Source: a bacterium
Lineage (GTDB): Bacteria > Patescibacteriota > Gracilibacteria > Peribacterales > Peribacteraceae
Assembly (NCBI GenBank): GCA_027623015.1
Contig: JAQBVR010000006.1
Coordinates: 1-50,111, forward strand
Length of the DNA: 50,111 nucleotides
Reading direction: 5' to 3'
Part shown: in pieces, positions 1 to 50,111 of the stretch
Numbering within the stretch: position 1 is the stretch's first letter
Layout: the number at the start of each line of letters is the position of its first letter
The notes under the pieces: model-generated
Database searches by the model: none
What the model was told of the DNA's origin: nothing
The model's input: only the letters and a program-made list of their open reading frames with translations
Position numbers and translations under genes: made by a program

Positions 1-163
1 TCAATTCACGGTTTCCCCCTTGAATTCTCGTAAGTTCTGCTTGAGACTCTCCAAGTGCTTCTACAGCAACAGGTTCCTGTTCACCAAGATCAAATAGTTC
101 CTTAGAGATTGTAGGAGTGGTTGTCGCCTCATTGTCAACGTTTTCTTCGATAGCAGCTTTCAT
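1..163 (-). CDS. Hypothetical protein, N-terminal part only (cut by window edge)
   Basis: An open frame starts at the ATG at 163-161 and runs without a stop to the left edge, giving 54 codons. The visible residues are acidic and Gln/Glu-rich (MKAAIEENVDNEATTTPTIS and onward, ending in TRIQGGNREL). No signal peptide, membrane segment or known motif is visible. There is no clear Shine-Dalgarno upstream. The acidic, low-complexity start could be a linker or a disordered N-terminus. No function can be assigned, and the rest of the gene lies outside the window. Confidence 0.5.
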   Translation of the reverse strand, partial: MKAAIEENVDNEATTTPTISKELFDLGEQEPVAVEALGESQAELTRIQGGNREL

Positions 164-275
164 AGAAAATATGGATAATGTTAAGGTAAATATACATATG
201 TTTATGATTATGTCAAATCGTAATACAGCGTATATACGAATTTTGCACTCAAAGTAGTGTTTCTATTATGATTTT

Positions 276-350
276 TGGAGGTGCCGGCGGGAATTGCACC
301 CGCGAATGGAGGTTTTGCAGACCCCTGCCTTACTACTTGGCTACGGCACC
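276..350 (-). tRNA. tRNA-Cys (anticodon GCA), CCA end encoded
   Basis: The minus strand folds into a full cloverleaf. The acceptor stem is GGTGCCG/CGGCACC. The anticodon stem GGGGT/ACCTC closes the loop CTGCAAA, giving anticodon GCA. The T stem is GCGGG/CCCGC. The discriminator base is U, as expected for tRNA-Cys, and the terminal CCA is encoded in the DNA. Confidence 0.95.
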
Positions 351-379
351 CTTACGTATAAGATACAAGAGAAAGAAAA

Positions 380-459
380 TAAATTCCAAATACCAAGCAA
401 CAAATTCCAAAACACTACACTCTGCTTGGGATTTGGGATTTGGGATTTGAAATTTGGAT
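380..459. repeat. Inverted degenerate tandem repeat, TTGGGATTTGGGATTTG family
   Basis: The left arm carries AAATTCCAAATACCAAG-like units. The right arm carries their complement as tandem GGGATTT units. The element fills the gap between the tRNA gene and the stop codon of the lipoprotein gene and could fold into an imperfect hairpin. A related single unit (GGGATTTGGAATTT) lies upstream of secF near 8781. Confidence 0.6.
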
Positions 460-462
460 TCG

Positions 463-1023
463 TTATTCTTCTGGAACCACAAACGTTGCATTTCGTAAGA
501 TAAGCAATATCTGATCTTCTAGTGAATCCTCTAGCGATAAAGGTGTAGTTGCTGTCAGAGTGTATCCATCACTCCCGACGACCGTACTGACTTGATAATA
601 CCGACGCAAAGGCTCCGAACTCACAGGCTGAGCAGTAAAGATATGAAGTCTCAGACTCTCGTCATCGATGCGGATATCTCGAGCATCAAGCTGTTTGTAT
701 CCAGGAAATACGCCGACTGATCGAATATTTGCAGCGCTGTAATCAGCAGGTTTCACCACTTGAGCAAGCGGCTCCCACGTAAGAGAGACTGTAGGAAACT
801 GGCCAGCAACAGGTATATCACTCTGAAAAGCGACCAATGTGTCTTCTGACACACCACGTTGACGTAAAGTTTCGGTATCTATGACTGCCCAGTCATCGGG
901 AATACACGTACCAAATCGCTCACCATCCCAATAATCTTGTGTACAACTAGTACTTCCGCCATCGCCACCACAGGCAGTAAGGAAGAGAGTAATAGTGCCT
1001 ATGACAAGAAATCGACTTACCAT
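463..1023 (-). CDS. Predicted lipoprotein, unknown function
   Basis: The product has 186 residues starting MVSRFLVIGTITLFLTACGG: a short hydrophobic signal peptide ending in the lipobox LTAC, so it should be exported and lipidated on Cys. The mature part begins with a Gly/Ser linker, then a compact region with the motif CTQDYWDGERFGTCIPDDWA and a C-terminal half rich in beta-type alternation. No catalytic motif is recognised. I use the ATG at 1023-1021 because the in-frame ATG at 1068 would put 15 polar residues ahead of the signal peptide. The gene is divergent from the large surface protein at 1166, which suggests a shared cell-envelope theme but does not prove it. Confidence 0.75.
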   Translation of the reverse strand: MVSRFLVIGTITLFLTACGGDGGSTSCTQDYWDGERFGTCIPDDWAVIDTETLRQRGVSEDTLVAFQSDIPVAGQFPTVSLTWEPLAQVVKPADYSAANIRSVGVFPGYKQLDARDIRIDDESLRLHIFTAQPVSSEPLRRYYQVSTVVGSDGYTLTATTPLSLEDSLEDQILLILRNATFVVPEE

Positions 1024-1103
1024 ATATATGTATTCTGCTGATTTGAAAGAGAATTCACAACTAGACAACAGCGCGAAAATATATTATAGAAAATCTTCAA
1101 GCA

Positions 1104-1132
1104 TTGAGCAAATGGCCGTTAAATGCTACAAT
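1104..1132 (+). promoter_or_regulatory. Promoter for the Ig/FnIII surface protein
   Basis: -35 TTGAGC (1104-1109), a 17-nt spacer, then -10 TACAAT (1127-1132) preceded by an extended-10 TGC. The same -35 hexamer occurs in the valS promoter. The predicted start lies about 27 nt before the ATG at 1166. A GGAG at 1153-1156 could act as a ribosome-binding site. Confidence 0.6.
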
Positions 1133-1165
1133 AAATTGATATATAAACATTTGGAGCCACACCCT

Positions 1166-3652
1166 ATGCAAAAACACATACTTCCTATCGCCCTTGCCAT
1201 CACGATACTCATGCCACTACATGTGCATGCAGCGTCTATACGTGCAGATGATTCTGTTGCAGGACTGGGCACTGCGATAGACATATCAGATCTAGATACC
1301 AATCAAGCTGTCGACATTGTAATAACTCCACCATTTGGACCAGAGATGATCACCGCAGTACAAGCAGATGCTATGGGGACTGCACAGATCCAACTACCAG
1401 GTCGCGAAACAGAAGTAGCAGGAAAGTACAAAGTCACTATAGAAGATGGTGAAGTGCAACTCGAAGCAGTAACAACATTTGAGATTCTTCCAGATGCTAT
1501 GAGCAGCGCAAGTACCACGATGCAACTTGCAAGTGATTATGTCGCTGCAGACGGAAGTGACCAACTGGAGGTCATAATAATCGTACGAGATCGATATGGA
1601 AACCCACTTGCCAGACGTCCTATAAAACTTATATCAAGCAGAAGTGCAGATCGTATAGAGTCTGCAAGTCACGAAACAGATAGTAGAGGTGAACAGCGTT
1701 TCGAACTGACAACTCATGAGCCTGGTAACGTGGTGCTTCGCGCACTGGACCTAATCTCAGGAACGATACTACCAAAAGAGTTGATCGCAACTGCAGGAAG
1801 TTCTCTACAGGCTGTCGGAGGCAGCATGCCACAGCAAGTTGCGATGTACGGAAGCAATTACAACGATGACCGATTCTTTCCCAGTGCACCATTCAGTACT
1901 CTTGGTGCAAACCTACTTGGAAATTCATTCCGCGCACAGACGAGTGTAGAGTTCGGACTTGTCGATCACTTTGAGATCAACACACCAAGTGAGCTAAGCG
2001 TAAACGAAGATGCTACCATCGTGATCACTGCTGTCGACCGAGCAGGAAATCGTGTAGAAGACTACACCGGACTTGTTCTCTTAGACTCAACAGATCCTAT
2101 GGCATACCTTCCTGTCAGTGGAGAGATCAAGTTTCTTCCACGTCACTTAGGACAAGTACAACTCACACTTGGGCTGCGATTTCGCAGTGCAGGTGACCAT
2201 GTACTTCGTGCAAGAGACAGTCAGAACACCGATGCAGAAGGACGCTCCTACATCGAAGTAACTGGAGGACAATCAGCAGCGCAAGGTGCAAAGCTTATAA
2301 AAATTACAAGTCCTGAAGAAGGTATTCTACTCAATGTCTCCCGTGTCACTGTAACAGGTATCGCAGATCCATTTGTAAACCTAAATATCACTGGAGGATT
2401 AGAGACAGTGGAAGGCGATACAGAGATTGATGGAACGTTTAGTATAGATGTTGAACTAGACCCAAATGCTACAGAACACATACTCAGTGTCCAAGACGAC
2501 TCTGGACTTATGATCTCAGGAGATTTTACCATACTGACAGACGTCACTGCACCAGTCATTGAATCGATCATATTTACACCAGAGAATCCTATCGAAGGAT
2601 CAAATGTACTTCTTGTCGTAAAGACAGAACCAGGCACCATAGATATAGAAATGGAGTTCAATGGCATGAAGGGTCCTATCGAACCAAGTGCTAATAACCC
2701 TGGAACATTCCAAACACTTCTCGATGCGCCAAAAGCTGGCTCATACCCCGCCATCATTCGAGTAGTAGATAGGGCAGGGAACATAAGTGAAGACAGTGCA
2801 ACACTACAAGTAGCTCTCAAAGGACTACCACAAGTACAAAACCTTGTAGCCCAAGCAGAGATGAATGCTGTAACACTGGAATGGGATGCTATCGAAACAG
2901 AAGAAGTCGACGCATATCGTATCTATGTCGGTGAAACTCCTGAAGAGTTTGGATTTAGCTTAGAGACAAACTATGCAACTACCGCAGCGCAAGTAGCAGG
3001 TCTACGCCCTGGAACAGACTACTACTTCACAGTGACAGCATTGCAAGGAGAACGAGAAAGTGAAATCAAAAGTGATGTCGTACGCGTAACAGTGCTCGGT
3101 GTCCGTCTCGATATTCTCTCAGGAAATAGCAGCATCACATTAGACTGGTCTTCTCTGCAGACCAATACATCGCTCTCATCCTTTATTCTTGAATTCGGTG
3201 TGGAGCCAGACATCTTCACAGAAGAGAGATTCCTGAACGGAGAACTCCGAAACTATACACTGCGAGACTTGATCAATGGTGTGCAGTACTACCTCAGACT
3301 TACACCAGTAAGTATCACTGGGGTAAAAATAGAAAACCTCGCCTCTTCTGGAGAAGCGATGCCTACAAGTGCTATCGCGGGGTTCCGTCCACAGCCAGCT
3401 GAGCCTGCGCCTTTCACTATAGGAGGAGATATGACAGGCCCACGCCGCATCGCACCTGGCAACCTGCATAGTGGCGCTCCTGCGCTCTCTGAAGATGGCC
3501 TACCTCTCTATGCTTGGTGGGTACTTGGAACTATTGGTGCTTTTGGACTCATGATATATTGGGATCGAAAGAAGAAGATGCAGACAACTGTATTCCTGCA
3601 ATCTATGGAGAAACAATACAGACGTGTGAATGAAGATGGCGCAAAGAACTGA
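1166..3652 (+). CDS. Large exported surface protein with Ig-like and FnIII domains
   Basis: The product has 828 residues. It starts MQKHILPIALAITILMPLHV, a signal peptide ending near HVHA. Next comes an invasin/Big_1-like Ig domain around residues 140-230, with the motif VRDRYGNPLARRPIKLIS. Further Ig-like modules follow (VITAVDRAGNRVEDYTG; ITSPEEGILLNVSRVTVTG). Two fibronectin type III modules lie near residues 555-740, recognisable from LEWDAIETEEVDAYRIYVG and LRPGTDYYFTVTAL. The C-terminus has one membrane segment (LYAWWVLGTIGAFGLMIYW) followed by a basic tail, so the protein is probably tethered with its long ectodomain outside. Such architecture usually serves adhesion or envelope scaffolding. 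No enzyme domain is visible. I chose the ATG at 1166 because the longer frame back to 995 lies upstream of the promoter. Confidence 0.85.
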   Translation: MQKHILPIALAITILMPLHVHAASIRADDSVAGLGTAIDISDLDTNQAVDIVITPPFGPEMITAVQADAMGTAQIQLPGRETEVAGKYKVTIEDGEVQLEAVTTFEILPDAMSSASTTMQLASDYVAADGSDQLEVIIIVRDRYGNPLARRPIKLISSRSADRIESASHETDSRGEQRFELTTHEPGNVVLRALDLISGTILPKELIATAGSSLQAVGGSMPQQVAMYGSNYNDDRFFPSAPFSTLGANLLGNSFRAQTSVEFGLVDHFEINTPSELSVNEDATIVITAVDRAGNRVEDYTGLVLLDSTDPMAYLPVSGEIKFLPRHLGQVQLTLGLRFRSAGDHVLRARDSQNTDAEGRSYIEVTGGQSAAQGAKLIKITSPEEGILLNVSRVTVTGIADPFVNLNITGGLETVEGDTEIDGTFSIDVELDPNATEHILSVQDDSGLMISGDFTILTDVTAPVIESIIFTPENPIEGSNVLLVVKTEPGTIDIEMEFNGMKGPIEPSANNPGTFQTLLDAPKAGSYPAIIRVVDRAGNISEDSATLQVALKGLPQVQNLVAQAEMNAVTLEWDAIETEEVDAYRIYVGETPEEFGFSLETNYATTAAQVAGLRPGTDYYFTVTALQGERESEIKSDVVRVTVLGVRLDILSGNSSITLDWSSLQTNTSLSSFILEFGVEPDIFTEERFLNGELRNYTLRDLINGVQYYLRLTPVSITGVKIENLASSGEAMPTSAIAGFRPQPAEPAPFTIGGDMTGPRRIAPGNLHSGAPALSEDGLPLYAWWVLGTIGAFGLMIYWDRKKKMQTTVFLQSMEKQYRRVNEDGAKN

Positions 3653-3666
3653 GAAGACGAAAAATA

Positions 3667-3672
3667 TATACT
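3667..3672 (+). promoter_or_regulatory. -10 box for a leaderless start of the PfkB-type gene
   Basis: TATACT lies exactly 6 nt before the ATG at 3679, so the expected +1 is the A of the start codon. The spacing matches many other genes in the window. Confidence 0.5.
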
Positions 3673-3678
3673 ATCTCA

Positions 3679-4746
3679 ATGAGCTCCTACAATAATCTCC
3701 CACGCCCTACTCCCAACTCCCGACCCCCTTACCCTCAGACAATAGTGAAAAAGACCATCTCAATAGGCGGTGCAACGTATGACGTTTTTTTACAACCCGA
3801 CGCAAGTACTGTCAGTGCAATGAGTGGATCAGATGCTTTTACACTGCCACTTGGGTCGAAGATTCGTATTCATAATGTTGTCGGGACATGTGGAGGTGGT
3901 GCAAGCAATACCTCTGTAGGACTAGCAAGACTTGGTTGTGAAGCGGAATTCTGTGGTGTCGTAGGGGATGATCAATGGGGAGAGAAACTCATGACAAATC
4001 TCCGTGCAGAAGGTGTAGGTACAGACTGCGCCACTGTAGTAGAAGGAGAAGTCTCTAGCTTCTCTATCATCATGACTGCAAAAAATGGTGAACGCGCTAT
4101 TCTCTATGACCCAGGAACCAACGAGCACTTGCATGATGTCACATTTGATAAGAACGCTGTATCAAATACTGACTGGGTGTATCTCAATCACATTCAGCGC
4201 GATACCTGTGTCATCGAAGATGATTTGATCTATCTCCTCGCAGCTGAAGGAAGCCCTGCTATCACATGGAACCCTGGAGGTTGCCAAATAGAGATGGGCT
4301 TAGAATCAGAAAACAATAAAAAGATATTAAGTCACACAGATCTACTACTTCTAAACAAAGAAGAGGCGCTCGGGTTTACAAAAAAAGAAACGGTCCAAGA
4401 CGCTATACGCGAACTCATAAAGATAGGTGTTGCACATCTCTGCATCACGGATGGCGGCAACGGAACCATCGGCTGTGACGGCAAATACATGTACGAATGT
4501 CCTTGCCTAGAGAACACCAGTGTAGTGGACACAACAGGGGCAGGAGATGCTTTTGGGTGTGGAGCTACATGGGCGCTTTTGGCAGGAGAAAGCTTGCCAG
4601 AGGCCATGCGTGCAGGTACGATAAATGCGTCAAGTGTTGTTGCATCAATAGGTGCACAACTTGGACTCCTCACAAACATCGAAATGCGCAAAAAGTTACA
4701 AAAAGTGCACTTAGATGTAGGTGTGCAGGAATTTGAAATCTCGTAA
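3679..4746 (+). CDS. PfkB-family carbohydrate/nucleoside kinase
   Basis: The product has 355 residues with the PfkB (ribokinase) fold signatures. The N-terminal glycine motif is SIGGATYDV. The substrate-side motif is GTCGGGASNTSVGLARLG. The C-terminal ATP and anion-hole motif is DTTGAGDAFGCG, whose Asp is the expected catalytic base. The family phosphorylates sugars, adenosine or related nucleosides; the exact substrate cannot be read from sequence. The first 22 residues (SSYNNLPRPTPNSRPPYPQT) are encoded by a CCCTACTCCCAACTCC-type repeat that also occurs outside genes, so they look like a repeat-derived extension. A GTG at 3745 would start just before the conserved fold. I keep the ATG at 3679 because a TATACT box sits at leaderless spacing before it. 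Confidence 0.85.
   Translation: MSSYNNLPRPTPNSRPPYPQTIVKKTISIGGATYDVFLQPDASTVSAMSGSDAFTLPLGSKIRIHNVVGTCGGGASNTSVGLARLGCEAEFCGVVGDDQWGEKLMTNLRAEGVGTDCATVVEGEVSSFSIIMTAKNGERAILYDPGTNEHLHDVTFDKNAVSNTDWVYLNHIQRDTCVIEDDLIYLLAAEGSPAITWNPGGCQIEMGLESENNKKILSHTDLLLLNKEEALGFTKKETVQDAIRELIKIGVAHLCITDGGNGTIGCDGKYMYECPCLENTSVVDTTGAGDAFGCGATWALLAGESLPEAMRAGTINASSVVASIGAQLGLLTNIEMRKKLQKVHLDVGVQEFEIS
3697..3735. repeat. CCCTACTCC-type repeat at the 5' end of the PfkB-type gene
   Basis: C-rich units of the form CACGCCCTACTCCCAACTCC. The same family recurs at 4748-4776 and inside the Gly/Ser-rich gene at 38608-38640, 38955-38990, 39032-39070 and near 39135. Here it encodes the Pro/Ser-rich start of the kinase. 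Confidence 0.55.
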
Positions 4747-4747
4747 T

Positions 4748-4776
4748 TCCCTACGCCCTACTCCACACACCCTAAC
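4748..4776. repeat. CCCTACTCC-type intergenic repeat
   Basis: The sequence CCCTACGCCCTACTCCACAC fills most of the short gap between the PfkB-type gene and the next gene. It belongs to the same family as 3697-3735. Confidence 0.5.
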
Positions 4777-4786
4777 CCATAAAATC

Positions 4787-5407
4787 ATGTCTGACTACAC
4801 ACTCATCCAAGTTCAAGAGCTTATAGAATCTGCTGAATCCGCACTGAAAACTGCCCAGAGCCTTATGCGTTCTATGACTGGTATAAGTGATACAAACCAT
4901 GAACGAAATACTATACGTGCTACTGGCATGAACGCAGCAGCTATGTCTGTAAATGGTAAAGTCGTAGAAGGGGTATTTGACGGACAAAATATGGTAGATG
5001 CCAACGGCGAGACTTACCCAGTACCTGCGAATTACGCGAGTAAGAGCAAGCTTGTCGAAGGTGATGGCATGAAGCTAACTATCACGGAAGAAGGAAAATT
5101 TATCTACAAACAGATCTCTCCTACTGATAGAAAGACCTCAGTTGGAGTACTAATACAAGAAGATGGTCAGTACAAAATTCTCGCAGACGGAAAAGTATTC
5201 CGTGTGCTTCTCGCCTCCGTTACATTTTACCGTGCAGAGGTTGGAGACCAAGTTACTTTCCTCCTCCCAACAGAAGGCGACGCAGAATGGGGAGCTATAG
5301 AAGCAGTAATCCCAAAACACCTCGCTGAAGCAGCTGCAATAGCATCTGTAGGAAGTGGTGGAATGGAAGACGACGGCGAAATGAGTCCAGCAGTGGAAGA
5401 AGAGTAA
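4787..5407 (+). CDS. Conserved hypothetical protein
   Basis: The product has 206 residues. A helical N-terminal region (VQELIESAESALKTAQSLM) is followed by a linker and then a beta-rich core. The core starts at VVEGVFDGQNMVDANGETYP, continues through YASKSKLVEGDGMKLTITEE, and ends at VIPKHLAEAAA. The tail is acidic (EDDGEMSPAVEEE). From memory, proteins with this FDGQNM...YASKSKLVEGDG core recur in CPR genomes as uncharacterised small proteins; this could not be checked here. No membrane segment or catalytic motif is visible. The start is the ATG at 4787, 40 nt after the kinase stop, so the two genes may be co-transcribed. Function unknown. Confidence 0.8.
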   Translation: MSDYTLIQVQELIESAESALKTAQSLMRSMTGISDTNHERNTIRATGMNAAAMSVNGKVVEGVFDGQNMVDANGETYPVPANYASKSKLVEGDGMKLTITEEGKFIYKQISPTDRKTSVGVLIQEDGQYKILADGKVFRVLLASVTFYRAEVGDQVTFLLPTEGDAEWGAIEAVIPKHLAEAAAIASVGSGGMEDDGEMSPAVEEE

Positions 5408-5416
5408 GACTAATGC

Positions 5417-5422
5417 TACGCT
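5417..5422 (+). promoter_or_regulatory. Extended -10 box for the TPR gene
   Basis: TGC-TACGCT, with the hexamer ending 8 nt before the ATG at 5431, places +1 about 2 nt before the start codon. This is a near-leaderless arrangement. Confidence 0.4.
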
Positions 5423-5430
5423 AGTGTTCG

Positions 5431-6735
5431 ATGAAAATACCACCCCGCATCCTAGCGCCCATAGTTCTTGCAGTAAGCTGTACTGCAGTACTTATGATAT
5501 TTTTGTGGTGGCAGCTTACACAATCCACTGCACTCATCCGTACAGCCTCACATAGAGAAACGCCTCAAGAAACAACTGTGGAAACAGAGGAGCTTACAGG
5601 GCCTATAGACCCACGAGATCGTGCCCTCTTTCATTTGCGACAAGGAGACTTACTTGCACTACGCGGGCAATGGGACGAAGCTGAATCAGAGTACGAACAA
5701 GCGGTAAAAGCAAACGGCGGACTTCCAGCCCTTCGCAAACTCGCACAAGCACAACTACAACGAAGAGATATAAGTGGCGTACGATCAACGCTCCGCAAAC
5801 TCAAGAAAGAAGGAGCGCGATCAGAAGACCTTCTTCTCCTCGAAAGTATTGTAGCTCTTCGTACTGGGGAACTTGTCGATGCACGCAAACTCCTAGAAAA
5901 CGCTGAAGACAGCCCTCAAAAACAATACGGCCTTGCCCTACTTTCCATCATCGAAGGGAGCCACATTCAAGCACAAGAGCAGCTCGATCTCGTTGTCGGA
6001 GGTTGGGAACCAGTACTGCGTTCCCATGCCAGAACACTCCAAGCAGCATATCAGGAGTTCTCTCTCTTTCCTGAAAGCAGCAACGTCCACTTGATAACAC
6101 TCCTCTCTCGTGGCCTCGCACAGGTGCAAGAGTGCGAACTAGCTTTACCTCTACTTATACAAGTAACGCAGGTGAAAGATGATTATCGTGATGCATGGAT
6201 AATACAAGGGTACTGCGAAGTGACAACAGAACGACCCGAGCAAGCTCTGGCATCACTCGAACATGCCTACAACCTTGATCCACAAAAGCCTGAGATTCAG
6301 TTCTTTCTCGCACGTTCGTATGCAGACCTCGGTGACCACAACAATGCGATCACCTTCTTCGAGTACGCACTAACCAATGGATTTGAACCAGCAGCAGAAG
6401 TCTATCGACTCATCGCACAAGAAGCCTTACTTAGTGGCAATGCAGACTTAGCCCTCAAGCAATACGAGGCACTTACACAAGATTCCAAGGCAACGATTGA
6501 ATCCTACGAAGGGTACGTAAACGCTAGCATCACATTGGATCGCAAAGAAGACGCCTACATCATTGCAAAACAGGCTGTAGATCGTTGGCCCGAGAACGCA
6601 TCTGCATATGACCTCCTTGGTTGGGCAAGTCTCGAATCTGGGAAAAAAGCAGAAGCAGTTCAAGCACTCACACGTGCACTGGAGATCAATCCATATCTCA
6701 TGAGTGCAAAAGAACGGTTGCGGACCATTCAATAA
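5431..6735 (+). CDS. Membrane-anchored tetratricopeptide-repeat protein
   Basis: The product has 434 residues. An N-terminal membrane segment (ILAPIVLAVSCTAVLMIFLW, residues about 7-26) is followed by a long run of TPR-like helical pairs. Clear units are LRQGDLLALRGQWDEAESEY near residue 68, EQALASLEHAYNLDPQKPEI, and the C-terminal YDLLGWASLESGKKAEAVQA. TPR arrays mediate protein-protein contacts. With a single N-terminal anchor and the rest likely outside, this may assemble an envelope complex. No partner can be named. The start fits a near-leaderless promoter at 5417. Confidence 0.8.
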   Translation: MKIPPRILAPIVLAVSCTAVLMIFLWWQLTQSTALIRTASHRETPQETTVETEELTGPIDPRDRALFHLRQGDLLALRGQWDEAESEYEQAVKANGGLPALRKLAQAQLQRRDISGVRSTLRKLKKEGARSEDLLLLESIVALRTGELVDARKLLENAEDSPQKQYGLALLSIIEGSHIQAQEQLDLVVGGWEPVLRSHARTLQAAYQEFSLFPESSNVHLITLLSRGLAQVQECELALPLLIQVTQVKDDYRDAWIIQGYCEVTTERPEQALASLEHAYNLDPQKPEIQFFLARSYADLGDHNNAITFFEYALTNGFEPAAEVYRLIAQEALLSGNADLALKQYEALTQDSKATIESYEGYVNASITLDRKEDAYIIAKQAVDRWPENASAYDLLGWASLESGKKAEAVQALTRALEINPYLMSAKERLRTIQ

Positions 6736-6737
6736 AG

Positions 6738-6845
6738 TCCTCAACCCCCAAACCCCCTTCTCCTGCTACACAACATAGGAAAAGATTTACATTACGTCAT
6801 TGTAATGAAAAATAGAGTTAGGAGAAGGTGTCGGGGGATGAGGTC
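6738..6845. repeat. REP-like inverted repeat, CCTCA(A/T)CCCCCAAACCCCCTTCTCC family
   Basis: The left arm (6738-6763) and right arm (6821-6845) are imperfect reverse complements around a 57-nt core. A longer copy of the same family lies at 28112-28322, and a weaker relative lies near 47620-47845. C-rich CCTCAxCCCC...CTCTCC elements of this sort are scattered in many bacterial genomes. Confidence 0.65.
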
Positions 6846-6865
6846 AAAACCTAGCATCACAAAAA

Positions 6866-6899
6866 AGACCAGATATAACCTCTGGCCTTCTTTGTTTTT
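6866..6899 (+). terminator. Possible terminator after the TPR gene
   Basis: Stem CCAGA (6869-6873) / TCTGG (6881-6885), extended past a mismatch, followed by the T-rich stretch TTCTTTGTTTTTG. It is preceded by A6, so it could also act on the opposite strand. Confidence 0.4.
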
Positions 6900-6902
6900 G
6901 TG

Positions 6903-7316
6903 TTTCTCCTATCCAACTATCAACAACTATTTTAATGATGATGCTGAGCAGTATAGAAGATATAGTGAGGGGAGGTGCCCTTCTACTCTAAGCCTTGTTG
7001 AGGTTTCTTGTTTTTCTTCGTAACCCGGCGAAGTCTCCGTACCGATTCTTTTAAACTGTGCACGAGGGCAGGCAGAGAATCTGGAGAAAAGAGTGGCATA
7101 CTTGTACAGCGACCTCTCATGTACAGTACGACATCACAGAGCAAAGAGGGCAATATCGACGATGCATCGACATCGTCCTATTTGCTATATTTTAAGGCTG
7201 TTTGTAAGGAGCAATTCGTCTGTCCGAAGCGAAGTAATCCACTGCGAACAAATCATAATATTGTACAGTATTATATACATCTCCACAAGAGCATTTTGGG
7301 CTTTGAATACGAGAAC
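6903..7316. other. Non-coding stretch with no recognised gene
   Basis: About 410 nt between the terminator and the next promoter. Short open frames here (for example 7008-7319) have atypical composition and no recognisable protein features. A small stem GACGATG/CATCGTC near 7158-7178 and an inverted AATATTGTACAGTATT near 7256 are visible. The sequence does not match tmRNA, RNase P RNA or SRP RNA signatures that I can recognise. Confidence 0.3.
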
Positions 7317-7325
7317 TGATAAGAT
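7317..7325 (+). promoter_or_regulatory. Extended -10 box, leaderless start
   Basis: TGA-TAAGAT with exactly 6 nt to the ATG at 7332, so the predicted +1 is the start codon itself. Confidence 0.5.
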
Positions 7326-7331
7326 GCTTAT

Positions 7332-8735
7332 ATGAAAGACCGTCGTCATTACCACAGCTGGCTCCACAGATGGCACCACAAATTTGGGATTTTAATGACT
7401 GCTGTGATGGGTAGTCTGGCCATGACTGCCATACTAGCAATTACAGTAAAGACGATCACACAGCTAGATAAACAGCCTTCAGACCTCCTTCCAGGAAAGC
7501 AAACAATTGCAGTATTTCACCTACCAGAATGGGAAACATTGCAGCAGTTTAGTCCTTGGTTTCCCGAACTAGATAGGATCATCTCTACACCTGTTCCCCG
7601 AACGATAGCCATCGTCGATACAGGAAAAAGCCACGAAATCATCGAATTTTCTCGTTCTCAAGAAATGCAAAAAGGCGATGGGATACAGATGGGAACATAC
7701 GCTGTGCAAGGATCTCCAGAAGCACTTGAGCTTCTTAAGTCCTCAGAACCTCGACTCGCAAAAGATACCGTATTTCAAACATTATCTGCATCTGTCGGAC
7801 AACAAGGTAGTTGGGTATTTGTTCGAAGAGAAGGTATACCAAAACCTTCATCGATCCATCAAGATCTACGCTATAGCATAATACTTGCAAATAGCACTGC
7901 TATTGCAATATCGCAAAATGCAAACACCAGAACTATAGCACGTCTTTCAGAACCAGAACCTTCTGGCATCACTACACCTCTACCGACAAGTCCAACATTT
8001 CAAACTATACTCACCTTAAGCCTTCGGTCGTTATCAGATTTTTGGAAAGATACACTCCTCCATCTTGAAAAAGGAAACCAATCTATTGTACTAGGTATAG
8101 TAAAACAACGTTTACATACAGTGTTTGGCCCATCAGTAAGCTTGGAATATGACATCCTTCCTCTATTAGAGAATACGACCATCATCCACATGACTCAGTC
8201 TGGATCTATACCATTTATACAAATAGCAGGAACATCAAATAATATACAACAGACAATAGCTACTATGGATCGAATGCATGAAGGTATGCGTTCGCAACTG
8301 CCAAATATTCGTGTGCAGTCACAGATGTTTGATGGTCGATTCTGGCATAGCGACATACGAAGTGACCATTCTGCTATAGAACAAAAAACTATCACACAGG
8401 ACCAATGGCAAATTCGCAGCACTCATACCAAAGACGCAGTAACAGGACTCTTTACTGCTACTTATAGAGATCAGTTCATCGTAAGTAATACCGAGGTACA
8501 GCTACGAGAAGATCCTCGTTTGCTCTTAAGTCTACCCGAAACTCCTACGCTACTTCGTTCTGCCAGAACGATTGTTGGACAGGCGGATACCAAAAGAATT
8601 CTGGAACACCTAGGCACTCTCATAAGAGTCGATAGACAAACCTCCACTCTTCTCGGCAAACAAGCAGCTCAAATCCAATGGTCTGTACAGCAGAGAGGTG
8701 ATGTGACAACGCTGGTAATTACAAATGTGGAATAA
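7332..8735 (+). CDS. Hypothetical protein with one N-terminal membrane anchor
   Basis: The product has 467 residues. A basic, His/Trp-rich start (MKDRRHYHSWLHRWHHKFGI) leads into one membrane segment (MTAVMGSLAMTAILAITVKT). A large mixed alpha/beta ectodomain follows with repeated half-domain texture, for example PGKQTIAVFHLPEWETLQQF and the C-terminal GKQAAQIQWSVQQRGDVTTL. The overall shape resembles DUF3352-like extracytoplasmic proteins, but I see no diagnostic motif and hold that only loosely. The start is supported by an extended -10 box at leaderless spacing. The gene is followed 120 nt later by secF, which may be a separate unit. Confidence 0.75.
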   Translation: MKDRRHYHSWLHRWHHKFGILMTAVMGSLAMTAILAITVKTITQLDKQPSDLLPGKQTIAVFHLPEWETLQQFSPWFPELDRIISTPVPRTIAIVDTGKSHEIIEFSRSQEMQKGDGIQMGTYAVQGSPEALELLKSSEPRLAKDTVFQTLSASVGQQGSWVFVRREGIPKPSSIHQDLRYSIILANSTAIAISQNANTRTIARLSEPEPSGITTPLPTSPTFQTILTLSLRSLSDFWKDTLLHLEKGNQSIVLGIVKQRLHTVFGPSVSLEYDILPLLENTTIIHMTQSGSIPFIQIAGTSNNIQQTIATMDRMHEGMRSQLPNIRVQSQMFDGRFWHSDIRSDHSAIEQKTITQDQWQIRSTHTKDAVTGLFTATYRDQFIVSNTEVQLREDPRLLLSLPETPTLLRSARTIVGQADTKRILEHLGTLIRVDRQTSTLLGKQAAQIQWSVQQRGDVTTLVITNVE

Positions 8736-8818
8736 CAAATTACAAAAGATTCTAGCACCTGTTTAGCTTTTATAATTTTTTGGGATTTGGAATTTCATGA
8801 TTTTTCCAGCCAGAGCAC

Positions 8819-8847
8819 TGGCAATAGCGAGAAAAACCCATTACTCT
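8819..8847 (+). promoter_or_regulatory. Promoter for secF, near-leaderless
   Basis: -35-like TGGCAA (8819-8824), a 17-nt spacer, and -10 TACTCT (8842-8847). The predicted +1 lies about 2 nt before the ATG at 8856. Confidence 0.4.
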
Positions 8848-8855
8848 TCACTCCG

Positions 8856-9752
8856 ATGTCATTTATCAAACCAGCAAAGGTATTTCTCTCGATTTCAGGA
8901 GCTCTTGTAGCTATCAGCCTCGTGCTACTTGTTACTCCTGGCCCAAAGCTCAGTATCGACTTCACTGGAGGAACCATGATGGAACTAGGTATACCTTCAG
9001 ATGCAACAAGAGACACTGTAGCAAATGCCCTTGAGACATTTGAAAACGATCCACCTCTTGGAAATACCACCCTCTCTGCAACAAAAGACAGTAGTGTTCT
9101 CATCCGTATGCGCGACTTGAGTAACGAAGAGCACCTCGCTCTAGTCGACCACTTTACCGCTACGATAGGTAAAGTATCAGAAAGACAGTTTACAACCATT
9201 GGGCCAACAGTAGGATCTACACTCAAGAAACGATCTATGTGGGCTCTTGCAATCGCAGCATTTGCCATCATCTTATATGTTGCCTTTGCCTTCCGAAAGA
9301 TTCCTCGCAAACTTAGTCCTTGGCGCTTTGGTGTGATCGCTGTCGTAACACTCTTGCACGATGTGATCATTACCGTTGGTGTATTTGTAGTGATCAGTCA
9401 GTACACATCTTTTGAGTTCGACACACTCTTCATTACTGCACTGCTTACCATCCTTGGCTACTCCGTAAACGATACTATCGTCATCTTCGACCGTATCCGA
9501 GACAACCTTCTCAACCAAAGCAACCGGAGCGATAGCTTCGAAGACGTCGCAGAAAAAAGCTTACAACAAAGCATTACACGGTCTCTCAATACGAGCATCT
9601 CCACACTCATCATGCTCTGCTCCCTCTTCATTTTTGGGTCAGAGAGTATCCGCTGGTTCGTCCTCACACTCATCGTCGGAGCTGTGATCGGAACATATTC
9701 ATCTCTCTTCATCGCTACACCGCTATTGGTGCTGTGGAAGAAGAAGAGCTAG
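8856..9752 (+). CDS. secF: Protein translocase subunit SecF
   Basis: The product has 298 residues. The N-terminal FIKPAKVFLSISGALVAISL is TM1, followed by the family-defining SIDFTGGTMMELG. The periplasmic P4-type domain runs over residues about 60-125. The C-terminal bundle of five membrane helices contains the conserved VVTLLHDVIITVGVFVVI and LTILGYSVNDTIVIFDRIRD. SecF works with SecD and SecYEG to drive export using the proton gradient. No secD is adjacent, whereas the two are often neighbours, so secD must lie elsewhere or be missing. I start at the ATG at 8856 because SecF proteins begin directly before TM1; the in-frame ATG at 8787 would add 23 polar residues and lies upstream of the promoter. 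Confidence 0.95.
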   Translation: MSFIKPAKVFLSISGALVAISLVLLVTPGPKLSIDFTGGTMMELGIPSDATRDTVANALETFENDPPLGNTTLSATKDSSVLIRMRDLSNEEHLALVDHFTATIGKVSERQFTTIGPTVGSTLKKRSMWALAIAAFAIILYVAFAFRKIPRKLSPWRFGVIAVVTLLHDVIITVGVFVVISQYTSFEFDTLFITALLTILGYSVNDTIVIFDRIRDNLLNQSNRSDSFEDVAEKSLQQSITRSLNTSISTLIMLCSLFIFGSESIRWFVLTLIVGAVIGTYSSLFIATPLLVLWKKKS

Positions 9753-9756
9753 AACT

Positions 9757-9868
9757 TGGGAAAAAAGGTACAAAAGGAGCAAAGTATTTTGGTATATACC
9801 ATACAACCTTTGCACCCTCGATTCCTTTTGTACCCTCTGTACCCTTTGTTCCTTTTACACCCTTGAAA
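9757..9868. repeat. Inverted degenerate tandem repeat, GGTACAAAAGG / CCTTTTGTACC family
   Basis: The left arm is GGTACAAAAGGAGCAAAG. The right arm is a series of 9-10 nt units (CCTTTTGTACC, CTCTGTACC, CTTTGTTCC, TTTTACACC). The same family occurs inside the comEC coding region at 41505-41550. Confidence 0.65.
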
Positions 9869-9898
9869 CTGTTTATTGCAAAAAAGCCGAAAGATCAT

Positions 9899-9926
9899 TT
9901 GAAAACACCAATAAATCCCCTAAGCT
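9899..9926 (+). promoter_or_regulatory. Candidate promoter for trigger factor
   Basis: -35 TTGAAA (9899-9904), a 16-nt spacer and -10 TAAGCT (9921-9926). The predicted +1 lies about 2 nt before the ATG at 9935. Confidence 0.4.
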
Positions 9927-9934
9927 AACGCTTA

Positions 9935-11218
9935 ATGTCAGATAAATCTCCCAACAACGTCAAAAGGCTCAAAGGCGCACGAGTAGAATGTGAACTCGTA
10001 TTTGATACCGAGACTGTCGCTGCAGCAGAAAAGAAAGCTATAGAGAAACTGGGATCTAACCTAAAAATAGAAGGATTCCGTGAAGGAAAAGCCCCTGCAG
10101 ACATGATGAAAGACAAGATACCGGAACAGGCTCTCTTCGAAGAAACTGTACATCTACTTCTACCAGAAGCTATCGAGAAATTGATAGTGGAGAATGAGAT
10201 CAAACCCATCATCCCACCTAAGATTGAAGCAACAATACGAGAGCCACTAACGCTAAAGGTGACATTTGTAGAACGCCCTGATGTAAAGATGAAAGGTATC
10301 GATAAGATCAAAGTAGAAAAGAAGGAAGCAAAGGTAGAAGAGAAAGACTTCCAGCGTATGATCGACTACGTCACAAAACAGCATCAAACTAGTACAGAAG
10401 TAGATCGACCTGCAAAAGAAACAGATAGCATCACAATGGACTTCCACGCTGAAGATAAGAATGGTAAAGAGATCCCGGAGATACGCACAGAGGGGCACCA
10501 GGCAGTCATCGGAAGTAAGGTACTGATCCCAGGATTTGAAGACGAACTGAAGGGCGTAAAGAAAGGTGACAAGAAAAGCTTCACTCTTTCATTCCCAGAA
10601 AAACACCAGACAGAAAATCTACGAAACCAACCTGTAACATTCCATGTCTCTATTACAAAAGTTGAAGAGGTGAACACTCCGGAACTAACAGATGAATTCG
10701 CAAAGACACACTTGCACGCAGAGTCAGTTCCAGAATTCAAGAAACAGGTAAAAGAGTCTATGAAGATGCAGGAAGATGAAGCAGAACGTGCGCGCAGAGA
10801 GCAAGATGCTATGGAGCAGATCCGAAAAGCTACTACTGTTGAACTCGCACCAGAGCTCCTGGAAGAGGAAGAGCGCCAGATCTACGAAGAATTCCGCCAA
10901 CAGCTTGAGCGCCAAGGTATGACACAGGAAGACTGGCTCAAACGCACAGGAAAAACACTTGAATCAGCAAGCAAGGAGCTAAAGGAGCAAGCAGAGAAGA
11001 GGCTTACCCTACGTCTTGGATTACAAGCAGTGATAGACCAAAAAGAAGTGTCTATCTCCGATGAAGAAATGACAGCCTCGATCGATGCTATGATGCTTCC
11101 TCTAGGAGAAGAAGAGCAAAAACGAATTCGCTTAGCATATGAAAAAGGTCAGAACCCGTACGAACAGCTCAAGTGGCAGAAGAAAGTAGAGAAGCTTATT
11201 GCAACGTTGGTTGGGTAA
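9935..11218 (+). CDS. tig: Trigger factor, ribosome-associated chaperone/PPIase
   Basis: The product has 427 residues, the usual length. The N-terminal ribosome-binding domain ends with the signature region KIEGFREGKAPADMM (the classic FRxGK loop that docks on ribosomal protein L23). The central FKBP-type prolyl isomerase domain spans residues about 155-245, with VIGSKVLIPGFEDELKGVKK and the closing PVTFHVSITKVEEV. The C-terminal helical arms follow (residues about 250-427). It binds nascent chains leaving the ribosome. The gene is monocistronic, followed 41 nt later by the convergent rel gene. Confidence 0.95.
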   Translation: MSDKSPNNVKRLKGARVECELVFDTETVAAAEKKAIEKLGSNLKIEGFREGKAPADMMKDKIPEQALFEETVHLLLPEAIEKLIVENEIKPIIPPKIEATIREPLTLKVTFVERPDVKMKGIDKIKVEKKEAKVEEKDFQRMIDYVTKQHQTSTEVDRPAKETDSITMDFHAEDKNGKEIPEIRTEGHQAVIGSKVLIPGFEDELKGVKKGDKKSFTLSFPEKHQTENLRNQPVTFHVSITKVEEVNTPELTDEFAKTHLHAESVPEFKKQVKESMKMQEDEAERARREQDAMEQIRKATTVELAPELLEEEERQIYEEFRQQLERQGMTQEDWLKRTGKTLESASKELKEQAEKRLTLRLGLQAVIDQKEVSISDEEMTASIDAMMLPLGEEEQKRIRLAYEKGQNPYEQLKWQKKVEKLIATLVG

Positions 11219-11259
11219 TTACAATGATTGTACATACGAAGAAATTTTCAATATACATA

Positions 11260-13152
11260 TCAGACCCACCAAACACGTACAAGTCTCTCCGTATTTGCGT
11301 TACGCAGCATACGACAACCAGCTTTGTGTACTTTGATGTGACCCATACGACTCACAACACCTTTGATGTCTGGACTACTAGCATGTGTAGGCTTACAACA
11401 CTTCGCCAAAGCTGTCGGCATAGTGATGCCACCCTCAACTTCCACAGCATTTGCTGCAGTAGAAACGCGTACGCGTGACTCACGGTTGACTGGTGCTTCT
11501 ATACCTTTGCCTTTTAACGCATCAAGATGGGTAAGTAGTACCGATGCACGCTCAGACCCCTGACCTATCTTCATAAGGATATCTTCACGTTGTTGCACAG
11601 TAAGCGCCTCACCTTCAAACTTGCGGAGAATGGAGAGGTCACTATCGAGAACAGGAAGGTGATGTTTGCGTAGCACCTTATTTACCTCAATTCGACCATT
11701 CGATACAAACTGTGGTCTATTTTGTGCGTACAAGTACCGCTTAAGCCGTGAACGAGAAGAAGCCATCTTAAGCAATTTCATCCATTGTGGAGACGGAGTT
11801 GGCGTCTTGTTTTTCAAGATCTCAACAACATCGCCATTTTCCAGATGATAGTCGATGGTTACCATTGATCCGTTCACTCGTGCACCACGAAACGCTAGAC
11901 CAAGATCTGTATGAATCTGGAATGCAAGGTCCAAGGGTGTTGCACCTGCAGGAAGCTCTACGATATCTTCATGAGGTGTAAGAACAAAGATATGATCTGC
12001 GAGCGCACCTGATGACTCTGATCCATCAGACAATTCCTGCTGGGCCGATAAGACATTATGTAACGCCACTGCATGTACAGCACGTTCTGCAGAACCATTT
12101 TGTTTATACATCCAGTGTGAAGCGACACCAAACTCTGCTTCACGATGCATGTCTTCTGTGCGAATTTGCGCTTCTACACATATCAATTCATCCGTCGTAC
12201 CAGGCAACTGCATCAAGGTCGTATGAAGGCTTTGGTATCCATTTGGTTTGGGAAATGCGATGTAATCTTTAAATCGATTTGGCACAGGTCGACCAATTTG
12301 ATGTAGCAAACCTAAAGCGCGGTAACAATCTGCTTCGGACTTCACTACCACGCGCACAGCAAAAAGATCATGGAGGTCGAACATATGAGTGAGGCTTTTT
12401 TCTTTCATCTTTCGAAAGATACTAAAGAGTTGCTTCTCTCGGACAGATATCTCGACGTCCATATTATGTTCTTCAAAATACGTCTGCAACGATCGTGATA
12501 CACGTCCAAGAACATCACCATGACTTTTGTGGATACGAAGCAATTGCTGCTCCAAACGCTCTGCATCTGTTGGATACAACGTAGGGAATGAAAGGGACTC
12601 CATCATATTTTTAAGATTATAGATACCAAGTCGTGCAGCCACAGGCGCAAAAAGCTGCAAGGCATCTTGTGCAACGTTTTTTGCTTCAAACACAGGCAAT
12701 GTATTCGATGACAATAGGTAACATCTATTGCAAAGAATAATCAGTATCGTGCGTATATCATCCGATACAGTCAGGAGCATCATACGTAAATCTTCAACAG
12801 ATGAACGACGGTCACGTAAGGTAATGTGTGATAAAAGATGAACACCAGAAACAAGTTCTCGGATCTTTGATCCAAAGCTCTCTTCAAGTTCAGCTAGCGT
12901 CCAGTACTTCGTCTGCAATACACGACATAGCAAACATGCTATGACTGCATCTTCATCTGGCTGAAAAGGCAAAAGGACACGTAAAACACCGAGGACATGT
13001 TTCATGAGTGGCTCCCCTGTCCAATGATCATGCCCTCTATAGGCAGCTTGTGCTACCTCCCACGCAGATTCCAGGCGCTGCTGATCGAACTGCACGTCCG
13101 TGCTTTTCATCTCTTGAATAATTTGCCAGTACGTCTCTGTACTCTGAAGCAT
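11260..13152 (-). CDS. rel: Rel-family (p)ppGpp synthetase with degenerate hydrolase domain
   Basis: The product has 630 residues. The N-terminal HD-hydrolase region (about 25-150) keeps the fold outline (LAELEESFGSKIRELVSGVH). It lacks the metal-binding HD motif, since the expected HDxxED is ACLLCRVLQT, and the second motif reads LIILCNRCYLL instead of the usual KLADRLHN. It should therefore not hydrolyse ppGpp. The synthetase domain (about 240-345) is well kept: HMFDLHDLFAVRVVV, NRFKDYIAFPKPNGYQSLHT and QIRTEDMHREAEFGVASHW. A TGS domain (about 390-450) and the C-terminal conserved-cysteine region (ALAKCCKPT...KVHKAGC) follow. The protein ends near ERLVRVWWV, so the terminal ACT domain is missing. 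Its stringent-response role is from family knowledge. The C-terminus faces trigger factor. Confidence 0.9.
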   Translation of the reverse strand: MLQSTETYWQIIQEMKSTDVQFDQQRLESAWEVAQAAYRGHDHWTGEPLMKHVLGVLRVLLPFQPDEDAVIACLLCRVLQTKYWTLAELEESFGSKIRELVSGVHLLSHITLRDRRSSVEDLRMMLLTVSDDIRTILIILCNRCYLLSSNTLPVFEAKNVAQDALQLFAPVAARLGIYNLKNMMESLSFPTLYPTDAERLEQQLLRIHKSHGDVLGRVSRSLQTYFEEHNMDVEISVREKQLFSIFRKMKEKSLTHMFDLHDLFAVRVVVKSEADCYRALGLLHQIGRPVPNRFKDYIAFPKPNGYQSLHTTLMQLPGTTDELICVEAQIRTEDMHREAEFGVASHWMYKQNGSAERAVHAVALHNVLSAQQELSDGSESSGALADHIFVLTPHEDIVELPAGATPLDLAFQIHTDLGLAFRGARVNGSMVTIDYHLENGDVVEILKNKTPTPSPQWMKLLKMASSRSRLKRYLYAQNRPQFVSNGRIEVNKVLRKHHLPVLDSDLSILRKFEGEALTVQQREDILMKIGQGSERASVLLTHLDALKGKGIEAPVNRESRVRVSTAANAVEVEGGITMPTALAKCCKPTHASSPDIKGVVSRMGHIKVHKAGCRMLRNANTERLVRVWWV

Positions 13153-13276
13153 AAAACGAGAGAAAGGAAAGAAATACTAGCCCTTTTTGTATAAAAAGAC
13201 CAGCTCTTTTGGTGATGATGAGAGAATAAACTGAAAGGGCTCACAGAGCCCAAATATAAATAAGAGTGCTAGATTC

Positions 13277-13304
13277 TTGACACTTCTGCAACCATGCATA
13301 CAAT
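13277..13304 (+). promoter_or_regulatory. Strong promoter for the rplJ-rplL operon
   Basis: Consensus -35 TTGACA (13277-13282), a 16-nt spacer, and -10 TACAAT (13299-13304). The predicted start is near 13311, leaving a leader of about 160 nt. It is one of the best promoters in the window. Confidence 0.8.
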
Positions 13305-13311
13305 TGTCGTA

Positions 13312-13471
13312 TCGTCCGAAGACCGAGGGCACTAGGCTGATGGCCGAAACTAAGCCCCTCCGAGGCTCACAGCATCGCTCACTCGGCTTTTAGCTTAGTG
13401 CGTCGTGTCGTTTGCCTCGCTGGTCTCCCGGACGTATCCGGATCCAGCGTTTTTTTTAACCCGCAAACACT
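13312..13471 (+). promoter_or_regulatory. Ribosomal protein L10 leader, probable autoregulatory RNA
   Basis: This is a structured 5' leader directly upstream of rplJ. An ACTAAGC...GCTTAGT stem encloses the segment containing CCTCCGAGGCTCACAGCATC. A GC-rich hairpin follows just before the start codon. L10 leaders in many bacteria bind the L10-L12 complex through a kink-turn and control the operon. The position and fold match that class; the exact kink-turn was not verified. Confidence 0.65.
13418..13457 (+). terminator. Attenuator-type intrinsic terminator in the rplJ leader
   Basis: Outer stem CGCTGG/CCAGCG (13418-13423 with 13444-13449) and inner stem CCGGA/TCCGG, followed at once by eight T (13450-13457). 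It ends 14 nt before the rplJ ATG. A full terminator placed before the first gene implies regulated readthrough. Confidence 0.8.
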
Positions 13472-14176
13472 ATGGCTATCACTAAAGAAAAAAAGCAGGC
13501 ACAAGTACAAGACCTCACCACGAAAATGAGTGCAGCATCATCTGTAATGCTCGCACATTACATTGGACTCAGTGTCGCTGAAGTCAGCGAACTACGAAAT
13601 ATGCTACGCGAAAACAATGCAGAGATGAAAGTCTCAAAGAAAACTCTTATGAAGATCGCAGCAAAAGATGCAGGTCTTCCGGAGATAGATGAAAGCACTC
13701 TCGACGGTCCTATCTCAATGATATTCAGCTTTGGTGATCCTCTTTCAGGAGCACAGATCGCTTTCAAGTTCGCCAAAACCCACAAACAGGTACAGCTCGT
13801 AGGAGGTGTGTTCGATGGAAAAGTATTATCGAAAGCAGAAGCAATGGAGCTAGCAGAAATGCCAAATCGTGATCAACTCCTTTCGATGTTTGTTGGCATG
13901 ATTCAATCACCTCTCGTAAGTTTTGCAAGTATCTGTAATTCACCTCTCACTGGATTTGCTCGCTGTCTCCAAGAGATGGCAGACAAGGGTGGCTTTGGAG
14001 ACACTCCAGCATCAACCACCGTTGAAGAAGCACCAGCTGTTGAGGCATTGCCTACAACAGAAGAGAAAGTAGAAACGTCAACAGAAGAGAAGCCTCAAGA
14101 GGCTGCATCAACAGAAGCATCGGAACCTGAGGAGCCAGCGACTGATGAAACACCTACCGAAGAAACCAATTCTTAA
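13472..14176 (+). CDS. rplJ: Ribosomal protein L10 with acidic C-terminal extension
   Basis: The product has 234 residues; bacterial L10 is usually near 165-175. The N-terminal globular rRNA-binding domain is clear (KEKKQAQVQDLTTKMSAASS, then NAEMKVSKKTLMKIAAKDAG). The helix that carries L7/L12 dimers is at about residues 135-170. After about residue 172 comes a disordered extension of some 60 residues rich in Glu, Thr, Pro and Ala (for example VETSTEEKPQEAASTEASEP). L10 forms the base of the ribosomal stalk. The extension is the odd feature. The gene is followed by rplL after 31 nt, the usual order. Confidence 0.95.
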   Translation: MAITKEKKQAQVQDLTTKMSAASSVMLAHYIGLSVAEVSELRNMLRENNAEMKVSKKTLMKIAAKDAGLPEIDESTLDGPISMIFSFGDPLSGAQIAFKFAKTHKQVQLVGGVFDGKVLSKAEAMELAEMPNRDQLLSMFVGMIQSPLVSFASICNSPLTGFARCLQEMADKGGFGDTPASTTVEEAPAVEALPTTEEKVETSTEEKPQEAASTEASEPEEPATDETPTEETNS

Positions 14177-14207
14177 TTTTTTTAATTCTTAATTCCCCTT
14201 TATTATT

Positions 14208-14618
14208 ATGGCAGACGAAGCCGCAACAACAATAGACCTCTCCAAGGAGGAAAAAGCAGTAATCGATGCATTGGAGAAACTCAATGTCGTACAGCTCAAC
14301 AAGGTCGTTAAATTCATGGAATCCGAATATGGAATCTCCGCAGCAGCTCCAGTAGCAGTCGCAGCAGGTCCAGCAGCTGGTGGTGACGCAGATGGCGCTG
14401 ATGAAAAAACAAGCTTTGATGTCGAGATCACAGCAGCTGGTGGCCAGAAGATCGCTGTTATCAAAGTCGTACGCGAAGTAACTGGCCTTGCTCTTGGTGA
14501 AGCTAAAGGTGCAGTAGATGCTGCTCCTAAGGTTATCAAAGAAGGACTTTCTAAAGAGGAAGCAGAAGCTCTCAAGGCTAAGCTTGAAGAGGCTGGCGCA
14601 ACTGTTACTCTTAAGTAA
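14208..14618 (+). CDS. rplL: Ribosomal protein L7/L12
   Basis: The product has 136 residues. An N-terminal dimerisation helix pair ([20 protein letters not shown]) is followed by an Ala/Gly-rich hinge ([13 protein letters not shown]). The conserved C-terminal domain ([20 protein letters not shown], then [20 protein letters not shown]) contacts elongation factors. The protein forms the flexible multi-copy stalk bound to L10. Expression should follow the rplJ promoter and attenuator. A terminator follows at once. Confidence 0.97.
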
Positions 14619-14632
14619 TTACGATACATAAA

Positions 14633-14665
14633 AAGCCTGGAGGATTACCCTCTGGGCTTCTTTTG
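14633..14665 (+). terminator. Rho-independent terminator of rplJ-rplL
   Basis: An 11-bp stem, AAGCCTGGAGG / CCTCTGGGCTT with two G-U pairs and a short loop, followed by CTTTTG. Confidence 0.75.
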
Positions 14666-14667
14666 TA

Positions 14668-14740
14668 TTTGGTATATGATAGATAGTATATGGCTTTAAT
14701 CACCATAAATTTGTAAGCAATTATTATGCCAGATACCAGA
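14668..14740. repeat. Inverted repeat, GGTATATGATAGATAG / CCAGATACCAG family
   Basis: The left arm TTTGGTATATGATAGATAGT is loosely complementary to the right arm ATGCCAGATACCAGATAAAT. A better-preserved member of the same family lies at 29365-29432. Confidence 0.4.
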
Positions 14741-14745
14741 TAAAT

Positions 14746-14774
14746 TTGCCACCAAACATGAAACGTAGTACAAT
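14746..14774 (+). promoter_or_regulatory. Promoter for the small membrane protein pair
   Basis: -35 TTGCCA (14746-14751), a 17-nt spacer and -10 TACAAT (14769-14774). +1 is predicted 3 nt before the ATG at 14784. Confidence 0.65.
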
Positions 14775-14783
14775 GTTAGAGCA

Positions 14784-14954
14784 ATGCAGAAGATATTATC
14801 AACACCATGGGCTGCTGTATCACTCGGTATCATTGGCCTCATCGCAGGCTACACATTTGTCGTTGTAAGCCATAACGAAGCATTTACCGCTTCAGAGTGC
14901 CTAGCAAATAGACAACATGTCGCAATAGAGAAAGAAATATCCAATGTGCTATAA
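14784..14954 (+). CDS. Small single-pass membrane protein (56 aa)
   Basis: The frame begins MQKILSTPWAAVSLGIIGLI, with one membrane segment to about residue 28, followed by a short polar tail with one Cys (ASECLANRQHVAIEKE). It directly follows a good promoter and is 8 nt upstream of the next gene, so the two form an operon. No homologue is recognised. The near-leaderless promoter spacing supports that it is translated. Confidence 0.65.
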   Translation: MQKILSTPWAAVSLGIIGLIAGYTFVVVSHNEAFTASECLANRQHVAIEKEISNVL

Positions 14955-14962
14955 TCACCGTA

Positions 14963-15391
14963 ATGAATACTTCATTCCTCTCGCAAAAGTCTTTTTGGAC
15001 GCCTGCTATTCTCTCAGCGATCCTCCTTGGAGGGTTCTTCGCATGGGAACTTGGTTTCATCGAGAGTATCCCCGGCCCGGCCCGGCCAACGCCAACAACC
15101 AGGGATCTTTGGTACACCGCTATTATCCTAGCCCTTCTATCGCTAAATGCAGGACTCCTTATGTGGAGATCAAAAAATGGAACCTGTCCTCTGGGTGCGA
15201 AGCGAGTCACTGGAATCTGTGGTGCACTTGGTGCTGTCACGCTGCTCTGTCCCATGTGCCTTCTGTTACCACTGTCTCTCTTTGGCCTCAGTATCAGCCT
15301 CGCATTCCTCGCACCTTTCCTGCCATTACTACAAATAATCACATTGATCCTTCTTGTTGTAAGCACGAAGATATTGTGGCCACGGAGCTAA
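14963..15391 (+). CDS. Four-TM cysteine-containing membrane protein
   Basis: The product has 142 residues with about four membrane helices: SFWTPAILSAILLGGFFAWE, then LWYTAIILALLSLNAGLLMW, then a Cys-bearing pair (GICGALGAVTLL-CPMC-LLLP), and a final helix LLQIITLILLVVSTKILW. A CPMC pair at the membrane, preceded by a Gly-rich helix, recalls the MerT/MerF style of metal or thiol transport proteins, as does the protein at 47255. The similarity is only in outline, so substrate and function are not assigned. It is co-transcribed with the 56-residue protein. Confidence 0.7.
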   Translation: MNTSFLSQKSFWTPAILSAILLGGFFAWELGFIESIPGPARPTPTTRDLWYTAIILALLSLNAGLLMWRSKNGTCPLGAKRVTGICGALGAVTLLCPMCLLLPLSLFGLSISLAFLAPFLPLLQIITLILLVVSTKILWPRS

Positions 15392-15411
15392 GGATTGAAT
15401 AGATCAATCGC

Positions 15412-15479
15412 AGTTATAAGTTGTAGGTTGTACGATTTACAATTACAACTTATAACTTATAACCTATAACTTATAACTA
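15412..15479. repeat. Inverted heptad repeat, GTTATAAGTTGTAGG family (copy 1)
   Basis: The left arm is GTTATAAGTTGTAGGTTGTA. The right arm is repeated ACTTATAAC/ACCTATAAC units. The period is about 7 nt. Four copies lie in this part of the window: 15412, 16566, 19209 and 19953. Confidence 0.8.
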
Positions 15480-15529
15480 ATGGTTGTATTACTTTTTATA
15501 TACAGTGTATTACTTCTTATATACAAACA

Positions 15530-16552
15530 CTATTGTACCCCCTTCATATCACACACCAATGTCGGTGGTTTTACCACATGCTCTGGCTCCTCTCCGCATT
15601 GCCACTGCTCTATAGATGCAAAGCAATCTTCATACATATTGGTCATACTTTCTTCTGCATAAAAAGCGATATGTGGCGTGACAACTACCTTTGGGTGCAC
15701 GATCAGTTCTTTGTTCATTTCAAAGTCTTGTTCATGTTCGAGGACATCGAGTAATGCATGACTTAACTTTCCTGCATTGAGTGCTGCTAGGAGCGCATCG
15801 GAATCTATAAGCTCTCCTCGTGCAGTATTTACCAAAATAGCATCGTCTTTCATCTTCGAAAATGCATCGGCATTAATCATATGTCTCGTCGCATCGATGA
15901 CAGGAAGATGTAAAGTGATGATGTCACTTTCCTGTAATAACTCATCGAGCTCAACATACTGCACACCCAACAGATCTTGCAATTCAACAACGCGACAAAG
16001 ATCCACCGCCAAGATCTTCATGCCAAAACCATGCGCTATCTGCGCAGCACGACGACCGATCTTTCCTGTGCCTACGATACCAATAGTCTTACCACGGAGC
16101 GACACACCTCGAAGCCCATGATAATCAAACTCCCCTTTCTCGACTCGCTCATCTGCTTCGTGAATATGACGCAGTGTACCAAGAAGTAGAGCAAATACGT
16201 GCTCAGCTATCACATGTGATCCGTAATCAGGAACATTGCATACAGTGATACCGTGCTTCGTACATGCAGCAAGATCTATATGATTATACCCAACGGAACG
16301 CGTACAAATACACTTCAGCTTTGGCAGTTGATCAAGTATGTCTGCAGTTATTATTGAATGCACAAACACAGAGATCACCTCTGCATCTTTGCACCGTTCT
16401 ACAGAGAACTCTTCTGCGAGAACGCACGCATGGGGATACTGCATAGTCACACTATGCTCATCCTCAGTATCGACTTCAAAAAAGATAATAGTATTTATCA
16501 CAGAGCTACTGTAGTAATGATGGATAGGGATTGCAAACTGGATTGAAAGCAT
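15530..16552 (-). CDS. D-isomer-specific 2-hydroxyacid dehydrogenase
   Basis: The product has 340 residues with the family layout. The Rossmann NAD-binding domain is inserted in the middle, with GIVGTGKIGRRAAQIAHGFG (GxGxxG). The catalytic Arg lies in LVNTARGELIDSDALLAAL, the Glu in LDVLEHE, and the acid-base His in VTPHIAFYAEES. These enzymes reduce 2-ketoacids with NAD(P)H. The closest types are D-lactate and related dehydrogenases, consistent with a fermentative cell, but the substrate is not certain. Start 16552: TGC-TAATTT lies exactly 6 nt upstream, another leaderless fit. Both sides are bounded by copies of the TTATAAC repeat. Confidence 0.9.
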   Translation of the reverse strand: MLSIQFAIPIHHYYSSSVINTIIFFEVDTEDEHSVTMQYPHACVLAEEFSVERCKDAEVISVFVHSIITADILDQLPKLKCICTRSVGYNHIDLAACTKHGITVCNVPDYGSHVIAEHVFALLLGTLRHIHEADERVEKGEFDYHGLRGVSLRGKTIGIVGTGKIGRRAAQIAHGFGMKILAVDLCRVVELQDLLGVQYVELDELLQESDIITLHLPVIDATRHMINADAFSKMKDDAILVNTARGELIDSDALLAALNAGKLSHALLDVLEHEQDFEMNKELIVHPKVVVTPHIAFYAEESMTNMYEDCFASIEQWQCGEEPEHVVKPPTLVCDMKGVQ

Positions 16553-16558
16553 TGATTG

Positions 16559-16567
16559 AAATTAGCA
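16559..16567 (-). promoter_or_regulatory. Extended -10 box of the hydroxyacid dehydrogenase
   Basis: On the minus strand TGC-TAATTT is followed by exactly 6 nt and the ATG at 16552. Confidence 0.45.
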
Positions 16568-16645
16568 GTTATAAGTTATAAGTTATAAGTTTTGATACTC
16601 AAAATAATGCATGCAACCTACAACCTACAACTTATAACATATAAT
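16566..16645. repeat. Inverted heptad repeat, GTTATAAG family (copy 2)
   Basis: The left arm is AGTTATAAGTTATAAG. The right arm is CAACCTACAACCTACAACTT followed by ATAACATATAA. The element overlaps the upstream promoter region of the dehydrogenase. Confidence 0.75.
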
Positions 16646-16757
16646 GAATAAAAAGAGACCAATTACCCGATACAAGCACAAATAAGGCAAAGAACACCCG
16701 TACACCAAACATAAAAAACCGAGGAACAAGCAACTAGGAACACGTGGCAATCTCCCG

Positions 16758-16763
16758 TACAAT
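16758..16763 (+). promoter_or_regulatory. -10 box for the LCP gene, leaderless
   Basis: TACAAT ends 7 nt before the ATG at 16771. This supports the ATG over the GTG at 16744, which lies upstream of the box. Confidence 0.5.
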
Positions 16764-16770
16764 AGAGTCG

Positions 16771-18306
16771 ATGTCTTTTCATGTCCGCCGCGTTCCAGAC
16801 GATAGGCCAAGTACCATGATGCGTTTGCGTACACTTCTTGGTAATACACTACTGTTTAGTCAGCCAGTGCTACGATTCTATGAATCTTGGAAAGAACGAC
16901 ATGATCAGAAAGTAAAACACCAACGTCATACCCTATTCCTGAAGCGCGCTTTGATGATACTCATCGCAGTATTCTTGGCATTCTTTATGTTTGCGACTGT
17001 CACCAAAGGGCTTACTGCTGTGCACTTCTTCAAGATGGATAGCCTTGTATCACTAGCAGGAACAGATATCCCAACGGATAAGAACGGTCACATCAACCTT
17101 CTTCTTCTCGGACAAGGAGATGAAAGTGGTCAAAGTCTTACCGACACGATCATCGTTGCGAGTATCGATCCAGAAAAAACACACAGTGTCGCACTCCTCT
17201 CTCTCCCAAGAGATATGTACTTCCTTAAAACGGAGAATATGGATAAAGGAAAGCTCAACAGCTTCTTCCGCGACTACAGTAGTTACCTACGTTTTGAAAA
17301 AGGCATGACAAAAGAAGAAGCAGATAAAGAAGCAATTGCAGAGATAGCAGCAGAGCTCGGCAGAAAGCTTGGCATCGAGATTCAACACGCTGCTAAGGTA
17401 GACTTCGAGGCATTTACCCATGTAGTAGATGCATTGGAAGGTATCGACATAGACGTCCCTAGTAACCTCGTCGATACAGAGTATCCAAATGGAAGTTACG
17501 GCTATGAAACATTTGAAATCAATGCAGGCACGCAACACCTCGATGGCGCCACAGCACTAAAGTATGTGCGAAGTCGTCACTCCACCAGTGACTTCTCTCG
17601 TAGTGCTAGACAGCAATCTGTCATCCGTGCTATCGCAGTAAAAGCTCGTGACGACGGCTATGCATTTGACGCAAACTTCATCACAAAGATGCTCCAAACA
17701 TTGCGCGAAAATGTCGTCACTACCATGAATATCCGCCAGATGATCGGACTAGCAGAAATAAGCCGTAAGATCGACCGTGACCGTATAGTCATGCTACAAC
17801 TCAATGACCGAAACGGTCTCTATGGAGAACAAGTCAATGCTGGAGGCTTCTTGTACACTCCACCACGCTCTTTATTTGATGGTTTCTCTGTATTACTCCC
17901 TGTTTCTATTCCAGAGTTCCCTATTTCATGGAAGCAGCCACAGACACTCATGAGGCTCCTCACAAATGCTCGTGGTATCTACGTCAATAACCCCTCTATT
18001 CATATCTTGAACAATGGTGCACCAAGTGGATCCGCCAGAAAGCTTGCCACAGAACTCACACGCTATGGATTCAACGTGGGATTAGTAGCCAATGCTAGCC
18101 TGCCAAATAAACAGGAGCAATCCACCATCTTCACAGATGCCGTGACACAAGAAGAAATGGCACTATTCTTTGCGACACTATTTGACATAGAAATGGTCAC
18201 TGTTCCAGAGGCACTACCCACTAAGTTACAAGGAAACATAACCATTATCATCGGAGAGAATTACAAATTTGCACCATTGCAAAATAGTATCCAGTCTGCC
18301 TCATGA
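16771..18306 (+). CDS. LytR-CpsA-Psr (LCP) family envelope protein
   Basis: The product has 511 residues. The cytoplasmic basic N-terminus is followed by one membrane helix (ALMILIAVFLAFFMFATV). The LCP catalytic domain begins INLLLLGQGDESGQSLTDTI and includes the conserved arginines (LLSLPRDMYF and ALKYVRSRHSTSDFSRSARQ). A LytR_C-type domain follows near the C-terminus (GIYVNNPSIHILNNGAPSGS). LCP enzymes transfer undecaprenyl-linked glycopolymers to peptidoglycan outside the membrane. Its stop overlaps the next start (ATGA), so the next membrane protein is translationally coupled and probably works with it. Confidence 0.92.
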   Translation: MSFHVRRVPDDRPSTMMRLRTLLGNTLLFSQPVLRFYESWKERHDQKVKHQRHTLFLKRALMILIAVFLAFFMFATVTKGLTAVHFFKMDSLVSLAGTDIPTDKNGHINLLLLGQGDESGQSLTDTIIVASIDPEKTHSVALLSLPRDMYFLKTENMDKGKLNSFFRDYSSYLRFEKGMTKEEADKEAIAEIAAELGRKLGIEIQHAAKVDFEAFTHVVDALEGIDIDVPSNLVDTEYPNGSYGYETFEINAGTQHLDGATALKYVRSRHSTSDFSRSARQQSVIRAIAVKARDDGYAFDANFITKMLQTLRENVVTTMNIRQMIGLAEISRKIDRDRIVMLQLNDRNGLYGEQVNAGGFLYTPPRSLFDGFSVLLPVSIPEFPISWKQPQTLMRLLTNARGIYVNNPSIHILNNGAPSGSARKLATELTRYGFNVGLVANASLPNKQEQSTIFTDAVTQEEMALFFATLFDIEMVTVPEALPTKLQGNITIIIGENYKFAPLQNSIQSAS

Positions 18307-19214
18307 CTAAACCACGAGATATCATCGCGCAGGCGTGGGCCATGACCAAGCGTGAGCGTTCCATACGAAAATGGGGATTTGTCGCAGCCCTTCTTGCCAC
18401 CCTTCTCAATACCAAGCTTTTCATCTATCAAGCATGGCTTGTCTATTCGTATTTTCAAGGAGACCCTATCGGTTTTCTTACGATGGAAAAAGTGCTTTTT
18501 GAAAGTATGCCATTCTGGTTCTTCATTGTACTTATGGTGTTCTTCGGAGCACTGCTCATCATAGAATGCCTTTTCCCACATCTTGCGAAGGGGGCGATCA
18601 TCGGACTTGCAGCAAAGTCTCACAAAAAAGAAGAGGTAAAAGGAGGGCTTGTACTAGCGCTTTACAACTTCTTTCCACTCTTTGCTCTCCATGAACTCCT
18701 TGTACTGAGTAGTTTTACTATGGCCGTCACTCTCTGCTCCCTTGCACTACGCTATGGCGGAGGTGCAGGCCCTATCATGGCCATCATACTAGTATGCGCT
18801 TGGGTGCTAAGTAACATCCTCGAGTTCTTTTGGATCTTTGCAGAAGAAGCAGTAGTCATCCGCAAACATGGTATGCGTGATGCCATACGAACAAGCTTCA
18901 AACTTGTCATTAGTTACCTTGGGCACGTGGTATTTCTTATCTTGCTCATGTTCATCATCATCCTTCGCATCTTTGCAAACCTACTTATGGTCGTACTCGT
19001 ACCAGGTATCGTACTTGGAGTAGGGTTCCTACTAGGAACATTTCTACCGCCTGTTATCAGCTACTCAGTTTCAGCCATAGTTGGATTACTTCTTATCGGT
19101 GTCGCAAGCTACCTCTTTAGCTACTTAGAAATATTCCGTCAAACAGTGTGGACGATTACGTATATAGAATTGAGCAAATTGAAGGAATTGGATGTGATTG
19201 AGACAAAGTTATAG
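18303..19214 (+). CDS. Polytopic membrane protein coupled to the LCP gene
   Basis: The product has 303 residues with about six membrane helices, including WGFVAALLATLLNTKLFIYQ, FWFFIVLMVFFGALLIIECL, VVFLILLMFIIILRIFANLL and a final IVGLLLIGVASYLFSYLEIF. There are no catalytic motifs. The central part (AEEAVVIRKHGMRDAIRTSF) resembles a cytoplasmic loop of DUF-type integral membrane proteins. The gene starts inside the LCP stop codon (ATGA overlap). The last codons and stop (AAG TTA TAG) lie within a TTATAAC-type repeat, so the C-terminus may have been redefined by the repeat. Function unknown. Confidence 0.75.
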   Translation: MTKPRDIIAQAWAMTKRERSIRKWGFVAALLATLLNTKLFIYQAWLVYSYFQGDPIGFLTMEKVLFESMPFWFFIVLMVFFGALLIIECLFPHLAKGAIIGLAAKSHKKEEVKGGLVLALYNFFPLFALHELLVLSSFTMAVTLCSLALRYGGGAGPIMAIILVCAWVLSNILEFFWIFAEEAVVIRKHGMRDAIRTSFKLVISYLGHVVFLILLMFIIILRIFANLLMVVLVPGIVLGVGFLLGTFLPPVISYSVSAIVGLLLIGVASYLFSYLEIFRQTVWTITYIELSKLKELDVIETKL

Positions 19215-19280
19215 GTTGTAGGTTGTAAGTTGTAAATTTTAGGTTGTCCATTTTATGGTCGAAACTTATAACCTATAACA
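19209..19280. repeat. Inverted heptad repeat, GTTATAGG family (copy 3)
   Basis: The left arm GTTATAGGTTGTAGGTTGTA includes the stop codon of the preceding gene. The right arm is AAACTTATAACCTATAACA. Confidence 0.75.
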
Positions 19281-19290
19281 AAAAAAATCC

Positions 19291-19319
19291 TTGACAGTGC
19301 ACATCCGTACACCTACTAT
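19291..19319 (+). promoter_or_regulatory. lexA promoter
   Basis: Consensus -35 TTGACA (19291-19296), a 17-nt spacer and -10 TACTAT (19314-19319). The predicted start is near 19326, inside the SOS operator. Confidence 0.8.
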
Positions 19320-19322
19320 GGT

Positions 19323-19334
19323 GAACGACCGTTC
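19323..19334. promoter_or_regulatory. LexA operator (SOS box), GAAC-N4-GTTC
   Basis: GAACGACCGTTC is a perfect palindromic half-site pair of the type bound by Gram-positive LexA (GAAC-N4-GTTC). It begins 4 nt after the -10 box and covers +1, so LexA would block its own transcription. Confidence 0.8.
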
Positions 19335-19350
19335 ATTCCCCCAGTCAACC

Positions 19351-19953
19351 ATGACGCTGACACCCCACCAACGCACCGTACTAAACTACATCCGTGAGTT
19401 TCAACACAAACGTGGGTATTCGCCGTCACTCGCTGACTTAGCACTTGCCTTCGGCGTACGCAGTAAAAATGCGATTGCAAAAGTTGTAAATGTACTCGTG
19501 CGAGAGAAACAATTGGAGAAAGATCCAAAAGGACGCATCAAGATTATCGAAATCCATGAAGCAGAAATACCAGAGGCAATGACACTACCCCTCTTCGGCC
19601 CTATCGCTGCTGGTTTTGCAGCACCTGTAGAAGAGCAAGCAGAAGAGATGATCACACTCGACGATTATCTTGTTCGTGACCGTGCATCCACATTCCTTCT
19701 GCGCGTAAAGGGAGACAGTATGATAGACGCAGGTATCCATGAAGGAGACCTTGTTGTTGTCGAACGTGGAAAGGAGCCACGCGTCAATGAGATCGTCGTT
19801 GGTGTACTCGATGGAGAGTTCACACTCAAGCGTCTCAAACGAAACAAAGGTAAATACTATCTACAAGCCGAAAACCCCGCCTATCCCGACATGTATGCGA
19901 TGGAAGAGCTACAAGTCGCAGGAGTCGTGAAGAGCGTGATACGGAAATACTAG
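19351..19953 (+). CDS. lexA: SOS repressor LexA
   Basis: The product has 200 residues. The N-terminal winged helix is LTPHQRTVLNYIREFQHKRG followed by YSPSLADLALAFGVRSKNAI. The autocleavage Ala-Gly lies in FGPIAAGFAAPVEEQ. The catalytic Ser is in VKGDSMIDAGIHEGDLVVVE and the catalytic Lys in LDGEFTLKRL. RecA-stimulated self-cleavage releases repression of DNA-damage genes. I start at the ATG at 19351 because the longer open frame overlaps the -35 box and the operator. The neighbouring Y-family polymerase gene is the expected SOS partner. Confidence 0.95.
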   Translation: MTLTPHQRTVLNYIREFQHKRGYSPSLADLALAFGVRSKNAIAKVVNVLVREKQLEKDPKGRIKIIEIHEAEIPEAMTLPLFGPIAAGFAAPVEEQAEEMITLDDYLVRDRASTFLLRVKGDSMIDAGIHEGDLVVVERGKEPRVNEIVVGVLDGEFTLKRLKRNKGKYYLQAENPAYPDMYAMEELQVAGVVKSVIRKY

Positions 19954-20026
19954 TTATAAGTTGTATGTTGTAAGTTCTAAGTTGGAATTACAGAACATAT
20001 AACCTATAACCTATAACTTACAACCA
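19953..20026. repeat. Inverted heptad repeat, GTTATAAG family (copy 4)
   Basis: The left arm GTTATAAGTTGTATGTTGTA starts at the last base of the lexA stop. The right arm is ATAACCTATAACCTATAACT. It fills the whole gap between lexA and the polymerase gene. TACAAC at its end lies 7 nt before the ATG at 20032 and could serve as a -10 box. Confidence 0.75.
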
Positions 20027-20031
20027 CAAAA

Positions 20032-21219
20032 ATGACCTTCGCTCACATCGACGCCGACGCCTTCTTCGCCTCTGCCCTACAGAGAAAGTATCCGTCACTC
20101 AGAGGCAAACCTCTTCTCGCTCTAGGTATGGGTGGAGGATGTGTTATAGCAGCGAGCTACGAAGCAAAAGCTTTTGGAATAAAGACTGGCATGCGACTTG
20201 TAGAGGCTCGCAAGCTCTGCCCCAGTGCTACCGCTGTCCCCTCAGACTTTCGCGAAGCCTGTGCGGCTTCACAAGAGATCGAAGATATCCTGAAAGAACA
20301 ATGCCCCGTCCTCGAGAAGTACTCTGTCGATGAGTGGTTCGCAGAACTCAAAGCTCTCGTGGGAGGTATACCAAAGAACTGTGATGAGTGGGCACAGCGA
20401 ATGCAGACCGATGTGAGTAATCGTGTAGGGCTCACAGTCTCCATAGGCATTGGCTCAACTATCACGCTATCGAAGATGGCTAGTGAGTATCGTAAGCCTG
20501 CGGGAGTCACCGTCATCACAGACAACGAAGCCTTCCTGCGAGACCGCCCTGCAGCAGCTATCCCCGGTATAGGCCCTCGGCGCGAGCTCCATGCTGAGTC
20601 CGAAGGATGGCACACCGCATGGGACTTCGCTCAGGCAGATGCCGAGCGTGTCTCTACGCTCTTTGGAAAGAGTGGACGTGAGTTACAGTCCGAACTCCAA
20701 GGCACAGCCGTCTATGACATCCAGAGGGCACACGTCCCACCAAAGTCGATTTCTCGATGTAGAAGTTTTCGTGCGACCACAGACCAGTTGGTAATGTTCT
20801 CTCACTTACTAGACCACCTTACCTTTACCGTCATGAAGATGCGCCGAGAGCACCTCATGTGCACCGAGATACAAGTATGGCTCCGTGACGCTACCTACAA
20901 GCACGCAGGGCGGCGTTGTAAGCTCCCTCAACCAATGGATACCGAGGAACAGATCCTTGTGTACCTACGCTCCAGCTTCACCTCTCTCATCAAAGAAATC
21001 CCCCGCTCTACACAAGCAGGATTTTGCGTTGCAGGACTCCGTCCAAAGGCGACTCAGCAGTTCTCTCTCTTCGAGGCACCAGAGAAAACCAAAGGGAGTG
21101 AGGACATGCAGTCCACCCTCGATAGTATCCACGATCGCTACGGTCGTGATGCCATCGTCCGTGCATCTGCTACTCCTACCAAAGGCGATAAGAAAGCTTC
21201 GTTAAATGTTATTGAGTAA
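20032..21219 (+). CDS. dinB: Y-family DNA polymerase (Pol IV type)
   Basis: The product has 395 residues. The palm metal ligands are present in HIDADAFFASALQRKYPSLR and, with the usual YSVDEAF altered, in KYSVDEWFAELKAL (Asp-Glu kept). The finger and thumb motifs are IAASYEAKAFGIKTGMRL, SIGIGSTITLSKMASEYRKP and the helix-hairpin-helix AAIPGIGPRR. The C-terminal QQFSLFEAP is a beta-clamp binding motif. The enzyme performs error-prone translesion synthesis. It lies 78 nt after lexA; I see no separate GAAC-N4-GTTC box in the gap. Its 3' end overlaps valS tail to tail by 11 nt. Confidence 0.9.
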   Translation: MTFAHIDADAFFASALQRKYPSLRGKPLLALGMGGGCVIAASYEAKAFGIKTGMRLVEARKLCPSATAVPSDFREACAASQEIEDILKEQCPVLEKYSVDEWFAELKALVGGIPKNCDEWAQRMQTDVSNRVGLTVSIGIGSTITLSKMASEYRKPAGVTVITDNEAFLRDRPAAAIPGIGPRRELHAESEGWHTAWDFAQADAERVSTLFGKSGRELQSELQGTAVYDIQRAHVPPKSISRCRSFRATTDQLVMFSHLLDHLTFTVMKMRREHLMCTEIQVWLRDATYKHAGRRCKLPQPMDTEEQILVYLRSSFTSLIKEIPRSTQAGFCVAGLRPKATQQFSLFEAPEKTKGSEDMQSTLDSIHDRYGRDAIVRASATPTKGDKKASLNVIE

Positions 21220-23956
21220 GAGACTTCAGTCTCTCTTCCACCTTCTGGAGCTTCTCCTCACTTGTCGCAAGCTTCTGTCTCTCTAGCTCTACCACCTTCT
21301 CCTTTGCATTGGCGACAAACTTCTCATTACCAAGCTTTGCATTGACACCCTTAATGAATCCTTCAAGCTTCTGTTTTTCCTTCGTAAGCTTCTCAAGCTC
21401 TTTGTCTTTATCTATCAAACCATCGAGAGAAAGATGTACTTCGATGTCCTTCATAAACACAGCAACAGCATTCTCTGGCTTCGCTGCATCTGGATGTGTA
21501 TCGATAGTCAGACTCTCCACCTTTGCCATACGCTTTATCTGCTCGTTCTGCGCTTCAAGAAGCTCTCCGTGAGACTGGGTGATGAGTGTGACCGTTACGT
21601 TCTTTCCTGGCTCGATGCCTTGTTCAGATCGCAATGTTCGTACCGCAGAGATCACATCGATAACCGTCTGCAGCTCATCTTGGGCAGATTGATCTTTAAG
21701 CTTGGCATTGGATGTCACCCAATCAGATGAGATGAGCATGCCTGCATCTTTTGACTTGATACTTGCCCACAATTCTTCAGTCACAAACGGACAGTACGGA
21801 TGAAGTAGTGTCACGATTGATCGTAGAACATGCACAAGAACTTCTGGGTTCGCCTCACCTTTACTCAACTCCAAGTACCAGTCACAGAAGTAATCCCACG
21901 TAAACGAATACAGTCTCTCTCCAACTTCACTAAGACGATACTCATCGAGGCCTTTTGAAACGTCATCAATTAATTGCTGTAGAGCAGATAAAACAGCACG
22001 ATCCGCCAAAGAAAGATTTGAGATTTGAGATTTGAGATTTGAGATTTCAGCAGGTTCTAGTGAAGCAGCTTCACACTGCATCAGTACAAAACGAGAGGCG
22101 TTCCAAAGTTTGTTTATGAAGTTTCTGTACCCTGCGATCTTCTCTTCGTAGAGCCCAAAATCATTCCCTGGACTCTGCCCAACGATCATCGACATACGTA
22201 GAGCATCTGCACCGTACTTCGGAATGATCTCAAGAGGATCTATACATGTGGATGGATCGGACTTACTCATCTTCTTTCCATCTCGTGTGCGCACCATCCC
22301 GTGAAGGTAGACCGTATCGAACGGAAGGTCTCCGATGTTGTACGTTGTCATCAAGATCATACGAGCAACCCAGAAAAAGATGATATCGTACCCTGTCTCT
22401 AGTACCTGATTAGGGTGAAAACGCTGGAAGTCTGGACTCTTCTCTAGCATTTTTTCCAAGCTGAGAGAAAGATCCTTCGTAGCATCATGATCAATAAGCG
22501 TACTCCACGTCCAAAGTGCCGAGCTAAACCATGTATCGAGTGTGTCTGGGTCTTGATGCACTGGAGAACCACACGCTTCATGAATATCTGTTCCTTCTGG
22601 ACTCACATTGCGAAAGCTCATTGGTACCTCTTTCCCATCTACAGTTTCCGTACATTTGCTGCAGTAATACACAGGAATACGATGCCCCCACCAGATCTGA
22701 CGAGAGATGCACCAGTCACGTAAGTTTTCTATCCAGTGAAAGTAGGTCTTCTTAAATCGCTCGGGGATAATATGTACTTCATCATTGCGAACTACGTCGA
22801 ACATCACATCTTTGAGGCTCAGAGACTTGCCAGCCCACTTACCCTTCCACGTATCTAGCTTCTTGTTTACATCAACAAACCACTGTTCACGAATCTGCGG
22901 TTCGATCATCCCGCCGCCACGACTATTGGTAGCGATTTTGTTTTCGTAGTTCTCTTCTGTCTTTACCAGTAGTCCTTTCTTCTCAAGCTTCGCAAGTATC
23001 TTCGGACGCGCTTCTACTATGCTCATACCTTCAAACTCTTGAGCAATAGAGAGGAGCTTTCCATCGAAATCAATGACTTGTTCCTTGTCGAGCCCATGAC
23101 GCTCTGCAATATCGAAGTCTACCTGTGTATGCCACGGCGTGATCGTCATACACCCCGTACCAAACTCAGGATCTATCGCTTCGTCTTTGATGACTGTCGC
23201 AGTGATGGGCCCGTTGATCCACTCGCACTCAAAGGTATCGCCATGCTTGAAGTCTTTGTACCGCTTATCATCTGGATGTACTACTACGCACTTGTCACCG
23301 AACTTCGTCTCGGGTCGTACTGTACCGATCTGAAATGGTCCGTACTGGAGCGTATAGAAGGGAACCTTTTGTTCCTTCCAGTTCACTTCTTCATCAGACA
23401 CGTTTGTCTTGAGTTTTGGATCCCAGTTCACGATGCGGTGTCCACGGTAGATAAGTCCATCGTTATACATATTGCAAAATACCTCTCGCACAAGACGTGA
23501 ACGAGGTTCGTCCATAGTGTATGCCTCACGACTCCAGTCACAGCTACTACCCATCTTTCTGATCTGATTGCGAATAGTGTCTTGGCTTTTATCGACAAAA
23601 GAGATGATCCTCTTGAGCACCTCTTCTCTCCCAAGCTCTTCACGCGGATCTTTTATACGTTCTTCTTCTTGGATCTTTTTGATCACGACATTTTCTGTAG
23701 CGATAGCAGCATGGTCAGTCCCTGGAATCCAAAGAGCCGCCTTGCCCTGCATACGCTGGTAGCGCGTAAAGATGTCCTGGAGAGAGAGCATCACCGCATG
23801 ACCAAGGTGCAACTGCCCTGTGGCGTTTGGAAGAGGCATGCTCACTGTAAACGCCTCCTTGCTCTCATCTTCACTAGGCTTAAAAGCCCCAGACTCCTCC
23901 CACATCTTATAGATGCGGTCTTCAGTCTTCGATGGATCGTAGGCTTTGTCTAGCAT
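21209..23956 (-). CDS. valS: Valyl-tRNA synthetase
   Basis: The product has 915 residues, a class I synthetase. The HIGH motif reads HLGH near residue 50, followed by ALWIPGTDHAAIATENVV, the ValRS form. The editing CP1 domain lies in the middle. KMSKS occurs as GKKMSKSDPSTC near residue 560. The anticodon-binding domain is followed by the C-terminal coiled-coil arm (LEKLTKEKQKLEGFIKGVNA) typical of ValRS. It charges tRNA-Val. An unusual insert, EISNLKSQISNL near residues 634-646, is encoded by a GATTTGAGATTTGAG tandem repeat between the catalytic and anticodon domains. Start 23956: TAAGAT lies exactly 6 nt upstream and TTGAGC 17 nt further. Confidence 0.96.
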   Translation of the reverse strand: MLDKAYDPSKTEDRIYKMWEESGAFKPSEDESKEAFTVSMPLPNATGQLHLGHAVMLSLQDIFTRYQRMQGKAALWIPGTDHAAIATENVVIKKIQEEERIKDPREELGREEVLKRIISFVDKSQDTIRNQIRKMGSSCDWSREAYTMDEPRSRLVREVFCNMYNDGLIYRGHRIVNWDPKLKTNVSDEEVNWKEQKVPFYTLQYGPFQIGTVRPETKFGDKCVVVHPDDKRYKDFKHGDTFECEWINGPITATVIKDEAIDPEFGTGCMTITPWHTQVDFDIAERHGLDKEQVIDFDGKLLSIAQEFEGMSIVEARPKILAKLEKKGLLVKTEENYENKIATNSRGGGMIEPQIREQWFVDVNKKLDTWKGKWAGKSLSLKDVMFDVVRNDEVHIIPERFKKTYFHWIENLRDWCISRQIWWGHRIPVYYCSKCTETVDGKEVPMSFRNVSPEGTDIHEACGSPVHQDPDTLDTWFSSALWTWSTLIDHDATKDLSLSLEKMLEKSPDFQRFHPNQVLETGYDIIFFWVARMILMTTYNIGDLPFDTVYLHGMVRTRDGKKMSKSDPSTCIDPLEIIPKYGADALRMSMIVGQSPGNDFGLYEEKIAGYRNFINKLWNASRFVLMQCEAASLEPAEISNLKSQISNLSLADRAVLSALQQLIDDVSKGLDEYRLSEVGERLYSFTWDYFCDWYLELSKGEANPEVLVHVLRSIVTLLHPYCPFVTEELWASIKSKDAGMLISSDWVTSNAKLKDQSAQDELQTVIDVISAVRTLRSEQGIEPGKNVTVTLITQSHGELLEAQNEQIKRMAKVESLTIDTHPDAAKPENAVAVFMKDIEVHLSLDGLIDKDKELEKLTKEKQKLEGFIKGVNAKLGNEKFVANAKEKVVELERQKLATSEEKLQKVEERLKSLTQ
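22017..22046. repeat. In-frame GATTTGA heptad repeat inside valS
   Basis: Four tandem copies of GATTTGA. They encode the NLKSQISN-type insert in ValRS. The unit type resembles the intergenic elements at 380-459. Confidence 0.85.
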
Positions 23957-23962
23957 AGAGAG

Positions 23963-23991
23963 ATCTTAGGGGTAATGAGTGCATTGCTCAA
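23963..23991 (-). promoter_or_regulatory. valS promoter, leaderless
   Basis: Minus strand -35 TTGAGC (23991-23986), a 17-nt spacer, -10 TAAGAT (23968-23963), then exactly 6 nt to the ATG at 23956. Confidence 0.65.
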
Positions 23992-24025
23992 TGTAGGTAG
24001 TGTAAAATTACATCGTTTTCACTAT

Positions 24026-24775
24026 ATGACCTACGCCCTTATCACTGGCGCAAGCTCTGGCATAGGAGAAGCATGTGCCAAATCTTTAGCAAAAGACGGA
24101 AGAAACCTCATACTCATAGCTCGAAGTATAGAAAAGCTCGATACACTCAAAAGGGAACTCGAAGACGCCTACGAGGTCTCTGTTCTTGTGTATCAAGTAG
24201 ATCTAGCAGAGATAACAGACATAGAAGCGCTCTTCACATCTATTGCAGATAAGGACATCGATATAGTCATAAATAACGCAGGTCTGGCTCTAGGAAAGTC
24301 TTCTATAGAAGATTACGCATGGGAAGACTACAACCAGATGATCGAGATCAACATAAAGGCATTCACCAGAGTGGCGCAGCTTGCAATACCCCACCTCAAG
24401 CGTACACAAGGGCACATCATCAATATGAGTTCTGTAGCAGGGCTCGAAGCATACGAGGGAGGCTCTGTGTACTGTGGCACCAAAGCCTACGTAAAGATGA
24501 TCAGCAAGGCTCTACGCATTGACCTTGCAGGCACAGGTATCCGTGTAACAGATATAGCCCCAGGAGCTGTAGAAACAAACTTCTCAAACGTGCGGTTTAA
24601 AGGTGACGCAGACATCGCAAAGAAGGTCTATGAAGGCTTCACCCCACTTCAAGCAAGCGACATAGCAGACGCAGCTCTCTTCGCTCTTTCACGACCTGCA
24701 AGCGTCAACATTGAATATATGCTCATCATGCCTACTGCGCAGGCAAGTGCGACCCGTCTCGTAAAGGAATCATAA
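24026..24775 (+). CDS. Short-chain dehydrogenase/reductase (SDR)
   Basis: The product has 249 residues with the classical SDR pattern. The NAD(P) motif is ALITGASSGIGEACAKSLAK. NNAG lies in DIVINNAGLALGKSSIEDY. The catalytic Ser is in IINMSSVAGLEAY, and the YxxxK in VYCGTKAYVKM has Cys-Gly-Thr between Tyr and Lys. The post-active-site stretch is VTDIAPGAVETNFSNVRF. The sequence is of the YdfG / 3-hydroxy-acid dehydrogenase type, but the substrate is not certain. I use the ATG at 24026 because the fold starts immediately there. The gene is divergent from valS, with about 70 nt between the two starts. Confidence 0.9.
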   Translation: MTYALITGASSGIGEACAKSLAKDGRNLILIARSIEKLDTLKRELEDAYEVSVLVYQVDLAEITDIEALFTSIADKDIDIVINNAGLALGKSSIEDYAWEDYNQMIEINIKAFTRVAQLAIPHLKRTQGHIINMSSVAGLEAYEGGSVYCGTKAYVKMISKALRIDLAGTGIRVTDIAPGAVETNFSNVRFKGDADIAKKVYEGFTPLQASDIADAALFALSRPASVNIEYMLIMPTAQASATRLVKES

Positions 24776-24777
24776 TA

Positions 24778-24804
24778 AAAAACGACCGCCGGTAGAGGGC
24801 GGTC
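24778..24804. terminator. GC-rich hairpin after the SDR gene
   Basis: Stem GACCGCC/GGCGGTC (24784-24790 with 24798-24804), preceded by A5. The T-run lies on the minus-strand side, so its use as a forward terminator is uncertain. Confidence 0.5.
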
Positions 24805-24942
24805 ATTAGACGAAAGAAAGAGCGAATAGTGTTCTTAATAAAAAGAATACCGACACTTTTTACAGGAGGGGGCAGATCTATGCAAGGAATTAGCTATTAT
24901 TACAGCAAAGAAAACTTGATTTAATAGCAGAAGATAGTAGAG

Positions 24943-24948
24943 TAAAAT
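24943..24948 (+). promoter_or_regulatory. -10 box for the 155-aa gene, leaderless
   Basis: TAAAAT ends 5 nt before the ATG at 24954, placing +1 within 1 nt of the start codon. Confidence 0.4.
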
Positions 24949-24953
24949 ACTCT

Positions 24954-25421
24954 ATGATCAACCGTCTCGAATCCAGCGACAACCTCAATGCAAAGACTCA
25001 TACTGGGCAGGTTCTTAAGGATACTGGGCGCTTTCACTTTCGTGCAGATGGTATTCGTCAAACTATAGGAGCACCTATTATGAGCATCGCTCATCCAGTC
25101 GGAAAGATTGGCAATGGTGTGGTGAAAGACTTAGGAAATCTCTTTCTCGATGAAGGAGATAAAATAGCGCCAGAGCCACTTGGTAATGGAAGCTTAAAGC
25201 ACTTACGCAGAGATATACCATCGATCGCAAGGAACACAGGGAATGCAGTGGTAAATCTCATAACTCTTCATCCTCTTCGTGCTACTGGAAATTTGATTAA
25301 TGCAGGCGCAGATGCATTTGACATCGCTATTGTTGATCCACTACTAGATGGTGGAAATCTGATCTTTGGCCATGAAGACGAAAAGAGAAATGGCGTATTC
25401 GCTGAACACGAACTCAACTAA
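24954..25421 (+). CDS. Hypothetical protein (155 aa)
   Basis: The product starts MINRLESSDNLNAKTHTGQV. It is rich in Gly, Asn and Asp, with short hydrophobic patches (IGAPIMSIAHPVGKIGNGVV; GNAVVNLITLHPLRATGNLI) that could be amphipathic or membrane-associating, but no full membrane helix is obvious. Repeated turns of the form xGNxV/xGNLI suggest a repeated structural unit. No family is recognised. A 43-residue membrane protein follows after 2 nt, so the two are co-expressed and may act together. Confidence 0.65.
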   Translation: MINRLESSDNLNAKTHTGQVLKDTGRFHFRADGIRQTIGAPIMSIAHPVGKIGNGVVKDLGNLFLDEGDKIAPEPLGNGSLKHLRRDIPSIARNTGNAVVNLITLHPLRATGNLINAGADAFDIAIVDPLLDGGNLIFGHEDEKRNGVFAEHELN

Positions 25422-25423
25422 GC

Positions 25424-25555
25424 ATGGAAGGCATGGGTGAAGCAGCGGCAGAAGTAGGTGTAGAGGCAGGTGCAGAAATTGGACTAGGGACAATATTGGC
25501 ATACGGAGCAGCCTTTTATATAGGATATAGACTCTTATTTGGTAAAAAGAATTAG
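25424..25555 (+). CDS. Small membrane protein (43 aa)
   Basis: The frame reads MEGMGEAAAEVGVEAGAEIG, then one membrane helix (LGTILAYGAAFYIGYRLLF) and a basic GKKN end. It begins 2 nt after the stop of the preceding gene, implying translational coupling. The acidic start, single helix and positive tail fit a small inner-membrane protein. No homologue is recognised. Confidence 0.55.
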   Translation: MEGMGEAAAEVGVEAGAEIGLGTILAYGAAFYIGYRLLFGKKN

Positions 25556-25575
25556 AAAAAGAAGCATGGGGTGAA

Positions 25576-25618
25576 TTCCCTTATTCCCCTTATTTCTTTT
25601 ATTTCCCTTATTTCTTAA
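25576..25618. repeat. Tandem CCCTTATTTC-type repeat upstream of fmdB
   Basis: Four to five degenerate units of about 10 nt (CCCTTATTCC, CCTTATTTCT, TTTATTTCCC, TTATTTCTTA). They lie just upstream of the predicted -10 box of the next gene. Confidence 0.6.
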
Positions 25619-25632
25619 CGCATAATAGCTTC

Positions 25633-25971
25633 GTGCCCACCTTCGACTTCCACTGCGCAGACTGCAAGAACGTTTTTGAGTTCTCTCGCCCCTTTGGCAG
25701 TAAGGAAATCCCACCATGTCCGAAGTGCGACAGTACAAAAACGGAGAAACAGATAGCAGCTCCTGCCATTCACTTCAAAGGAGAGGGGTTTTATAAAACG
25801 GACAGTGTACCTAAACCTCAAAAGAAAGATGTAAAAGAAACCAAAGAAACCAAAGAAACCAAAGAAACCAAAGAGTCAAAAGATGCTGAACCCAGAACTC
25901 AGAACCCAAAACCCACAACTAAAGAGCCCGAAACCCCTAAATCAAGTGAAAATTCCAAGGGTACCGCTTAA
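25633..25971 (+). CDS. FmdB-family zinc-ribbon protein with repeat tail
   Basis: The product has 112 residues from a GTG start. The N-terminal zinc ribbon is PTFDFHCADCKNVFEF ... PPCPKCDSTKTEKQ, the CxxC...CxxC layout of FmdB/Zn-ribbon_8 proteins. These are small regulators or accessory factors without a clear general function. After about residue 65 the tail is low complexity: KETKETKETKETKES from a 9-nt tandem repeat (25838-25875), then PRTQNPKPTTKEPETPKSSE from another repeat type. The tail is therefore probably repeat-derived. CATAAT lies exactly 6 nt before the GTG, supporting this start. Confidence 0.75.
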   Translation: MPTFDFHCADCKNVFEFSRPFGSKEIPPCPKCDSTKTEKQIAAPAIHFKGEGFYKTDSVPKPQKKDVKETKETKETKETKESKDAEPRTQNPKPTTKEPETPKSSENSKGTA

Positions 25972-25984
25972 AAAGTTTTTATGG

Positions 25985-25990
25985 TATAAT
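25985..25990 (+). promoter_or_regulatory. Extended -10 promoter of the potassium channel gene
   Basis: TGG-TATAAT is a consensus extended -10. +1 is expected at about 25997, 5 nt before the ATG at 26002. Confidence 0.65.
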
Positions 25991-26001
25991 AATAGTTGAG
26001 A

Positions 26002-26862
26002 ATGAAAGAACAAAAAGCTAAACACCAGGCTATTCACACACGATGCTTCGAAGTACTCACAGATCTATCGTACTCTAGCCTCTTTCTTATATGGACTGGA
26101 CTCGTTCTCCTCTTCGCTTTTGGGTATTTCTTCTTCGCTACTATTGGAAATATCGCCAATCATGGACCTGAAGTACTCGTAAACAATGAGAACCCTATTC
26201 ATCGCCTTCTCAATGCACTGTACTTCAGTATCATCACAGCAACATCGACAGGATATGGAGACATCACTCCACGAGGGATCTCCAAAGCACTAGCAGCACT
26301 CCAAAGCATGTCTGCCCTCTTTGTATTTGCGATATTCGTAACCAAGCTCGTAGCACACAGACAGGAGATCGCCTTGCGCGAAGTGCACCGCCTGACATTC
26401 GAAGACGTGTTCCACAACATTCGAGAGGGGCTCTTCGTTGTACGAAAAGACTTCGACGGACTGATAGAAAAAGTAGATGCTAAAGAAGAACTTGTACAAG
26501 AAGACTGGGACACCCTCATCATCGCCTACAAGCAAACACAAAGTCTCATCGCAGAGATCCCCGACTTCTACGATAGCCTAAACCACCTCTACACTCTCGA
26601 CTCCCGACGTGAAGAGATGCTTCACGAAGCAGTGCACCGCACACTCCACCGCATCAACCATATGCTAGATGCATTTAGCAAAAATGGAATCTCGTGGATC
26701 GATAATGAACGAAGTATGAACGAACTCCAAGAGCTGATGAACATCGTCAAAACTGCAACACCTATCTGGCAACAGAAGTCTCCGTACGAAAAACAAGAAG
26801 CCTTTGCAGACATCCTTCGCTTGAAGGACAGCGTGCTGAAGCGCATCGAAAAAGCATTATAG
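26002..26862 (+). CDS. Two-TM potassium channel with C-terminal helical domain
   Basis: The product has 286 residues. TM1 is LFLIWTGLVLLFAFGYFFFA. The pore helix and selectivity filter lie in LYFSIITATSTGYGDITPRG, with the K+ signature TGYGD. TM2 is LAALQSMSALFVFAIFVTKL. The remaining 160 residues are soluble and alpha-helical (HRLTFEDVFHNIREGLFVVR; EEMLHEAVHRTLHRINHMLD), with no TrkA/RCK nucleotide-binding motif. The channel should form tetramers that conduct K+. What the helical domain senses is unknown. I use the ATG at 26002 rather than the TTG two codons earlier. Confidence 0.9.
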   Translation: MKEQKAKHQAIHTRCFEVLTDLSYSSLFLIWTGLVLLFAFGYFFFATIGNIANHGPEVLVNNENPIHRLLNALYFSIITATSTGYGDITPRGISKALAALQSMSALFVFAIFVTKLVAHRQEIALREVHRLTFEDVFHNIREGLFVVRKDFDGLIEKVDAKEELVQEDWDTLIIAYKQTQSLIAEIPDFYDSLNHLYTLDSRREEMLHEAVHRTLHRINHMLDAFSKNGISWIDNERSMNELQELMNIVKTATPIWQQKSPYEKQEAFADILRLKDSVLKRIEKAL

Positions 26863-26897
26863 AAAAAGCACCTTCCCAGAAATTCTGGAAAGGCACT
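26863..26897 (-). terminator. Minus-strand terminator of the 319-aa accessory gene
   Basis: Stem CCTTcCCAG (26871-26879) / CTGGaAAGG (26885-26893) with one mismatch. On the minus strand it is followed by TGCTTTTTC. Confidence 0.6.
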
Positions 26898-26952
26898 CAT
26901 GTATCAGAGAAAACTAAAGGGAAGCAATTTTCGCAATTTTCTCATATTTTGA

Positions 26953-27912
26953 TCACTCAATGCGCTCGAGTTCGAGCGGAATGAGCTTTTCCGCCGCTGC
27001 CGTTGCTGGCTTTGGCGTTGGGGCTTCATCCACTGGCGCAGGCACTTCGCCTTCGCCTGGAGGAGGACCCGGTTCACCGAGTTCGGATTTGGGGATGTCT
27101 GGCACCCCCAGCTCCTTTAAAGTATCGACCGTTTTCGGGCCGATGATCAAATGGAGACGAGGTACGCCATCGACCTTTTCGACTGCGACGTCTACGTCGA
27201 GATCCCTCAGAAAGCCTCCGACCTCCTTCTTTAACTCGACCCAACTGTTGGGACCGAGCTTGATGTAGGTCCTCTGCTCACCGCCACCACTTTTGATGGC
27301 AAGTTCGACAGAGTCAGGCCGTTCGGACTGCTTCACGTGCTCACGGAGTTCATCGGCAGTAACGCGAGCATCTGGATCGCCGAAACGATCCTCGAACGTC
27401 CTTGGGTCTGGAACAGGTTTTTCATTGGGAAATGCCTCTTCGATCTCAGCAACTTGCGGAACTGGAATGTCCCGAAAGGTATCGGGCACAGACTTCTGGG
27501 CTAACGACTCAAGGCCAAGAGTAGCGTCGAAGAACGCTGGCTTTTTGACAGAAGTCGCAGCCAATCGTCCATATCCATTGAACCTGTCTTTGATTGAGGA
27601 CCAATCCTCGTTGAGGAGGTCATCACCTTGGTCAGACTGTGGTAGAAGTTCGGCCACATCTCTCAAAGACTGATGCCGAGATGGTGGAGGATCGATGATC
27701 GACTCAGGCAGCTCCCGAATGGAGCTGCTAAGTTCCGATGCAACGACCACAGAATCCGTCGGAATTGACGGAAAATCGAAGTCTGGCAGATCAACGTCTG
27801 CCTCTGAGGTTGCGGTTGACTGTGAATGGAACATCTCAGGATTGCGTTCAATGCAAACCCAAAACATTCCGAGGGCGATGAGGACCGTTGCCGGCCATTT
27901 CCATTCATTCAT
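26953..27912 (-). CDS. Accessory hypothetical protein with N-terminal anchor and Pro-rich tail
   Basis: The product has 319 residues. The start region MNEWKWPATVLIALGMFWVC has one membrane segment. Next comes a long polar linker rich in Asp, Ser and Pro (VDLPDFDFPSIPTDS), then a central alpha/beta region (TYIKLGPNSWVELKKEVGGF; VAVEKVDGVPRLHLIIGPKT), and a Pro/Glu/Ala-rich tail (GEPGPPPGEGEVPAPVDEAP). No family is recognised. Base composition is visibly richer in G+C than in neighbouring genes. I use the ATG at 27912, 8 nt after AAAGGA, a Shine-Dalgarno; this is unlike the leaderless starts around it. It shares an upstream 18-nt motif with the gene at 29099, suggesting joint origin or control. 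Confidence 0.65.
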   Translation of the reverse strand: MNEWKWPATVLIALGMFWVCIERNPEMFHSQSTATSEADVDLPDFDFPSIPTDSVVVASELSSSIRELPESIIDPPPSRHQSLRDVAELLPQSDQGDDLLNEDWSSIKDRFNGYGRLAATSVKKPAFFDATLGLESLAQKSVPDTFRDIPVPQVAEIEEAFPNEKPVPDPRTFEDRFGDPDARVTADELREHVKQSERPDSVELAIKSGGGEQRTYIKLGPNSWVELKKEVGGFLRDLDVDVAVEKVDGVPRLHLIIGPKTVDTLKELGVPDIPKSELGEPGPPPGEGEVPAPVDEAPTPKPATAAAEKLIPLELERIE

Positions 27913-28027
27913 TGAAAAGTTCCTTTGCATTCATTGCTTCGTAAGCTTTCTCCCTACTTTCTTGTCTCGGCTTCCCTGCGAGATAGATATAGGGCCTTGT
28001 CTTCCAAGACAAGATGTATAGGGAGAT

Positions 28028-28045
28028 AGATGATGTGAAAGGGCA
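28028..28045 (-). promoter_or_regulatory. 18-nt element shared by two accessory genes (copy 1)
   Basis: AGATGATGTGAAAGGGCA on the plus strand. An identical copy lies at 29279-29296. On the minus strand each precedes an accessory gene, by 115 nt here. It may be a promoter element, operator or duplication relic. Confidence 0.45.
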
Positions 28046-28111
28046 GAAAAGTCCGCAGAAGTATACAAATATACGTAATGAGAGCAATGAAAAAGCGCTC
28101 ACTCTTTGTTT

Positions 28112-28322
28112 TGACCTCATCCCCCAAACCCCCTTCTCCCACTTCATTATTTATAAAATACAGTGCTCAAAAATATCACACTATTGCGAAACGGGAGAAA
28201 GGGGCTTACTCGCTATGTATTAAACAGAGCTCCCCTTCTCCTGACTTTCAAAAATAAAAAAATCTACATCAATGATATCACTATTGTAGTAAAGAAGGAG
28301 AAGGGGCTGGGGGATGAGGTCG
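28112..28322. repeat. REP-like inverted repeat, CCTCATCCCCCAAACCC family (large copy)
   Basis: The left arm (28112-28140) holds ACCTCATCCCCCAAACCCCC. The right arm (28295-28322) holds GGAGAAGGGGCTGGGGGATG. The arms are long, nearly perfect reverse complements around a core of about 155 nt that holds a second, inner pair of CTCCCCTTCTCC-like pieces. It is the same family as 6738-6845. Confidence 0.75.
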
Positions 28323-28326
28323 TAAC

Positions 28327-28360
28327 AAAAAAACACCCAGTCCGCAACGCGAACTGGGTG
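28327..28360 (-). terminator. Minus-strand intrinsic terminator
   Basis: Stem CACCCAGT/ACTGGGTG with a 12-nt loop. On the minus strand T7 follows at once. It ends the transcript of the 28404-29099 gene. Confidence 0.8.
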
Positions 28361-28403
28361 AATTTGCTCAATGTGGAAGCTGATTCATTGAACGACAAAA
28401 GGA

Positions 28404-29099
28404 TTACATGCCAGCAACTTTTTCACCGCGGCGAATTGCCTCGACTGGCCTGCTTTTCTTTGGCTGGGGAACAGATGGTTCCCACTGGCCTTTCTCCGTG
28501 CGAGGCAGAGGTTGCCGAAAGATCGGCTCCTCCAACCCCTCACGACCCTGTGGCTTCGAATGTCCGCCATCAAAGTCTGGTGGATTTGACCAAGGACTGA
28601 GACCGAACGGCTGGTTTGGTGCGACATACGCACGACCAGGTCGCTTATTCGGATCCAGATCCAGCGGCAGAAGATCTTGCCCTTCCGGCGACCGCGAGTG
28701 CGGCCACTGTTCAGGCATCGTGAGATCACCATCCCTTCTCACGTGCGAATCCCGAAACGTCACAATCGGAGGTGCAGGAGTTCCGTAGGGCGTGACTTTC
28801 ACACCCCTCGCTTCGGCTGCCTGGAGCTGGTCCAGAAGGCCTTGGCGGGAGAAAGCTTCCCAGCGGAAGTTCTTTTCCACTGCAGCGTAATATTTGTCTT
28901 GGTCGTCCTGCGTAGACTCAAACTGCAAATCGGCACAATGCACGCCAACAGCAGCAAAAGAAATACAAAAGACCAAGACTGCAGCGAGCTTCCACACTGC
29001 ACCAAGCACTGGCACCGTCCAAGGGACTGGTGCCGCAATGATCGTGACTTTTCCAGCCACATCGATGCCGGGTTTACCGGCTTGAATGTTGTCATCCAT
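28404..29099 (-). CDS. Accessory hypothetical membrane protein, Pro-rich
   Basis: The product has 231 residues starting MDDNIQAGKPGIDVAGKVTI. One membrane segment (VWKLAAVLVFCISFAAVGVH) is followed by a helical stretch (YYAAVEKNFRWEAFSRQGLL) and a long Pro/Gly/Arg-rich C-terminal part without regular structure (PNQPFGLSPWSNPPDFDGGH). No family is recognised. The start is chosen because GGAGG lies 8 nt upstream of the ATG at 29099, a textbook Shine-Dalgarno rarely seen elsewhere in the window. Codon use is G+C-richer than flanking genes, consistent with transfer. It shares an upstream 18-nt motif and general architecture with the gene at 27912. Confidence 0.6.
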   Translation of the reverse strand: MDDNIQAGKPGIDVAGKVTIIAAPVPWTVPVLGAVWKLAAVLVFCISFAAVGVHCADLQFESTQDDQDKYYAAVEKNFRWEAFSRQGLLDQLQAAEARGVKVTPYGTPAPPIVTFRDSHVRRDGDLTMPEQWPHSRSPEGQDLLPLDLDPNKRPGRAYVAPNQPFGLSPWSNPPDFDGGHSKPQGREGLEEPIFRQPLPRTEKGQWEPSVPQPKKSRPVEAIRRGEKVAGM

Positions 29100-29259
29100 A
29101 TACGTAACCTCCATGTTCTTAAATAGCTTCCTTGCCCATTGATTCTTCGCTCCGCTTCCAAGAGAGCTTGGGGTCAATGGAATTTTACTTGTAAAGACAC
29201 TTTCGAATTGTGTCCGTACACCTCGCTCTCTAACACAGAACGAAGAAGATGGGCAGGGG

Positions 29260-29275
29260 CCTGCCTATCGGCAGG
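29260..29275. repeat. Short palindrome CCTGCC-N4-GGCAGG
   Basis: A 6-bp-arm inverted repeat. A looser relative (GCCTGCCGATTG...GGCAGG) lies at 46760-46795. It may be a dispersed element. Confidence 0.4.
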
Positions 29276-29278
29276 TAA

Positions 29279-29296
29279 AGATGATGTGAAAGGGCA
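29279..29296 (-). promoter_or_regulatory. 18-nt element shared by two accessory genes (copy 2)
   Basis: Identical to 28028-28045. It lies 180 nt upstream of the gene starting at 29099 on the minus strand. Confidence 0.45.
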
Positions 29297-29364
29297 ATTG
29301 CGCGGGGATTATAGGGATATTGCTTTAGATGACAACTATATTTTCCTATATAGGAAAAACTGTA

Positions 29365-29432
29365 TATGGTATTTGGTAGATGGTATATGGCTTCTAAACC
29401 ACATACCAAATACTAGATACCAAATACTAATT
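29365..29432. repeat. Inverted repeat, TGGTATTTGGTAGATGG family
   Basis: The left arm is ATGGTATTTGGTAGATGGTA. The right arm is CATACCAAATACTAGATACC followed by another AAATACTA. It sits directly downstream of pnp and is related to 14668-14740. Confidence 0.75.
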
Positions 29433-29435
29433 AGA

Positions 29436-31661
29436 TTAGCGTCGTGGTGGTCCTCTGCGAGGTCCTCCACTAAATCCACCAGTGCGAGGTGGACGCTCTA
29501 CGTAGCCCTCAGGTTTTGGCTGTGACTGCTTGAGTGACATGCGTGTTTTGCCTTCCTTGGCATCGAACTCGACACAGAGAGCTTGGACAACGTCTCCAAC
29601 GTTAAGCACGTCTTCGACCTTTTCGGTACGCTCCCATTTGAGTTCTGAGATGTGGATCATCGCATCCTTACCCTTGAGGAATTCTACGATCGCTCCAACA
29701 CCATCGATGACACGAACAACAGTACACTCGTATAGTGTGCCAACTTCTGGCTTTGCGACGATTCCTTGGATCCATTCTTTAGCCTTGATCATAGATTCAC
29801 CATCTATAGAAGTGACAAATACAAGACCACTGTCTTCGATGTCGATATCGACACCAGTTTCTTTTGTGATCTTCTGGATTGTCTCTCCGCCCTTACCGAT
29901 GATCAATCGAATGTCCTCAGGGTTGATGACGATAGTCTCGATGCGCGGAGCAAATGCACTCATCTCTTTGCGTACCTCAGGGATAGCGCTAAGCATATCT
30001 TTCAAAATAGATGCACGACCGATCTTTGCTTTTTCAAGCGCTTCTTTGAACACAGCGTCTGGAAGACCCTTTACCTTGATGTCCATCTGGATAGCAGTAA
30101 CTCCTGCTGCAGTTCCAGTGACTTTGAAGTCCATATCTCCTCCGAAGTCCTCTTCATCTTGAAGGTCGGACAACACGACAAACTTGCCAGAAGGATCTGA
30201 CATGAGTCCCATCGCTATTCCAGATACTGGAGCAGAGATCGGCACACCTGCAGCCATAAGAGCAAGAGTAGAACCACACGTTGCAGCCATGGAAGAGGAG
30301 CCGTTACTTTCGAGGATCTCTGTGACCGTTCGGATGGTGTATGGGAATGCTTCTTCTGTTGGAAGCACAGGCTCAAGAGCCTTTTGTGCTAGGTATCCAT
30401 GTCCGATCTCACGGTTTCCTGTGAACAGACGGTTAGAAGTTTCTCCTACAGAGAACGGTGGGAAGTTGTAGTGGTGGAAGTAACGATCTAACTTTTCTCC
30501 CATCATGCCTTCTGTCATAAGCTTGTCTCCAGGTGACCCAAGAGTACATGTCGTAAGACCCTGTGTTTCTCCACGCTGAAAGAGTGCAGATCCGTGAACA
30601 CGACTAGGAAGGATGTCTACCATACAGCCAACAGGGCGGATCTCATCTGGAGTACGTCCGCTCATACGCTTTCCTTCTTCGAGAACCAATCGGCGAACTT
30701 CACCAGTGACTACTTTATGCATAAGATCTCCTGCATTTGCATACAACTCAGTAAGATCTTCGTTACCTTCTGCTGGACCATACTTCTCTTCGAGTACTGC
30801 TGCTGCACCGTCTGCAAGTTCATTGAAGTATGCACGACGAGCAAGCTTGTCCATTTGGGAAAGGATCGCATTGTTAATACCCTCGAGTGCACCTTCCTTG
30901 AGGAAGGCAAGAGCCTCTGCGTGTTCGAAAGACGCTGGTGCTTCCCATTTTTCAGATCCGATCTCCTTTTGGATATCTGCAAAAGCAGAAGCGATCTTCT
31001 GTGCTGCCTCCTGACCAAATTGGATAGCCTCTAAGACCTTCTCCTCTGGAACTTGATTCGCAGCTGCATCGATCATGATCACACGATCTTTTGTAGCAGT
31101 AAGGATCATATCAAATTCACACTTTTCACGATCTTCGTGTGAAGGGTTTAAAACAAGTTTACCATCGAGTAAGCCTACACGGACTGTTCCAACAGGACCA
31201 TCTGCAGGACAGTCTGAAAGTGCTACAGCAAGAGACGCTGCATTTGCAGAAACGATGTCGTGCTCATTGTCGAAGTCGTAACTTAGAACAGTACAAAATA
31301 CTTGAATGTCATTGTGGATCGTCTTGGCAAACATTGGACGAAGACCACGGTCGATGACACGTGCTGTAAGAACAAAGGCATCCGCTGGACGACCTTCACG
31401 CTTACGGAAACGAGATCCTGCAACTTTACCAGCTGCGTAAAACTTCTCCTGGTACACAACCTGGAGAGGGAGAAACGACACACCAGAACGCGCAGTGCGA
31501 CTAGTGGTACAGTTACTCATACAAACTGTATCGCCCAATTGGCCAATAACAGTTGCGTTTGCTTGCGCGGCAAGCATACCCGTCTTAAAGACGAACTTTT
31601 GATCACCGACTTCTACGGTGTATTCTTTATTAGGCGCTATGGCCTCAGTCTTGCTAGACAT
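29436..31661 (-). CDS. pnp: Polyribonucleotide nucleotidyltransferase (PNPase)
   Basis: The product has 741 residues in the standard order. The first RNase PH domain comes at the start (TVIGQLGDTVCMSNCTTSRT), followed by a helical linker. The second RNase PH domain carries the active-site stretch DEEDFGGDMDFKVTGTAAGV with the catalytic Asp. Then come a KH domain near residues 555-615 (IRLIIGKGGETIQKITKETG) and an S1 domain near 640-705 (GAIVEFLKGKDAMIHISELK). The C-terminus is Gly/Arg/Pro-rich (GGFSGGPRRGPPRR). It degrades RNA 3'-5' using phosphate. rpsO lies upstream on the same strand, the classic rpsO-pnp neighbourhood, though here separated by 530 nt. Confidence 0.97.
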   Translation of the reverse strand: MSSKTEAIAPNKEYTVEVGDQKFVFKTGMLAAQANATVIGQLGDTVCMSNCTTSRTARSGVSFLPLQVVYQEKFYAAGKVAGSRFRKREGRPADAFVLTARVIDRGLRPMFAKTIHNDIQVFCTVLSYDFDNEHDIVSANAASLAVALSDCPADGPVGTVRVGLLDGKLVLNPSHEDREKCEFDMILTATKDRVIMIDAAANQVPEEKVLEAIQFGQEAAQKIASAFADIQKEIGSEKWEAPASFEHAEALAFLKEGALEGINNAILSQMDKLARRAYFNELADGAAAVLEEKYGPAEGNEDLTELYANAGDLMHKVVTGEVRRLVLEEGKRMSGRTPDEIRPVGCMVDILPSRVHGSALFQRGETQGLTTCTLGSPGDKLMTEGMMGEKLDRYFHHYNFPPFSVGETSNRLFTGNREIGHGYLAQKALEPVLPTEEAFPYTIRTVTEILESNGSSSMAATCGSTLALMAAGVPISAPVSGIAMGLMSDPSGKFVVLSDLQDEEDFGGDMDFKVTGTAAGVTAIQMDIKVKGLPDAVFKEALEKAKIGRASILKDMLSAIPEVRKEMSAFAPRIETIVINPEDIRLIIGKGGETIQKITKETGVDIDIEDSGLVFVTSIDGESMIKAKEWIQGIVAKPEVGTLYECTVVRVIDGVGAIVEFLKGKDAMIHISELKWERTEKVEDVLNVGDVVQALCVEFDAKEGKTRMSLKQSQPKPEGYVERPPRTGGFSGGPRRGPPRR

Positions 31662-31853
31662 AAAATAAGAGTGAAAGAGAAAAAAATCCCCTTCGCTCCA
31701 GCGCTTTCCCTATAACAGAGTGGATTCACATATCTGGTAACGAATCGTAAACAGGTACGTAAACCCAAAGAGTAAGAGCATGCGGTGGAGGAAGGAACTA
31801 CAGCCAGTATACACTCCTCAGAACAGGAAAGAAGCCATTTCTTCACGAATAAT

Positions 31854-31982
31854 TTACCTCTTTTTTCTCCGCACAAACCCTATCCCTCCTGCAGCACCTG
31901 CTGCTATAGCGAAGACTGCCGCAGGGCCAGTATCACCAACGGGGCTGCAAGCAAGGCGATGTCTGCCCCAAAAGATGCTCAC
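31854..31982 (-). CDS. Possible 42-aa peptide or remnant of a C-terminal surface anchor
   Basis: From a GTG at 31982 the frame reads ...SPVGDTGPAAVFAIAAGAAG followed by GIGFVRRKKR and a stop. A polar lead, one hydrophobic helix and a basic end form the layout of a cell-surface C-terminal anchor. A different frame just upstream encodes a short signal-peptide-like stretch (LRRKFLVGLTLAVALFVLLN) ending in a stop at about 31985. Together they look like the two ends of a decayed exported protein. The reading is tentative; it could also be a genuine small membrane peptide. Confidence 0.35.
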   Translation of the reverse strand: MSIFWGRHRLACSPVGDTGPAAVFAIAAGAAGGIGFVRRKKR

Positions 31983-32192
31983 TAGATTACCTATCGTTGA
32001 GAAGAACAAAAAGTGCCACAGCAAGTGTGAGTCCTACGAGAAATTTTCGCCTCAAGAAAAATACATGACTAACCATTAGTCATAGTTTATGCAAATCTCA
32101 TCATTTTGCAGAAGACATGGTCTTGTTCTGCTGGGAAATTATGTCTCAATAGATGAAGATATCATTCTTCTATTACTCGACGTCCCGTCCCC

Positions 32193-32456
32193 TTATTTCT
32201 TCAACTTGTTCACCTCGAGCATAGACTGGTAGTCGGCTGGCTTGTTCATCTTCATGTAGTTGAGCAATGTACGACGACGAGCAACTTTAGCAAGAAGACC
32301 CTTACGGCCTGAATGATCCTTCTTATGGTCCTGTAGGTGCTTGGTAAGCATAGCGATCTCCTTCGTGAGAATACCAACCTGAACCTGAGGGGAACCTGTA
32401 TCGCTATCGTGTGTTTGGTGCTTTGTGATAAGACGTTTCTTTTGGGTTTTCTTCAT
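32193..32456 (-). CDS. rpsO: Ribosomal protein S15
   Basis: The product has 87 residues, the normal length. It begins MKKTQKKRLITKHQTHDSDT. The conserved core includes GSPQVQVGILTKEIAMLTKH, the rRNA-binding HKKDHSGRKGLLAKVARRRT and LLNYMKMNKPADYQ. It is a primary 16S rRNA binder of the 30S platform. The first ATG could be 32462 or 32456; the family start favours the latter. It lies upstream of pnp, as in many bacteria. Confidence 0.93.
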   Translation of the reverse strand: MKKTQKKRLITKHQTHDSDTGSPQVQVGILTKEIAMLTKHLQDHKKDHSGRKGLLAKVARRRTLLNYMKMNKPADYQSMLEVNKLKK

Positions 32457-32499
32457 TACCATATATATATATTGGGGAGGATACAATTACGACGTCTGT

Positions 32500-32788
32500 G
32501 AGCTTTTAAGCCTTCAGAGCGTAGTCTACGGAGATATAGTATGGATCTGATAGAGTAATGGCAAGAAGAAGGAAGACATAAATGAGCGAAAGAATCTTCT
32601 AAATCGTCAAATCATTCACAGAGAACAGGTATACAGAAGTACAAAGGATTATGAAGTATAGCAATAGCCACTTTCTGGCTTATATAAGAGCAAATACAAA
32701 AATAAGAGAAAGTCATTGTGTCCCATAGAAAATACAGGAAAACTGTGACCACTTTTTGCGGACATTACCTCCTTCCCACATAACCATA
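32500..32788. other. Non-coding stretch between rpsO and the 78-aa gene
   Basis: About 290 nt, A+T-rich, with no open frame worth reporting and no clear hairpin. It probably contains the upstream region of rpsO on the minus strand and that of the next gene on the plus strand. Confidence 0.3.
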
Positions 32789-33025
32789 ATGAGCACAGCA
32801 ATACTTAAAATAATGGCACACACAGACGATACGGAAAGTAGTAGTGACAAAGACGAGACACCTTCTGCAAAAGTAGAAGAAACAAAAGTAGATCCACAAG
32901 TACGAATACAATTCTGGCGTCAGACGCTTGGCCACCTCATGATGAGGCAAGATGTAGGATGTGCAGATGCACATGATCTGAGGCACATGCAACAATTACG
33001 AGAAAATATTAACAATGCCGAATAA
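32789..33025 (+). CDS. Small hypothetical protein (78 aa)
   Basis: The frame starts MSTAILKIMAHTDDTESSSD. An acidic, Ser/Lys-rich linker is followed by a helical C-terminal half (VDPQVRIQFWRQTLGHLMMR; HDLRHMQQLRENINNAE). No motif or membrane segment is visible. A later ATG at 32813 would also be reasonable. It lies 48 nt upstream of rmuC but ahead of the rmuC promoter, so it appears to be a separate unit. Coding status is moderately supported by clean length and composition only. Confidence 0.45.
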   Translation: MSTAILKIMAHTDDTESSSDKDETPSAKVEETKVDPQVRIQFWRQTLGHLMMRQDVGCADAHDLRHMQQLRENINNAE

Positions 33026-33038
33026 TTGTTATAAGCAG

Positions 33039-33066
33039 TGGACAAACGTGCACCCTGTGCTACACT
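33039..33066 (+). promoter_or_regulatory. rmuC promoter, leaderless
   Basis: -35 TGGACA (33039-33044), a 16-nt spacer, and extended -10 TGC-TACACT (33061-33066). +1 is predicted 1 nt before the ATG at 33074. Confidence 0.6.
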
Positions 33067-33073
33067 GCTCTGC

Positions 33074-34258
33074 ATGGAATATATCCCTATAGCACTCGGT
33101 TGCATCATCCTCTACTTCGTAGCTCGTCCTCGTATCTCAGGAGTAAATGCGGAGGACAACATACGACTACGTGCAGAACTTGAGCAACAAACAAAAGAGG
33201 TAGGCAGGCTGCAGCAACATTGGGAGGAGGAAAAGAGAGAGAAGACAGAGATCACAGGAAAAGCCAAAGAGCTCAAGGAGGCACACATCGCTCTAAAGGC
33301 AGAACACACTGCTATCGCAAATGAGAAAGATCATCTGTACAAACAGATAGCGCACTTCGAAGCGCAACAGATACAACGAGAAGCAGAGCAGAAGAATGCT
33401 CTCAATGAATTCAAGGAGGCAAAGAACAGTTTGGAAGATGAAAAAAGACGCGTTCGAAGAGAGGATGAAGAACGTCAGCAATCTATCATGGAAGAACGCG
33501 ACAGGCAGTGGAACGAACATGAGATATCTGTTGCTTCACTCTTACGAGACCTATGCAAGAAACGTGAGTTTCAGTTTGATGGCTTCGACAATACCAATCT
33601 ACCAAATGGATTCGATGGCAGCTTCAAGCCAGACTTCCTTATAGAGTTTCTTGGGCAGTACATCATCTTCGATGCCAAAGTCTCTCGGTCCGACAACTTC
33701 CAGAACTATGTCACTACGCAGGTGAAGTCTACAGTAAAGAAAGCAAAGAGCAGGTCCGACATCTACCCTGCCATCTTCCTAGTCGTCCCGACTGAGGCTA
33801 TCTCACTCCTAAAAGAAACGATCTTCCATGAGCAAGACTTCACAGTCTATGTGGTATCCCCTGAATCACTAGCACCAATACTTGCTGGACTGAAGAAGAT
33901 CACAACATACGAACTCACAGAACAATTTGATCCCCAAGAACGTGAAAACATTATCAACCTCGTTGCAAATCTTGATTTTCATATTCATCAACGAAATGCT
34001 ACAGATATACTCATGTCTAAATTTGGAGCAGAACTTATTCGTGATTCACAAAGGTTGTACCCAGAACTTTCTAAAGAAGTCATTGCTAAAAAACAAAATA
34101 TGCGAGTACCGAATAACCTGAAACCAACAGAGCTAAAAAGGCTTACTGCAAACGTTGATGCACAAGTAGAAGAAATTGAAGAGCTTGAATCACCCAAGGC
34201 TACAATCTCTTCGACCGACATGAAGTCAGCTGAATTACTGCTTGAAGAGAAGTTATGA
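33074..34258 (+). CDS. rmuC: RmuC-type DNA recombination protein
   Basis: The product has 394 residues. A short N-terminal membrane segment (MEYIPIALGCIILYFVARPR) is followed by a long coiled coil (residues about 25-150, for example LRAELEQQTKEVGRLQQHWE). The nuclease-like RmuC core follows: FDGSFKPDFLIEFLGQYIIF, then DAKVSRSDNFQNYVTTQVKS, where Asp and Lys fit a PD-(D/E)xK fold, and AIFLVVPTEAISLL. RmuC proteins limit DNA inversion and are considered nuclease-related; the biochemical role is not settled. A helicase gene follows 41 nt later with its own predicted leaderless promoter. Confidence 0.85.
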   Translation: MEYIPIALGCIILYFVARPRISGVNAEDNIRLRAELEQQTKEVGRLQQHWEEEKREKTEITGKAKELKEAHIALKAEHTAIANEKDHLYKQIAHFEAQQIQREAEQKNALNEFKEAKNSLEDEKRRVRREDEERQQSIMEERDRQWNEHEISVASLLRDLCKKREFQFDGFDNTNLPNGFDGSFKPDFLIEFLGQYIIFDAKVSRSDNFQNYVTTQVKSTVKKAKSRSDIYPAIFLVVPTEAISLLKETIFHEQDFTVYVVSPESLAPILAGLKKITTYELTEQFDPQERENIINLVANLDFHIHQRNATDILMSKFGAELIRDSQRLYPELSKEVIAKKQNMRVPNNLKPTELKRLTANVDAQVEEIEELESPKATISSTDMKSAELLLEEKL

Positions 34259-34287
34259 TTTTTCGCACAACCAAGCGCTAAATTCTC

Positions 34288-34293
34288 TACACT
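34288..34293 (+). promoter_or_regulatory. -10 box for uvrD, leaderless GTG start
   Basis: TACACT with exactly 6 nt to the GTG at 34300, so +1 is the first base of the start codon. Confidence 0.5.
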
Positions 34294-34299
34294 ACCCGA

Positions 34300-36600
34300 G
34301 TGAATAATATCGACACCGCTAACATACCGGCTCTCAAAGGATTAAACGACGCACAAAAAGAAGTAGTACTCCATATAAAAGGGCCATCACTAATTTTGGC
34401 TGGTGCAGGAAGTGGCAAAACACGAGCACTCACACATCGCATCGCATATTTGATAGACCAAGGAGTGCCCCCATGGCAGATCCTTGCAGTCACATTTACC
34501 AACAAAGCAGCAGTGGAGATGAAAGAGCGCGTTGCAAACATGCTACACATAACTGAAGGAATAAATGACCTGAACACAGAGCGCAGAACACAAAACAGTA
34601 CGTTGCCAACCATGGGCACCTTTCATTCTATCTGTATCCGAATACTCAGAAGAGATATAGACAAAATGGGCGGTGACCGAGGGTTTGTCGTTTACGACAG
34701 CGACGACCAAAAGCGCCTGATGAAAGAAGTGCTCAAAGAAATGATGATTGATGAAAAAGAACTCAAGCCAAAGGCAGCACTCTCTTATGTGAGCCGATTC
34801 AAGTCCGAAGCCATGAGTCCGTCTGAAGCTGTAGGGCAAGCAAGTTCTGCACACATGCATCGAGTAATCGATGCGTACAAAAAGTATCAAAGTGCTCTCA
34901 AGAAAGCAAACGCCATGGACTTCGACGATCTCCTACTGGAAACAGTTCGCCTCTTTACCCAGTGTCCTGACATACTCGAACGCTACCAAGAAACATGGCG
35001 CTACCTCCATGTCGATGAATACCAAGATACAAACCACGTGCAGTATCTCATCATTTCCATGCTCGCAAAAAAGTACTGCAACCTCTGTGTTATAGGAGAC
35101 CCAGACCAATCCATCTACAGCTTCCGTGGTGCAGACATCCGCAATATATTGGAATTTAAAAAAGAATACCCAGACGCTATTGAGATCAAACTCGAACAGA
35201 ACTATCGCTCTACACAGCCTATCCTCACTGCTGCAGATGCCGTGATTTCCTTGAACCCCGACAGACCAGAAAAGAAGATGTGGACCGAACGCACCGAAGG
35301 TCCAAAGATCGTGGTACACGAAGTAGAAAATGAGCGAAAAGAGGCCAGCGAAGCACTTGCCACTACAGAGAGACTACGAAGCGAAGGAGTAAGCTTAAAT
35401 CAGCAAGTTGTCTTGTACAGAACCAATGCCCAATCTCGCCTCTTTGAAGAAGCATGCATGCGAAACGGCGTACCCTACAGGATCATCGGTGGAATGAAGT
35501 TCTACGCTCGCAAAGAAGTAAAAGATGTACTGGCCTACCTGCACGTCATTCTCAATCCAAACGATTCACTTGCTGTTCTACGCATTATCAATATTCCAAG
35601 TCGCAAGATAGGCCTAACGACGTTAGGAAAGATCCAAGAGTACGCCAGAGACATAGGATGCACACTTTGGGATGCACTGTGTACTGTAAACATCTTAGAA
35701 GGGATCAATGAGCATACCAAAGTCCGTATCGAAGAATTCACCGAAATGATCAAACAGTATCAAAAACATAAAGAGCACGACGTCGTATCTGAATTAGCAT
35801 CACATTTGCTCTCACGAATAGGCATGGAGAAGTGGCTTCGAGACGACACTGAAGAAGGTGAAACACGCTGGCAAAACGTACAGGAACTTCTAAGTGTTAT
35901 GCATAAGTATGACCAACTCGAACCAGTCCTCTCTCTCACTAGCTTCCTCGAAGAAGTTGCTCTCGTTTCAGAAGTCGACAAACTACAAGACGTAGAAGGT
36001 GATGCCCTTACACTTATGACTCTTCACCTGTGTAAAGGTCTAGAGTATGAACATGTCATCATCGCAGGATGTGAAGAAGGAATCTTCCCCCACAGCAACT
36101 CTCTCGTGGACAAGTCTCAGCTCGAAGAAGAACGCAGACTGATGTATGTAGGCATGACACGATCGAAGACACACCTCGACCTCTTCTGTGCACGGTCTCG
36201 CATGCTTTGGGGCCAACCACAGAGCAACATCCCAAGTAGGTTCCTCGATGACTTACCTACAGAATGCACGGAGAAACGTAGCGATGATGTACTCAGTGCA
36301 TTTGCTTGGGCATCCAAAGCAGGACATGACCACATCAAAAATGGAACACTCAAACCCTTCAGTCAGAGATCAGGTGGTGGCATCGACATCGAATTCAACC
36401 AAGATACCGAGTTCTCTTCAGATGGATTTAGTCAAGAAGCTAGAAACGATGACATGTTCGTAGAAGGAGCAAAAGTCCGTCATCCTAGCTTTGGAAATGG
36501 CACCATAACAAGCCGTCGTGGAGACATCGTCGATGTAAAATTCCGCGGAGGGGAAAGCAAGACCTTTGCATTGAGCATCGCACCTTTGCAACCACTCTAA
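34300..36600 (+). CDS. uvrD: UvrD/PcrA-type superfamily 1 DNA helicase
   Basis: The product has 766 residues from a GTG start. Motifs in order: Q-motif region LKGLNDAQKEVV, Walker A LILAGAGSGKTRALTHRIAY near residue 33, motif Ia AVTFTNKAAVEMKERV, DEYQDTNHVQY (motif II), VIGDPDQSIYSFRGADIRNI (motif III), LEQNYRSTQP (motif IV), DALTLMTLHLCKGLEYEHVI (motif V) and EERRLMYVGMTRSK (motif VI). The C-terminus is a PcrA-like Tudor segment (VRHPSFGNGTITSRRGDIVD). It unwinds DNA 3'-5' in repair and replication restart. An insertion near residues 89-103 (DLNTERRTQNSTLP) between motif Ia and GTFHS looks repeat-derived. Confidence 0.96.
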   Translation: MNNIDTANIPALKGLNDAQKEVVLHIKGPSLILAGAGSGKTRALTHRIAYLIDQGVPPWQILAVTFTNKAAVEMKERVANMLHITEGINDLNTERRTQNSTLPTMGTFHSICIRILRRDIDKMGGDRGFVVYDSDDQKRLMKEVLKEMMIDEKELKPKAALSYVSRFKSEAMSPSEAVGQASSAHMHRVIDAYKKYQSALKKANAMDFDDLLLETVRLFTQCPDILERYQETWRYLHVDEYQDTNHVQYLIISMLAKKYCNLCVIGDPDQSIYSFRGADIRNILEFKKEYPDAIEIKLEQNYRSTQPILTAADAVISLNPDRPEKKMWTERTEGPKIVVHEVENERKEASEALATTERLRSEGVSLNQQVVLYRTNAQSRLFEEACMRNGVPYRIIGGMKFYARKEVKDVLAYLHVILNPNDSLAVLRIINIPSRKIGLTTLGKIQEYARDIGCTLWDALCTVNILEGINEHTKVRIEEFTEMIKQYQKHKEHDVVSELASHLLSRIGMEKWLRDDTEEGETRWQNVQELLSVMHKYDQLEPVLSLTSFLEEVALVSEVDKLQDVEGDALTLMTLHLCKGLEYEHVIIAGCEEGIFPHSNSLVDKSQLEEERRLMYVGMTRSKTHLDLFCARSRMLWGQPQSNIPSRFLDDLPTECTEKRSDDVLSAFAWASKAGHDHIKNGTLKPFSQRSGGGIDIEFNQDTEFSSDGFSQEARNDDMFVEGAKVRHPSFGNGTITSRRGDIVDVKFRGGESKTFALSIAPLQPL

Positions 36601-36616
36601 AAACCCCTACCCTCGA

Positions 36617-36641
36617 TGTCATCCTGAGCTCGACGAAGGAC
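36617..36641. repeat. TGTCATCCTGAGCTC-GACGAAGGAC repeat (intergenic copy)
   Basis: The element TGTCATCCTGAGCTCGACGA ending in AGGAC lies between convergent uvrD and the SLH gene. A near-identical copy is inside the Gly/Ser-rich gene at 39161-39186. Similar TGTCATCCTGAGC... elements are widespread in bacterial genomes. Confidence 0.7.
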
Positions 36642-38311
36642 TATTGTTCATAGTACGTCCCTCGAGCAAGCGGTGAATCTAGTGGAACCCACGCAAAAAC
36701 CGTATCGCCATCTGTCCATGTTACAGATCCAACTGAACCGATATCTCCAGACTGATTGATGGAAATCTGCAAAGCAGCCGTCTGCGCATCTACAGGCACT
36801 GCTACATCTGCATAAAGAGTAATTATCCGCTCATGATCTTCAAGAGATCCAAATGCGCCATCGAGACTACTACAAACTATCGTCGACGAACCAACTGTGC
36901 ACGAATGCCTTTCGGACGTGCCATCGGCACCAAAAGTTGCATTTGCAACTGTGACACTTCCTATAGCCCCAATAGTAAAGGTGATATCTGTAACGCGTAG
37001 ACCGGCCTGACTATCTGCAGTCTCTCCTTTGAATATGAACGAGCCAATAGGTGTCTGAGATCCACTCACTAAGAAGCCACGTTCACTTCCATTCCGAGAA
37101 ACATTGATGATGCGTGATCGACTTGTTTGAAACGCTGAAAATGTATCTGTTGTAGAGGTGTTGTATGAACGATTACTCCATCCTCCGTCTCCTTCTATTC
37201 CCATAGATTGTACTTTGGCAATCTGACCACTCTCGCCTCCTTCGTCATGTTCTAGTAGCTGAGCACGGATGTAAAACGTCATATCTTCACGTTGTTGGAT
37301 CTCGATATTTTTTGTCTTCACACTAAGTCTGTATGTGCTTCCAGAATCAAGAAATGCTCTGCCTACAAGTGCCGCAGAATCGTCATAGACAAGGAAAGAT
37401 CCAATGGAATCAATCGCATTTACAAGTGTGATAGTAATAGCATTCAACGCAAGTGGCTCACTTTCACTAAGTACTTTCATAGAAGCCATGACAGGTGATA
37501 TATGACCGAGTAAAAGAAGATTGGTATCGAGAGAAACATTACTATCGGAATCATACGTATGTGCAACAGAAGATATAGAACTCGATGTCGTCGTTACTGT
37601 AAGTCCAGTTTTGGGGAGATCTATGTAAGAATGAGCAGACGATACCGCAGAACTGCTACTGGAAGACAAGCTGATATCGCCCAGTTCAGCTGCAAAGAGT
37701 TTATTCAGTTCGCCTTTATCAAAAGCCAAGTAGCGTGCTGCAAGCATTGCCATTTGATCACGACGTAAACGAGTTCCTGGACGAAGGTCTAAGCCAATAC
37801 TAAGTTCAGTAGCAACGGAAAGGTATGGATCATACCACTCTCCATCGATGACATCAGGTGCACGATAGCCAAAGACCTCTGTCAGAATCTTGAGAGCTTC
37901 TTCGTATTGGACAGGGCGATCTGGTTCAAAAAGCCACTGACTAGAAGGCACTCCTTCAACAGAATTTCCTTGTACGATGCCAAGTGCTTTTGCAGTACAC
38001 ACTGTAGATCGATACCATGCATCTTTTGGTACATCCGCAAAACACGTATCATTTGTTAAGCGTACACGAAGAGGGCCTGTATAGAGTGGTATAGCTATCT
38101 TTACAAACTCTGCTCTGTTGAGAAGCCGCAATGGACGAAATGTTCCATCTGGATTTCCTTCAAGGACACCTTCTGCAGTCAGGACACTGATGGCGACTGC
38201 AGCAATGTCATCTGTAGAAACATCGCTATACTGTAGGTATCGCGAATCGTACGACGTGGCATATGCAACCACAGGCAACAGAAACGCTGATAGGAAAGAA
38301 ATGATACGCAT
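36641..38311 (-). CDS. SLH-domain surface protein
   Basis: The product has 556 residues. The signal peptide is MRIISFLSAFLLPVVAYATS. Three S-layer-homology modules follow in residues about 25-200 (VSTDDIAAVAISVLTAEGVL, GNPDGTFRPLRLLNRAEFVK, CFADVPKDAWYRSTVCTAKA, then LFEPDRPVQYEEALKILTEV). They normally bind secondary cell-wall polymers. The remaining part has a Ser-rich linker (SLSSSSSSAVSSAHSYIDLP) and beta-sandwich-like regions (FIFKGETADSQAGLRVTDIT). The start is the signal-peptide ATG at 38311; the longer open frame upstream runs through the preceding gene in another frame. It follows the Gly/Ser-rich gene by 19 nt, forming an operon. Its stop overlaps a dispersed repeat. Confidence 0.85.
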   Translation of the reverse strand: MRIISFLSAFLLPVVAYATSYDSRYLQYSDVSTDDIAAVAISVLTAEGVLEGNPDGTFRPLRLLNRAEFVKIAIPLYTGPLRVRLTNDTCFADVPKDAWYRSTVCTAKALGIVQGNSVEGVPSSQWLFEPDRPVQYEEALKILTEVFGYRAPDVIDGEWYDPYLSVATELSIGLDLRPGTRLRRDQMAMLAARYLAFDKGELNKLFAAELGDISLSSSSSSAVSSAHSYIDLPKTGLTVTTTSSSISSVAHTYDSDSNVSLDTNLLLLGHISPVMASMKVLSESEPLALNAITITLVNAIDSIGSFLVYDDSAALVGRAFLDSGSTYRLSVKTKNIEIQQREDMTFYIRAQLLEHDEGGESGQIAKVQSMGIEGDGGWSNRSYNTSTTDTFSAFQTSRSRIINVSRNGSERGFLVSGSQTPIGSFIFKGETADSQAGLRVTDITFTIGAIGSVTVANATFGADGTSERHSCTVGSSTIVCSSLDGAFGSLEDHERIITLYADVAVPVDAQTAALQISINQSGDIGSVGSVTWTDGDTVFAWVPLDSPLARGTYYEQ

Positions 38312-38330
38312 AAATGAGACCAGAATAGTA

Positions 38331-39476
38331 CTACCCTTCGAAGCCAGAACCAAACAGTTCTTCGTGTGTTGGAACCGGGCCAAATACACCACAGAAGGAG
38401 AAATCAGGAATCGGACCGAATATCTTACCATCTCCAGGTTCTTCTGGATTGTTACAGACATAATCACGCGTACCAAAAGGGCGGCGGCTACTACTCGAGC
38501 CTCCACCAAATCTAAATCCATTGCCAGTACTAGAGCTACTGCTACTACTTCTTGAAAAACCATTGCCACTGGATCGAGAACTAGAAGATCGTCCACCATC
38601 AGATGACCTCCCACTCCCTACTCCAGACCCCCCACTCCCAGATCGTTGGCGGATAACACCAAGTTCACGAAGACAATTGAGGTCAAAGTTTGGATCGCGA
38701 TAGATAGAAGAGAAATCAAATCCTAGTCCCTTTAATTTTCCAAAATCTATCCGCGGACTCCGAAGAAGATCGGAGAGACCAAACCCTCTAAGTTGGTTTA
38801 AGTTCGCATTCGGATTATCTAAAATTTCATTGATAGCATTCTGTACATTATCCACAGGACTTGTTTCAGAACTACTTGATCCATTGGTACCGCTAGCACC
38901 ATTGTTTCCATTTGTGCCATTGCTAATATTAGAACCATTGCTCCCGTTGTTCCCATTCCCTACGCCCGACCCCCCACGCCCTACTCCTGAACCACCCGTA
39001 TTATCTATAACATTCAAACCACCATAGGTGCTGCCCCCTACACCCGACCCCCTACGCCCTAATCCCAGACCACCAGTTTCATCTACAACGTGTACTCCAT
39101 AGTTTCGATTACCAGGGTTACCAAATGAGCGGTCCCGACTCCCTACTCCTAATCTACGATTGTCATCCTGAGCTCTGACGAAGGACCCTCCGCCAGATTT
39201 GCTTGTACGAATGACTCTCCCAAAAGGGTCACGCGTAAAGTAGTTACTGTAGTCATACCGTTGAATACCCCTAAATACACCATCATTAAGAAGAGGATTA
39301 ACCGACCAATTACTACGATATTGGAGTGGTAAAACATCGTTAGAGAATATCGGTCGAACAACCCACGTATCATCATAGGCACGTGCGCTCTGTGCTGACA
39401 CTTCATATGGCCAGAGGATGGCTGAAAGCAGTAGAAAAGCCCCGACGCAAACCCGATGAAATAGTGCAATAGACAT
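38331..39476 (-). CDS. Exported Gly/Ser/Asn-rich protein of repeat origin
   Basis: The product has 381 residues. The signal peptide is MSIALFHRVCVGAFLLLSAI, ending near VSAQS. A short folded region (YDDTWVVRPIFSNDVLPLQY) is followed by long low-complexity stretches. These include GGSGVGRGGSGVGNGNNGSN, encoded by CCCTACGCCC-type repeats, SFVRAQDDN, encoded by the TGTCATCCTGAG repeat, and Ser-rich SSSSSSTGNGF. Between them lie NANLNQLRGFGLSDLLRSPR and FDLNCLRELGV. The C-terminus has two conserved-looking cysteines (YVCNNPEEPGDG; DFSFCGVFGPVP). It is probably a surface or matrix protein partnered with the SLH protein downstream. I use the ATG at 39476 because TAGAAT lies 10 nt before it. No family is recognised. 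Confidence 0.75.
   Translation of the reverse strand: MSIALFHRVCVGAFLLLSAILWPYEVSAQSARAYDDTWVVRPIFSNDVLPLQYRSNWSVNPLLNDGVFRGIQRYDYSNYFTRDPFGRVIRTSKSGGGSFVRAQDDNRRLGVGSRDRSFGNPGNRNYGVHVVDETGGLGLGRRGSGVGGSTYGGLNVIDNTGGSGVGRGGSGVGNGNNGSNGSNISNGTNGNNGASGTNGSSSSETSPVDNVQNAINEILDNPNANLNQLRGFGLSDLLRSPRIDFGKLKGLGFDFSSIYRDPNFDLNCLRELGVIRQRSGSGGSGVGSGRSSDGGRSSSSRSSGNGFSRSSSSSSSTGNGFRFGGGSSSSRRPFGTRDYVCNNPEEPGDGKIFGPIPDFSFCGVFGPVPTHEELFGSGFEG
39161..39186. repeat. TGTCATCCTGAGCTC-type repeat inside a coding region
   Basis: It differs from the intergenic copy at 36617 by about one base insertion. In frame on the minus strand it encodes SFVRAQDDN. Confidence 0.75.
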
Positions 39477-39651
39477 AACGGGAGACATTCTAATGCAAAG
39501 TTTAGTGGACACAATGCACTTTCTGGGCTTTTTATAGCCAAAAAAAGGCCACTAACTCGTCAGTCAGTGGCCAAAAGCCGTGGTCCTCAAAAGAACTCAG
39601 AGATCAAACTCAAACAGTTCTCCAAAAAAAGAAGTATAGCCCAAAACTACT

Positions 39652-39930
39652 CTAGTATTGACCCATCCAAGGACTTTTTTCACGCTTACGGGGTTTCGGT
39701 TTCTGATTCCATAATCTACCCCTCTCTTGATTCAATTTGAACAAAACTGAATCTACAGCGTGCTCAACAATTTTAGGTGGGACATCCAGACTCAATACTT
39801 CATGAATATGCTTAAAGAAAACATCATCCGAATACAGATGCCACTCACCTCGAAATTGCAGAGTGAAACCTTCTGGAAGTCGACAAGACAACTTCTTCAA
39901 TTTTTGTAACAGACCTTGTTTTGCTCTCAT
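39652..39930 (-). CDS. Small basic hypothetical protein (92 aa)
   Basis: The frame starts MRAKQGLLQKLKKLSCRLPE. A folded-looking centre (FTLQFRGEWHLYSDDVFFKH, then VLSLDVPPKIVEHAVDSVLF) is followed by a very basic tail (NQKPKPRKREKSPWMGQY) that could bind nucleic acid. The ATG at 39930 is preferred over 39957 because GGAG lies 7 nt upstream, a plausible Shine-Dalgarno. No family is recognised. No clear partner: the genes on both sides are separate. Confidence 0.5.
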   Translation of the reverse strand: MRAKQGLLQKLKKLSCRLPEGFTLQFRGEWHLYSDDVFFKHIHEVLSLDVPPKIVEHAVDSVLFKLNQERGRLWNQKPKPRKREKSPWMGQY

Positions 39931-40077
39931 TTTGATTCTCCAAGATTCTGAGGACACATTCGTACTTCTACACCCCTACATTGGGGCAGTCCTACATTGG
40001 ACGCCCACGAACGACTCAAGGGGCAGAAGACGAATGGCCAATGGTGTGAAAGATCTAAGTTCCCTGTACGTGAGTTG

Positions 40078-40395
40078 CTATAAAACGGCATTGTCATCAT
40101 CTTGTAATGTAAATAAAGCTGCTTGGTCCAACAGACGTAATCCTCTAACAAGTTGCGCCATTTTTGCATGGGCTTTTTTCCGCACTTCACCTGTCTGGCG
40201 AAGTATAGTTTCGGCCAATGTTCTCGCTGTGACATGTGTATCGCAAGTATCTGGTAATTCACGGAGACAAATGTATTGGCGATGTTCCATGATGAGCTCT
40301 GCAGCTCTATGCAGGTCGATAGTCGTATCGCCTACTGGTGAATCTGCGGAGGTCTCTAGTGTTTCAGCCGATGGAGGTAAAACGTCTGTATTCAT
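40078..40395 (-). CDS. Hypothetical helical protein (105 aa)
   Basis: The frame starts MNTDVLPPSAETLETSADSP, an acidic disordered lead. A helical domain follows (TIDLHRAAELIMEHRQYICL; TARTLAETILRQTGEVRKKA; AKMAQLVRGLRLLDQAALFT), ending in QDDDNAVL. A cysteine pair occurs (YICLRELPDTCDTH). No motif is recognised. The start at 40395 removes a hydrophobic but A+T-driven extension present in the longer frame back to 40434. The region upstream (40396-40560) holds A+T-rich sequence with no clear promoter. Confidence 0.5.
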   Translation of the reverse strand: MNTDVLPPSAETLETSADSPVGDTTIDLHRAAELIMEHRQYICLRELPDTCDTHVTARTLAETILRQTGEVRKKAHAKMAQLVRGLRLLDQAALFTLQDDDNAVL

Positions 40396-40577
40396 GATGA
40401 GAAAAAGAAAATAAATAATAAAAAATACGCTCACTCTGGGGCAGAGGAAGGCGACAATACTGTTAACGAGTTATCCTAGACATACAGCAGCTCCTTCCTC
40501 TGGGTAAACCAGAAAGAATAATAGTTGCCGTAGGTAAAAGTCTTGGATGACATATGTGCACATTTTATCCGATAACG

Positions 40578-40586
40578 TGCTAAAGT
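40578..40586 (+). promoter_or_regulatory. Extended -10 box of ksgA, leaderless
   Basis: TGC-TAAAGT (hexamer 40581-40586) ends 7 nt before the ATG at 40594, so +1 is about 1 nt before the start codon. Confidence 0.5.
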
Positions 40587-40593
40587 CAAGGTC

Positions 40594-41409
40594 ATGGTCA
40601 ATCTTAAGACAGAAATACGGCTCTTCTGTGCCCAACACAAGCTGAGATTAAATAAAGACCTAGGGCAACACTTCTTAGTAGATCAAGAGATTCTCGATGC
40701 CATCGTGAAAGCTGGAGATATACAGAAAGACGATACGATCGTAGAGATAGGCCCTGGTATCGGTGTACTTACCAAAGAGCTTGTTGCCAGATGCGACAAC
40801 GTCACCGCTATTGAGATAGACCAACGTTTGATTCCCCTGCTAAAGATATACATCGCAGTCTACAACGAGCAACCAGCCTCAAGTCACCTACAGATAATCA
40901 ACAACAACGCCCTACAAACTCCCCTTCCAAAGACACCATACAAAGTAATCGCAAACATCCCCTATCACATTACCTCTCCGCTACTTCGCCATGTATTCAT
41001 AGAGTCAGAAACATCACCCACATCTCTGACACTCTTGATCCAAAAAGAAGTTGCAGATCGAATATGCGATACAAAAAGCTTCAGTCTCCTTACCATACTT
41101 GTTCGACTCTTTGGCACACCCCACATCGTCTGCCCTGTATCACCATCGTGTTTTACACCACCGCCCAAGGTCGACTCTGCAGTTATCCATATCGAGTGTT
41201 TCGAGAAGCCACTTGCAGATGCCAAAACACTAGATGCCATCTTCAAGCTTACCAAGGTTGCCTTCTCACAGAAGCGCAAAAAATTGCGCAATACTTTGGC
41301 AGCGTTCCCTGATGTGTTGGAACGTCTCAAGGCGCTAGAAATAGACGAGAACAGACGACCACAAGATTTATCTGTAGAGGAATGGATCGCAATCGTACAG
41401 ACAAGCTAG
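40594..41409 (+). CDS. rsmA: 16S rRNA dimethyladenosine transferase (KsgA/RsmA)
   Basis: The product has 271 residues. Motifs: LRLNKDLGQHFLVDQEILDA near the N-terminus (the QHFL family signature), the SAM-binding IVEIGPGIGVLTKELVARC, acidic AIEIDQRLIPL, catalytic IANIPYHITSPLLRHV (NIPY form of motif IV), and C-terminal SCFTPPPKVDSAVIHIECF. It dimethylates two adjacent adenines in helix 45 of 16S rRNA during 30S maturation. comEC starts 15 nt downstream, so the two are likely co-transcribed. Confidence 0.96.
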   Translation: MVNLKTEIRLFCAQHKLRLNKDLGQHFLVDQEILDAIVKAGDIQKDDTIVEIGPGIGVLTKELVARCDNVTAIEIDQRLIPLLKIYIAVYNEQPASSHLQIINNNALQTPLPKTPYKVIANIPYHITSPLLRHVFIESETSPTSLTLLIQKEVADRICDTKSFSLLTILVRLFGTPHIVCPVSPSCFTPPPKVDSAVIHIECFEKPLADAKTLDAIFKLTKVAFSQKRKKLRNTLAAFPDVLERLKALEIDENRRPQDLSVEEWIAIVQTS

Positions 41410-41424
41410 GACAATAACTCCACA

Positions 41425-42906
41425 ATGATCTATGCATTTTTACTGAGCTTCTTAGTGGCGCTTTTCGGCTTACAGTGGTGGCAGTTGCCAACATATCCAA
41501 CATTACTCCTCTGTACCCTTTGCACCCTTTGTACCTTTTGTGTCCTTTACAAAAAAACAAGAATCTTCACCTCTATCACTCTAGGAATACTGATAGCGAT
41601 GCTAAGTGTTGCCCGTACAACACACATCACTTCTCCACAGAGCATTGACCACTATGCAAACGAACAAGCAGCGAAAATCTCAGGAATGATCGTAGCGGAG
41701 CCAGATCGCAGACCGATGCAAACGAAATACACAGTTGCAGTACAAACTCTTGACGATAGGAGTGTGTATGGAAATGTCCTGATTACAGACAATCGTGGAT
41801 GGCCTGAATACGAGTACGGTGATCACATCACTGCATACGGAAAACTCGAACGCCCAGGAAAGATAGAGGACTTCTCGTATGACAATTACTTAAGTCGATA
41901 CGACATCTACGCAGTCATGTATCGATCTTCAATCGAAAAAACTCACAACCCACAACTCACAACCCACAACTCTACATTGGCCTTTCTCTTCAACACCAAA
42001 TCAATATTCGAGCACCAAATCAACAAGCTCTACCCCGAACCCCACGCATCATTCATGGCAGGATTACTTACAGGATCGCGAAAGGGTATACCATCGAACC
42101 TTATGGAAGACTTCAATACCACCGGACTCACACACATCATCGCCATCTCTGGGTACAACATCACCATCATCATCGTCATCATCACAGGGGCACTCTTCTG
42201 GCTCCCGCTCAAATGGAGATTTCTCCCTGCGGTCTTCGCTATCATCGCTTTCACACTATTTGTAGGGGCAAGTGCTGCAGTCGTTCGCGCGAGCATCATG
42301 GGGATACTAGGACTCATAGCTCTGCAACTTGGGCGGCTAAGTCATGTGCGCCTCACGCTACTCTGGACGCTCTTCTGCATGCTAATCTATAACCCGAAGT
42401 ACCTCTGGTATGATGCAGGATTTCAGCTCTCTTTTCTCGCAGTCATCGGACTCATGGAACTCGCACCACTTCTCGACAAGCTCTTTAGCTGGGTGCCCAA
42501 AACTCTCGGCATTCGTGAAGCACTCCAGATGACGATGGCAGCACAACTCTCTGCAGTTCCACTGATCATTGTGCTCTTTGGACGTCTGTCACTTATCGCT
42601 CCTATCGCAAACATGCTCGTAGCCCCCGCTATACCTCTGGCAATGCTATTTGGATTCCTCGCAACAACAGTAAGCTTTGTATCATTCCCTTTTGGTCAAC
42701 TTCTCGCATACTTCGGATGGGGATGTTTACAATGGATACTATTTTTTGCTACAGAATTAGCAAACATTCCATTATCATCGATAGAGACAAAGGGTATCTC
42801 TTTACCAATGATCGTGGGATATTATGGATTTATAGTGGTATTCTTACTGAGCAGATCTCTATGGAACTCATCATCTCCCGTCGGCAATGTATCGGTGTCA
42901 TCATAG
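41425..42906 (+). CDS. comEC: ComEC/Rec2-type DNA-uptake channel
   Basis: The product has 493 residues. N-terminal membrane helices are followed by an OB-like external domain (GMIVAEPDRRPMQTKYTVAV) and then the Competence core. The core contains SFMAGLLTGSRKGIPSNLME, FNTTGLTHIIAISGYNITII and many membrane helices ending near GYYGFIVVFLLSRSLW. ComEC forms the inner-membrane channel for single-stranded DNA import. The C-terminal metallo-beta-lactamase domain of long ComEC forms is absent, so this is a short form. Two segments look repeat-derived: LLCTLCTLCTFCVLYKK (41505-41550) and HNPQLTTHNSTLAF (41941-41971). The 3' end overlaps the next gene by 46 nt. Confidence 0.9.
   Translation: MIYAFLLSFLVALFGLQWWQLPTYPTLLLCTLCTLCTFCVLYKKTRIFTSITLGILIAMLSVARTTHITSPQSIDHYANEQAAKISGMIVAEPDRRPMQTKYTVAVQTLDDRSVYGNVLITDNRGWPEYEYGDHITAYGKLERPGKIEDFSYDNYLSRYDIYAVMYRSSIEKTHNPQLTTHNSTLAFLFNTKSIFEHQINKLYPEPHASFMAGLLTGSRKGIPSNLMEDFNTTGLTHIIAISGYNITIIIVIITGALFWLPLKWRFLPAVFAIIAFTLFVGASAAVVRASIMGILGLIALQLGRLSHVRLTLLWTLFCMLIYNPKYLWYDAGFQLSFLAVIGLMELAPLLDKLFSWVPKTLGIREALQMTMAAQLSAVPLIIVLFGRLSLIAPIANMLVAPAIPLAMLFGFLATTVSFVSFPFGQLLAYFGWGCLQWILFFATELANIPLSSIETKGISLPMIVGYYGFIVVFLLSRSLWNSSSPVGNVSVSS
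41505..41550. repeat. In-frame CCCTTTG(C/T)A-type repeat in comEC
   Basis: Tandem TGTACCCTTTGCACCCTTTG units. They are of the same family as the intergenic element at 9757-9868. Here they encode a Leu/Cys/Thr-rich piece of a membrane helix. Confidence 0.65.
41941..41971. repeat. In-frame CTCACAACCCACAA repeat in comEC
   Basis: Two direct copies of a 14-nt unit, CTCACAACCCACAA. They encode HNPQLTTHN between the external domain and the channel core. Confidence 0.7.
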
Positions 42907-44504
42907 GATTTTGCATCCTGACTATGGGAATCTATGGTGCATCGCTTAGTAACGGCTTTGTCTATTTTGATGATCCATATCTTATCTTGGCAAATGCTGC
43001 AGTGCAAAGCATCTCTCCAAGTACAGTCTTTACGATATTTTCAACGTACGATCCAGAACTCTATATACCATTAACACTCTTTTCATTCCAAATCGATTGG
43101 TTAATAGGAGGAGGAACACCTTTTATGTTTCATCTCAGCAATCTTCTCTTGCATACTGCCAATGCCCTTCTTGTAACGTGGCTTGCCTTATTACTATTGA
43201 GACGCAAAGGCATGGCGCTATTCTGTGGGCTCCTCTTTGCAGTACACCCTCTCCATACAGAAGTTGTAGCATGGGCAAGTGCACGAAAAGACATTCTATT
43301 TAGCTTCTTTTATCTTCTATCTATCATTGGATACCTCATCAACAGTAAAAAAATGAGTATCTTCAGTTTTGTATGTGCGCTACTTTCAAAAGTCACTGCG
43401 GTAACATTGCCATTCATTCTTCTGCTTTTAGACTGGCGCAATGGTAAAATTATTGACCGAGAAAACCTCAAAGAGAAACTCCCATACTTCGCGCTCTCGA
43501 TTCTTTTCGGTGTGATCGCACTCTTTGGAAAATCCGAAACTGTCGCATCGGTCAGCATCTTTAAAACTCTGCTCATGGCATGTAAGAGCACAGTATTCTA
43601 CCTGCAAAAGCTACTCATCCCAACAGGCCTCTCTGTCATCTATCCTTATGCAAAAGTCATATCCATCTCGTCTATAGACTTCGCTCTACCGCTCATCGTG
43701 GTACTGCTCATACTGTGTACGATGGCCTTCTACAGAAACAAAGATAAAGAGATCACCTTCGGAATACTCTTTTTCTTCATCACACTTGCTCCCACCTTTA
43801 TGAACTTTGCAAAAGGTGAAAATTTTAGAGAGTATTTCTTCGCATCAGACAGATATGTCTACCTTCCATCTATCGGATTTTTCTACATCCTCATCGTTCT
43901 TCTGACACGACTACAGATTCCAAAAACTGTAAGCAGATCCATGGCAATACTGGTCATAGGAATATGTAGCATTCTTGCATTCCATCAGTCCAAAGTCTGG
44001 CAACATAGTGGAACCCTTTTTAAAAATGTTCTGAGACATTACAGTTACTCTCATCTTGCACATAACACTCTTGGAGCAGTATATGCAGAGTACGGAGATA
44101 TCGATAATGCCATTAAGCAATTTCGCAGATCTCTCTCCATACGCCCTACTGCCAGAGCGTACTACAACATCGGAGTACTAGAATACAAGAACGGAAACAG
44201 TAAAGAAGCTATACAAGCAAATGAAAATGCCATTGCTATCAAGCCAAGCTATGCAGCAGCCTATATAAACCTCGGCGTGATCTACTGGGAGAATAATGAA
44301 CGCACTAAAGCAATAGAGTACATGAGAAATGCAGTAGACATTGATCCAAATGACCAAGATGGAGTTATAGACCTCGCAGCTATGCTTACAGAATTCAACC
44401 AAAAAGAAGAAGCTGCTGATCTCATAGAACCTATTCTGAGAAAAGATCCAGATAATGAACATGCCCTCGCTGTTGCTAAAAAGATATTGAAAACAAAAGA
44501 CTAA
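42861..44504 (+). CDS. TMTC-like integral membrane protein with C-terminal TPRs
   Basis: The product has 547 residues. About ten membrane helices begin with CIGVIIGFCILTMGIYGASL, followed by a conserved-looking external motif NGFVYFDDPYLI and FAVHPLHTEVVAWASARKDI. That His/Glu/Asp arrangement is seen in TMTC-type and PMT-like (GT-C) glycosyltransferases. After about residue 385 come TPR units (YNIGVLEYKNGNSKEAIQAN; AYINLGVIYWENNERTKAIE). GT-C enzymes use lipid-linked sugars. Protein glycosylation is therefore plausible but inferred. I start at the ATG at 42861, inside the 3' end of comEC, because the hydrophobic fold begins there. The longer frame back to 42717 overlaps the comEC coding sequence. 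Confidence 0.75.
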   Translation: MELIISRRQCIGVIIGFCILTMGIYGASLSNGFVYFDDPYLILANAAVQSISPSTVFTIFSTYDPELYIPLTLFSFQIDWLIGGGTPFMFHLSNLLLHTANALLVTWLALLLLRRKGMALFCGLLFAVHPLHTEVVAWASARKDILFSFFYLLSIIGYLINSKKMSIFSFVCALLSKVTAVTLPFILLLLDWRNGKIIDRENLKEKLPYFALSILFGVIALFGKSETVASVSIFKTLLMACKSTVFYLQKLLIPTGLSVIYPYAKVISISSIDFALPLIVVLLILCTMAFYRNKDKEITFGILFFFITLAPTFMNFAKGENFREYFFASDRYVYLPSIGFFYILIVLLTRLQIPKTVSRSMAILVIGICSILAFHQSKVWQHSGTLFKNVLRHYSYSHLAHNTLGAVYAEYGDIDNAIKQFRRSLSIRPTARAYYNIGVLEYKNGNSKEAIQANENAIAIKPSYAAAYINLGVIYWENNERTKAIEYMRNAVDIDPNDQDGVIDLAAMLTEFNQKEEAADLIEPILRKDPDNEHALAVAKKILKTKD

Positions 44505-44590
44505 AACGACTGAGAAGACTTAAACGACTTTGAGGAAGGTTCCATAAAATAAAAGAGTCCTCTTAGTCTTTTCAGTCCTTTTCAAAACGT
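44505..44590. repeat. Inverted repeat, GACTGAGAAGACTTAAACGACT family
   Basis: The left arm AAACGACTGAGAAGACTTAA plus ACGACTTTGAGG pairs imperfectly with the right arm CCTCTTAGTCTTTTCAGTCC plus TTTTCAAAACG. It fills the gap after the TMTC-like gene and could act as its terminator. Confidence 0.65.
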
Positions 44591-44613
44591 GTATTTATAA
44601 CAATGAGACGCTT

Positions 44614-44641
44614 TTGCATAAAGCAACATGTAGAGTACACT
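44614..44641 (+). promoter_or_regulatory. pyrD promoter, near-leaderless
   Basis: -35 TTGCAT (44614-44619), a 16-nt spacer, and -10 TACACT (44636-44641). +1 is predicted 3 nt before the ATG at 44651. Confidence 0.6.
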
Positions 44642-44650
44642 CAGATCACA

Positions 44651-45589
44651 ATGAATCTTGAGCAAACCATCCACGGTGTCACATTCAAAAACCCAATGGT
44701 ACTAGCCTCCGGGATCATGGGTATTACCGCTAGTAGCTGGGATTTTGTCGTACAAGGAGGGGTCGGAGGAATCACAACGAAGTCCCTCTGGCTCACCGAA
44801 CATATGGGGCACAAGTGTCCTACCATCATCTCAACAGAAAACTGGATGCTCAATGCCGTAGGCCTACCAGATGCAGGAGTGGAGAAGGCACAACAGGAGA
44901 TCGGTGCCTTTATGAAAAACAAAACTGTTCCACTCATCGCAAACATCGTCGCAGGTTCCATAGAAGACTTCGGGAAAACTGCTGAGGGAATAGCAAAGCT
45001 CAACCCCAACTTCTTTGAAGTAAACATCAGCTGTCCAAACGTCGAAGACGAATTTGGCAAACCCTTTGCTTGCTCTGCTCCCGACGCAGCAGCAGTAACG
45101 AAGCTAGTAAAGAAGGTCAGTGGCAAGATCCCCGTGTTTATAAAACTCTCTCCCAACGTCGATAACATCGGAGCGATAGCGCTTGCTTGTGCAGAGGAAG
45201 GTGCAGATGGATTTACCGTCATCAACACCGTCGGGCCTGGTATGGCGATAGATCTACGCAGCCGTATGCCCATCTTACATAACAAGGTCGGGGGGCTATC
45301 TGGGAAGGCGATCAAGCCAATAGCAGTACGGTGCATCGCAGATGTATACAAAGCAACAGAAGGAAAACTTCCCATCATCGGAACAGGAGGAGTCTACACA
45401 GGGGAGGACGCGCTGGAGCTGATGCTAGCAGGAGCATCACTTATCGGTGTGGGCACAGCAGTGGCAGACAGAGGAATAGACGTGTTTCGTAAGATCTGTA
45501 GCGAGATGCAACTCTGGTGCACAAACGAAGGAGTCACAGAAGTCTCGGATATGATCGGTGGGATGCATCGCGTAACAAGTAACCAGTAA
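44651..45589 (+). CDS. pyrD: Dihydroorotate dehydrogenase, catalytic subunit (class 1B)
   Basis: The product has 312 residues. Conserved parts: KNPMVLASGIMGITASSWDF, GGVGGITTKSLWLTEHMGHK, the active-site loop FFEVNISCPNVEDEFGKPFA with the catalytic Cys, FIKLSPNVDNIGAIALACAE, and FMN-binding GTGGVYTGEDALELMLAGAS. The enzyme oxidises dihydroorotate to orotate in pyrimidine synthesis. It is class 1B because pyrK follows 11 nt downstream. The start at 44651 fits both the family length and the promoter; the frame back to 44603 runs across the promoter. The C-terminus (VTSNQ) and stop fall in a GTAACCA direct repeat. Confidence 0.95.
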   Translation: MNLEQTIHGVTFKNPMVLASGIMGITASSWDFVVQGGVGGITTKSLWLTEHMGHKCPTIISTENWMLNAVGLPDAGVEKAQQEIGAFMKNKTVPLIANIVAGSIEDFGKTAEGIAKLNPNFFEVNISCPNVEDEFGKPFACSAPDAAAVTKLVKKVSGKIPVFIKLSPNVDNIGAIALACAEEGADGFTVINTVGPGMAIDLRSRMPILHNKVGGLSGKAIKPIAVRCIADVYKATEGKLPIIGTGGVYTGEDALELMLAGASLIGVGTAVADRGIDVFRKICSEMQLWCTNEGVTEVSDMIGGMHRVTSNQ

Positions 45590-45600
45590 CCAGTAACATT

Positions 45601-46440
45601 ATGAGTTCCATCTCCCTCCAAAGCAGCCTCCCAAAGACCTATCGAATTATCGATATTACACAAGAAACAGAAAACGTACGCATGTATACATTCGATGGAT
45701 CTCTTGGCGCAAAGCCGGGACAGTTTCTGATGGTGTGGCTCCCTGGTGTAGACGAAAAGCCATTTTCCGTAGCATACGATGACGGAGCACACACTCGTAT
45801 CGCCTTTTTCGCAGTAGGCCCTATGTCCGAAGCACTTGCCAATTGCAGTGTCGGAGATCTTGTGGGACTACGTGGCCCTTTTGGAACAAGTTACGAATGG
45901 GAACCAGGTCAACATCTCGCACTCGTTGCAGGTGGATACGGGGCAGCCCCTATGTTCTTCGTCGCAAGTGAAGCAGTACAGCATGGTACAACCATCGATG
46001 TGATAGTCGGTGCAAGAGGGAAAGAACATCTTCTCTTCCTCGACCAACTCGAGTCTCTTCCAAATGTCGCCCTTCACGTCGCAACCAACGATGGCTCACA
46101 AGGCTTTGAAGGATATAACGTCACTGTCCTCGAGAAAATGCTCGAAGTCACCCAAGATACAAAGACCGATGACCCCGCTATAGACCAAGTTTTCGCCTGT
46201 GGCCCAGAGATCATGCTAAAAGCAACACTCGACCTCTGCAACAAATTCGGTGTACCTTGCCAACTCTCACTAGAAAGGTACATGAAGTGCGGATACGGCA
46301 TCTGTGGGAACTGTGTTATGGACCCCCTAGGAGTCCGTATGTGCGTAGAAGGACCTGTTGTAAAAGGCGAAATAGCATCAAAACTAGACGAATTTGGCAA
46401 ATATCATAGGGATAGTGTTGGGAGAAAACATGACTTCTAG
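45601..46440 (+). CDS. pyrK: Dihydroorotate dehydrogenase electron-transfer subunit PyrK
   Basis: The product has 279 residues. The FAD-binding domain contains GAKPGQFLMVWLPGVDEKPF. The NAD-binding domain contains HLALVAGGYGAAPMFFVASE and VFACGPEIMLKATLDLC. The C-terminal [2Fe-2S] site is MKCGYGICGNCVMDPLGVRM followed by C, giving the four cysteines. It passes electrons from PyrD to NAD+. The pair forms the heterotetrameric class 1B enzyme. It is co-transcribed with pyrD. Confidence 0.93.
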   Translation: MSSISLQSSLPKTYRIIDITQETENVRMYTFDGSLGAKPGQFLMVWLPGVDEKPFSVAYDDGAHTRIAFFAVGPMSEALANCSVGDLVGLRGPFGTSYEWEPGQHLALVAGGYGAAPMFFVASEAVQHGTTIDVIVGARGKEHLLFLDQLESLPNVALHVATNDGSQGFEGYNVTVLEKMLEVTQDTKTDDPAIDQVFACGPEIMLKATLDLCNKFGVPCQLSLERYMKCGYGICGNCVMDPLGVRMCVEGPVVKGEIASKLDEFGKYHRDSVGRKHDF

Positions 46441-46477
46441 TTACGAGCTCTAAACCTTATATGAAGATAGCAAAGTC

Positions 46478-46550
46478 CAATATACAAGATCCAAATGGGT
46501 GCTATGGCTCTATTTTTATATCTTGTATCTTTTAATCTTGTATCTTACGC
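46478..46550. repeat. Inverted repeat, ATACAAGAT / ATCTTGTATCTT family
   Basis: The left arm is CAATATACAAGATCC. The right arm is ATATCTTGTATCTTTTAATC followed by TTGTATCTTAC. It sits between pyrK and the small acidic gene. Confidence 0.6.
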
Positions 46551-46584
46551 TGTCGATGTGTAATCTCGCCAAGCTTTTATATTC

Positions 46585-46590
46585 TATACT
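46585..46590 (+). promoter_or_regulatory. -10 box for the 31-aa peptide gene
   Basis: TATACT with 10 nt to the ATG at 46601, giving +1 about 4 nt before the start codon. Confidence 0.4.
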
Positions 46591-46600
46591 CCCAAAAGTT

Positions 46601-46696
46601 ATGTGGTTTGATGACGAAGACGAGGCTGAAGAAGTTACTGAAGAAGTTGTTGAGACTACAGAGTCTTCAGAAGACGCTGATTGTGGATGCTGCTAA
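46601..46696 (+). CDS. 31-residue acidic peptide with Cys-Gly-Cys-Cys tail
   Basis: The sequence starts MWFDDEDEAEEVTEEVVETT and ends SEDADCGCC. About half the residues are Asp or Glu, and three cysteines stand in the last four positions. The gene has its own near-leaderless -10 box and is followed by a strong terminator, so it looks like a complete transcription unit rather than chance. The terminal CGCC could bind a metal, be lipidated or form disulphides; none of this is shown. A longer frame from 46499 exists, but it runs through the repeat and upstream of the -10 box. Confidence 0.6.
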   Translation: MWFDDEDEAEEVTEEVVETTESSEDADCGCC

Positions 46697-46719
46697 GCAA
46701 TACAACCAAGCCTAAATGT

Positions 46720-46746
46720 AAAAAAACCCGCTATGCGGGTTTTTTT
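46720..46746. terminator. Strong bidirectional intrinsic terminator
   Basis: A7, then CCCGC-TAT-GCGGG (extended by an A-T pair), then T7. It serves the 31-aa gene on the plus strand and the convergent 46807-47184 gene on the minus strand. Confidence 0.85.
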
Positions 46747-46806
46747 ATTTTCGTGCCAGCCTGCCGATTGTCCATAACTTTCGCAAAGGCAGGTGTCCAA
46801 CAAAGA

Positions 46807-47184
46807 CTAAATCCAAAAAACCTCAAACCACTGTTTTGCAGAAGTCTTTTTCTTTTTCTTGTGCATTATAGAATACGTCTCCTTTTGCAGGATCAATACA
46901 GCATGAATGCCACAGCCCAAAAGTACCAAAACCATGCCTAGAATAAGCTGTAAGCTCATATCGACAGCTGGAACATATGGAGCAGCATGAAATGTACTTG
47001 GCTGCAATGTGACAGCTACCGTATCTAGATGTGTCTGGTGTACAAAAGATCCTTGTGCAACAGTAGGGACAGCCTCCTTTGCTTGGATAGTCTGAGATAC
47101 ACCAGTAGCCATAAGAACGATGCCAACAACCAATAAAGCTGAGTTTGTTAGGTCGAGGAGGGGGTGTGAGTATGTGTGAAGCAT
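46807..47184 (-). CDS. Two-TM hypothetical membrane protein
   Basis: The product has 125 residues. TM1 is LTNSALLVVGIVLMATGVSQ, an external loop of about 45 residues follows (HLDTVAVTLQPSTFHAAPYV), and TM2 is LQLILGMVLVLLGCGIHAVL. The cytoplasmic tail is basic (MHKKKKKTSAKQWFEVFWI). No family is recognised. The start at 47184 has TATAAT exactly 6 nt upstream and TTGCGT 17 nt further, the best leaderless promoter on the minus strand. It is divergent from the cysteine-bearing membrane protein at 47255, and the 70-nt gap holds both promoters. Confidence 0.7.
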   Translation of the reverse strand: MLHTYSHPLLDLTNSALLVVGIVLMATGVSQTIQAKEAVPTVAQGSFVHQTHLDTVAVTLQPSTFHAAPYVPAVDMSLQLILGMVLVLLGCGIHAVLILQKETYSIMHKKKKKTSAKQWFEVFWI

Positions 47185-47190
47185 ATGTAT

Positions 47191-47219
47191 ATTATAACAT
47201 TTTTTGTAATATTACGCAA
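47191..47219 (-). promoter_or_regulatory. Leaderless promoter of the 125-aa gene
   Basis: Minus strand: -35 TTGCGT (47219-47214), a 17-nt spacer, -10 TATAAT (47196-47191), 6 nt, then ATG at 47184. Confidence 0.7.
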
Positions 47220-47248
47220 TTACAGCATTATCCCCTATTTGCTACAAT
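47220..47248 (+). promoter_or_regulatory. Leaderless promoter of the MerT-like gene
   Basis: -35-like TTACAG (47220-47225), a 17-nt spacer, extended -10 TGC-TACAAT (47243-47248), 6 nt, then ATG at 47255. Confidence 0.65.
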
Positions 47249-47254
47249 TCCTGT

Positions 47255-47620
47255 ATGAAACTAAAAGAAATCCTTCGCCTCACATGGATTCCCGTAGTAG
47301 GAGCATCACTATGCTGCCTCAGTTCCATCGTCGTCGTAATATTCGGGCTTGGCTCTGTCACCTTTGCAAGCTCTCTAGCAGACTCTCTCTACGGAGACTA
47401 CAAATGGATCTTCCGTGGCATCGGCCTTTTTCTTTTGATCATCGCTCTCACGCTCCACTTCCGTAAGAAAGGAGTTTGTACGCTCAACCAAGCAAAGAGA
47501 CACCGCAATGAGATCATAAACACTCTACTTCTCACACTCATCGCAGGAGTGCTGGGCTATGTCTTCTTCCTCTACGTCGTCGTGCACTACGCCGGTGTGT
47601 GGTTGGATCTCTGGGCGTAG
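47255..47620 (+). CDS. MerT-like three-TM membrane protein
   Basis: The product has 121 residues. TM1 carries a vicinal cysteine pair: WIPVVGASLCCLSSIVVVIF, then GLGSVTFASSLADS. TM2 is IFRGIGLFLLIIALTLHF, followed by a basic loop with one Cys (RKKGVCTLNQAKRHRNE). TM3 is LLLTLIAGVLGYVFFLYVVV. A CC pair in TM1 after a GAS turn, plus the three-helix layout, recalls mercuric transport protein MerT, where the pair takes up Hg2+. There is no merP, merA or merR nearby. A generic thiol or metal role is therefore the most that can be said. Confidence 0.6.
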   Translation: MKLKEILRLTWIPVVGASLCCLSSIVVVIFGLGSVTFASSLADSLYGDYKWIFRGIGLFLLIIALTLHFRKKGVCTLNQAKRHRNEIINTLLLTLIAGVLGYVFFLYVVVHYAGVWLDLWA

Positions 47621-47845
47621 GACGCGACATCACCCCTACCCTCTCCTCTGCGGATGAGAGGGAGATGTATTGTTTATGTTTTTTGTTTTCAGCAGGATAA
47701 AAACATAGCGAACAAAACACATACAAAACAGTACCTTCTCCTTTCCTGCTGGCCATAGCCCAGCCTGCCAGCCATAGCCCAGAGGCGACGGCTGGAGGCG
47801 ACGGCTGGAGGCGACGGCTGGGCAAAGGAGAAGGTTAGGTTGAGG
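47621..47845. repeat. Composite intergenic repeat region
   Basis: It holds CCTACCCTCTCCTCTGCGGA, an inverted TGTTTATGTTTTTTG / AAAACATAGCGAACAAAACA pair, three tandem GGCTGGAGGCGAC units (47779-47821), and GGAGAAGGTTAGGTTGAGGT. The last element is related to the 6738 and 28112 elements. No gene is evident. Confidence 0.6.
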
Positions 47846-47849
47846 TCAG

Positions 47850-48383
47850 TTAAACCGTATACACATGAATAGCTCCGTCCTTCTTCGTAGGCTTGTCTTT
47901 CGTATACTTCCCTGGCCAGTCATCGAGTGAAAATGCATACGAGACGATGCGCGCACCTTTCTTTAGTTCCTTGAGGAGCTTCGGCTTGAGTCGAAGATTG
48001 AACGTATCGTGTAGCGCATAGAAGTACACGACATCTGCATCGGATAGATCGAACTTCAGTGCATTTGCATGAAGTATTTTTACATTTTTTACTGTAGATA
48101 ACTTCACCTGCATAAGACTCAAGACATACATGACCCAAGAGAGCTCTATGCCGATGACCTTCGCCTCGGGGTTCTTCTGTGCGATGTACGTACATACGCG
48201 TGCATCTCCACAACCTACCTCAATGAATGTCTCACCTTTCTTGAGTGCTGCACACCTGTTCACACGTTCAAAGTCCTTCTTTCGTGTGGGAACCCAAGGA
48301 GCGAGAGAAAGTCCTGCCATACCAAGAGACACCAAGATCGCTATGACTGTTACTTGGACGATGATTTGGAAGGTTTCTAACAC
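47850..48383 (-). CDS. Membrane-anchored class I SAM-dependent methyltransferase
   Basis: The product has 177 residues from a GTG start. The N-terminal membrane helix is IIVQVTVIAILVSLGMAGLS. The Rossmann methyltransferase core follows: motif I GETFIEVGCGDARVCTYIAQ, acidic loop KVIGIELSWVMY, ILHANALKFDLSDADVVYFY (motif IV region) and LKKGARIVSYAFSLDDW. The substrate is unknown; the small size and single anchor resemble lipid- or envelope-modifying methyltransferases. TAATCT lies 7 nt upstream of the GTG, consistent with a leaderless start. Confidence 0.8.
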   Translation of the reverse strand: MLETFQIIVQVTVIAILVSLGMAGLSLAPWVPTRKKDFERVNRCAALKKGETFIEVGCGDARVCTYIAQKNPEAKVIGIELSWVMYVLSLMQVKLSTVKNVKILHANALKFDLSDADVVYFYALHDTFNLRLKPKLLKELKKGARIVSYAFSLDDWPGKYTKDKPTKKDGAIHVYTV

Positions 48384-48456
48384 GACGTGTAGATTAACAT
48401 AGTTCTCTGAGGATCGCTCTGAGAGAGGTAAAGACTCTTGCTAGGGTTTAGTAGAA

Positions 48457-49124
48457 CTATCTTACTCTTGCCATCATCTCATCTAATTGGTTCTGCATTG
48501 TGCTTTCAGGCATCTTGAAGAAATCGAATGCATCATACAATGGCTTTGTAAGCTTGTGCACAAACTCAGGCAATTGATCCTGTAAATGGAGAGCATCGGG
48601 AATCACTAAATCAGAGCGTATTTCATCTTGCTGAGATTTGCGCTCCCAATGAAGAGGACCAATACGCTGATTTGTACTGATTAGTGTTCTGTCTTTGATT
48701 CCCTTCCATATCACTGTAACCCTCATCTCCCTGGTTTCCTCGGGTGAAAACTCTTGTGCAAATCTCATGCCATGTAGCAGGAATTCACAAATCCTCCAAA
48801 CTGGTAAAGTAAAATCAATGGCTTTACCTTCATGTTTTTTCTTAGTTCCCCATTCCTCCGAGTCTTCTTGATGCCCTCTTGCCAGCGCAAATTTACCGTT
48901 GGGTGAGGCTCTCCAAAAATCGTTGAAGCCAGGGTCTTTGCCTAGATAACCAAACCAGGCTTCGATATTATTTTTGTAAGGATATGGCTGCCCTTCATGT
49001 TCAGGGTACAGTCCAACTGGCCATCCCGTTTCACGTCCAACGCAGCTTCTTCCTGAGTCAGGCCGTGCTCCTCTCTCAATTCTTTCAGCCGTTTTGCCAG
49101 TTTTGTAGTTATTGTTGAAGCCAT
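48457..49124 (-). pseudogene. Frameshifted HTH protein (XRE-like N-terminus, long C-terminal domain)
   Basis: From the ATG at 49124 the frame gives a helix-turn-helix-like start, KLAKRLKELREEHGLTQEEA, and then stops at 48942. A second frame is open from 49155 to 48457 (over 230 codons) but has no ATG, GTG or TTG before the ATG at 48768. Its content becomes protein-like from about 49035: GLYPEHEGQPYPYKNNIEAW, FWRASPNGKFALARGHQEDS, DFTLPVWRICEFLLHGMRFA, and PLYDAFDFFKMPESTMQNQL. The simplest reading is one gene broken by a -1 frameshift near 49030-49050. The ARGHQEDS...LPVWR stretch resembles the region after the DNA-binding domain in some AlbA_2/Schlafen-like proteins; this is from memory and unsure. 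Confidence 0.55.
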
Positions 49125-49156
49125 CCAGGTGATTATCCTGACTGTCAGTTGCTATT

Positions 49157-49180
49157 TACACCGTCATATGTGACGGTGTA
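49157..49180. promoter_or_regulatory. Perfect 10-bp-arm palindrome upstream of the HTH gene
   Basis: TACACCGTCA-TATG-TGACGGTGTA. It lies 33 nt upstream of the HTH start codon at 49124, where an autoregulatory operator would be expected. It also lies 34 nt upstream of the ATG at 49214 on the plus strand, so it could control both directions. Confidence 0.6.
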
Positions 49181-49270
49181 TCGTTTTACGCAATTCCCAC
49201 CTCCTACTTTGTTATGAGCACGAAATCACGCACCATTCTAGCCTAGGTCTTCGGTGTCTTCATCTTGCTG

Positions 49271-50111
49271 ATGAGCCTGTCTGCCCTGACCCGTCAGCCA
49301 ATCGCAGGACTCATGATTGCAGCCGCTGGCGCGTTACTGCTCCCTCCTGTCGCTAAAAGGGTCTCTGATCGACTTGCAGGAAAGTGGCGTATCACTCTTT
49401 CTGTTGCCCTCCTCATAGTCGGTATAGGCGCTTCTGGTTCATCACAAAAGTTGCAGGAGCAGACGACCACTAAGAACACTCCGACAGCAACTCAACCGAC
49501 TCCTCCTGTGCAGGAGGCAGCTGCAGTTTCATCGAGAGCGAGAGCGCCCTTTGTTTATGACATTCCTTCCCTATTTGAAAAGAAATATCCACAGATCAAA
49601 GCGATGTTCGGGAAGGTTACTGACACTACTGCATACAGCGATGAGAAAACCGAAGTGTGGTTCGCCAAGAATGGTTTTGACTTGGCTCTGGACTACAATC
49701 CCAAGACCAACGATGTGATGGAGTTCTTTCTCTCAACAGATGATCCGTCCGGTTCGACGCATGACATTGAACACTTGATGGACATCGGCAATCTCTCGAC
49801 TGACGACCCGCGCTACAAAGTTACGCCTGTGGCAGTCATCAACGATCCCTCATCCTATACAGGAATCAAGGTGCAGACTGTCGCTGTTGCACAGGCTGGG
49901 GAAGAAAGGGCAAGGCTGGTGAAAGATGCGGAAAAGTACAACGTGTATGCGACGGTATGTGCCCAGCAAGAGGTTAAAGCGATGCTCAAAGCACCCTCGA
50001 CTGCAAAGTTCCCTTGGGGAAGCGCGGATCACATCCTCTATTCGCCGGAAAGAAAGGTGTTCGACGTGATCTCCTATGTCGATGCAGAGAACAGTTACGG
50101 CGCGAAGATTC
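49271..50111 (+). CDS. Membrane-anchored accessory protein, C-terminus outside the window
   Basis: The frame is open from the ATG at 49271 to the right edge (280 codons). Two hydrophobic segments come first (LTRQPIAGLMIAAAGALLLP; WRITLSVALLIVGIGASGSS), then a Thr/Pro/Gln linker. Two folded parts follow: YDIPSLFEKKYPQIKAMFGK with WFAKNGFDLALDYN, and VCAQQEVKAMLKAPSTAKFP with VFDVISYVDAENSYGAKI. The second resembles a small domain common in mobile-element proteins, from memory. The same frame continues upstream to an ATG at 49214 (MSTKSRTILA) but is interrupted by TAG at 49244-49246, where Trp (TGG) would be natural. Base composition is G+C-richer than the core genome. Confidence 0.6.
   Translation, partial: MSLSALTRQPIAGLMIAAAGALLLPPVAKRVSDRLAGKWRITLSVALLIVGIGASGSSQKLQEQTTTKNTPTATQPTPPVQEAAAVSSRARAPFVYDIPSLFEKKYPQIKAMFGKVTDTTAYSDEKTEVWFAKNGFDLALDYNPKTNDVMEFFLSTDDPSGSTHDIEHLMDIGNLSTDDPRYKVTPVAVINDPSSYTGIKVQTVAVAQAGEERARLVKDAEKYNVYATVCAQQEVKAMLKAPSTAKFPWGSADHILYSPERKVFDVISYVDAENSYGAKI

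Follow-up and report, generated by a model that had tools for sequence, protein, structure and literature searches.

The locus at positions 48457-49155 on the minus strand of the 50,111-nucleotide window (the whole stretch of DNA that was analysed) is most likely a chimeric gene remnant, i.e. a pseudogene left as the scar of a deletion or fusion, as judged by sequence comparison. Two different homologies abut at about position 49041, parts are missing on both sides of the join, and the 3' part has no start of its own. The gene of a resident short XRE regulator would have been severed behind codon 28, and the remaining 5' stretch fused in another frame to the 3' portion of an unrelated gene, which probably encoded an AlbA_2 protein with an unnamed C-terminal domain. 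The likely cause is an illegitimate deletion within a region of mobile or defence type; we infer that the break occurred in the cell and that the two genes had previously stood side by side. The locus would be expected to yield a 60-aa peptide that lacks the recognition helix, and the C-terminal fragment to remain untranslated, except from internal starts giving at most 103 residues.

Two overlapping frames were present on the minus strand. The longer one, taken from the ORF list, was open from stop to stop over 232 codons (48457-49155), and a scan for ATG, GTG and TTG placed its earliest start at 48768, far inside the frame. The shorter one comprised 60 codons, with an ATG at 49124 and a TAG stop at 48944-48942. 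A sequence-only reading of the locus had described just these features, namely a frame of more than 230 codons without a usable start until far inside, and an overlapping frame with an ATG and an XRE-like HTH that ends early; both descriptions held. At the prevailing base composition, the chance of an open run of 232 codons was about 2.5e-6 per starting position. Because of this low probability and the clear protein homologues of the frame, it was not considered a product of chance. The passage from the short to the long frame is formally a -1 step. Translation with an alternative code in which TGA is read as a residue (tables 25 and 4) was tried and rejected, as the two frames were neither joined nor lengthened; the XRE frame ends in TAG and measured 69 codons from stop to stop under the TGA-reading tables, too. 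TGA served as stop in 5 of 33 long window ORFs, chosen by hand from the ORF list. In two same-class genomes, methyltransferase relatives contained in-frame TGA codons, eight in one case (G069:C8:28295-28789) and three in the other (G078:C1:156055-156549), and TGA is probably translated as an amino acid in both. Together with the 1.1-Mb size of the source genome, such codons would point to Patescibacteria.

The 5' fragment (49041-49124, minus strand) was assigned to codons 1-28 of an XRE/Cro-type HTH regulator gene by Pfam and by identity to two related genomes, G012 and G016, and contains helices 1 and 2 only. Residues 9-28 of the short frame matched positions 2-21 of the 64 positions of Pfam HTH_31 (PF13560) with an E-value of 7.6e-4 and 20.2 bits, a score below the 27-bit cut-off. 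With HTH_31 and HTH_3, the match was confined to the N-terminal part, the first third of these XRE profiles; a complete HTH including the recognition helix, as described by PF01381 and PF13560, is absent from the fragment. In a search of 59 relatives with E-values up to 1, the first 31 residues were matched in 24 genomes, its own included. The best matches outside its own genome were found in G016 (70% identity over residues 2-28, E 3.5e-6) and in G012 (64%, E 1.1e-4), and both ended at residue 28. The regulator of G012, a genome of the same family, is complete with 69 aa (PF01381, E 8.8e-11). In a codon-by-codon comparison with this protein, 18 of the first 28 residues were identical, and the 14 that follow showed no identity. 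The last 32 residues of the short frame (48942-49040, minus strand, up to the TAG stop) are an out-of-frame tail.

The surroundings of the G012 gene (L071 4045-4254) support the deletion reading. In both genomes the XRE gene has the same divergent neighbour. In the window, this is an ORF on the plus strand that runs off the contig end (49265-50111) and matches phrog_9700 and other families of unknown function; in G012 it is a small gene whose C-terminal part matches that of the window ORF with 44% identity over about 60 residues. In the stretches fetched from the three other genomes with the neighbour gene (G025, G063 and G035), no XRE match was found. An intergenic inverted repeat is also common to the window and G012: a perfect 10-nt repeat lies in the window at 49157-49180, 33 bases upstream of the XRE ATG, and a perfect 9-nt repeat of different sequence occupies the corresponding site of G012 (L071 4289-4308). 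Both may be operators of the regulators. Whereas the window copy ends at codon 28, the G012 gene is complete and heads an operon (L071 1-4254, G012:C1) in which an N6/N4 DNA methylase, a HerA-like ATPase and an unnamed protein follow downstream. The last of these was named by no library and is possibly NurA-like. This XRE-methylase-HerA-like set is likely a defence operon; homologues of its methylase and HerA were not found in the genome of the window in a search run without positive control. The orthologous XRE of G016 (L074 3414-3581, G016:C46) matched that of G012 over residues 1 to about 56 only and then met a stop. It thus looks broken too, which supports the deletion reading as a sign that the locus has decayed elsewhere. 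A genome with both parent genes side by side was not found.

The 3' fragment (48457-49041, minus strand; 194 codons plus stop) was delimited by homologues, alignment, a domain model and the start scan. From 49041 on, the long frame corresponds to roughly the last 194 residues of an unnamed domain of about 230 aa, and its matches cover about the final 190 residues of larger proteins. Homologues of the domain were found in 38 plasmid records, 12 loci in named genomes and 4 loci in viral contigs. Pfam gave no family in the 232-codon frame, and neither Pfam nor NCBIfam nor PADLOC provided a name for the domain. It forms the end of phrog_38563 (function unknown), of which the window matches positions 273-460 of 464. 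Twenty loci were read individually (the 12 named-genome loci, the 4 viral-contig loci and 4 plasmid-record loci), 7 of them being one identical haloarchaeal sequence. In all 20, domain and upstream part lie in one frame, and the homologous frame extends at least 82 residues further upstream than in the window. According to alignment with the L016 model, this extension includes a predicted core strand and helix, and the window alignment begins after them. The residues after TGWP are present in the window; the first strand and helix are absent. No AlbA_2 domain lies in frame with the window domain, the XRE codons occupying the place of the upstream part. At first look the opening residues of the C-terminal frame resembled the rest of an HTH; this assignment was rejected, since they align to the domain family.

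From these alignments, the breakpoint at which XRE homology ends and domain homology begins was placed within about one base of 49041 (49035-49045, minus strand), with frames differing by -1. Both parents are complete elsewhere, the XRE gene in G012 and the domain proteins in the homologue loci, and both are truncated here. As both partners are cut at 49041, a one-base slip is insufficient, and a breakpoint is called for instead. The sequence-only reading had joined the frames by one -1 shift at about 49030-49050. The formal step and the position, about 49041, were borne out; such a shift would not supply the remainder of the HTH or the beginning of the domain.

The N-termini of the 20 loci were classified by eye as AlbA_2-type (12), XRE (7) and cut by a contig end (1). 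Five full proteins (L002, L010, L011, L012 and L013) were submitted to a first Pfam run: SLFN_AlbA_2 was above the cut-off in L010 and just below it in L012, HTH_3 was above the cut-off in L013 and below it in L011, and RelA_SpoT was found in L002 (631-2067). A later run detected SLFN_AlbA_2 in L034 and a sub-threshold Nuc_deoxyrib_tr in L039 (973-2157), which PADLOC matched to a TIR-labelled effector. HipA genes adjoin two of the XRE-type domain genes. At least four kinds of N-terminal part thus precede the domain: AlbA_2, an XRE linked to HipA, a RelA/SpoT synthetase and a part of nucleoside-deoxyribosyltransferase/TIR-like type. The haloarchaeal gene for the AlbA_2-domain protein was letter-identical, surroundings included, over 3.9 to 6.6 kb among records of Haloarcula, Halorussus and Halosegnis (L010, L017-L022), which indicates either a recently shared plasmid or contamination. 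Within the lineage of the source genome the domain is apparently rare, with one marginal profile match (E 0.005) in 352 other genomes of the same class and 3 of 378 other genomes of the same phylum at E 1e-4 or better. No match to the window domain was obtained in one search each of viral contigs and genome contigs, nor in phages by tblastn, and none to the L016 domain in viral contigs; a sequence-profile search of solved structures gave no match either.

The model of the L016 domain was confident (pLDDT 88.5, pTM 0.89) and opens with a strand (13-21) and a helix (29-39). Foldseek returned no confident relative of it (best E 0.025 in PDB and 0.003 in BFVD). In a VIA fold comparison, S-adenosylmethionine decarboxylases ranked at the top (Z 6.3, rmsd 3.4-3.7, 113 aligned); no function was drawn from this likeness because the Z value falls in the range that the tool calls common. 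In literature listings, general toxin-antitoxin papers came up and no paper combined all the terms sought. We propose tentatively, and with more doubt than belief, that the domain, uncharacterised and unnamed in Pfam and NCBIfam, is an exchangeable module that may serve for sensing or regulation in AlbA_2/Schlafen-like proteins, HipB-like XRE proteins beside HipA, RelA/SpoT-type synthetases and nucleoside-deoxyribosyltransferase/TIR-like effectors; the window would then hold one more, accidental joining, to an XRE start.

Among known proteins, the SLFN/AlbA_2 (PF04326) protein WP_011222445.1 of Haloarcula marismortui plasmid pHMA155 contains a domain 39.6% identical to that of the window over 191 residues. 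In AlbA_2 proteins with this domain, the AlbA_2 part is present and the domain begins with its first strand and helix; the window has neither. The HipA-linked (HipB-like) XRE proteins of Azospirillum brasilense and Sinorhizobium meliloti (L011, L013) resemble the window in that the domain comes after an XRE start, both on one strand. However, they consist of a single intact frame with a complete HTH and about 105 extra residues before the domain part, of which the window has none; their domain is only 30-33% identical to the window domain, and no HipA was recognised among the window neighbours. Two AlbA_2-linked copies (L010, L016) were 40-41% identical to the window domain, compared to 30-33% for XRE-linked copies; other AlbA_2-linked copies were also in the range of 30-37%. 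In a tree of 16 rows, the window grouped with L016, L010 and L037, all AlbA_2-linked, with support values of 80/93, below the mark for strong support, and on a long branch (1.81). Because of these identities and this placement, fusion of two genes appears likelier than loss of an internal stretch from a gene of the XRE-plus-domain type, although either may apply.

Near-invariant positions were defined as columns with at least 85% agreement among the other rows, target and window being excluded from the consensus. The window domain keeps 26 of 31 such positions, a greater loss than in any non-RelA homologue and a point in favour of a pseudogene. Eleven non-RelA homologues lose 0-4 each (31/31, 31/32, 29/31, 31/31, 30/31, 30/33, 29/31, 31/35, 31/31, 29/33 and 30/31 kept), and the RelA-linked homologue keeps 20/40. 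Long neutral decay of the 3' fragment is unsupported, because its 194 codons are free of stops; together with the conservation kept, this would suit a fairly recent break.

The main competitor of a pseudogene is an assembly misjoin, in which unlinked sequences would have been put together at about 49041, the two genes being intact in the real genome. The contig end is only about 1.1 kb from the join, the 1.1-Mb source genome is an assembly of 46 contigs, and the join is abrupt. On the other hand, neither half has a second copy in its own genome at the thresholds used, so that no repeat was found that could have misled the assembler, nor did the absent halves turn up in other parts of the assembly. 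We regard a misjoin as unlikely, although it deserves to be taken seriously. A single XRE-plus-domain gene broken by a one-base mutation or sequencing error was judged very improbable. The frames are indeed one base apart, and the architecture is real in Azospirillum, Sinorhizobium and Roseomonas; none of the homologues found has the junction of the window. In the XRE-domain proteins, about 105 residues separate the HTH start from the domain part (match from aa 136), and because these are absent from the window, where the number is 0, a one-base change cannot account for the join. The sequence-only reading, which had preferred a mutation or sequencing error to programmed recoding, was thus right about a broken gene and wrong about a one-base change, as material is missing on both sides.

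A reading in which the domain has its own start and forms a protein by itself, with the XRE fragment as a small ORF unrelated to it, seems hardly credible, even though independently started homologues, which the earlier reading had named as evidence against itself, apparently exist. In L035, L040 and L041 the domain is a separate ORF with its own ATG beside an AlbA_2 ORF; in the window, no in-frame ATG, GTG or TTG precedes 48768, and starting there drops nearly half of the fragment. In these three reverse-strand loci the AlbA_2 and domain ORFs are neighbouring, nearly overlapping and in different frames, and by coordinates read by hand the ATG of the domain ORF lies within a few bases of the AlbA_2 stop, with an ATGA overlap in L040. 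The unnamed domain can apparently be a separate protein, and the three loci appear to be split or fused versions of one system. Programmed -1 frameshifting, yielding a regulator with a C-terminal domain, was given practically no weight. A long open -1 frame does overlap the XRE frame, but a scan of 49125-48942 detected no slippery heptamer of the type XXXYYYZ, in line with the sequence-only reading, and no conserved frame pair was seen at such a junction in the homologues. A fusion made in this way would have neither the recognition helix of the HTH nor the first strand and helix of the domain. As the two homologies meet at 49041 with parts missing on both sides, a shift of frame would make neither the regulator nor the domain whole again.

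The locus is therefore ordinary in kind, a chimeric, frame-broken remnant. Read as a pseudogene it is of little importance, and cautions against taking every long frame that lacks a start codon and lies behind the beginning of an HTH for a case of recoding. The regulator locus is complete in one relative (G012) and broken in the source genome and in G016, as expected for mobile or defence-type regions. A by-product of the analysis is the unnamed domain with its four or more kinds of N-terminal partner, which merits a family entry.
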